Source of the DNA: Candidatus Peregrinibacteria bacterium CG10_big_fil_rev_8_21_14_0_10_42_8
GTDB taxonomy: Bacteria; Patescibacteriota; Gracilibacteria; Peribacterales; Peribacteraceae
NCBI GenBank assembly: GCA_002772815.1
Contig: PFDQ01000019.1
Coordinates: forward strand, 1 to 33,651
Length of the DNA stretch: 33,651 nt
Direction: 5' to 3'
Notes under the pieces: model-generated
What the model was told of the DNA's origin: nothing
What the model saw: the letters and a program-made list of their open reading frames with translations, nothing else
Databases searched by the model: none
Made by a program: the position numbers and the translations under genes
In this document: piece by piece, positions 1 to 33,651 of the stretch
How the letters are laid out: each line of letters begins with the position of its first letter
How positions within the stretch are numbered: the stretch's first letter is position 1

Positions 1-618
1 ATTGTGATGTTGAAGTATATCAGTAATCATTTGTGTTTTACGTGATAGTACTTCTTCGATTTTTTCTTCATCTTCATCTTCATCTTCTATAGTGGATCCT
101 GTTCCTGCGACAAAGATACCAACGTCAGAAAGGCTTGGTGTATCAGTATCGTTACGTTCTTCAGTTGCACTGCCGTGCAACAGTCCGGCAGCGATTTCTG
201 CGTAGCGCTTACGAATACGATTATGTGCCGCAGCACCACCAGTTTGTACATTAACGGTCAATGGTCCCGTAGTCCCTGGGGAGGATGCAAAGTCAAACGC
301 ATCAATAGCGAATACGCTGTAATAATAATTGCCATTTTCCAGATCGGTGTCAGCGTACGACAATGTTGAATTGTCGACGGTGGTCGTAACCAGAGTGCCA
401 GAAGAAGTACTTGCAGGTGCGGATGTAACACTACGACGAACCATGAAATGGTCTGCCGGAGCCTGGGCATCCCAAGATAAGTTAATTGTTGATCCGTCCA
501 CAGAAGAGGTAACTGTCGGTGTAATAATCCCATCCGCAAATACAGGAACGGCAGACATACAGAGCATCGGCAGACCGAGTGCAATTGCTACGCCATAGTG
601 AAAGCGAGGGAAACGCAT
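1..618 (-). CDS. Secreted FN3-like surface protein, partial (C-terminus beyond left edge)
   Basis: This reading frame is open for 206 codons from an ATG at 618 to the left edge, so the C-terminus is missing. Translation gives a signal peptide (basic MRFPRFH start, hydrophobic stretch to about residue 28, then VFA-DG as a likely cleavage site). It is followed by an about 90-residue beta-rich segment with the fibronectin type III pattern (LSWDAQ, then YYYSVFAID). A charged tail contains an acidic EDEDEDEE run coded by a GAAGAT repeat. It probably acts outside the cell; no catalytic motif is visible. A stop codon lies immediately before the ATG, which fixes the start. No Shine-Dalgarno site precedes it; a TTGACA/TATGCT promoter lies so close that the mRNA would be nearly leaderless. 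The FN3 call is by pattern only. Confidence 0.75.
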   Translation of the reverse strand, partial: MRFPRFHYGVAIALGLPMLCMSAVPVFADGIITPTVTSSVDGSTINLSWDAQAPADHFMVRRSVTSAPASTSSGTLVTTTVDNSTLSYADTDLENGNYYYSVFAIDAFDFASSPGTTGPLTVNVQTGGAAAHNRIRKRYAEIAAGLLHGSATEERNDTDTPSLSDVGIFVAGTGSTIEDEDEDEEKIEEVLSRKTQMITDILQHHN

Positions 619-627
619 TTACTGCAT

Positions 628-655
628 AGCATAGAGGCAGTCTCCTCTATGTCAA
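628..655 (-). promoter_or_regulatory. Promoter of the left-edge gene, with inverted repeat between -35 and -10
   Basis: On the minus strand a perfect TTGACA (655-650) is followed after 16 bases by TATGCT (633-628). Transcription would start near 621, three bases before the ATG at 618. An 8-bp perfect inverted repeat (CATAGAGG at 630-637, CCTCTATG at 644-651) fills the spacer and overlaps both boxes, so it could be an operator. The promoter is seen in sequence; the operator role is inference. Confidence 0.5.
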
Positions 656-703
656 AGTGTCTGAGGATTAATACCTTTCCTCATCACAGACAAGATAGTA
701 CGG

Positions 704-709
704 TATACT
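704..709 (+). promoter_or_regulatory. -10 box for the 716 gene (leaderless)
   Basis: TATACT lies six bases before the ATG at 716, so transcription would start on or next to the A of the start codon. No clear -35 hexamer and no Shine-Dalgarno site are visible. Confidence 0.45.
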
Positions 710-715
710 ACTCTT

Positions 716-1114
716 ATGAAAAAAAACCTAGGTATCATCATCGGCTTTATTATTCTACTGGTTGCTGGCTTCTATGCATTTAACGCCTATATCTACAATG
801 AAAAACAAGGTGACGGAACCACAGTTTCCGCATATCGTGGGACACTAACTGGAAAGAAAGTATGTTTGACCTATACTGATACAAGCGAGCCACAACCTAC
901 AGGATGTGAACTTGGTATACAGACTGATGCTGGAGAGTACTACGCGCTTAATTTTGTACTACTTTCACAGACTCCCGATCCAGAGTTAGTAACAGGTGAT
1001 CGGTTTTCGGCAAGTGGTCTTATTACCCCAATAGAAATGCTTAGTACTGACCAATGGAGGAAGTACGGTATCGAGGGTATTTTTTCGGTGACTGATTCTA
1101 TCGAAAAGTTATAA
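716..1114 (+). CDS. Small membrane-anchored secreted protein, unknown function
   Basis: A 132-residue protein with a short basic start (MKKN), one hydrophobic helix at about residues 5-24 and an extracytoplasmic domain. The domain has two cysteines (KVCLTYTD and TGCELGIQT), a YYALNFV strand and a second beta-rich half. The layout (C-L-x-Y-x-D-T ... C-x-x-G-I-x-T-D ... YYAL) resembles small Patescibacteria exported proteins of unknown function; I do not recognise an enzyme. The two cysteines could form a disulfide, which fits a DsbB gene elsewhere in the window. Start chosen at the ATG six bases after TATACT. It is convergent with the EGF-like gene, with about 75 bases between the stops. Confidence 0.75.
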   Translation: MKKNLGIIIGFIILLVAGFYAFNAYIYNEKQGDGTTVSAYRGTLTGKKVCLTYTDTSEPQPTGCELGIQTDAGEYYALNFVLLSQTPDPELVTGDRFSASGLITPIEMLSTDQWRKYGIEGIFSVTDSIEKL

Positions 1115-1190
1115 GCAGAGATAATTGGCTCCCGAGTTCAAACACTCTCATAGAGCTTCTGGCGGATGCGGAGAAACAGATTGCGACATC

Positions 1191-1988
1191 TTACGCACAA
1201 TTGAGCACATCGTATTCATCGCACCTATCGCCTGACCAACACTCGGGGCAGGAGCATTCACCGCCGAATACAGTTGGTCCACACGTTCCGCCATTCTGGC
1301 AGGTGTCCCCCAGTGTGGTGCAGTTGGTATCCCACATATTACACGTATCTCCGGAATAAATGCCGACGCATTCGCAACTGTATGCACCACCGGGCTCACT
1401 CGTACATACACCATCGTTTTGGCAGGGAACGGCCGCACAACCACCCGGGAACACTTGCAACGTTGTACCGGTCGACGCTCCAAGATAGTTCCCGGATGCC
1501 GATTGCGTGGCGGTAATGGTTGTGGAGCCGTTGGAAACAAGAGTTATGGTTTTACCGCTTACGGTTGCGATGGACTCATCAGCAATAGAGTAACTGATGG
1601 CACCATCACTATTGGAGGTTGGTGTTGTCATCGTAAACGGGATGTCGCCGACGTTCTTGGTAATTTGGGCAAAGAGGTCGAATGTTGGAGAAATGGCGTT
1701 CACCGTTAATGTTACCATCACCGAGGTTTCAGCATAGGTTCCGCCAGTCGCTTGCATGGCGGTAATTGTGGTGGTGCCGATTTCCACAATGGTGACAGTG
1801 GTTCCTTCAATCGTGGCAACATCGGTATTACTGCTTGTAAATGTAAATGCACCTGCACTGTCTGACGTCGGAGATAGAGTGAATGCAGCGTCGCCATATG
1901 TTTTAGTAATATCTGCAAATGTAATGCTGGGTGTCGTTAGACTGCTTTGCGATAGTTTGATTGCTTCCTCCACCCCCTCCGCCACCAC
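1191..1988 (-). CDS. Ig-like/EGF-like surface protein, C-terminal part (frame-shifted from 1903-2337)
   Basis: Continues the surface protein begun at 2337 but in another frame. Two Ig-like repeats of about 80 residues (each with ITKxxGDxxFT near its start and a TITLVSNGSTTITA-like strand) span about residues 25-180. Two cysteine-rich modules follow. The first has the EGF order C..PCQND.VCTSEPGGAYSCEC..YSGDTC; the second has C-QNGGTCG...CSCPECWSGDRC. The chain ends at DVLNCA. It is probably exported through the signal peptide of the upstream half. No credible own start was found: the first codons (VAEGVEEAIK) are the shadow frame of the glycine-rich linker. A one-base indel near the five-G run at 1973-1977, or a slip shortly after it, would join the halves. 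This could be phase variation, a decayed gene or a sequencing error. Confidence 0.7.
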   Translation of the reverse strand: MVAEGVEEAIKLSQSSLTTPSITFADITKTYGDAAFTLSPTSDSAGAFTFTSSNTDVATIEGTTVTIVEIGTTTITAMQATGGTYAETSVMVTLTVNAISPTFDLFAQITKNVGDIPFTMTTPTSNSDGAISYSIADESIATVSGKTITLVSNGSTTITATQSASGNYLGASTGTTLQVFPGGCAAVPCQNDGVCTSEPGGAYSCECVGIYSGDTCNMWDTNCTTLGDTCQNGGTCGPTVFGGECSCPECWSGDRCDEYDVLNCA

Positions 1989-2337
1989 GTCTTATAGAAG
2001 CGCGGAAAGCGCTCCAGCTATTGGGTGCAGAAGGTGCAAAAGTGTGTTGCGGAGTATGAACAACAGTACGTCGAGAAAATAGTGTTTTTGTTGTATTTCT
2101 CACACCTGTAAGTAACCATTGTGTAATCAGCTTTGCCTGCTCATGTAGGGGTGGAGGAGGTGTGGCATCATAAATTCCTGGTATCACCCAAGCAACAGTG
2201 GTTGTATCTGTAAGCACAGAAGAGCTGTCCGGTGTATTCGATGCAGATACTGATTTTACAGTCGATAACATCAAGTTTCCTGCCAACGTGAAAAAGAAAA
2301 TAATGATGCCAATATCAAATGGTCTGCTATGCGACAT
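1903..2337 (-). CDS. Surface protein N-terminal part: signal peptide and Gly-rich linker
   Basis: Starts at ATG 2337, eight bases after a perfect TATAAT. It encodes a signal peptide/membrane helix (about residues 9-33, ending SVSAS), a Thr/Pro-rich segment and an Arg/Gly stretch ending in a run of seven glycines (about residues 118-124). The residues after the glycine run (SNQTIAKQ and on to the stop at 1903) look like out-of-frame sequence, because the neighbouring frame from about 1960 downward encodes well-formed Ig-like repeats. The true product is probably this N-terminus joined to the 1191-1988 frame, about 375 residues. Read as it stands, the protein would be a short secreted glycine-rich peptide. 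Confidence 0.65.
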   Translation of the reverse strand: MSHSRPFDIGIIIFFFTLAGNLMLSTVKSVSASNTPDSSSVLTDTTTVAWVIPGIYDATPPPPLHEQAKLITQWLLTGVRNTTKTLFSRRTVVHTPQHTFAPSAPNSWSAFRASIRRGGGGGGGSNQTIAKQSNDTQHYICRYY

Positions 2338-2345
2338 TATGTAAA

Positions 2346-2374
2346 ATTATAAAGAGAAAACGCGCCGCTGTAAA
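2346..2374 (-). promoter_or_regulatory. Leaderless promoter of the Ig/EGF surface protein
   Basis: Minus strand: TTTACA (2374-2369), a 17-base spacer, then perfect TATAAT (2351-2346), then eight bases to the ATG at 2337. Transcription is expected to begin one or two bases before the ATG. No Shine-Dalgarno site is present. Confidence 0.6.
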
Positions 2375-2496
2375 TTTGAAATATCTCAATTCGTGAAACT
2401 ATGAGATTGTTTGAACTTGGATCCCCAGTTCAGATGTAATAATAACACTGATGATGGATAACAGTTACTGGAAGATTATGGCAACGGAGTTAATGA

Positions 2497-2682
2497 TTAT
2501 TGGAGATATGATGAAAATGCAGGACAGTACTTTACCCCACGTTTTTTACAACTTTTCTGCGCTTCCTTTGTAAAAGCAGTCATCCCTGTAAGTGCATTGA
2601 GCTTACTTTCAACAGATGCATACTTCATCCGTCGAAGTTGCTCTGTGTCAAAACCCGATGTTCGTGCTTTCTTTTTTTTCAT
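2497..2682 (-). CDS. Small protein paired with nucleotidyltransferase
   Basis: A 61-residue basic protein beginning MKKKKART. Its start overlaps the stop of the upstream nucleotidyltransferase gene by four bases (ATGA), so the two are translationally coupled. A helical segment (TEQLRRMKYASVESKLNAL, then FTKEAQK) resembles the short helical partners often found next to AbiEii-like/DUF6036 nucleotidyltransferases. The Cys/Lys-rich tail (KSCKKRGVKYC) is unlike those partners and may reflect a late frameshift. It is possibly the antitoxin or accessory half of a toxin-antitoxin-like pair. The function is inferred only from the pairing. Confidence 0.55.
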   Translation of the reverse strand: MKKKKARTSGFDTEQLRRMKYASVESKLNALTGMTAFTKEAQKSCKKRGVKYCPAFSSYLQ

Positions 2683-3182
2683 AGATCTTTCAATTCTAGA
2701 AGAGCAACAGCATCTTGTATATCTTTTTCTCTGTCAGATTGCTTTTTCATATCAATAAGATCATCAATGGACACGACAGGCACATCGATGTTCCACACTT
2801 CTGCACGCATGGTGTGCTCTGAAAATTTCTCGAAGTCGATTGACTGCGCAACGAGCACATCTACGTTGAACTGAGGATATTTGTCATGGATGAATGAATA
2901 GGCAATCAAGCCTTTTTCGTTAATGAATGCACGAGCTTGTTGTTCATCGGAGAGTTCTTGAATGCTTATGGGTAGCCTTTGCTGATATCCCATGTCTTCC
3001 ATGATCGTCGCCATCTTGTCCAGATTCTCTCGATCAAGGGTCAGTAGAATATCAAGATCATTCGTAAAGCGCGGATAACCATGCAAATTCACTGCCACTC
3101 CACCCACAATCAGATAGTTGATATGATTCTCAGAAAATGCGCGCAGCAGAGGTTCATAGGTTTCCATAGATGAATATATCAT
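2679..3182 (-). CDS. Nucleotidyltransferase, AbiEii/DUF6036-like
   Basis: A 167-residue protein with the minimal nucleotidyltransferase pattern: a VGGVAVNLHG segment at about residues 26-35, then TNDLDILL at about 40-47 carrying the paired metal-binding aspartates, and FNVDVLV at about 105 with a third acidic residue. Proteins of this type are the toxin or enzyme half of AbiE-like systems that transfer nucleotides to RNA or protein targets. The start at 3182 is supported by a textbook Shine-Dalgarno AGGAGGT eight bases upstream; an internal Met (METYEPLL) is the alternative. It forms a coupled pair with the 61-residue gene. A six-base inverted repeat (ACAGAA 3201-3206, TTCTGT 3214-3219) just upstream could be an autoregulatory operator. 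Confidence 0.8.
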   Translation of the reverse strand: MIYSSMETYEPLLRAFSENHINYLIVGGVAVNLHGYPRFTNDLDILLTLDRENLDKMATIMEDMGYQQRLPISIQELSDEQQARAFINEKGLIAYSFIHDKYPQFNVDVLVAQSIDFEKFSEHTMRAEVWNIDVPVVSIDDLIDMKKQSDREKDIQDAVALLELKDL

Positions 3183-3190
3183 ACGCTATC

Positions 3191-3219
3191 ACCTCCTGTT
3201 ACAGAAGTTTGATTTCTGT
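3191..3219 (-). promoter_or_regulatory. Strong Shine-Dalgarno and possible operator of the nucleotidyltransferase pair
   Basis: AGGAGGT (3197-3191) matches the anti-SD tail of 16S rRNA and sits eight bases before ATG 3182. The inverted repeat ACAGAA...TTCTGT (3201-3219) lies directly upstream. This SD-led start contrasts with the leaderless starts of the adjacent surface genes, hinting that the pair was acquired. Confidence 0.5.
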
Positions 3220-3698
3220 CCAAGTTGGCTCCACAACCTGTTTGACGTTCGCGCGGACATCACCGAAACATTCCACAGACTTAAAGCGGCGTTTTCGCTA
3301 TTTAATCCAGCTCTCTAGGCAAGTTTTCAATATCGGAGTGACAGAAAAAATAGCACACAGTGCTATGGCGCGGTCATGCCAGATTCCCCCTTTCTAGGGG
3401 TTTACATATACTCTTATATATGGTAAAAATATCTTCCCTAGAATACCCTGAATTGAGTTTCTATAGTTCTTTTCTGTGTTCTAGGCGTTCATTCACATAA
3501 ACGGCAATGAAACATGATTAGAGAATCCCATTTTTGGGCTTTTCTAGTAACAGCAATTTGAGTATGAATTTGTGCTTAAGTTGCTGTTACTAGGAAGAGT
3601 TTCCTAGCTCCATGCCGCTCGGCAAGGAGTTCTTTACCACCTCTCATGTCTACTGTTGCAGGGACTGAGAGTTAACCTCAATCGAAGGAGATTGAACC
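3220..3698. other. Long non-coding leader with repeated hairpins and CTAG sites
   Basis: About 480 bases without a convincing gene between the divergent nucleotidyltransferase and the acyl-activating enzyme gene. It contains an inverted repeat ATAGCAC-aca-GTGCTAT (3350-3366), a CCCCT-ttct-AGGGG hairpin (3387-3400), a CCCA-tttt-TGGG hairpin followed by CTTTT (3527-3543) and two overlapping hairpins at 3544-3607. CTAG occurs seven times (3315, 3394, 3438, 3481, 3544, 3590, 3604), several within hairpin arms. TATACT at 3407-3412 could be a -10 box for rightward transcription. A short ORF (3612-3668, 18 codons, with FF, TT and CC doublets) could be a leader peptide, but it lacks a good ribosome site. 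Confidence 0.4.
3544..3607 (+). promoter_or_regulatory. Two mutually exclusive RNA hairpins upstream of acyl-enzyme cassette
   Basis: Hairpin A pairs CTAGTAACAGCAA (3544-3556) perfectly with TTGCTGTTACTAG (3581-3593). The inner TTTGAG/CTTAAG adds six more pairs, counting G-U, leaving a 12-base loop. Hairpin B pairs CTAGGAA (3590-3596) with TTCCTAG (3601-3607) over a four-base loop. A and B share bases 3590-3593, so only one can form completely. That geometry is typical of attenuators or riboswitch-like leaders, though no known riboswitch class is recognised. Confidence 0.4.
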
Positions 3699-4808
3699 AT
3701 GCAACGCGCAACTGTTCTGGAAGAAGCGAAGAGGGATGAACACATTCGACAGATGATCGAATGGCACTTCAGCCCTGACGCAGGAAGTCCGTTCTGGCTG
3801 AGCCAGATGGATGAACTTGGCTTTGATCCGCGCGAAAAGGTGAAAGGTTTCGGCGATCTCGTCGAGCATTTCCCCAACTTCGACGGTGACAAGCACCTGC
3901 GTACTGTCAGCGCTGATCAGTGGATTCCGACAGGTTTCACTGAAGCGCAACGATGGTCGATGTTCGTCACGGGCGGAACGACGGGTGACCCCAAGCGCCG
4001 ACTCGGTCGACGGGGGATGGAACGCGGTGAGTCTGATATTGCTGACGACTACCACGCGTTCGCCAAGCACCTTTCTGCCGGAGGGGGTTTCCCCCAAGGC
4101 GGCAAGTGGCTCTACATTGGTCCCGGAGGTCCGCGTCGTCTGAAGCGTGGAGTGGAAGTCCTCTCCAACGTCCACGAGTCGGTGTTTATTGAAATCGACA
4201 TGGACGTGGCGTGGATGAAGAGTGGCAACAATACCTTGAAGGGTCCCTACAAGCGGGAACTCGTCGAGCGTGCCATTGGTGCGCTGCGACGTGATCGCCC
4301 CGACAAGGTGTTCTGCCCGCCGATTCTCATTATGGCAATTGGCGAACTCTTCGACTGGTCGGAGAGTGGCGTCACCGGCGTGTTTGCCGGTGGTACGGAA
4401 ATGTCACCGGAGACGGTGCGTTTTATTCACGAGGAGTTGTTCAGAGGCAAAGTCCATTTCGCGCCGACCTACGGGAACGCGCTGGTGGGCATCGCTCCGA
4501 ATCGTCCTTACTCCACGTTCGATCGACCAATCGCCGGTCAAGATCCTTACCAAGTCATCTACCAGCCGCTGCAACCGCAAACGCTGCTACGGGTGACGAA
4601 GAAGGGGGACAGCCAGTCTCTGGTCGAGTATGGTGAGTTCGGCTACGTCGAAATCACCACAGTCACGAAGAGTTGGTTCATGCCGCGCTTTCTTGAGCGC
4701 GACTACGCCAAACGCATTGCTCCGACAGAAGAGTTTCCGTGGGATGGTCTGGCTGAAATCCAGCCTCCGCCGGAACTCAAAGGCAAACTGTCCACAGGTG
4801 TTTACTAA
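3699..4808 (+). CDS. PaaK/LuxE-like acyl-activating (adenylate-forming) enzyme
   Basis: A 369-residue protein with the adenylate-forming phosphate-loop motif VTGGTTGDPKRR at about residues 90-101, a GGTEMS motif at about 230 and APTYGNALVG at about 255, the order seen in phenylacetate-CoA ligase and LuxE acyl-protein synthetases. These enzymes activate a carboxylic acid as acyl-AMP and pass it to a thiol. The next gene encodes a LuxC-like reductase, so the pair probably turns an acid into an aldehyde. It is shorter than full PaaK (about 430), as expected for LuxE-type proteins. AAGGAG (3685-3690) gives an eight-base spacing to the ATG. GC content is far higher than in neighbouring genes, suggesting horizontal transfer. 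The substrate is unknown. Confidence 0.8.
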   Translation: MQRATVLEEAKRDEHIRQMIEWHFSPDAGSPFWLSQMDELGFDPREKVKGFGDLVEHFPNFDGDKHLRTVSADQWIPTGFTEAQRWSMFVTGGTTGDPKRRLGRRGMERGESDIADDYHAFAKHLSAGGGFPQGGKWLYIGPGGPRRLKRGVEVLSNVHESVFIEIDMDVAWMKSGNNTLKGPYKRELVERAIGALRRDRPDKVFCPPILIMAIGELFDWSESGVTGVFAGGTEMSPETVRFIHEELFRGKVHFAPTYGNALVGIAPNRPYSTFDRPIAGQDPYQVIYQPLQPQTLLRVTKKGDSQSLVEYGEFGYVEITTVTKSWFMPRFLERDYAKRIAPTEEFPWDGLAEIQPPPELKGKLSTGVY

Positions 4809-4841
4809 ACCATGCACTAACAGAAAGGAAAACGTGCAACC

Positions 4842-6263
4842 ATGACTATTCAACTTCCTGCCCTTCGCTTCGGCGATGGGTATCAAAGCCTCAACCGCAA
4901 CCCGGTCGTTGACTTGGGTTCGGGGGAGGAGATCGCAACGCTTGGACTGGTTGACGGGTCCATGATTGCAACCGACTGCCTTCATGGCGGGAGGTTGCAA
5001 GTCGCATTGGATGCGCTTCAGGCAATTCCAGTGCGAAAACGGATCGCAATGTCAGTCGAAGCGGCTAATCACTTCGAGAGTGCCACGCTCGATTGCGGGG
5101 GTGATGATCAGACCCTCGACAATTACATCGAGCAACTCGCTCGTACGAGTGGACTGTCCTTCGCGCTTGCCAAAGCGAATACCTCGCGTATTTGCGCGGC
5201 ATTGCGAAGCACCGAGGACGTGTTGAACGGATTGTCGCGTGGCTTGCCACTCGACATCTACGACACTGGTTTCGGTACACAGGGTGGAGCCAATGTGCGG
5301 ATTAATCCCCGCATAAAGGCTCTCGGATGCTGCATGCCGAATAACTCACCCGGCGTGCATGTCCTGTGGCTGACACCGCTCGCGTTCGGCATTCCGGTTC
5401 TGATCCGACCAGGAAGTTCAGAGCCGTTCACGCCGTACCGGCTGATCCAAGCGCATATTGCCGCTGGATACCCCAAAGAAGCCTTTGGGTACTATCCATG
5501 CGACTACGGCGCAGCAGATCGCATCCCAACGCTCACGGGCGGAGGGATCGTCTTTGGGTCGGATGCAACGGTCGAGAAGTGGGCTAGCAACCCACGCGTG
5601 AACGTCCATGGTTCGGGCTACAGCAAACTCTTTCTTGGCGACGATGTCGTCGATGATTGGGAACGCTTGCTGTCCGAAATGGTGAAGAACGTTGCTGCCA
5701 ACAGTGGTCGAAGTTGCTTCGCTGTGTCGCGCATTTGCGTTCCACGGCATGCAACGCAGATCGCTGCGGCACTGGCGGAAGAGCTGGCGAAAATTGCCCC
5801 TCTCCCGCTTCAAGATCCAGAAGCGAGACTGTCTGCGATGTCGATGCCACAAGTGGCAACGATGGTCGATGAGAGTATTCGTGAAGGACTGGAGCAGGGG
5901 GATGCCACCGACGTGACCGCACGGTACCGAAAAGGCGACCGTTTGACCACGTTCGAGGGACGGACATACCTCCAGCCAACACTGGTGACGTGTCCGGGGA
6001 ATGACCATCCTCTGGCACAGAAGGAGTTTCTCTTCCCTTACTCCGCGATTGTTGAATGCTCAACAGATCAGGCATTTGCTGAAATGGGTCCAACGCTTTC
6101 GCTGGCTGTCTATACCAATGACGACCAGCTCAAAATGCGCGCCCGTCGCAGTCATGCCAGACTCGTCAGCATCAACGTGCCGACAGGGAAGCTCGACCGA
6201 CGACAGCCGCATGAAGAGGATCTCTTTGATCTCCTCTATCATCGGCAAAGCTACGTCGAGTAA
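4842..6263 (+). CDS. LuxC-like acyl-CoA reductase / aldehyde dehydrogenase family
   Basis: A 473-residue NAD(P)-dependent aldehyde-dehydrogenase-fold protein. The catalytic cysteine lies in NSGRSCFAVSR at about residues 288-298, matching the GQ-x-C block of the family. An NNSPGVHVLW segment (about 168-177) and VNVHGSGYSKLF (about 249-260) fit the nucleotide site. The usual ELGGK glutamate segment is replaced by GSGYSK, as in LuxC-type reductases, which reduce acyl thioesters instead of oxidising aldehydes. It lies 33 bases after the acyl-activating gene with its own AAAGGA site, forming a bicistron ended by a strong terminator. In one 60-base sample (5161-5220) I counted 60% G+C, against 25% at 7201-7260. 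It is probably imported with its partner; aldehyde use is unknown and no luciferase is nearby. Confidence 0.8.
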   Translation: MTIQLPALRFGDGYQSLNRNPVVDLGSGEEIATLGLVDGSMIATDCLHGGRLQVALDALQAIPVRKRIAMSVEAANHFESATLDCGGDDQTLDNYIEQLARTSGLSFALAKANTSRICAALRSTEDVLNGLSRGLPLDIYDTGFGTQGGANVRINPRIKALGCCMPNNSPGVHVLWLTPLAFGIPVLIRPGSSEPFTPYRLIQAHIAAGYPKEAFGYYPCDYGAADRIPTLTGGGIVFGSDATVEKWASNPRVNVHGSGYSKLFLGDDVVDDWERLLSEMVKNVAANSGRSCFAVSRICVPRHATQIAAALAEELAKIAPLPLQDPEARLSAMSMPQVATMVDESIREGLEQGDATDVTARYRKGDRLTTFEGRTYLQPTLVTCPGNDHPLAQKEFLFPYSAIVECSTDQAFAEMGPTLSLAVYTNDDQLKMRARRSHARLVSINVPTGKLDRRQPHEEDLFDLLYHRQSYVE

Positions 6264-6296
6264 CGTCGTGTTTCATCAGACCGTTTTGTGAACCCC

Positions 6297-6327
6297 GCCC
6301 TCCTGCTTCGGTAGGAGGGCTTCTTTT
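6297..6327 (+). terminator. Rho-independent terminator of the acyl-enzyme cassette
   Basis: GCCCTCCT (6297-6304) pairs with AGGAGGGC (6313-6320). The inner GC/GT pairs close a TTCG tetraloop (6307-6310), giving a 10-bp stem followed by TTCTTTT. It lies 34 bases after the reductase stop. Confidence 0.9.
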
Positions 6328-6513
6328 AGCTTAAATAAGCCATAAATATGCTGGCTCTCCGAACTGTACGAAGTTCGAACTCATGTTACAGACACTTTCC
6401 GACGAATGGAAACTGCATTTTCTTTGCTACACGCTGCCACGAACTAGGGTTCTTCTTACCGGTATTTCTCTTAAAAATGACACGAAAGTGCCATGGTGCA
6501 GTATATTGTAAGC
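6328..6513. other. Intergenic stretch before DUF5677 gene, with promoter
   Basis: No gene is convincing here. The rightward promoter for the next gene is ATGACA (6477-6482), a 19-base gap and TATATT (6502-6507). Six bases then lead to the ATG at 6514, so the message is expected to be leaderless. The longer frame from ATG 6493 would place its start inside the promoter, which argues against it. Confidence 0.5.
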
Positions 6514-7428
6514 ATGACTGAACAAGGCGCACATAAACACGTATTAGATAGAGAGCTACGAAAGGCAGAGCTGAAAGAGATAATTGATGAAATGTATCCA
6601 ATACTTGTAGATATTGTTGATGAGAGTAGCTGGGTGCTTCGGGAGGCTTTTACGAGATATGATGGTAATAGAGAGAATTTAGCTATACCCCTTCTCTGTC
6701 ATTCACAGTTTGAAATGTTAGATGCAATGAGTGAATTGTGTAAGGAAGCCATATACCTGCCTGCATACTTACAGTTACGCTCAATACAAGAATCGCATTA
6801 CTATAGTAGATTTTTGGATAAGTCTGGTGATTTATTCCAAAGAAGAGCAATTGCATATGTTTATGAATATCACAGACAATACATGGTTTTAGGGAGAAGG
6901 TTGGAATCGATAAAAGGCGAAGACTCTGATTGGATTGAAAAACATTTAGAGGAGCTTGCAGAAAAAGGGTTTAAAGAGACTATCGATGAACATAAGCGAG
7001 CAAAGAAGGAAAACGGCAATCGTTCTTGCCAGTGGTATTCTCTATTTAATGGACCCGCAAATTTTACCGATTTAACAAAAGAAGTATTGGCACATATACC
7101 GGAAGGTGCGGATGGAAGTGCAGAAGCTAATTCCATAATGTATGGAATGTATTCTCAAGGAATGCATGCTAATGACCACTATATGAGGATATCTTCCAAT
7201 AATGATGGTACTGCAGAAATAAAATCATTTCGCACTTTTAACAAAATTAATGATTTTGTTGTCTGTTATGGTCTGGCTGCACGTATGACTCTTTTTTCTG
7301 TTTCTATCTTACTTCAACGTAATTGTACTAATTCTTTTAAGCGTGGTGTTGATTTATGGATAAATAACTTTCAACCAAGACTTCAAAAACTTGAGAGATT
7401 CACACCGGAAGAAGAGGTTAATGAATAA
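6514..7428 (+). CDS. DUF5677-like protein in defence island
   Basis: A 304-residue, mainly helical, soluble protein. An early segment AIPLLCHSQFEMLDAM (about residues 54-69) and a later segment SIMYGMYSQGMHANDHYMR (about 203-221) match the two conserved blocks (Arg/Ser-x-Glu and Tyr...Ser...His) that I associate with DUF5677, a family of unknown function common beside phage-defence and toxin genes. No membrane segment or nuclease motif is visible. The start at 6514 was preferred to 6493 because a TATATT -10 box ends six bases before it. The stop lies one base from that of the opposing 45-residue gene. Function is unknown. Confidence 0.65.
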   Translation: MTEQGAHKHVLDRELRKAELKEIIDEMYPILVDIVDESSWVLREAFTRYDGNRENLAIPLLCHSQFEMLDAMSELCKEAIYLPAYLQLRSIQESHYYSRFLDKSGDLFQRRAIAYVYEYHRQYMVLGRRLESIKGEDSDWIEKHLEELAEKGFKETIDEHKRAKKENGNRSCQWYSLFNGPANFTDLTKEVLAHIPEGADGSAEANSIMYGMYSQGMHANDHYMRISSNNDGTAEIKSFRTFNKINDFVVCYGLAARMTLFSVSILLQRNCTNSFKRGVDLWINNFQPRLQKLERFTPEEEVNE

Positions 7429-7429
7429 G

Positions 7430-7567
7430 CTATCTTGAGAAATAGTCATCCAGGAACTTATTGCAGAACAGACGTATGCCTTGCAGAAGCTCCTCAAGCT
7501 CCTCATCGGAACTGGTTGTGTCTCCAAGCATCTTTCGACATTCAGCAACGGTTAAGGGTTTTGTCAT
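7430..7567 (-). CDS. 45-residue acidic small protein, last gene of toxin-nuclease operon
   Basis: The frame MTKPLTVAECRKML...DEELEELLQGIRLF...DDYFSR starts at ATG 7567, ten bases after the stop of the DUF2779 nuclease gene and on the same strand. Composition is helical and acidic. The pattern LTVAECRKMLG-x5-DEELEELL resembles the tiny helical proteins that often accompany recombinase and toxin genes in Patescibacteria mobile regions. It could be an antitoxin-like or regulatory peptide, but the sequence does not show this. The longer frame starting at 7618 overlaps the upstream gene and is less likely. Confidence 0.5.
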   Translation of the reverse strand: MTKPLTVAECRKMLGDTTSSDEELEELLQGIRLFCNKFLDDYFSR

Positions 7568-7577
7568 AGGTAAGGGG

Positions 7578-9065
7578 CTATATAAGTTGTAATGCTCTCC
7601 ATATCTCCACCATAGCAATGGTATCCAGCTTGCAGTACTCCAGAAGGTTTGCAGCTATGTTTTTCTGCTCCTGCTCACTTAATCCATCAAACATCATCTG
7701 TTTCCATACACTGCACGCCATACCTCCATCACTTACTACTAGGTCTGTATAGCTTAAGTCAGGTACGAGTACAGGCAGTACAGCTTTAATAGAGCTACTA
7801 CCTTTGAAGTCTTTGTGTACGTAATGCTGCTTACTAAAGATTTCCATTAAGTCGTAGAAGCGATTATTTACGCCATGTAGGAACTCGGCTAGCTCTGGTA
7901 CGAAATTCGCTAGGTCTTCGTTGCACTTACCTTCAAACTTCTTATTCCAGACAATGACAGTACCGGTGTCTCCTATATCTGCTCGTAGCTTTTCTGCCAG
8001 TGGCTTCATTGGGTTGTCATCTTTTGTCTGTAGGTACTCGGTATGCACAAGCTCTCCTTCTGGTTCATGCAGGGTATGTAGCGAGTACTGAAATGGCACT
8101 TGTTGGAAGGGGTAACAGCCATCGAATACAGGAATAGCTGCCGGGTAGGTTTCGTAGTCTAGGAAGTAGATAGGGTACTCAATTCTCTGTAGCTCCTCAC
8201 GAATTTTATCTTCGTGAATGATGACATCATTGGTATTCGTTACGTGTACCTGGGGCTGCTGTGTAGAGCTTAATTCGTATTCTTTCGGAATATCGGTAAT
8301 GGATAACCAGTCGTTATCTATCATCTCCTGTAGCTTCTTTGGACTACTACCTATCCGACAAATATCATGCACAGAGTAATCTGGTACATGTGGATGGCAG
8401 TATGCGAAGACAGGACAATGATGATTGCGAGCTTTATAGATGCATTCACATAGTGGTGGTTTGTCGTTTTGCATCACCTTCTTGGCGTTTTCTATGTGTA
8501 ACAGTATGTCCTGCTCCATATTTCCCATCTCTTCCGTAATATCTGACTTTATCAGAAGGTCTATGGGGTCAATTTCTCCGTCTTTCGCAAACTCCTTGTT
8601 TAGCTCTATGAGTTGTACTTTACCGACTGGCATATCAGCCTTCTCAAGTAGGATTTTTTGAAAGCAGGCATCTTGATAGTGGATTTCTTTTTTTACTTCT
8701 TTTGAGGTTGTTCCTTTCACCTCATTTACTATCCAGTATGAGTTTTCTTCATCCCATTCCAGAATATCGACCATTGCGTATAAGCCATCTGCTTCAAAAG
8801 TTGCTTGAAAGATTACCTTTGTCTCTGCATCAAGGAGATTCTTTGTATCTTCCACAGCTTGTACTTCTCTAGAAGTGACCAAAGTTCCACTGGGATACAG
8901 CTTACGAGCCCACTGCTCTACTTCTATACCTTGCTCAACAATCTGCTTCTCAAAGTCACTCAAGGGTATCTTCTCTACCTCCTCTGGTTTGTTCTTGCGT
9001 AACCAAAAGTGCGTAGGACACTGCATGTACGCCAAGAAGTCTGTTTTAGAGATGTGGGAAGCCAT
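7578..9065 (-). CDS. DUF2779 protein: Cas4/RecB-like nuclease plus DEDD exonuclease-like domain
   Basis: A 495-residue protein with two nuclease-like halves. The N-terminal half begins SKTDFLAYMQCPTHFWL, the entry cysteine of Cas4/RecB-type nucleases; it continues with IVNEVKGTTS (the E-x-K block) and a cluster CECIYKARNHHCPVFAYC (about residues 220-240) likely to bind an iron-sulfur cluster. The C-terminal half has FLDYETYP (about 318), VWNKKFEG (about 389), FYDLMEIF and YCKLDTIAMVE (about 480), the acidic pattern of DEDD/RNase H-fold exonucleases assigned to DUF2779. It probably degrades or processes nucleic acid. The start at 9065 is seven bases after the toxin stop; a longer start would overlap the toxin. 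A truncated paralogue lies at 10307-10609. Confidence 0.8.
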   Translation of the reverse strand: MASHISKTDFLAYMQCPTHFWLRKNKPEEVEKIPLSDFEKQIVEQGIEVEQWARKLYPSGTLVTSREVQAVEDTKNLLDAETKVIFQATFEADGLYAMVDILEWDEENSYWIVNEVKGTTSKEVKKEIHYQDACFQKILLEKADMPVGKVQLIELNKEFAKDGEIDPIDLLIKSDITEEMGNMEQDILLHIENAKKVMQNDKPPLCECIYKARNHHCPVFAYCHPHVPDYSVHDICRIGSSPKKLQEMIDNDWLSITDIPKEYELSSTQQPQVHVTNTNDVIIHEDKIREELQRIEYPIYFLDYETYPAAIPVFDGCYPFQQVPFQYSLHTLHEPEGELVHTEYLQTKDDNPMKPLAEKLRADIGDTGTVIVWNKKFEGKCNEDLANFVPELAEFLHGVNNRFYDLMEIFSKQHYVHKDFKGSSSIKAVLPVLVPDLSYTDLVVSDGGMACSVWKQMMFDGLSEQEQKNIAANLLEYCKLDTIAMVEIWRALQLI

Positions 9066-9072
9066 AATTGGG

Positions 9073-9423
9073 TTAATTGAATTGAGATAAGTAGTCATTA
9101 ATTCGTTGTTTATCCTCTCTGTGACTCTCACTCTTGATATATAGCTCAATGAAGATGATTTCTATCGAATCCTCATGTCTAGCGTAAATAACACGAAACT
9201 TATTACCACGAAGAGTGGTACAAGGCATTTTAGCTTTATAGACGCTGACATCACCCTGTGCCTTTAGCAGGGTGTAGTTTTTATTTGTTCCTGGGAAACC
9301 GTTATCCTCTTCTAGTTTCAGAGTAAATTTGCAAAATCGTTCTATATCCAACTCAAGGCTCCGAAACTTTTTAATAAGCTTCTTGCATTCACTTTGGCAT
9401 TGGCTGGTAAAGCTATAACTCAT
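9073..9423 (-). CDS. RelE/ParE-fold toxin-like protein
   Basis: A 116-residue basic protein starting MSYSFTSQC at 9423. The end has GNKFRVIYARH, then IEIIFIELYIKSE and RINDYLSQF, the strand-helix pattern of RelE/HigB mRNA interferases or ParE gyrase poisons. The ATG overlaps the stop of the antitoxin gene by 11 bases (ATGAGTTATAG), a translational coupling common in toxin-antitoxin operons. The longer frame from 9480 would intrude 68 bases into the antitoxin and is unlikely. The target is unknown. RelE-type catalytic basic residues are plausible (R, K and H near the end) but cannot be assigned by eye. Confidence 0.7.
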   Translation of the reverse strand: MSYSFTSQCQSECKKLIKKFRSLELDIERFCKFTLKLEEDNGFPGTNKNYTLLKAQGDVSVYKAKMPCTTLRGNKFRVIYARHEDSIEIIFIELYIKSESHREDKQRINDYLSQFN

Positions 9424-10204
9424 CGTCTTCGTCGCGTACGGAAAATTCTGAATCACGGTAGAAAACGGATTCGTAATCAATTACTTCTCCCATTTCATGA
9501 ACTTTCCATGGAACATCTTTATGGGAGTATTCGCTAATATCCGTCGCTGTTTTATCAGAAAGTCTCTGTAGGACATCATCTATCATTCCTACTTCATGAG
9601 CCTTCAATAAACGAAGGTTAGGCTTTCTTAAAGGAATGAACTTAATCTGCTCTTTGTCATAGTACTTACCTCTAATTTCTTGTAATTCATCCTCTTCTTT
9701 CATCTGCCCTACTAGTTCTGCAAATTCTACAGGAGCAGGACCTCTTGCTATTTTTTTGTATGTAGCACCAATAAGCTGTTCCTCAAATTTCTCATAGAAA
9801 TCAAAATCACTAAAGTAAAGCAACTTGTAGAGTACAGTCTTCCCAACGTTTGGTTTAGCACCAACTTTGCCTAGTATATATAGCAGTACCTCCTTAAACT
9901 TTTGAACTCTTTCTGGGTCAACTGACAATTGAGGCGTGGGGTCTCTTTCTTCTGTAGAAGTGGTTGCTTCTGCTTTCTCTTCCACTTTTTTTGCAAGGGT
10001 GGATTTAGCAGGCATCTCTCCACTGGAGAGGTTATCTACTGAAATATCAAAAAGCTTCGCACACTGACTAGCTTGAGCCAGTTTGAGGTCTGCCTCACCG
10101 CGTTCAACTTTTGCGATGTGCTGACGGGAAACACCAATAGCTTCAGCAAGCTCCTCTTGGGTATATCCGTTTTGCTCTCGGAGTTGGGTAAGTATGTGGG
10201 GCAT
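9413..10204 (-). CDS. XRE HTH - Panacea (SocA/DUF4065) antitoxin
   Basis: A 263-residue protein. Residues 4-58 form an XRE helix-turn-helix (YTQEELAEAIGVSRQHIAKVERG). A low-complexity linker rich in Lys/Glu/Thr follows, then a Panacea/SocA domain from about residue 100 with GKTVLYKLLYFSDFDFYEKF and the signature KIARGPAPVEF at about 152-162. Panacea domains neutralise diverse toxins. The XRE part probably represses its own promoter, where an inverted repeat lies between -35 and -10. It is the first gene of a four-gene leftward operon. ATG 10204 follows the promoter by about 17 transcribed bases and lacks a good ribosome site. Confidence 0.85.
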   Translation of the reverse strand: MPHILTQLREQNGYTQEELAEAIGVSRQHIAKVERGEADLKLAQASQCAKLFDISVDNLSSGEMPAKSTLAKKVEEKAEATTSTEERDPTPQLSVDPERVQKFKEVLLYILGKVGAKPNVGKTVLYKLLYFSDFDFYEKFEEQLIGATYKKIARGPAPVEFAELVGQMKEEDELQEIRGKYYDKEQIKFIPLRKPNLRLLKAHEVGMIDDVLQRLSDKTATDISEYSHKDVPWKVHEMGEVIDYESVFYRDSEFSVRDEDDEL

Positions 10205-10227
10205 AGGAAGGGGGGAAGTCGTTTGAC

Positions 10228-10255
10228 TTTATCACTATGTTAATAATAGTGTCAA
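10228..10255 (-). promoter_or_regulatory. Promoter and operator of the Panacea toxin-antitoxin operon
   Basis: Minus strand: perfect TTGACA (10255-10250), 16 bases, GATAAA (10233-10228). The inverted repeat CACTAT-N7-ATAGTG (10233-10251) fills the spacer and touches both boxes, as expected for XRE autorepression. A second perfect repeat, TGTTATT-ttt-AATAACA (10261-10277), lies just upstream and may be another site. Confidence 0.6.
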
Positions 10256-10306
10256 TGTCTTGTTATTTTTAATAACATGTACTAATATAAAAGCCATGGA
10301 ATATCT

Positions 10307-10609
10307 TCAGCGAATCATCGCATACAGCCCTTCGGCTGCAAATGTCGCTTGAAAGATTTGTGTTTCTCCTGCATCCAGTAGAGCTTTCGTATCTTCTACA
10401 GCTTGTAGATCTCTTGTTTCTATGAGTTTACCCTTCGGGAAAAGTTTTCGTGCCCACTGTTCTACTTCTATTCCCTGCTCAATGATCTGCTGCTGGAAGT
10501 CGCTTATGGGCAGTCTTGCTACCACTTCTGGCTTGTGCTTTTCGAGCCAAAAATAGGCAGAACACTGCAAATAGTGCAAAAATTGGGTTTTAGAGGTGTG
10601 TGAGTGCAT
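10307..10609 (-). pseudogene. Truncated second copy of the DUF2779 nuclease gene
   Basis: The 100-residue frame (start MHSHTSKTQFL) is about two thirds identical by eye to residues 1-98 of the nuclease at 7578-9065. The match includes the entry cysteine region and the block EQGIEVEQWARKL. It ends abruptly after GLYAMIR, where the intact gene continues GLYAMVDILEWDE. The catalytic E-x-K, the iron-sulfur cysteines and the whole DEDD half are missing, so it cannot be an active nuclease. A TACACT box ends eight bases before the ATG, so it may still be transcribed. It is either a remnant of a replaced operon copy or a short regulator using the N-terminal fold. Confidence 0.8.
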
Positions 10610-10822
10610 GGCTTTGTAGTGTAGCTATGTATTACTGATATATGAAGCGCACTAGGAAAAAAGCGAACACTGCAGAGACTGCAAAAAGACTTTACGCTAC
10701 TACAAGGACTGGAAAGCACTTGTACACATGGATGGCTCCAGCAAGTAGAACATTGTCTGCATGAATTTGCCGCGTGTAAGCCCCTTTCTTTTGATGTAAA
10801 AAACTGCTTAACTATTTAACAT
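10610..10822. other. Spacer with decayed coding-like sequence before the restriction gene
   Basis: No intact gene is visible. Plus strand 10644-10819 is an open frame of about 55 codons that ends with TAA four bases before the next ATG and reads like protein (LQRLQKDFTLLQGLE, then CLHEFAACKP), but it has no ATG. A competing 40-codon basic ORF starts at ATG 10642 with TATTAC (10630-10635) six bases before it. Neither matches a family I know. The stretch may be the 3' end of a gene deleted when the island rearranged. TATTTA (10813-10818) is a weak -10 for the restriction gene. Confidence 0.3.
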
Positions 10823-13800
10823 ATGAGCCAAGTGATCCAAAATTATTTAACGCAAATAGAAGGACTCTTAAAAAGCGGACAGGCTACTGAGCATTCATAC
10901 CGTCCTGCTCTTAAAGATGTTTTTACAGAGATTACACAGCTCTATGTAGTGAATGAGCCAAAAAGGAGTAAGCATGGAGCACCAGATTTTATCTTTGTGA
11001 ATTCATCAGAAGCACCTGTGTGTTGGGCAGAGGCAAAAGATATTGGTGTATCGCTGGATAAGATTGAAAAGAGCGAACAAATGAATCGCTATTATGGTTA
11101 CGCAAACCTCATTCTAACAGATGGTTTGGAGTTTCGATTTTATAAAAACGGTGAGAAGTATGGCGATCCAATTGCTATAGCTATATATACAAATGGTGCA
11201 TTCGTTCGAAAAGAGCAGTCGTATGAACTTTTTACTCGAAAATTAGCAGACTTCATAGCAGCCCCTATTGATTCTATTCGTAGCTCTGCACAGCTTGCCA
11301 AAATAATGGGAGGAAAGGGCAGAAGACTCCGAGATAACATCATTGAAATGCTATCAGATGATTTTAGAGAAAAACATGGAAATAAAACCAAAGAAATTGA
11401 AGGTATTAAAGAGGTATTGACCAAGAATCTCATACACGACCTAGATACACCTCAATTTGCCGACATTTACGCTCAAACTCTTGTTTATGGGTTGTTTGTT
11501 GCAAGGTATCACGATGACACACCAGAAGATTTTACTCGGGCAGAGGCACGAGATAGGATTCCTGCTAGTAATAAGTTTCTTCAGCAATTCTTCGATCATA
11601 TTGCAGGAACGAATTTTGAAAAAAGACTTTCATATATTGTCGATGAACTTTGTGATGTTTTTGCTCACAGTAATGTACATGACATAGTGCATGGCTTGTA
11701 TCAAAAAAAAGAAGATACACATGATCCAATCATTCACTTTTATGAAGATTTCTTGAGTGAATATGATCCTGCATTACGTAAGCAAAGAGGGGTATTTTAT
11801 ACCCCTCTTCCTATCGTGCGGTACATCGTAAAAAGTGTTGATAGCATTTTAAAATCCCATTTTGGATTACCTGAAGGCTTAGCAGATACCTCCAAAGTAG
11901 AGTACAACTACACAGAGCAGGGGAAAACAAGTAAGAAACAAGTTCATCGTGTGCAAATACTCGATCCTGCAACTGGCACTGGAACATTTTTAAACGAAAC
12001 TATTCTACATCTTTATAAAAAATTTGAAGGACAGGAAGCTTTGTGGAAGCAATACGCAAAAGAACACCTTGTACCACGGCTTAATGGGTTTGAGTTGATG
12101 ATGGCAAGTTATACCATTGCACACCTAAAGCTCAGTATGACTCTTGCAGAAACAGGAGTAGATGACTTACCAAGCCGTCTGCGTGTGTTTTTAACCAATA
12201 GTTTAGAAGCACCAAGTGATGAACAACCAAACCTGTTTACCTTAGGATTGCAAGGAGCATTAAATGAAGAGTCTGCAGCAGCAGATGAGATAAAGAGGAA
12301 TTTACCAATTATGGTTGTCATGGGGAACCCTCCGTATAGTGTGAGTTCATCAAACAAAGGTAAGTGGATAATTGACCTCACAAAAATGTATAAAGAAGGC
12401 TTGCAAGAAAAAAGCTACAACGCTCTCTCGGATGACTATGTGAAATTCATTTGCTTTGCTCAGCATCTCATCGATAACAATAAACAGGGGATAGTCGCCA
12501 TGATTACCAATAATTCTTTTATTGATGGATTAGTTCACAGGAAAATGCGTGAAAGTTTATTACAATCTTTTGATGATATATATATTCTCGATTTACATGG
12601 CAACAGTAAAAAGAAAGAGGTCGCACCAGATGGAGGAAAAGATGAGAACGTGTTTGATATTATGCAGGGAGTTAGTATCAATATTTTTGTGAAAACTGGA
12701 AAGAAGAAAAAGAATGAACTCGGAAAAGTGCATCACATAGATTTGTTTGGAAAACGAGACGCAAAGTACAAATGGCTAACAGAACATAATGTAAAAAATT
12801 CTCATTGGCAGGAATTGGAAGCATCAAAGCCAAATTATTTTTTTGTGCCGAAGGATTTCTCACAGGAAAAAGATTATAATGATGGTCTAAGTTTAGATGA
12901 ATTGTTTTCACTTCTTTCTAGCGGCTTAACGACATTTAAAGATGATTTGGTTGTATCGTTTGAATCTGAAAAAATAAATTGCTTGATACAAGAGCTTCAA
13001 AGTGAAAAAGAATCTGAGCTAAGAGTTCGGTACAACTTAAAGGATACTCGAGATTGGAAGTTGGCTAATGTTATTAATGATCTAAAAAATGCTAGCATTG
13101 AAAAAGTGTCCTACAGACCCTTTGACGTTCGTCATGTTTTGTATTCCCCAAATTCCAAAGGGGTTATTTCATATCCCCGATATGAAGTGATGAGTCACTC
13201 ACTTAAAAAAAATATTGCTTTATTGGCATGCAAAAGACAAACATCTTCTGATTTTTATCATGTATTTGTGACTGACACAATCTCTGAGCGTTGTTCCGTT
13301 TCACTTCAAACTGGAGAATTATCATACCACTTTCCTTTGTACCTCTACCCAGAACCAGATTCACTTGAAACCAAACGCAGACCAAATCTTGATCAGAAAA
13401 TCATTGACCAAATTGCGAAAAAGTTACAACTAGAATGGTTAGAAGATGGTAGAGGAAACGGTACATCTACCTTTGCACCTGAAGATATTTTCGATTACAT
13501 CTACGCCATTCTCCATAGTCCGACCTACAGAGAACGGTACAAAGAATTTCTTAAAATAGATTTTCCTCGAGTGCCATTTACGAGTAACAAAGAGTTGTTT
13601 TGGAAGCTTGTAGATTTAGGACGAGAAGTGAGACTGTATCATCTTATGGAATATGCTAAGTCTTCTGATTTCATCACAAAGTATATGGGTGACGGTGATA
13701 ATGTTGTCAGTAAGAAATTGAAATATCAAGACAAGAAGGTTTGGATAAACGATAATCAGTACTTTGAAGGAGTACCAGAAATAGCATGGAATTTTTACAT

Positions 13801-13972
13801 TGGCGGGTATCAGCCTGCGCAAAAGTGGTTGAGAGATCGTAAAGAAAGAGAACTAAGTTATGACGACATAATCCATTATCAAAAAATAATTGTTGCACTT
13901 GTAAATACAGATCGACTTATGAAAGAGATAGACCAAGAATTGGAGCGTTTTGGTGGTTTTCCTATCAAATAA
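10823..13972 (+). CDS. Single-chain type ISP/IIG-like restriction-modification enzyme
   Basis: A 1049-residue protein joining a nuclease and an adenine methyltransferase. The N-terminus has a PD-(D/E)xK nuclease signature: PD at residues 54-55 and EAK at 70-72. The methyltransferase core has motif I DPATGTGTF (about 380) and the catalytic NPPY motif (about 501). The C-terminal half is likely the DNA-recognition part seen in type ISP LlaBIII-like proteins. The large helicase domain of true type ISP enzymes is absent, so it may act like a type IIG enzyme that cuts and methylates as one chain. It stands alone on the plus strand, downstream of an odd coding-like remnant. The target sequence cannot be read from the gene. 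Confidence 0.85.
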   Translation: MSQVIQNYLTQIEGLLKSGQATEHSYRPALKDVFTEITQLYVVNEPKRSKHGAPDFIFVNSSEAPVCWAEAKDIGVSLDKIEKSEQMNRYYGYANLILTDGLEFRFYKNGEKYGDPIAIAIYTNGAFVRKEQSYELFTRKLADFIAAPIDSIRSSAQLAKIMGGKGRRLRDNIIEMLSDDFREKHGNKTKEIEGIKEVLTKNLIHDLDTPQFADIYAQTLVYGLFVARYHDDTPEDFTRAEARDRIPASNKFLQQFFDHIAGTNFEKRLSYIVDELCDVFAHSNVHDIVHGLYQKKEDTHDPIIHFYEDFLSEYDPALRKQRGVFYTPLPIVRYIVKSVDSILKSHFGLPEGLADTSKVEYNYTEQGKTSKKQVHRVQILDPATGTGTFLNETILHLYKKFEGQEALWKQYAKEHLVPRLNGFELMMASYTIAHLKLSMTLAETGVDDLPSRLRVFLTNSLEAPSDEQPNLFTLGLQGALNEESAAADEIKRNLPIMVVMGNPPYSVSSSNKGKWIIDLTKMYKEGLQEKSYNALSDDYVKFICFAQHLIDNNKQGIVAMITNNSFIDGLVHRKMRESLLQSFDDIYILDLHGNSKKKEVAPDGGKDENVFDIMQGVSINIFVKTGKKKKNELGKVHHIDLFGKRDAKYKWLTEHNVKNSHWQELEASKPNYFFVPKDFSQEKDYNDGLSLDELFSLLSSGLTTFKDDLVVSFESEKINCLIQELQSEKESELRVRYNLKDTRDWKLANVINDLKNASIEKVSYRPFDVRHVLYSPNSKGVISYPRYEVMSHSLKKNIALLACKRQTSSDFYHVFVTDTISERCSVSLQTGELSYHFPLYLYPEPDSLETKRRPNLDQKIIDQIAKKLQLEWLEDGRGNGTSTFAPEDIFDYIYAILHSPTYRERYKEFLKIDFPRVPFTSNKELFWKLVDLGREVRLYHLMEYAKSSDFITKYMGDGDNVVSKKLKYQDKKVWINDNQYFEGVPEIAWNFYIGGYQPAQKWLRDRKERELSYDDIIHYQKIIVALVNTDRLMKEIDQELERFGGFPIK

Positions 13973-13989
13973 TGATTTTACAAATGACA

Positions 13990-14018
13990 TTGCACATAGG
14001 TATATACCGAGATATAAT
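13990..14018 (+). promoter_or_regulatory. Strong promoter upstream of short terminated RNA
   Basis: TTGCAC (13990-13995), a 17-base spacer and perfect TATAAT (14013-14018). Expected start is near 14025, only about 50 bases before a terminator. Confidence 0.6.
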
Positions 14019-14024
14019 AATATT

Positions 14025-14075
14025 ATCCTCGCCGCTTTATGCGGTTCCCGAGCTGCCCGCGCACTCGGGTTTTTT
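14025..14075 (+). ncRNA. Candidate ~50-nt RNA or attenuated leader before NYN-Fic operon
   Basis: Transcription from the promoter at 13990-14018 would give an RNA of about 50 bases made of two hairpins: CCGC-tttat-GCGG (14032-14044) and CCCGAG-N11-CTCGGG (14047-14069), then six T. It has no start codon for a useful ORF. It may be a small RNA, or a leader whose readthrough controls the NYN and Fic genes. No known RNA family is recognised. Confidence 0.45.
14047..14075 (+). terminator. Rho-independent terminator upstream of NYN gene
   Basis: CCCGAG (14047-14052) pairs with CTCGGG (14064-14069), followed by TTTTTT (14070-14075). It lies 75 bases after the restriction gene stop and 15 bases before the NYN start, so it can end both the restriction gene transcript and the short RNA. 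Confidence 0.75.
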
Positions 14076-14089
14076 ACATACAAAAATAT

Positions 14090-14770
14090 ATGCCAAATAG
14101 AGTCATTGTATTAGTTGATGGCTTTAATCTGTATCATGCTCTAAAAGGTGATAAAAGAACTGCTTCAAAAAGTAAGCATAAGTACAACTGGCGAAGATAC
14201 CATAAGTATAAATGGTTAGATGTGAAAAAAATTGCAGAGTGTTTTTTGCAACACGGTGATGAAGTTACCGCTTCGTATTACTTTACTGCAGTACATTGGG
14301 GTGCAGAAAAGGCGGCAAGGCACAGGCATTATATTGACGCTTTGCAAGCACATTCTATTGAAACTATAGAAGGAGAGTTCAAAAGGCGGGATATAACCTG
14401 TAGGGCAGAAGGGGGTTGTGGAAGAGTATTTGTAAAGCGAGAAGAAAAAAAGACAGATGTAAATATTGCTACGTTTTTATTGGGGCTAGCCAGTGAAGAC
14501 GCTTTTGACAAGGTTGTACTTATTTCTGGAGATAATGATCTCATACCAGCTATAGATTGGCTTAAAAGGCTACAACCAGAAAAGAAATTACATGTAATTA
14601 TTCCTATCAGTCGTTATGCCACTGATGATTTAAAAGATACGTTACATATGCTTGGGTACACCTATTCAGTCATGAAGGAAAAACATCTCAAGAAATCACA
14701 AATGCCAAATAGGATCGAACTTGATGACAAAACTATTCTGAATCCTTACCAATCTAATAATGAAGAATAA
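14090..14770 (+). CDS. NYN-domain (LabA/DUF88-like) PIN-fold ribonuclease
   Basis: A 226-residue protein with all NYN acidic blocks: LVDGFNLYHAL at residues 7-17, KKTDVNIATFLL at about 120-131 and VLISGDNDLIPAI at about 142-154. The aspartates coordinate magnesium in PIN-like ribonucleases. CRAEGGCGRVF (about 103-113) adds a cysteine pair that may help bind metal. Proteins of this type process or degrade RNA and occur in toxin and defence settings. The frame could open at 14039 inside the terminator, but MPNRVIVLVDG at 14090 is the family-like start. TACATA (14075-14080) makes a near-leaderless mRNA possible. It overlaps the Fic gene by 11 bases. Confidence 0.85.
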   Translation: MPNRVIVLVDGFNLYHALKGDKRTASKSKHKYNWRRYHKYKWLDVKKIAECFLQHGDEVTASYYFTAVHWGAEKAARHRHYIDALQAHSIETIEGEFKRRDITCRAEGGCGRVFVKREEKKTDVNIATFLLGLASEDAFDKVVLISGDNDLIPAIDWLKRLQPEKKLHVIIPISRYATDDLKDTLHMLGYTYSVMKEKHLKKSQMPNRIELDDKTILNPYQSNNEE

Positions 14771-15824
14771 CATTGTAAAACTCCCTCCCTCCTTCAACTT
14801 TGACCAAGTTGCTATTCTCAAGCAGCTAAACACTGCAAACATGGCTCTTGCAAAGCTCAACGCTACGGCACGCTTTGGCTTACTGCCAGACCCATTGCTT
14901 CTTATTGCCCCACTTCTTGCCAGAGAATCCGTAGCAAGCTCGGGAATAGAAAATATTAATACCACGGTAGAGCAGGTGTTTCAGATGGAACTGCTGCCAG
15001 AGAAAAAACGAACAGGAGCTGCAAAAGAAGTTTTGCACTACAGAGACGCTATGCTGGAAGGGTTTAAGATTGTGCAGAAGAAAGAGCTACTAACGACCAA
15101 TGACATCGTAAAGCTGCAGAAGATAGTAGAGCCGACCAAAAGTGGCATTCGCAAGTTGCCCGTAAGCATAAAGAACGAAAAAACAGGCGAAATAGTGTTT
15201 CAGCCACCAAACGGCGAAAAGGTACTACGAGACTTACTACAAAACCTCGAAAACTATATTCATGATGCAAAAGACGAAACAGATGCACTGCTCAAGATGG
15301 CAGTGATCCATCATCAATTTGAATGTATTCATCCATTCTTAGATGGTAACGGCAGAGTAGGACGTATCATCATGATTTTGTACTTAGTGCTCACAAAACG
15401 TATCGACTACCCGATACTGTTTTTAAGCGGATACATAGAAAAAAACAAAGGCGAGTATTACAGGTTACTGCGTACAACATCTGAAACAGGCGACTACACA
15501 GAATTACTGCTCTACTTTTTACAGGGCATAGAGGAGCAGGCTAATGATGGCATCGAGCGTTTAGAGAAGATCCAAAAGCTCATGGCTACATTCCGCAAGA
15601 AAGTACCCGATAGCATAAAAGTGCAGCACCAAGAACTAGCAGAATGCGTCTTTAGTCGTCCTTTGCTTACCATTGAGTATGTAGAGTCGTACTTTGACCT
15701 CAAAGCCCGCCAGACGGCTTCTAAATACCTAAGAGAGCTAACAGAGGCAGGACTTCTGGAAGAAGAGAAGATAGGGAAGTACAAAGTCTTCTACAGCCGT
15801 CCTTTTCTCAAGCTCTTGTCATAA
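14760..15824 (+). CDS. Fic-domain AMP-transferase, class II, with C-terminal winged helix
   Basis: A 354-residue protein with the Fic catalytic motif HPFLDGNGRVGR at about residues 194-205. Fic enzymes transfer AMP (less often other groups) from a nucleotide to a hydroxyl of a target protein. An inhibitory helix motif S-S-G-I-E-N at about 60-65 fits the (S/T)xxxE(G/N) rule, so this is a self-inhibited class II Fic. The end (residues about 290-354) is a winged-helix-like segment (ARQTASKYLRELTEAGLL), the usual layout of the Fic/DOC family regulators. Its ATG overlaps the last codons of the NYN gene, so both are made together. Target unknown. Confidence 0.9.
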   Translation: MKNNIVKLPPSFNFDQVAILKQLNTANMALAKLNATARFGLLPDPLLLIAPLLARESVASSGIENINTTVEQVFQMELLPEKKRTGAAKEVLHYRDAMLEGFKIVQKKELLTTNDIVKLQKIVEPTKSGIRKLPVSIKNEKTGEIVFQPPNGEKVLRDLLQNLENYIHDAKDETDALLKMAVIHHQFECIHPFLDGNGRVGRIIMILYLVLTKRIDYPILFLSGYIEKNKGEYYRLLRTTSETGDYTELLLYFLQGIEEQANDGIERLEKIQKLMATFRKKVPDSIKVQHQELAECVFSRPLLTIEYVESYFDLKARQTASKYLRELTEAGLLEEEKIGKYKVFYSRPFLKLLS

Positions 15825-15831
15825 AACAATA

Positions 15832-15863
15832 CATGTTAAAAAATTGTATATAAATTAACATGT
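15832..15863. repeat. Inverted repeat downstream of Fic gene
   Basis: ACATGTTAA (15832-15840) and TTAACATGT (15855-15863) are perfect 9-bp arms around a 14-base AT-rich spacer. It lies between the Fic stop and the recombinase stub. It could be a terminator lacking a T-run, an operator or a recombination site. Confidence 0.5.
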
Positions 15864-15890
15864 TTCTGTGATACGTTAATACCTACTAAC

Positions 15891-15994
15891 ATGAAAGCTA
15901 TTATCCTTGCTCGGGTATCCTCGGAAGAACAGGAAGTACGCAATAGTTAATCACTCAAATCGTACAGTATGGCTCTAGATACCCACACAATTAA
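15891..15994 (+). pseudogene. Frameshifted stub of a serine recombinase
   Basis: ATG 15891 opens MKAIILARVSSEEQEVRNS and then stops at 15950. The ARVSSEEQ block is the N-terminal catalytic start of serine recombinases; the first Ser of the pair is the usual nucleophile. The next frame resumes with LITQIVQYG (from 15947) and ends at 15994, which fits the S-I-x-x-Q-I helix after the start. So the gene was broken by a one-base indel and lost its remaining several hundred codons. TAATAC just upstream makes a leaderless start plausible. It marks a former mobile element at the right end of the island. Confidence 0.75.
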
Positions 15995-16094
15995 AACACT
16001 CCTATTCGACGTTTCAGAGTGCGAGAGGGTAGAGGTACTTCTGGAAGCGATGGTTAAAATGACGAAGATGAACAGATTTCCTACTCTTCTGTAG
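15969..16094 (+). CDS. Possible 41-residue small protein
   Basis: ATG 15969 gives MALDTHTIKTLLFDVSECE...MVKMTKMNRFPTLL, amphipathic and balanced in composition like a real helical miniprotein. It overlaps the frameshifted recombinase tail and, by 14 bases, the end of the opposing 16081-16494 gene. There is no clear ribosome site. It could be genuine, possibly a partner of the lost recombinase, or chance. Confidence 0.3.
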   Translation: MALDTHTIKTLLFDVSECERVEVLLEAMVKMTKMNRFPTLL

Positions 16095-16494
16095 GTTCTT
16101 CAATTTCAACATCCACCAGAAACATCTTGTCCAGTCCATTGGGTCCTCCTCGCTTTGAAAATGCAACTCGCTGACCTCCGGCTAAGTCTTTCAATCGACC
16201 ACTGGTCATGATGAGTAGCTCGTTCAGTCTGAATCTGGCACTACCGCGTAACCCTTCGGTAGTCTGATTCTTGTTTTGCCTGAAAAGTTCAGCTTCTTCA
16301 GGAGTGAGAATGAGCTTTTGGAATTCACCTCCTTCCCCAAAGATTTCGTAGTACAGGTGTTCACGTATTGCATCCAGAGGTGGCAAGTAGTCTTCGTCTT
16401 CTTTAAAGAGTGGTGAAAGGTCAATTTCATGAATTTCACTACGATTCGGTGAATTGGGCGGTTCATCCCAGAATGTGATTTCCAGTCGTGCCAT
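16081..16494 (-). CDS. Hypothetical protein with leaderless promoter
   Basis: 137 residues starting MARLEITFWDEPPN at 16494. The start was chosen because a perfect TATAAT ends seven bases upstream; the longer frame from 16602 runs through the opposite gene. The protein is acidic with no membrane helix. The middle reads as helix-rich (EEAELFRQNKNQT), followed by a Gly/Arg patch GGQRVAFSKRGGPNG near the end. I do not recognise the family. It faces an equally unknown gene across a 65-base divergent promoter region, which suggests joint control. Confidence 0.65.
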   Translation of the reverse strand: MARLEITFWDEPPNSPNRSEIHEIDLSPLFKEDEDYLPPLDAIREHLYYEIFGEGGEFQKLILTPEEAELFRQNKNQTTEGLRGSARFRLNELLIMTSGRLKDLAGGQRVAFSKRGGPNGLDKMFLVDVEIEEPTEE

Positions 16495-16501
16495 GAATGG
16501 T

Positions 16502-16553
16502 ATTATAACATATTCTACAAAATAGAGATAGTGCAGTAAAATTCCGCTATAAT
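16502..16553. promoter_or_regulatory. Divergent pair of perfect TATAAT boxes, both leaderless
   Basis: Minus: TGT-TATAAT (extended -10; box 16507-16502) ends seven bases before ATG 16494. Plus: TATAAT (16548-16553) ends six bases before ATG 16560. Neither has a good -35, so the same spacer may bind an activator. Confidence 0.7.
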
Positions 16554-16559
16554 AAGACC

Positions 16560-17060
16560 ATGAAGCCAGATGAGACCTTGCCAGAAGGCGACGAAAATAC
16601 ACAAAGCGAGGCTGAAGTTCCTACAGAGGAAACCGCTGCATGGTATGCGCCGTATATTGAGGCTGGAAGACAGTCAGGTGTTATCAGGGGAGAGGAATTT
16701 GAAGAGGTAGAGACTGCACGACAGCGCAAAGAAGCTGAACTCTTAAGAAGACGCGAAGCAAAAGAGGTAAGTCCACACGACTTCGACCTCAACTTCATTT
16801 TTCGTCTTAACGAGATTGATGTCCCTCTGACCCGTAAAGATTTGGTGCATGAAACGGGTAATCAGGCAGTCGTAATTACACGTGAAAAACTTGAAGAAAT
16901 AAGTGAACTTAGTTCCAATTATGGCGATGGAAGGGATTTGGGATACGTAGATTTTATCCACGTTTCAGGAGAAAGGAGACTGATCGAATCAGAAGATATC
17001 CGGGAGGGTGATGTGCTGATTCTCTACCCGGAAGAATTGGGGGATGAGGAGAAAACGTAA
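16560..17060 (+). CDS. Hypothetical acidic protein
   Basis: 166 residues starting MKPDETLPEG. Residues 1-30 are acidic and disordered-looking. A charged helix (FEEVETARQRKEAELLRRREAKE) follows at about 45-67. A beta/alpha C-terminal part from about 75 reads DLNFIFRLNEIDVPLTRKD and ends VLILYPEELGDEEKT. No known motif is recognised. The ATG lies six bases after a perfect TATAAT, so the message is probably leaderless. It is divergent from the 16494 gene and ends just before a hairpin at 17070-17087. Confidence 0.7.
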   Translation: MKPDETLPEGDENTQSEAEVPTEETAAWYAPYIEAGRQSGVIRGEEFEEVETARQRKEAELLRRREAKEVSPHDFDLNFIFRLNEIDVPLTRKDLVHETGNQAVVITREKLEEISELSSNYGDGRDLGYVDFIHVSGERRLIESEDIREGDVLILYPEELGDEEKT

Positions 17061-17065
17061 AACCC

Positions 17066-17124
17066 AAACCCGACACTATTAAGTCGGTTATTCTTTACAA
17101 ATCTGTCAAACCCGACACTACTAA
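17066..17124. repeat. 17-base near-identical direct repeat beside tRNA-Asn
   Basis: AAACCCGACACTATTAA (17066-17082) and AAACCCGACACTACTAA (17108-17124) differ at one base and are 42 bases apart start to start. They lie between the hypothetical gene and the 3' end of the tRNA. Possible target or core-site duplication, or copied terminator arm. Confidence 0.5.
17070..17087. terminator. Possible bidirectional terminator between hypothetical gene and tRNA
   Basis: CCGAC (17070-17074) pairs with GTCGG (17083-17087) over ACTATTAA. Read leftward it is followed by GTTTGGGTTTT and would end the tRNA transcript; rightward it is followed by TTATTCTTT. The short stem lowers certainty. Confidence 0.45.
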
Positions 17125-17171
17125 AACAAGGATTTTCCCTTGAGAAAGCCGTTCGTTGTTTGATTCCAATT

Positions 17172-17246
17172 TGGCTCCCCCGGCAAGATTCGAACTTGCG
17201 ACCCATCGGTTAACAGCCGATTGCTCTACCACTGAGCTACAGGGGA
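17172..17246 (-). tRNA. tRNA-Asn (anticodon GTT), CCA encoded
   Basis: On the minus strand the 75 bases fold as a cloverleaf: acceptor TCCCCTG/CGGGGGA with one G-U, D stem GCTC/GAGC, anticodon stem ATCGG/CCGAT around loop CTGTTAA (anticodon GTT), T stem GCAAG/CTTGC with loop TTCGAAT. Discriminator G is followed by a genomically encoded CCA. It sits between the Pif1-like gene and the hypothetical gene. Confidence 0.97.
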
Positions 17247-17301
17247 ATGTGTGAGAATGATGACGCGGAGAAAGATCAGGAGGAACCGATATGGATCCTT
17301 C

Positions 17302-17335
17302 GTCCGCCTCTGGCGGACTACGGCCTGCAAGCAGG
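17302..17335. promoter_or_regulatory. Paired palindromes in tRNA-Asn leader
   Basis: GTCCGCC-tct-GGCGGAC (17302-17318) and CCTGC-aa-GCAGG (17324-17335) are perfect hairpins six bases apart. They lie inside the roughly 97-base leader between the tRNA promoter and the mature tRNA end. Possible processing signal or dispersed palindrome. Confidence 0.5.
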
Positions 17336-17349
17336 GGAACGTCTGCAGA

Positions 17350-17377
17350 ATTATACGCATTTTTGGCAGTCTTCCAA
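17350..17377 (-). promoter_or_regulatory. tRNA-Asn promoter
   Basis: Minus strand: TTGGAA (17377-17372), 16 bases, perfect TATAAT (17355-17350). It overlaps nothing coding; the helicase stop is at 17396. The start would be near 17343. Confidence 0.6.
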
Positions 17378-17395
17378 GTGTTTAAGGCCAAGATA

Positions 17396-19036
17396 TTAAA
17401 ATCTGGCACCTTCCTCTTTTTCGAGGAAAAGTTTTACCAATTTCACCTCCGAGTACGAATATTCGCCGTTACAAGCGTCATAGATTGGTTTGAGGGCATT
17501 CATCCCATGCTGGTAGAAAGCCCCTGCAATCTGCTCAAATTGGTATTCCTCTGGTCTAAGGTACTCAATATCAATAGGAATTTTCTCTAGTAAGAGCTTT
17601 TCGATATGGCCAATAATAGTGTCTTCTTTCCATTCGAGCTGCTGAGAGATCTTATCAAGAGGGACTTTCTGCTCTAAAAGAGGCAGAGTTTTTTTATGAT
17701 TACCACCCTTGGCACGAGCTTTTTTTGCAGAAGGTTTACTACGGCTTTCAGAAGAGAGTTTTAAGTCTGTATCGGGAAGAGAGGCAGAGATCTGTTCCCA
17801 CTCGTATCGGATGCCATTATAGAAATCTTGGACAAGAGGATCGATAAAAATACTTCGTTCATCCCATTGTTCGATAAAGAGCCCCTTCACACTACGCGCA
17901 CGGCTCAAAGCAACATACGCATGGCCAGATTCCCAGAGGCGTGTGAGGCTTATCATCAGTGAGTCGATAGATGCTCCTTGTGCTTTATGAATGGTTGATG
18001 CCCATGCGAGGGTGATCGGGAAATTATAGGCACTTGCTTGCTCTTCACCGTTGCCATCGATCAGTGAAAAGGTTGATCGTTCGAGATCGATTGTTTTTCC
18101 ATCGAGGAGTTTGATAGTCAGTGTGTCGTTCGAAAGCGCCATAATAGTACCAAGTGTTCCATTAACATATGCATATGGATACTGAGCATCGTTTTTTCGT
18201 AGCATGACGAGAGCTCCAATTTTGAGATGGATTTCTTCAGGAATAGGACATTGCCTCTTGAGTTGCTCGATAGAAATGCCTCGACCTTCGTAACTTGTGG
18301 GAAAAATATTCTCTCTACCCGGTAGGGTATCTAGTCTTTGGTGGTTATACCGATCTGCTGTCGCACGATGTGGAAAAAGTCGTGTGCCATCAAAAGAATC
18401 ATTTGGTATCACTGTTCTGCTCTGAAGAAATTCTATGACATCGGATGATACATTCCCTTCACGAATGCTATTAAGTGCATTCAAGAGCTCTGGCTCGTTT
18501 GTTCGAACAGGTGTTTCGAGAAATGCTGGGGAAAAGTGAGACTCTCTCCATACATCATGAGTAAACCCCCAATCGACAGCGCCACCACCTCGTTGCACAG
18601 GAGGGAGTTGCGCGAAGTCTCCTACTGCAATGATGCGTAGTCCACCCCATGGACGGACGCTTTCTCGGACATTTCGAGCGATTTCTTCTGCGGTTGCAAG
18701 TGTTTCGCCTGAGAGCATTGATATTTCATCAATAATGACACATTCTGCTTTTTGGATTCTCTTATGAAGTCTGCCATTACGTAGTACACGCATGACAGTT
18801 GCATCACGTCCTCCTTCCATAATTCCAAGGCCAAAGAAACTGTGGAATGTTCTTCCATTGACGAGCATGGCAGCAGTACCTGTACTTGCAAGAATAGGAT
18901 ATGCATCCCAGTCTTTCCCACGTAAAAACTGCTGTAGCAAAAAACTCTTTCCTGTTCCCGCAGCACCTGTTAGGAAAACATTTGAACCACTCTCTAAAAG
19001 ATGAAGTGCCTTGGACTGACAAGTGGTAAGTTGCAT
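17396..19036 (-). CDS. Pif1/RecD-like superfamily 1 DNA helicase
   Basis: 546 residues from MQLTTCQSKALHL. Walker A GAAGTGKS at 24-31, Walker B VIIDEISML at about 90, motif III GDFAQLPPV at about 130 and late motifs TIHKAQGASID and YVALSRAR (about 375-405) are those of Pif1/RecD 5'-3' DNA helicases. After the motor, a C-terminal segment KKTLPLLEQKVPLDKISQQL to the end resembles the HTH_40 module found at the end of RecQ/Pif1 proteins. It probably unwinds structured DNA such as forks or G-quadruplexes. The frame could start at 19111, but that overlaps the HTTM gene; ATG 19036 leaves 28 bases and has a TATTGT box ten bases upstream. Last gene of the long leftward run. Confidence 0.85.
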   Translation of the reverse strand: MQLTTCQSKALHLLESGSNVFLTGAAGTGKSFLLQQFLRGKDWDAYPILASTGTAAMLVNGRTFHSFFGLGIMEGGRDATVMRVLRNGRLHKRIQKAECVIIDEISMLSGETLATAEEIARNVRESVRPWGGLRIIAVGDFAQLPPVQRGGGAVDWGFTHDVWRESHFSPAFLETPVRTNEPELLNALNSIREGNVSSDVIEFLQSRTVIPNDSFDGTRLFPHRATADRYNHQRLDTLPGRENIFPTSYEGRGISIEQLKRQCPIPEEIHLKIGALVMLRKNDAQYPYAYVNGTLGTIMALSNDTLTIKLLDGKTIDLERSTFSLIDGNGEEQASAYNFPITLAWASTIHKAQGASIDSLMISLTRLWESGHAYVALSRARSVKGLFIEQWDERSIFIDPLVQDFYNGIRYEWEQISASLPDTDLKLSSESRSKPSAKKARAKGGNHKKTLPLLEQKVPLDKISQQLEWKEDTIIGHIEKLLLEKIPIDIEYLRPEEYQFEQIAGAFYQHGMNALKPIYDACNGEYSYSEVKLVKLFLEKEEGARF

Positions 19037-19064
19037 GTGGGGTACAACAATACACGAAATATTC

Positions 19065-20378
19065 CTAAATGACACAACCGTCATCACGACACTTTTTTCT
19101 CCTCTCTGCAATGCGAGCGTAGATACGTTTCCCTACAAAAGGCATGCCAGGAATGTAGAACAGGGGAGTGAAGAATCGAGTAATTGGGAGGTGCCATGCA
19201 ATTTTTCGGAAGGCAAAGAACCCCTTATAGTATGTACCATCAGGGAGTTTGATGTGCATTGCCCTATCAAGGTCATCTTCGGTGATTTTTGCTGCATATT
19301 TCTTTCGCTGTTTAGGATCACGGAAGTTGACGATTTCAAGCCTATGAAGTTGGTCTAGTAGCTGGAGTATAAAAACACTGCGTTGACAGAGGTGACACTG
19401 CCCATCGTAGAGAACAACAATCTTTCCTGTGAATCTTTTATTAAGTACTCGGATAAACATTTCAAAATCTTCATCCAGCAGTAGCCCGAGGAAGGCTGTA
19501 CTCATTGCAAATGGGAAGGATCCAACATCCATAAAGACGAAAATTCCCCAGTGGAAAATGACGCCACCAAGAATAATCCACCTCCTTAAGGAGAACCGAT
19601 GCATCCATCGTGGTCGTACCATCCAAAGCTCGCGAGGTACAAGGAGAAGTAACCATGAGAACTCCCAAATTATTGTGTAGAAGCATGCATAAGGAGATAT
19701 CCAGCTTACACTATCCATGAAATCCTTAGACCACCTCGCAAAGTGTGTGTGGTGAAAAGCAGCTTCAACCACAGTACCGGCAGACCACATTGTCCCTTGA
19801 GTTTTATCCCATGCAGATGTGACATAGATAATAATAACTTGCCACAAAAGAAGTCTATACGGCCAGATGTGTGTCCGAAGTGGCTTTAAATATTCCCCAG
19901 TGGATTTCCATGATAACCATTGTTTTTCCAGTCTAGCGATAGAGAATGCAGAGATCTCTGGTGCTATCATCAATAGAAAACCGATGTTTCGAAGAACAGT
20001 ATCTCCTCCACCAAGTGGCTGGAGGTTTCTTTCATGAAAGCTAAAGAGAAGAAGTACAGAAGTAATAGTCATAAGCCGTGGCCATATTCCAATCATCATA
20101 CAAATGAGGCAAACAACAAAGATACTCCACAGTGCAATGACTGCATGTGGTTCTGTGATATACAGCAGCAGTGAATAACGATATTCATTTCGGAATACCA
20201 AATGTCCAAGTTCTGCAGGAAGAATACCTGCTTCGCTGTAATAGCGCATAACGTCTGGTGCACTTCCAAATAAAAAGGCAAGGACAGTAGCAGCCCATGC
20301 GATGCGCATAAGGCCAAATGCAGCAGCATTTGTTTCTGCAAAGAAGAATCGATCGATGTAGCGGATGATACTTCTCAT
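19065..20378 (-). CDS. HTTM (vitamin K carboxylase-like) membrane protein fused to DCC thiol domain
   Basis: 437 residues. The first about 310 contain six or more membrane helices with the HTTM layout, including LLLWQVIIIYVTSAWDKTQG and a W-x-x-G segment after it; HTTM proteins include the bacterial relatives of gamma-glutamyl carboxylase. From about residue 320 the sequence VVLYDGQCHLCQRSV starts a DCC (DUF393/YuxK) domain with its C-x-x-C pair, ending with a Cys/Arg-rich tail. Joining both in one chain is known in this superfamily, but the chemistry here is unproven. The ATG overlaps the upstream small partner gene by four bases. A disulfide or quinone-linked role fits the DsbB gene nearby. 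Confidence 0.8.
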   Translation of the reverse strand: MRSIIRYIDRFFFAETNAAAFGLMRIAWAATVLAFLFGSAPDVMRYYSEAGILPAELGHLVFRNEYRYSLLLYITEPHAVIALWSIFVVCLICMMIGIWPRLMTITSVLLLFSFHERNLQPLGGGDTVLRNIGFLLMIAPEISAFSIARLEKQWLSWKSTGEYLKPLRTHIWPYRLLLWQVIIIYVTSAWDKTQGTMWSAGTVVEAAFHHTHFARWSKDFMDSVSWISPYACFYTIIWEFSWLLLLVPRELWMVRPRWMHRFSLRRWIILGGVIFHWGIFVFMDVGSFPFAMSTAFLGLLLDEDFEMFIRVLNKRFTGKIVVLYDGQCHLCQRSVFILQLLDQLHRLEIVNFRDPKQRKKYAAKITEDDLDRAMHIKLPDGTYYKGFFAFRKIAWHLPITRFFTPLFYIPGMPFVGKRIYARIAERRKKCRDDGCVI

Positions 20379-20917
20379 GTTGCAGTACAGGTAACAGACA
20401 CATCAATATGTTCATTCCAATCTGGTTGCCAGTTCTGCCACCACTCAGTGTCGTATATTTTTTCGTGTTTTGGGATGACGTGCCATCGTTTAATCATGCG
20501 TAACTGAGTACCAATAGGGATATCTCGTGTACGACAGTAATCGAGTAGGTACCGTTCACGAAGTGCTTCTTTATCATCATCTTCCATTCGTCTCATTGTT
20601 TTGAGCTCTGGTGCTCTTTGCCACCAGCTAATACTGTGTTCATTAAGAGTATACACACGAATCCATTGCCCATGGATACGTTGTTCTATGTCGACTTCAA
20701 TAACGCGACGCAGAGGATCTGGAGAGAATAAATTCCAGCGTTGCCATTGTGATGTCGTGAGAACATATGGTCTAAAAAAACTTCGCTGGTCAGATATCCA
20801 TTGAAGTACTGGCACTTCTTCAACATGATAAATGCTATAGCTGAATATGGCAGCAATGTGCCATAAACAGAATGCGCCAATAAGCATTTTGACAGTTATG
20901 TGAAGAACTCTGTTCAA
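20375..20917 (-). CDS. Small partner of HTTM protein
   Basis: 180 residues with one membrane helix near the N-terminus (about 10-28) and a soluble domain holding RWNLFSPDPLRR at about 60-71, a W-x-x-F-x-PDP pattern common in short proteins encoded beside HTTM genes. The rest is charged with many Trp (WWQRAPE, EWWQNWQPDW). The stop overlaps the ATG of the HTTM-DCC gene by four bases (ATGA), so they form one translational unit and probably one complex. No catalytic residues can be named. Confidence 0.7.
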   Translation of the reverse strand: MNRVLHITVKMLIGAFCLWHIAAIFSYSIYHVEEVPVLQWISDQRSFFRPYVLTTSQWQRWNLFSPDPLRRVIEVDIEQRIHGQWIRVYTLNEHSISWWQRAPELKTMRRMEDDDKEALRERYLLDYCRTRDIPIGTQLRMIKRWHVIPKHEKIYDTEWWQNWQPDWNEHIDVSVTCTAT

Positions 20918-20944
20918 TTGCTTCTATGGTACAGCTCTTGAGTC

Positions 20945-22189
20945 TTATTCCAAAGACTTGTTTGGCTTTGGTTGTAGCATGACGACTTCTCGTCCAACAA
21001 ATTGCCCAGTGCGCTGATAGAGGAGGGAAGGTCTCTCGGGGTTATCTGCTTCGATGCCTTCAGGAAGGATGGCTTTGTATCCAATATCATCAAGAGCTTT
21101 CCAGATCTTTTCTAAGTGAATGGCTTCCCCTTTTACTTTCCAAAATGGCCACGTACAAACAAGAGGGACACCAGGAAGTGTTTCTGCTGCATTTTTTAGG
21201 AAGGCTACCTGAAGTTTTTCATTATCGTTTCGCATCTTTGTTGCATCGCGGCTATTTGCACTTCGTTCAAGGTTAGGACCAAGGCTTGTTTCGGTCACAA
21301 CCATGTCTGGCAGGGTTTTGTATGTAAACGGCTTTTCAGCATCGTGTTTAGAAACGCTGTCTGATACATCTTTTTTAAGAATTTTCTTTTCCTTACGAAG
21401 CCAGTCGATATTCGTTTGTGTACCTGAAACTGCTTTAGCTGTTATGTCAGATGCAAGGATATTCCATCCACGAAGAAGACATTCCAAGGGGATAACTCCT
21501 GTTCCGCAGAAAGGGTCTAGTACAGTATAGACTTCTTTTTTCAACTTCTTTCGTTTTGGATCTAGTGGAGTGCGAACCATAGAAGCACCAAGGTTGAGCA
21601 TGATTTGCGCAAGCTTTGGAGGAAGAAGTCCTACTGTCGTATCTCGAACAGGCTTTTCCATGTCCCTCCACGTGTATGCATCGATATCTTGCGCAGCAAT
21701 TGTCTTTCCCACCCAGAGTGTATCTTTTACTTGGATAATAAACATTTCTACACCCTTTTTACCATTGAGGATTTGAGCACTGTGTAATAGTGCAGTGGCA
21801 GCAGCTTTTTTCTCGTTTCCAACATAACGACATGGTCTCTTCTGGTCTTTCATAATTTGCTTTCCCTTGATGTATGCAGTTTTTACCTGTGGACGAGGGA
21901 TGCCGTAGCAACGAAGTCCAAACGTCACTTTCTTTTTCACTCCTTCCACTTCATTCGCCATAATTTTTGGAATATCTGCCATAGAGACATCCGCAGTGGT
22001 AACACGTTCAGCAAGAAGAATAGTACCTCCTAGCTGGTCTACTGTATCTTGGCTTAGTGGGTGGCTTGATGAAAAAAGGACCACAACCTTTTGTTCAATA
22101 GACTCTAAAGCAAAACCAGGAATAGTGGCTACTAGCTCTGCAAGACTCAGGTGAGATTGATGTCCAAGAATGGCTGCGTATTGATGCAT
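20945..22189 (-). CDS. RNA methyltransferase-like protein (UPF0020/Trm11 type)
   Basis: 414 residues. The C-terminal half is a Rossmann methyltransferase: a RDTTVGLLPPKLAQIMLNL helix (about 182-200) just before DPFCGTGVIPLECL (about 221-234), the S-adenosylmethionine loop of UPF0020 enzymes that methylate guanine N2 in tRNA or rRNA. At the place where these enzymes carry D/N-PPY the sequence is VVTETSLGP, so either the catalytic loop has changed or the substrate differs. The N-terminal half (about 1-170) replaces the usual THUMP region with an unrecognised fold. It lies eight bases after the glycosyltransferase-like gene, within the leftward run. Confidence 0.7.
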   Translation of the reverse strand: MHQYAAILGHQSHLSLAELVATIPGFALESIEQKVVVLFSSSHPLSQDTVDQLGGTILLAERVTTADVSMADIPKIMANEVEGVKKKVTFGLRCYGIPRPQVKTAYIKGKQIMKDQKRPCRYVGNEKKAAATALLHSAQILNGKKGVEMFIIQVKDTLWVGKTIAAQDIDAYTWRDMEKPVRDTTVGLLPPKLAQIMLNLGASMVRTPLDPKRKKLKKEVYTVLDPFCGTGVIPLECLLRGWNILASDITAKAVSGTQTNIDWLRKEKKILKKDVSDSVSKHDAEKPFTYKTLPDMVVTETSLGPNLERSANSRDATKMRNDNEKLQVAFLKNAAETLPGVPLVCTWPFWKVKGEAIHLEKIWKALDDIGYKAILPEGIEADNPERPSLLYQRTGQFVGREVVMLQPKPNKSLE

Positions 22190-22197
22190 GTCTTAGA

Positions 22198-23586
22198 TCA
22201 TACAGAAACTTCGTCCGTCTTTCTATGGAGAATGCTATGAAGAAGAAGTGTCGTACTCATGACAATAAGTGGAGTGAGGTGAATGAGTCCTCTGGCGTAT
22301 CCTGTCTGGTTTAATGCTTCAATATACAAACTTGTAAACATATAGATAGGAAGTTGTCCAAGCCATACAATAACGATAAAGCCAATAAGAATGTTCATTG
22401 GTGTAAAGAGAACTCGTTTCCATTGTGTAAGACAAAGCCCCACAAAAAGCACAGGAAGGAGGTTCCAGTTTCCTTCAAGGAGAGTATTGAATTTTATGGC
22501 AGAGAGAACTCCTGCATGCCATTCAATATCAAATGAAGAAATACTCTTTGCATTTCCAAACGTTAGTCCATAGTGCCATTTAAAAGCGATCCATGGGATA
22601 ATGCATGCCATAATGAAAACCCCATACCATGCAATGGTTTGCTTTTTCTCAGATGGTGTAAATTTTGCAAAAAACATACCAACGACAAGAATCAAAACAA
22701 TCGGTGGTAGATGCAGTAGCAGCGCTTCATTTTTTGAGAATACAAGAAGTGCAGTGACGAGGGATGCAATACGGATGAAGCTCATACGAACTGCTCCAGT
22801 ATTCTGTACTGCAAAGAACAGCCAGCTTACACTCAAGAAGATCAAAATACTGAGATAGAGATCTGCGTAGGCAATCATCCCATGCATAGAATACAGAGGA
22901 ATACTGCTAAGGAGATACACACCAAGCATCGCCCATGGGAGTGACAAAAGTCGTCTCAGTGCAAAGAAAACAAGTGCAAGTGCACATATGTACCAGACAA
23001 TGTGAACACTGTTTACTAGACCTTCATGCCAATCTCCGTTGAGGTTTGCAAGCCATGTCTTCATCATTGGTACAGCCTGAGGGTAGGATGCAACACCGTT
23101 GTCTTTTCCTGGTTCTATTTCGAGAATCAGTTCTTGTTGAACGAAAAATGCTTTACCGCGCATGTTCCAGTTATTCATGACATCATCGTAGTATGGTGGG
23201 CCAATGAGGAAGATGAACCCAGCAACAAGCTTTGCTGCTATCCACAAGCCAAGAATACCAGTAAGAATTTTTTGCCATAGTAAGAGCTTTTCTACTCTCT
23301 GTTTAGGGCTTTTTGGTAATTCATTTCTTTTGAAGAAGCAGTATCCACCAAGGAGTACAGCAGAGAAAAGCTGAACACTCAGCATCCCAATAAGTGATAA
23401 ATCGATGACTCCAATGATATGGAGAATAAACGTATCGAACATTGTTCCAATGATTCCAATGCAGAGACCTGCAACAATTCGCTCAGCTTGGAAAAGCACA
23501 GGAGTCTTTCCTTCAAGAATACGTAAGACGCTCCAACCAATAATAGTAGGGAGAGCAAGGCCGAGTGGTAACCAAAGATATGTCAT
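22198..23586 (-). CDS. Polytopic membrane protein, ArnT/PMT glycosyltransferase-like
   Basis: 462 residues, about ten to twelve membrane helices. The loop after helix four (YYDDVMNNWNMRGKAF and EIEPGKDNGVASYPQAVPMM) carries acidic residues as in lipid-linked sugar transferases of the GT39/GT83 type. It probably adds a sugar from a polyprenyl carrier to an envelope component. The start overlaps the stop of the upstream secreted protein by one base (TAATG), implying coupled translation and perhaps one complex. Family assignment is by topology and loop pattern only. Confidence 0.6.
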   Translation of the reverse strand: MTYLWLPLGLALPTIIGWSVLRILEGKTPVLFQAERIVAGLCIGIIGTMFDTFILHIIGVIDLSLIGMLSVQLFSAVLLGGYCFFKRNELPKSPKQRVEKLLLWQKILTGILGLWIAAKLVAGFIFLIGPPYYDDVMNNWNMRGKAFFVQQELILEIEPGKDNGVASYPQAVPMMKTWLANLNGDWHEGLVNSVHIVWYICALALVFFALRRLLSLPWAMLGVYLLSSIPLYSMHGMIAYADLYLSILIFLSVSWLFFAVQNTGAVRMSFIRIASLVTALLVFSKNEALLLHLPPIVLILVVGMFFAKFTPSEKKQTIAWYGVFIMACIIPWIAFKWHYGLTFGNAKSISSFDIEWHAGVLSAIKFNTLLEGNWNLLPVLFVGLCLTQWKRVLFTPMNILIGFIVIVWLGQLPIYMFTSLYIEALNQTGYARGLIHLTPLIVMSTTLLLHSILHRKTDEVSV

Positions 23587-24731
23587 TAACGAGTAAGGAA
23601 AACGAAAGAACCAGGTTCGAAATTGAGCATCACATCACCAGGAGGAGAAATTACTTCTCCACCAAGAGTGAGCCTTCCACTCTCATCGATTTGTATATCG
23701 CGCCTGTTATAAACAACCCATGTCTCGATGTCATCCGTTGCATTATCAAGCGTGACTGGTAGTGCAGGGTATGCAGTGTAGAGGAGTGTGCTCCAAAATG
23801 GCCATCCATGAGATGCAAGGAAGACATAGTTCTCTTTCCCTTCTGTATACTCTGTAACAAGTTGGCTAAACGCGGCAAAGCTTCCACGGTCTCGGTAGTC
23901 TTTCAGTTCGTATGGTTTGCTCCACCACGTTTTTATGTCTGTATTGGCGTAACTGATAATTTCTGCTCCCATACGTGCATCATAGAGGATCCATAGACAG
24001 GCAAAGAGAACAAAGAAAGCAGTCACTGCCTTTCGTCCGATTCTTCGCTTACGCCAGAGAGCAAGAATAAGCCCAAGTCCGAGGATGTAATAAAAGCCTA
24101 TATTCCAAGAGTCTGCAACTGGAGGGAACTCTGTAAAGAGTGCAGCGTATTGGTTTGCTGAGTAGGTCATGAGTGGACCCCAAAGAAAATTGATACTGTA
24201 GGCTCTTGCTTGGTCTAGCGTAAAGAATGTTTTAAACGGATATACAAAAGCGTTCGTCGAGCTTTCACCAGAAAATTCCATTTTCTGAAGGACAAAATCT
24301 ATATTTGGCATCAGTACAAAACCAATACGATCGCTTCGTGCGTTCCATTCAGGAACCTTGTTCATATTTAAGACCAACTGTTGTGGAGTGCTGCTCGCTA
24401 CAAAATCTACGGGAACTTGGTATACTTCATCCTCTTTCATTCCAGGTGCGCGCCAGATGAAAATCCCTTTTCCTCCTGTTGGGGATGTGTAGGTTGTAGA
24501 GATTGTATCGACGCTATGACGAAGCTTACTGACTTTTACAATCTGCCCTGCTGTATCTGTTTGAATAGAAAGCCCTTGAGGCATCAGTTGTACACTAGTG
24601 AGATTCACCGTATTCCATCCTTCGAGCTTATCCTGATTTTGCAAATCCCAGACTGTCACATTTTTTGCAGCACATACTGCTGGAGTAGTGAGAATGACAA
24701 GCCCAAGAAAAAATAATGATAAACGGTTCAT
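23586..24731 (-). CDS. Secreted/membrane protein coupled to glycosyltransferase-like gene
   Basis: 381 residues with a signal peptide (MNRLSLFFLGLVILTTPAVCAA), an extracytoplasmic beta-rich domain to about residue 205 (a carbohydrate-binding-like pattern DLQNQDKLEGW...), two hydrophobic helices around residues 210-255, then a second external domain. I do not recognise the family. It lies 12 bases after AlaRS and shares one base with the next gene, so it is probably a partner of the membrane glycosyltransferase-like protein. Confidence 0.65.
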   Translation of the reverse strand: MNRLSLFFLGLVILTTPAVCAAKNVTVWDLQNQDKLEGWNTVNLTSVQLMPQGLSIQTDTAGQIVKVSKLRHSVDTISTTYTSPTGGKGIFIWRAPGMKEDEVYQVPVDFVASSTPQQLVLNMNKVPEWNARSDRIGFVLMPNIDFVLQKMEFSGESSTNAFVYPFKTFFTLDQARAYSINFLWGPLMTYSANQYAALFTEFPPVADSWNIGFYYILGLGLILALWRKRRIGRKAVTAFFVLFACLWILYDARMGAEIISYANTDIKTWWSKPYELKDYRDRGSFAAFSQLVTEYTEGKENYVFLASHGWPFWSTLLYTAYPALPVTLDNATDDIETWVVYNRRDIQIDESGRLTLGGEVISPPGDVMLNFEPGSFVFLTR

Positions 24732-24743
24732 AACACAATAATA

Positions 24744-26543
24744 TCAGGAAGAGGCTTCAGTTGCGACTTCTATAGCATCTGGACCACCAGAGATAACTGC
24801 TTTAATACGTCGAACTCCAGACGAAGAGCTCTCCTCTTTTTTGAGAGTAAAGTGTCCAATCATTCCTGTTCTTGCAACGTGAGGCCCTCCACATACTTCT
24901 TTAGAGAAGTCTCCCATACTGTAGACCTTCACTTCATCACCATATTTTTCACCAAAGACACCAATTGCACCTTCGTCCATTGCCTTGTCTGGTGTGGTGA
25001 GGTGGTAGCTAACAGGGTAATCGTCATCGATTGCCTTATTAACAATATCTTCAACTTCTTTCTTTTGTTCATCTGACATTTTTTCGGAGTGAGAGAAATC
25101 AAACCGAAGACGCTCTGCAGTAATGTTTGATCCTTTCTGAAAGACATGCTTTCCAAGGACGATACGAAGAGCTGCATTCAGCAAGTGTGTTGCCGTATGA
25201 AGTTTTGTTGTTTCAACACTGTGGTCTGCAAGCCCTCCTGCAAACTTTTGTTCTGAACCTTTCCGGCTAAGGTCTTGGTGAGCCTTGAAGGCAATATCGT
25301 AATCATCTTCATTAATAGTAAATCCCTGCTCGCTGACAATCTCTCTTGTCAGTTCTAGTGGGAAACCATACGTGTCATATAAATGGAAAGCATCAGTCCC
25401 TGCAATAATAGAGCCTGTTGTATCTGCCATTACTTTCTCTAGTTGCTTTGTTCCTGCAAGAAGAGTTTTTCCGAATTGTTCTTCTTCTTGTGCCAAAGTA
25501 TCGGCAATCATTTTTTCTTGTTCTTTGATATACCCATAAATATGTCCGTACTGAGTCACAACTTCATCAGAGATTTGCGCACAGAAGCTACCATCAGTTT
25601 CTATGCCTAGTTGCTTAGCGCTACGAATAGCACGACGGATTATTTTTCGGAGCACATAAGACTGGTCGACATTTCCAGGCTTTACTCCATCAGCAATAAT
25701 AAAGGTCGCTGCTTTGATGTGATCTGTAACAATACGTTCATGACGAACGTCACTCTGCGGTGCGAGTCTTTGGACTCGATCCATAATTGGTTTCATGCGA
25801 TCTGTCTCATAGACGTTATCAACCTCTTGCATAACTTGTGCTACTCGCTCCAATCCCATTCCTGTATCAACATTTTGTTGAGTGAGTGGTTCAAATTGTC
25901 CAGATTCAGTTTTGTTGTACTGCATGAAAACATCGTTCCAGATTTCTAGCCATTCGTGGTCGTTGACCTCTGGGTTCCCGTGGGGTTCTCCTTCGCCAAT
26001 CCAATAAAACATCTCAGTATCAGGGCCACATGGGCCAGTAAGTCCAGCCGGACCCCACCAGTTATCTTTTTTAGGAAGGAATCCAATGCGATCTTCAGGC
26101 ATACCGGCATTCATCCAGTATCCTGCTGCTTCTGTATCTTTTGGGGCATCGTTATCTCCTTCAAAACAGGTAACAGAAAGCATTTTTTTATCGATTCCGA
26201 GGACATCTGTTAAAAATTCGTAACTCATAGTAATTGCTTCTTCTTTAAAATAATCACCAAGACTCCAGTTTCCAAGCATTTCAAACATTGTGAGATGCGA
26301 TGCATCGCCAACTTCATCAATGTCCTGTGTTCGTACACAGCGTTGTACATCGCAAAGCCTATTGCCTCCAGGGTGCTTTTCCCCAATAAGGTAGGGGACG
26401 AGCGGGTGCATTCCTGCTGTCGTAAACAGCACTGTAGGGTCGTTTTCTGGTACCAATCGCGCACCTGGAATTACTGTATGGCTCTTCGATTGGAAGAAAT
26501 CGAGGTATGCTTGCCGAATATCATCTGTGCTAATTGGAGGCAT
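24744..26543 (-). CDS. alaS: Alanyl-tRNA synthetase, short form without C-terminal domain
   Basis: 599 residues, against about 875 in most bacteria. It charges tRNA-Ala with alanine in the cytoplasm. The class II catalytic core is complete (LFTTAGMHPLVPYL, CVRTQDIDEVG, DTGMGLERVAQV). The editing domain has HTATHLLNAAL at about 450-460 and CGGPH at about 548-552, the zinc/editing residues. The protein stops right after, so the DHHA1/C-Ala region is absent, as reported in Patescibacteria and some organelles. ATG 26543 follows TATTCT (26558-26553) by nine bases with no Shine-Dalgarno site, so the mRNA is probably near leaderless. First of seven co-directional genes. Confidence 0.95.
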   Translation of the reverse strand: MPPISTDDIRQAYLDFFQSKSHTVIPGARLVPENDPTVLFTTAGMHPLVPYLIGEKHPGGNRLCDVQRCVRTQDIDEVGDASHLTMFEMLGNWSLGDYFKEEAITMSYEFLTDVLGIDKKMLSVTCFEGDNDAPKDTEAAGYWMNAGMPEDRIGFLPKKDNWWGPAGLTGPCGPDTEMFYWIGEGEPHGNPEVNDHEWLEIWNDVFMQYNKTESGQFEPLTQQNVDTGMGLERVAQVMQEVDNVYETDRMKPIMDRVQRLAPQSDVRHERIVTDHIKAATFIIADGVKPGNVDQSYVLRKIIRRAIRSAKQLGIETDGSFCAQISDEVVTQYGHIYGYIKEQEKMIADTLAQEEEQFGKTLLAGTKQLEKVMADTTGSIIAGTDAFHLYDTYGFPLELTREIVSEQGFTINEDDYDIAFKAHQDLSRKGSEQKFAGGLADHSVETTKLHTATHLLNAALRIVLGKHVFQKGSNITAERLRFDFSHSEKMSDEQKKEVEDIVNKAIDDDYPVSYHLTTPDKAMDEGAIGVFGEKYGDEVKVYSMGDFSKEVCGGPHVARTGMIGHFTLKKEESSSSGVRRIKAVISGGPDAIEVATEASS

Positions 26544-26552
26544 GTGAAAGCC

Positions 26553-26558
26553 AGAATA
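26553..26558 (-). promoter_or_regulatory. -10 box of the alaS-led operon
   Basis: TATTCT (26558-26553) nine bases before ATG 26543. No clear -35 hexamer. Divergent from the promoter at 26614-26642. Confidence 0.4.
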
Positions 26559-26613
26559 TCAATGTTTGAGACTAAATGCGACTATTTCATGGTCTTCCCT
26601 ACGTGTATTTTTT

Positions 26614-26642
26614 TTGACATTCTAAAAAGAGAGGCATACCCT
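26614..26642 (+). promoter_or_regulatory. Leaderless promoter of RsbW-like kinase gene
   Basis: Perfect TTGACA (26614-26619), 17 bases, TACCCT (26637-26642), then eight bases to ATG 26651. The weak -10 with ideal -35 and spacing suggests a modest or activated promoter. Confidence 0.5.
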
Positions 26643-26650
26643 TTTGAGCT

Positions 26651-27268
26651 ATGAGCAGTTCACTTGATACCGACATAGATCTATCTGATTCAATTATTGG
26701 ACTTGATGGACCTCCATACGTAGAGCTTCAGAATATTGAAGTAGCCTCATGGGATGTAAGAAATCAGCTCATAAAGCAATTAGAAGATGCTGTAGTGCGA
26801 GGGGATTTACAAAGACAATCAGTTTTCTCTTCAAGGGAGAGGGTTTTAGGTGTTCAGAAGAAGTTGGAAGAGAGAATGTTAGCAATATTACAGGCAGAGG
26901 ATAAAAAAGAGTTTGCAGTGCGTTGGATTATTGGAGAAGTATGCGTAAATAGTGGTATCTCACATGGTAATGAAGCAGATCCTTCTAAGATATTTGAAAC
27001 TATGCATGGCATAGATACACAATCAAATGCAGCGATAGTATACATCGGAGACCAAGGTTCAGGCTTTAACCCTTTAGAGGTGCCAGATCCAACAGCTTCT
27101 TTTGATAGGATCGAAAAATCGTCGGGTAGAGGATTGCATACCATGGACGAGTTGCAGTTACGTAAACTAGGAGAAGGCGCACAGGGTATCTATCTTCCTA
27201 TGTATGAGGGTAGTGCTATGTGTAGAGAGTTCGTTTTGAAAATACCTTTGGATAGGGCAGAAGTTTGA
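26651..27268 (+). CDS. RsbW/SpoIIAB-like HATPase protein
   Basis: 205 residues. The C-terminal half (about 90-205) has the GHKL ATPase signature: EVCVNSGISHGNE at about 98-110 (N-box), IGDQGSGFNP at about 135-144 (G1) and SSGRGLHTMDEL at about 157-168 (G2). This is the single-domain serine-kinase/anti-sigma-factor type that controls partner switching, and not a two-component sensor. The N-terminal about 85 residues hold a coiled helix (QRQSVFSSRERVLGVQKKLEERML). No anti-anti-sigma partner is next to it. It is monocistronic or leads the DsbB operon across a 199-base gap. Confidence 0.75.
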   Translation: MSSSLDTDIDLSDSIIGLDGPPYVELQNIEVASWDVRNQLIKQLEDAVVRGDLQRQSVFSSRERVLGVQKKLEERMLAILQAEDKKEFAVRWIIGEVCVNSGISHGNEADPSKIFETMHGIDTQSNAAIVYIGDQGSGFNPLEVPDPTASFDRIEKSSGRGLHTMDELQLRKLGEGAQGIYLPMYEGSAMCREFVLKIPLDRAEV

Positions 27269-27284
27269 ATACATTTTTTACTCT

Positions 27285-27299
27285 CTTATACGGTATAAG
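27285..27299. repeat. Perfect 7-bp palindrome downstream of kinase gene
   Basis: CTTATAC (27285-27291), centre G, GTATAAG (27293-27299). No T-run follows in the rightward direction, so it is more likely a protein-binding site than a terminator. The remaining intergenic bases to 27467 show only the TATAAT box at 27427-27432. Confidence 0.4.
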
Positions 27300-27426
27300 A
27301 CATATGGATCACCTGCATATCTCATAGTATGCAAAAGAAAGGTAGGCACTTTTTCTATAGGACGTCGGATACGGAAGAGTAAAGATTCTGAAAGATCCTG
27401 GAACTCTCACCAAAACCAATGACCAG

Positions 27427-27432
27427 TATAAT
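27427..27432 (+). promoter_or_regulatory. -10 box upstream of dsbB
   Basis: Perfect TATAAT, no clear -35. Expected start near 27439, giving a 29-base leader to ATG 27468 without a Shine-Dalgarno match. Confidence 0.45.
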
Positions 27433-27467
27433 TATATAGATGTTTCATACATTTTCGAGCATAATAA

Positions 27468-28058
27468 ATGCGCTTGATACCCATCATATCTATGCCTCTC
27501 TACCTCCAAGACCCTTACTACTTTAGTACTGCGATTGCAGTACTTGTCATTGCTCTACAGGTGGCAGCAGTATTCACAATACTATTGATGCTTTTTGCAT
27601 CACCATCATCAAATAAGTACTTGGCATTTCTTGCTCAACATGCAATAGGGCTTGCCTTCACTGTCGTCGTTGTCGCTGTAACAAGCAGTATGACATATTC
27701 AGATATCTTTCACATGAACCCTTGCAAGCTCTGTTGGTATCAGCGGATTTTCATTTTTCCACAGGTGATACTCCTTGGTATGGCTTTGCTCAAGAAGCAT
27801 ACCAACATCATTACAGATTATAGCTTGGTGTTTGCATGCATTGCTGCGCCTATCTCTGTATTTCATTACCTATTACAGATAACAGATGCTCCAGCTGTTC
27901 ATGCATTCGCCCCATGTGATGTGACTGGTCAGGCACCATCGTGTTCAGGCTTTTATGTTCATATGTATGGGTATGTCACTATCCCACTTATGGCACTCAC
28001 AACATCTCTTGTTATTGCGTTACTCATGGTACTTCGGAAAAGAGCTGTCATTTCCTAG
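27468..28058 (+). CDS. dsbB: Disulfide bond formation protein B (DsbB/BdbC)
   Basis: 196 residues, about five membrane helices. The first redox pair is in NPCKLCWYQR at about residues 84-93 (C-x-x-C). The second pair is in PCDVTGQAPSC at about 149-159, the loop that passes electrons onward. DsbB reoxidises an extracytoplasmic DsbA-like thiol oxidase using quinone. An extra N-terminal helix (about 16-44) precedes the usual four. It leads a rightward set with a pyruvyl transferase 32 bases on. Its substrates may include the cysteine-rich EGF-like and 716-1114 proteins, an inference. Confidence 0.9.
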   Translation: MRLIPIISMPLYLQDPYYFSTAIAVLVIALQVAAVFTILLMLFASPSSNKYLAFLAQHAIGLAFTVVVVAVTSSMTYSDIFHMNPCKLCWYQRIFIFPQVILLGMALLKKHTNIITDYSLVFACIAAPISVFHYLLQITDAPAVHAFAPCDVTGQAPSCSGFYVHMYGYVTIPLMALTTSLVIALLMVLRKRAVIS

Positions 28059-28090
28059 AAAAATACGAGACGAGGGCGTACGTTGCGACC

Positions 28091-29164
28091 GTGTATACAG
28101 ATGATAAACCGGTTGGCATTGTTACGTTTCAGTGTTCATTAAATGAGGGGTCACAGGTGCAAGCATGGGCAATGAAGCAGTTAATGGATAGAACATTCGG
28201 AAAGAGTGTGATTGTTGATTATTTCCCAGTGGAAAGAATGCACTATCAAAATGAGCATTGGGATGTACCAAAGGTAAGCTCGTATAGTGATATTATTGGA
28301 AAGCAGTGCCTGTCGCCATATGCAGAAGATGCCAATGCTGCTGCGGAATGGATAGATAGCAATTGCACGGCGGCAGTCTTCGGGAGTGATGAAATTTGGC
28401 GTTTCCAAGCAGATAAGCACCCAAATACACTCTCATTACCAAATATATATTTCGGAAACGGTGTGCATGTGCCAAAAGCAGCGTATGCAGTAAGTATTGG
28501 GGAGTCTCGACTGGAGGATCTTTCTCATGAGCAAATAAGTGCTCTATCACAAGAGTTACAACAGTTTTGTTTTATCGGTGTGCGTGATGAAGCTACACAT
28601 AGATGTGTCTCCACAGTAGTGCCACACAAAGAGCGTTACCTTTTTCATGTACCAGACCCAACATTCGGTGTGCAATTGCCACTGCAAAAACGATGGACTA
28701 TGAGAGCACGGTTTGCTGAGGTTGGGCTCGATATTTCACAGCCAATTGCTGTGCTTATTCCAAGTTTTAGAAATAATATTACCCTCGATGATGTTGCACA
28801 CCTCACGCTAGAAGGTTACCAAGTAGCCAGTATGTACGATGTGCAAGGAGTGGTATCACTAGAACCGCTTCGGCTTTCTCCGCTTGACTGGTTTGCAGCG
28901 ATTGCAGCAAGTGATTTTGTGGTTACAACGCGAATGCATGGCTTAATAGCTGCACTCATCGGCAATGTGCCAGTTGCAGTCTTAAGTAATAAACAAAAAT
29001 TACAGGCATTAGTATCAGATTTCTCACTTCCGACTGGCACAGCAACCGACATTGCACAACAATGGTCGCATGATGTTGTGGAAGAAAAAAAGAAAGAATA
29101 CTATCGGTTGCACCAAGAAGCTCTCAGAAATATGCACGCTGCGCTTGCACGAACCTCTCAGTAA
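28091..29164 (+). CDS. Polysaccharide pyruvyl transferase (CsaB/PS_pyruv_trans family)
   Basis: About 357 residues from GTG 28091. The N-terminus PVGIVTFQCSLNEGSQVQAWAM is the expected start of the family. FGSDEIWRF at about 97-105, GVRDEATHRCV at about 165-175 and TTRMHGLIAALIGNVPV at about 279-295 are its conserved blocks (SD-x-W, RE/RDE, R-x-HG). These enzymes move pyruvate from PEP to a cell-wall sugar, creating an anchor for S-layer proteins. The open frame extends up to 27941 inside dsbB, but GTG 28091 fits the family start and does not overlap. It overlaps murB by 20 bases. Confidence 0.85.
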   Translation: MYTDDKPVGIVTFQCSLNEGSQVQAWAMKQLMDRTFGKSVIVDYFPVERMHYQNEHWDVPKVSSYSDIIGKQCLSPYAEDANAAAEWIDSNCTAAVFGSDEIWRFQADKHPNTLSLPNIYFGNGVHVPKAAYAVSIGESRLEDLSHEQISALSQELQQFCFIGVRDEATHRCVSTVVPHKERYLFHVPDPTFGVQLPLQKRWTMRARFAEVGLDISQPIAVLIPSFRNNITLDDVAHLTLEGYQVASMYDVQGVVSLEPLRLSPLDWFAAIAASDFVVTTRMHGLIAALIGNVPVAVLSNKQKLQALVSDFSLPTGTATDIAQQWSHDVVEEKKKEYYRLHQEALRNMHAALARTSQ

Positions 29165-29990
29165 ACACTGTACGATGCATATTGGCGGTCCAGCAGAAGC
29201 AATGGCTTTCCCAGAGACAATTGATGAGTTCATCGCAGTAGTGGACTATTGCCAGCGGTCAAACTATGCCTATCGGGTAGTTGGTAATGGTTCAAATATT
29301 ATTTTTGACGATGCTGGGTTTGCAGGTGTTGTGATTAAGACATCAAAAATGAAGCATATATCTTTTATTAATGATCATCAGGTATATGTCGAAGCTGGAA
29401 TGTCGAATCAGGCTTTTATTCTTCAGTGTCACGAGCGGAATATGGGTGGTTTGGAGTACTTGTATTCTGTACCAGGTACAGTAGGAGGAGCTATATTTAT
29501 GAATGCAGGAAGGGGAAAAGAGCACAATCTCTTCATTGGTCAGAAGGTATTGAGTGTTGATATATGGGATGGACAAACAAGGCGAACACTATCTGCTCGT
29601 GACTGTGAGTTTGATAATAGGCAGTCTGTTTTTCATCATCATCGTGATTGGATCATTTTGGGTGTATTACTTGTAATGAAAAAGATTTCTCCAGAAGAGG
29701 GGAAGGAGCTGATACGTGAACGTATGGAATTTGTGAATGCCAATCAGCACCGTATGCTTCCTAATTGTGGCACTGTATTCCGAAGTGGATTCCATCAAAC
29801 ACTATTTCCTCAGCTGCCATTACGTGTTGGGCATATTGTGACACCTAATAATAATGCAAACTGGATCTTAAATGAGGGGGGCGCTTTAGCATGCCAAGCC
29901 ATGCAACTAGTTGAAATGATAGAGGAAGAGCACAAGAAAAATAATCTCCCTGTGCCAGTGCGTGAAATAGAGTTTATCCCTACTGCATAG
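29145..29990 (+). CDS. murB: UDP-N-acetylenolpyruvoylglucosamine reductase (MurB), divergent
   Basis: 281 residues from TTG 29145, which reads LHEPLSKHCTMHIGGPA, the normal MurB opening. The FAD-binding block VGNGSNIIFDDAGF at about 42-55 and VPGTVGGAIFMNAG at about 108-121 are clear. NRQSVF at about 162 and CGTVFRSG at about 208 stand for the arginine and serine catalytic segments. The ending differs from usual: GHIVTPNNNANWILNEGG replaces the common VS-x-x-HANFI block, and REIEFIPT carries the last glutamate. It makes UDP-MurNAc for peptidoglycan. The open frame from 29052 would overlap the upstream gene by 113 bases; TTG 29145 leaves a normal 20-base overlap. Confidence 0.8.
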   Translation: MHEPLSKHCTMHIGGPAEAMAFPETIDEFIAVVDYCQRSNYAYRVVGNGSNIIFDDAGFAGVVIKTSKMKHISFINDHQVYVEAGMSNQAFILQCHERNMGGLEYLYSVPGTVGGAIFMNAGRGKEHNLFIGQKVLSVDIWDGQTRRTLSARDCEFDNRQSVFHHHRDWIILGVLLVMKKISPEEGKELIRERMEFVNANQHRMLPNCGTVFRSGFHQTLFPQLPLRVGHIVTPNNNANWILNEGGALACQAMQLVEMIEEEHKKNNLPVPVREIEFIPTA

Positions 29991-30513
29991 CACGATCTTT
30001 TATTTTGACTGCAGGTACACCTGTATACACACCATAAGGCTCTGTACTGTGTGTCACAACTGCTCCCGCACCAATAACACAGCCTTTGGCAATAGTTACA
30101 CCGTCTAGAATCTTTGCACCTGCGCCAATCCACACATCATCTTCAATTGTTATTCCAAGTGTCGTCAGTCCCTGTTGTCGAATTAGCTTATGAGGATCAG
30201 AATACACATGGTTCGCAGGAATAATAGTAGTTCCAGCGGCAATGCGGACGTCGTTACCGATCGTAAGGTTGCCATGTCCAAAGAGGAGGCAATAAGGATT
30301 AATCGAACAGTGAGAGCCAATAGTAATTGTACCGCCACGAGAACCTAGTATAGCACCATGTAATACAACGGTATTATTACCAATACGAATACATCCTCCT
30401 CCTGATGTATCAAGAATTGCACTCTTTGCTATTTTCACCCCTTTGCCTCTAGAAATGTTAGATGATTGAAACCTTGAGATTGCGCGATATATGGATGTAA
30501 ATACTGTTTTCAT
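29980..30513 (-). CDS. Hexapeptide-repeat O-acetyltransferase
   Basis: 177 residues, mostly left-handed beta-helix repeats ([LIV]-G-x4): IRIGNNTVVLHGAIL, ITIGSHCSINPY, LTIGNDVRIAAGTTI, ITIEDDVWIGAGAKI, and the ending GVYTGVPAVKIKDR. The His in PANHVYSD at about 103 is the usual acetyl-CoA general base. It likely acetylates a sugar of a surface glycan. Its ATG overlaps the glycosyltransferase-like stop by four bases, and its stop overlaps the convergent murB end by 11. Confidence 0.85.
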   Translation of the reverse strand: MKTVFTSIYRAISRFQSSNISRGKGVKIAKSAILDTSGGGCIRIGNNTVVLHGAILGSRGGTITIGSHCSINPYCLLFGHGNLTIGNDVRIAAGTTIIPANHVYSDPHKLIRQQGLTTLGITIEDDVWIGAGAKILDGVTIAKGCVIGAGAVVTHSTEPYGVYTGVPAVKIKDRAMQ

Positions 30514-31271
30514 ACAATGCTCTGTTCAGCAATTTTCTGACGCTGTGCAACAGCATTCCGAACGTTATCTAGTTGAGCAATTTTATCATCTATACCAATT
30601 GTCCAGTTAGCATGGTGCAAGGCAATGTCTCTTGGAACTGGAAAATCCATACCAGATTGCCATAGTCTATTTGGGTGAGTGCACCCGTTGATGTACGATT
30701 CTGGTAGGTAGTCGTAGCGAATTTGTTTTCCAAGTAATCTGTGCGAGTGCTGTATAATGTAGTTGAAGCATATTTGCTCCCTGTTTTCCCTTGGGGTTTG
30801 TTTCTTCACGAGTTCCAACAAACGTAATGTAAGATCGTTAGCTCTACAGATAAAAAACCCTGCACACAGTACATCAGGACCATGTGTGATATGGTCGTTG
30901 AGACACACAATGTCGTACCCTTCAATGGCATTCAGTAGATCTTCTGTAATAGGTTTGAAGATCTGAATATCAACGTCAGAGACAATAAAAACATCTCCCC
31001 AGTTCTCTTGGATTGCATTGAGTATCATGTTTTGTTTTTTTTCGAGGACTCCTGCAAAATTATGAGATTTATATTCTCCACCTGGAGTGTCTTCGAGCAA
31101 GGTGATGTGTGTATCAAATTGATTGCCGAGAGATGGGACAAAAAAATCTGTCGCGATTCCCTCGTAACTTTTTGTATAAGATGCGTAAAGTTTTAATGGT
31201 TCTGTCGCCATAGTTGTGCATGTTAACACTAATGTATTGGTCATGCTATCTATACATTGTTCGCATGTCAC
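30510..31271 (-). CDS. Glycosyltransferase-like protein (GT-A fold, DxD)
   Basis: 253 residues from GTG 31271, or 244 from ATG 31244, which reads MTNTLVLTCTTMATEPLKLY and is the more family-like start. FIVSDVDIQIFKPI at about 92-105 has the D-x-D that binds metal and nucleotide sugar. DIVCLNDH and GAGFFICRAND-type segments follow as in GT-A enzymes of the nucleotide-diphospho-sugar class. It is coupled by a four-base overlap to the acetyltransferase, so both probably build one surface glycan. The GTG also overlaps, in GTGA form, the stop of an upstream coding-like remnant. Confidence 0.7.
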   Translation of the reverse strand: MTCEQCIDSMTNTLVLTCTTMATEPLKLYASYTKSYEGIATDFFVPSLGNQFDTHITLLEDTPGGEYKSHNFAGVLEKKQNMILNAIQENWGDVFIVSDVDIQIFKPITEDLLNAIEGYDIVCLNDHITHGPDVLCAGFFICRANDLTLRLLELVKKQTPRENREQICFNYIIQHSHRLLGKQIRYDYLPESYINGCTHPNRLWQSGMDFPVPRDIALHHANWTIGIDDKIAQLDNVRNAVAQRQKIAEQSIV

Positions 31272-31438
31272 ATTGAAAAATGTCCACGCATAGCAATTGT
31301 TTTATCTGCTTCAAACCCTCCCATTTGGTGAGTAATATGCTCCATATCATCAAGAGACTCCGCATCATGGAGAATGAGGCAGAAGCGTATTGGGATGCTC
31401 AGAAGTACAGTTCTTTGTCGAAGAGAGTGGATAGACCA
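31268..31438 (-). pseudogene. Coding-like remnant between clpB and glycosyltransferase
   Basis: An open frame of 56 codons without a usual start codon near its beginning. It reads LSIPIRFCLILHDAESLDDMEHITHQ...ADKTIAMRGHFSM and stops at 31268 in a GTGA overlap with the next gene. The overlap and composition suggest it is the end of a real gene lost except for its tail. Not identified. Confidence 0.35.
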
Positions 31439-31446
31439 TTAGCAAT

Positions 31447-33651
31447 CTATTCAATTGTGATCTTTCCATCACGAAGAACGACATGTGCTGTTGATCCTTC
31501 TAACAATTTTCCTTCTATAATTTGCAATGACAACGCATTAAGAATAGATGTTTGGATCAGCCGTTTTAATGGTCTTGCTCCAAAAAGAGGGTCAAATCCT
31601 TCTTTTGCAAGTTGTGTCAGTGCTTCTTTAGAAACGTGTAATGTAATGCCTTTTTGTTGCAGGCGTTGTTCTACAAATTGTAACTGAAGCTCAACAATAT
31701 GTTTGATTTGTTCTTCGTCTAGGCTTTCGAAGATGATGATATCATCAATTCTATTGAGAAATTCTGGTCGGAAATGTGCACGTAGCACTGTGTGAATCTC
31801 GTCGACTGGTATGCGATCTCCTTTTTCAGTATGTTGTATGATGACATCACTTCCAAGGTTACTTGTCATGATAATAACCGTATTTTTAAAATCCACAGTA
31901 CGCCCTTTAGAGTCTGTCAGTCTGCCATCATCAAGTACTTGCAGAAGAATATTGAAAATCTCAGGATGTGCTTTTTCGATTTCATCGAGCAGAACAATGG
32001 TGTAGGGGTGCGTACGAACCGCTTCTGTGAGCTGTCCACCCTCCTCGTATCCTACATAACCAGGGGGCGAACCAACAAGGCGTGCTACCGAGTGTTTTTC
32101 AGAATACTCTGACATATCAATCCGTGTAATCTGATCTTCATTATCAAAAAGAAGTTCAGCTAGTGCCTTAGCAGTTTCTGTTTTTCCTACACCTGTTGGG
32201 CCAAGGAATAGGAACGAGCCAATAGGCTTATTTTCTTCTTGAATACCAGCTCGGCTACGGCGAATAGCATTACTGACTGCCTTCAGTGCTTCTTTTTGAC
32301 CAACAACACGCTGGGAAAGCATATCCTCCATATTTTTAAGCTTTTCCTGTTCTGCTGTAAGCATTTTTTCAATCGGTATACCTGTCCACCGTGAAGCAAC
32401 TTTTGCAATATCTTCTTCTGTTACTTCTTCACGCATAATAGGGTTATCCTTTTGGATTTTCATGAGTTCCTGCTGAGCATTCTGTAGTGTTTTTTCAAGA
32501 TCAGGAATACGCCCATAACGAATCTCTGCAGTGCGTTGCAGGTCTCCATTTCGTTCCGATTGTTCTGCTTCAGCTTTGAGACTATCAATCTCTTTACCTG
32601 ATTCCTTGATAACATCTACAAATTTTTTTTCATTCTGCCATCGTGCTTCGATAGTTTTCTGCTGCTCTTGTAAGTCAGATAGTTCTTTATCAATATCTTT
32701 TAATCGCTTCTTTGAATTCTCATCCTTCTCTTTCTTTAATGACTCTTTCTCAACTTCTAGTTGTCGTATACGACGGTCAAGTTGATCAAGTTCTGTTGGC
32801 TTGCTGCCCATTTCAATGCGGAGAACAGAGGCAGCTTCATCCATGAGGTCAATTGCTTTGTCTGGCAAGAAGCGGTCTGTAATGTAGCGATCCGACAATT
32901 GTACTGCAGCAACAACCGCATTATCTTGAATGCGTACACCATGGTGGACTTCGTATTTCTCTTTAATACCTCGTAAAATAGATATAGCATCTGATAAAGA
33001 AGGGGGATTGACGATAACAGGCTGGAATCGTCTTTCTAAGGCAACATCTTTTTCAATATACTTGCGATATTCCTTTAGGGTAGTTGCGCCAATAGTTCGA
33101 AGTTTTCCTCTAGCCAGTGAAGGCTTGAGAATATTCCCTGCATCCATTGATCCTTCTGAAGCTCCAGCACCAACAATAGTGTGTAGTTCGTCAATAAAGA
33201 GGATTAATTCTCCATTTGAGGCTTCGACTTCCTTCATCACACTTTTGAGACGGTCTTCAAATTCTCCACGATATTTTGTGCCAGCTATCATCGAGCCGAG
33301 GTCTAGGGAGAGTATTTTTTTATTGCTCAGTGAGTCGGGCACGTCGCCATCTATGATTTTTTTGGCAAGCCCCTCAACAATTGCTGTTTTACCAGTACCA
33401 GGTTCACCAACAAGCACAGGATTATTTTTTGTCCTTCTGGAAAGAATTTGCATCACTCGTCGAATTTCTTCATCACGTCCAATAACTGGGTCAATCTTTC
33501 CTTCAGCTGCCATTTGAGTGAAGTCTTGTGTATATTTTTCGAGTACGTGATATTTTCCTTCAGGATCAGGATCTGTAACTTTTTGCCCGCCACGAAGCTT
33601 TTGTAATTCCTTAAGAACTAACTTTTTGTCTACACTGCATAGTTTCTTCAC
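31447..33651 (-). CDS. clpB: ClpB disaggregase, partial (N-terminus beyond right edge)
   Basis: 734 codons open to the right edge. ClpB is the ATP-driven ring that extracts proteins from aggregates together with DnaK. Visible parts: first AAA+ domain with [12 protein letters not shown] and the pore loop GTKYRGEFE, a full coiled-coil middle domain ([16 protein letters not shown] and after), second AAA+ domain with [12 protein letters not shown] and pore loop GYVGYEEGG, and a C-terminal domain ending [12 protein letters not shown]. The end is shorter than in E. coli by little. The first visible codon (GTG) is most likely internal; the N domain is missing from the window. Regulation cannot be judged. 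Confidence 0.95.

Follow-up and report, generated by a model that had tools for sequence, protein, structure and literature searches.

On the minus strand of the window (the whole 33,651-base stretch that was analyzed, which is contig C58 of a 1.01-Mb, 60-contig genome), the ORF list contains two frames that overlap by about 85 nt and are offset from one another by one base. The N-half ORF (2337..1903, 144 aa) runs from an ATG to a TAA stop that lies inside the overlap, and codes for a candidate signal peptide (a hydrophobic stretch and then SVSA/SN, read by eye), a unique spacer and a SAFRASIRRGGGGGGGS linker, with a C-terminal end reading SAFRASIRRGGGGGGGSNQTIAKQSNDTQHYICRYY. The C-half ORF (1988..1191, 265 aa) codes for two Ig-like (Big_2) domains and two EGF-like modules, and has no signal peptide of its own. 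When the region was shuffled 2000 times (order-1), no open stretch of at least 265 codons appeared, while the 147-codon half alone was unexceptional, being matched in 140/2000 such shuffles. Codon preference, computed in 41-codon windows and trained on the window's other genes, favored, in the direction of the gene, the N frame until about 1980 and the C frame after about 1965, and the codon-usage score was −62 for a reading in one frame as compared to about +31 when a single frame change was allowed. The initial annotation had proposed one surface protein split across two frames at these positions, and the switch of codon usage within the overlap bears this out.

A promoter-like site, TTTACA-17-TATAAT, which agrees with the consensus at 11/12 positions, lies at 2346..2374 on the minus strand, with the end of its −10 hexamer 8 nt upstream of the ATG at 2337. 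It is the sole sigma-70-like match within 1050-2450; promoter-like matches occurred at a mean of 2.5 in shuffles, so that the site is not significant by itself. The spacing between the −10 hexamer and the ATG suggests that the mRNA of the surface protein may be leaderless, in agreement with the start that had been proposed for it, with the reservation that comparable matches arise in shuffles by chance.

Both domain types that had been read from the C half were recovered by Pfam. Big_2 (PF02368) scored over the cut-off (43.4 bits vs 22.8, 3.3e-11) in two stretches, and EGF (PF00008) likewise (24.7 bits vs 21.5, 2.9e-5), with the second EGF module giving an hEGF match below the cut-off; no SLH domain (PF00395) was found by Pfam in either half. 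The EGF pair aligned by phmmer with the EGF pairs of Notch and DLK1 in PDB (8e-9). The likeness to these animal receptors and ligands lies in the tandem module sequence only and is uninformative on function. The EGF modules are genuine and rare in genomes of the family Peribacteraceae: PF00008 scored over the cut-off in 2/74 family genomes (the source genome and G033) and in 0/14 control genomes, which upholds the earlier remark that such modules are unusual. Our search found no literature linking EGF with Peregrinibacteria or Patescibacteria. A survey of fibrillar adhesin-like proteins (PMC8286594) lists Big_2 among the stalk families, and the window protein shares with these proteins both Big_2 and a secreted multidomain layout; it differs from them in being short, with only two Ig domains, and in its EGF modules, as EGF is absent from the text of that survey.

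Among the 353 genomes of the class that were searched, close relatives of the C half were found, besides the source genome, only in G033 and G080, and four more genomes gave weaker Ig-domain matches. G033, a single-contig genome from another genus of the same family, carries a syntenic homologue (L002:1465-3003) that is 55% identical and encodes 512 aa in one open frame. Its signal peptide is followed by three SLH domains, an SKRRGGGGNG hinge, two Ig-like domains and two EGF modules, whose twelve cysteines align with those of the window gene. The two genes thus share the Ig-Ig-EGF-EGF order, the hinge, the G-rich tract and a neighbor gene, but the hinge is preceded by three SLH anchor domains in G033 and by a short unrelated spacer in the window gene, and the frame is single in the former and broken in the latter. 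The G080 homologue (L013:1486-2286) encodes 266 aa, also in one open frame, with a signal peptide, a AWEAFRMSKRRNGGG hinge and two Ig domains, and has no EGF modules. It resembles the window gene in its putative signal peptide, in a W-x-AFR-x-S-x-RR hinge with glycines, and in its two Ig-like domains, which are 53% identical. The C half had no matches in viral contigs, and in bacterial genome contigs only a distant Ig-domain match was found.

The N half had no convincing relative in 57 other genomes, its homology being limited to a short motif: NSWSAFRASIRRGGG resembles LAWEAFRMSKRRNGGG of G080 (blastp 7e-4, in a two-sequence comparison). Since homology is so limited here, it is codon usage, together with the candidate signal peptide, the promoter-like site and the hinge motif, that argues for this part being coding. 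The hinge, which reads RRGGGG in the window and in G033 and RRNGGG in G080, shares the frame of the N-terminal part in each of the three genes, and the two halves are therefore best seen as one gene. In the window the RRGGGG precedes the break in the frame of the N part, and a TTPSITF-like sequence follows the break in the other frame. The sequence before the hinge is unrelated among the three homologues (an SLH triplet in G033, a short spacer and a unique spacer), which suggests that the N-terminal anchor may be swapped between relatives at the glycine hinge.

The gene lies in a neighborhood of surface-protein genes. A membrane-anchored protein of 132 aa (716..1114, plus strand) converges on the EGF gene, and the same convergent layout is found beside the G033 homologue. 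Further out, a secreted fibronectin-III-like protein (1..618, minus strand; labeled by eye, with no Pfam hit) runs off the end of the contig, and has homologues near the EGF/Ig gene in both G033 and G080. Four genomes of the same genus have neither the EGF gene, nor the 132-aa neighbor, nor the fibronectin-like one. This surface-protein neighborhood is patchy, the 132-aa gene accompanying the homologue in G033 and the fibronectin-like gene lying near those of both relatives.

Several other features of the contig were observed. Immediately upstream of the surface-protein gene lies an AbiEii/NTP_transf_5-like nucleotidyltransferase (2679-3182, minus strand). An adjacent gene pair at 3699-6263 (plus strand), one weakly AMP-binding-like and the other of the aldehyde-dehydrogenase family, has 56-57% GC and a GC3 of 0.60-0.64, as compared to about 37-46% GC for the other measured genes of the contig, and this contrast suggests that the pair was recently acquired. 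A duplication has apparently left a remnant at 10307-10609 (minus strand), where a truncated copy, of 100 aa, shows 66% identity over its first part to the 523-aa protein encoded at 7578-9149.

Misbinning was rejected, and the contig assigned to the genus, on the alanyl-tRNA synthetase that it encodes, which shares 77-80% identity with those of same-genus genomes and at most 69%, over the main match, with those of the other genera tested. In a relative, G006, the alanyl-tRNA synthetase gene (C40:6017-7930) gives two separate matching pieces, one of which contains a TGA; this suggests that draft genomes of the family carry frame breaks in essential genes. An alternative genetic code with TGA as a sense codon, an idea prompted by TGA-containing matches elsewhere in the class, was likewise rejected as a cure for the break in the surface-protein gene, as the stops that bound the overlap are TAA. 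Those matches, L025, L026, L027, L029 and L030, are distant Ig-domain matches in one other family; each has between 5 and 10 TGA codons in frame, which is consistent with TGA being read as a sense codon in that lineage.

The position of the break was approached through both homology and codon usage. When the alignment score to G033 and G080 was plotted against the assumed switch point it formed a plateau at about 1977-1932 and fell on either side, and codon usage gave a broad optimum at about 1992-1917, consistent with the plateau and with no finer placing. The likeliest stretch for the one-base frame change (1932..1977, minus strand) thus comprises a low-complexity linker together with the last part of the G-rich tract. 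The halves had been said to meet at this tract, within which there is a five-G run. The run does exist, at 1973..1977 (minus strand) within GGCGGAGGGGGT, but the break cannot be placed more narrowly than 1977-1932, and neither the homology plateau nor codon usage singles the run out. The identical 12-mer, five-G run included, occurs in the same codon phase in the G033 gene, where the frame stays open; the run is a feature shared with an intact gene, and its presence is therefore no evidence that the break lies there. Three other six-glycine tracts were found in the genome, two in long unbroken frames and the third outside any long frame.

The initial annotation had further proposed that a slippery tract at this place could switch surface display on and off, and had pointed to homologues as a place to look for an intact frame. 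Both homologues proved intact, in contrast to the window gene with its one frame change, and no relative shows a conserved break. A functional break, in which a frame change in the glycine linker would select between a stub and the full Ig-EGF protein, by either phase variation or recoding, is quite improbable. For phase variation, with slipped-strand mispairing in the G-rich tract toggling display, one may cite that the product is a surface protein, a kind that is often phase-variable, and that the G-rich tract sits at the edge of the stretch that holds the break. Against it, no long homopolymer or perfect short tandem repeat was found at the break, where the longest run is the five-G run and the glycine codons form an imperfect repeat; known phase-variable tracts are usually longer. 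Runs of five G are also ordinary here, as the window has 18 runs of at least five G or C, and G033 reads straight through the same tract. We consider switching of this sort very unlikely, and the earlier proposal is not sustained.

The notion that the locus holds two genes, one for a small secreted protein and the other for an Ig-EGF protein translated on its own, has as little to commend it. Each half has a possible start codon, and the composition of the halves differs (GC3 of 0.32 vs 0.49), but the C half would then begin at a GTG in the glycine tract and lack a signal peptide, which is ill-suited to a disulphide-rich EGF protein, and in G033 and G080 the signal peptide and the Ig domains are joined in one chain across the RRGGGG-type hinge. 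Least probable is a programmed ribosomal frameshift or transcriptional slippage by which one mRNA would yield both the full-length protein and a short secreted stub: the open frames do overlap and an SD-like G-rich tract stands at the upstream edge of the possible shift, but the shift needed is +1 or −2 rather than the common −1, no prfB-like CUU-UGA signal (by inspection) and no long A or T run are found there, the predicted RNA structure is unremarkable (z of −0.35 to −1.37), and both homologues are single-frame.

We therefore favor, with a probability of roughly 0.87, one gene that encodes a modular, secreted protein of the cell surface and carries a single non-programmed, one-base break, which would be due either to an error in the consensus or assembly or to a recent private indel. 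The break is taken to be non-programmed since the relatives are single-frame, a +1 or −2 shift would be needed and RNA folding is unremarkable, and since in prokaryotic genomes unclustered, homologue-validated frame breaks are expected to be mostly sequencing errors and not genuine indels (Antonov et al. 2013, PMC3711429). An error or a private mutation also fits better than an on/off switch because a relative has the same gene with the five-G run in an unbroken frame, and nothing points to long decay, as the gene is otherwise open and its twelve EGF cysteines align with their counterparts in G033. Between an error and a recent private indel the odds are about even; a point on the other side is that the contig's other long genes are unbroken, which gives no hint of an assembly with many errors overall.

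The window gene thus encodes a modular surface protein that is ordinary in kind, though rare, and its frame is broken by one base. From the N terminus the protein would comprise a putative signal peptide, a variable spacer or anchor, the RRGGGG hinge, and then a pair each of Ig-like domains and EGF-like modules, the break falling in the low-complexity linker that joins the hinge to the first Ig domain; if this is a recent private indel, only a 144-aa secreted stub would be left. We infer a location at the surface, as well as the absence of a functional switch. Judging by its domain types, this short protein would most likely have an adhesin-like or scaffolding role at the envelope of the bacterium, whose genome is small. 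For annotation, the two ORFs are best entered as a single surface-protein gene with a broken frame, and for the biology of the family, true EGF modules do occur, rarely, in these small-genome bacteria.
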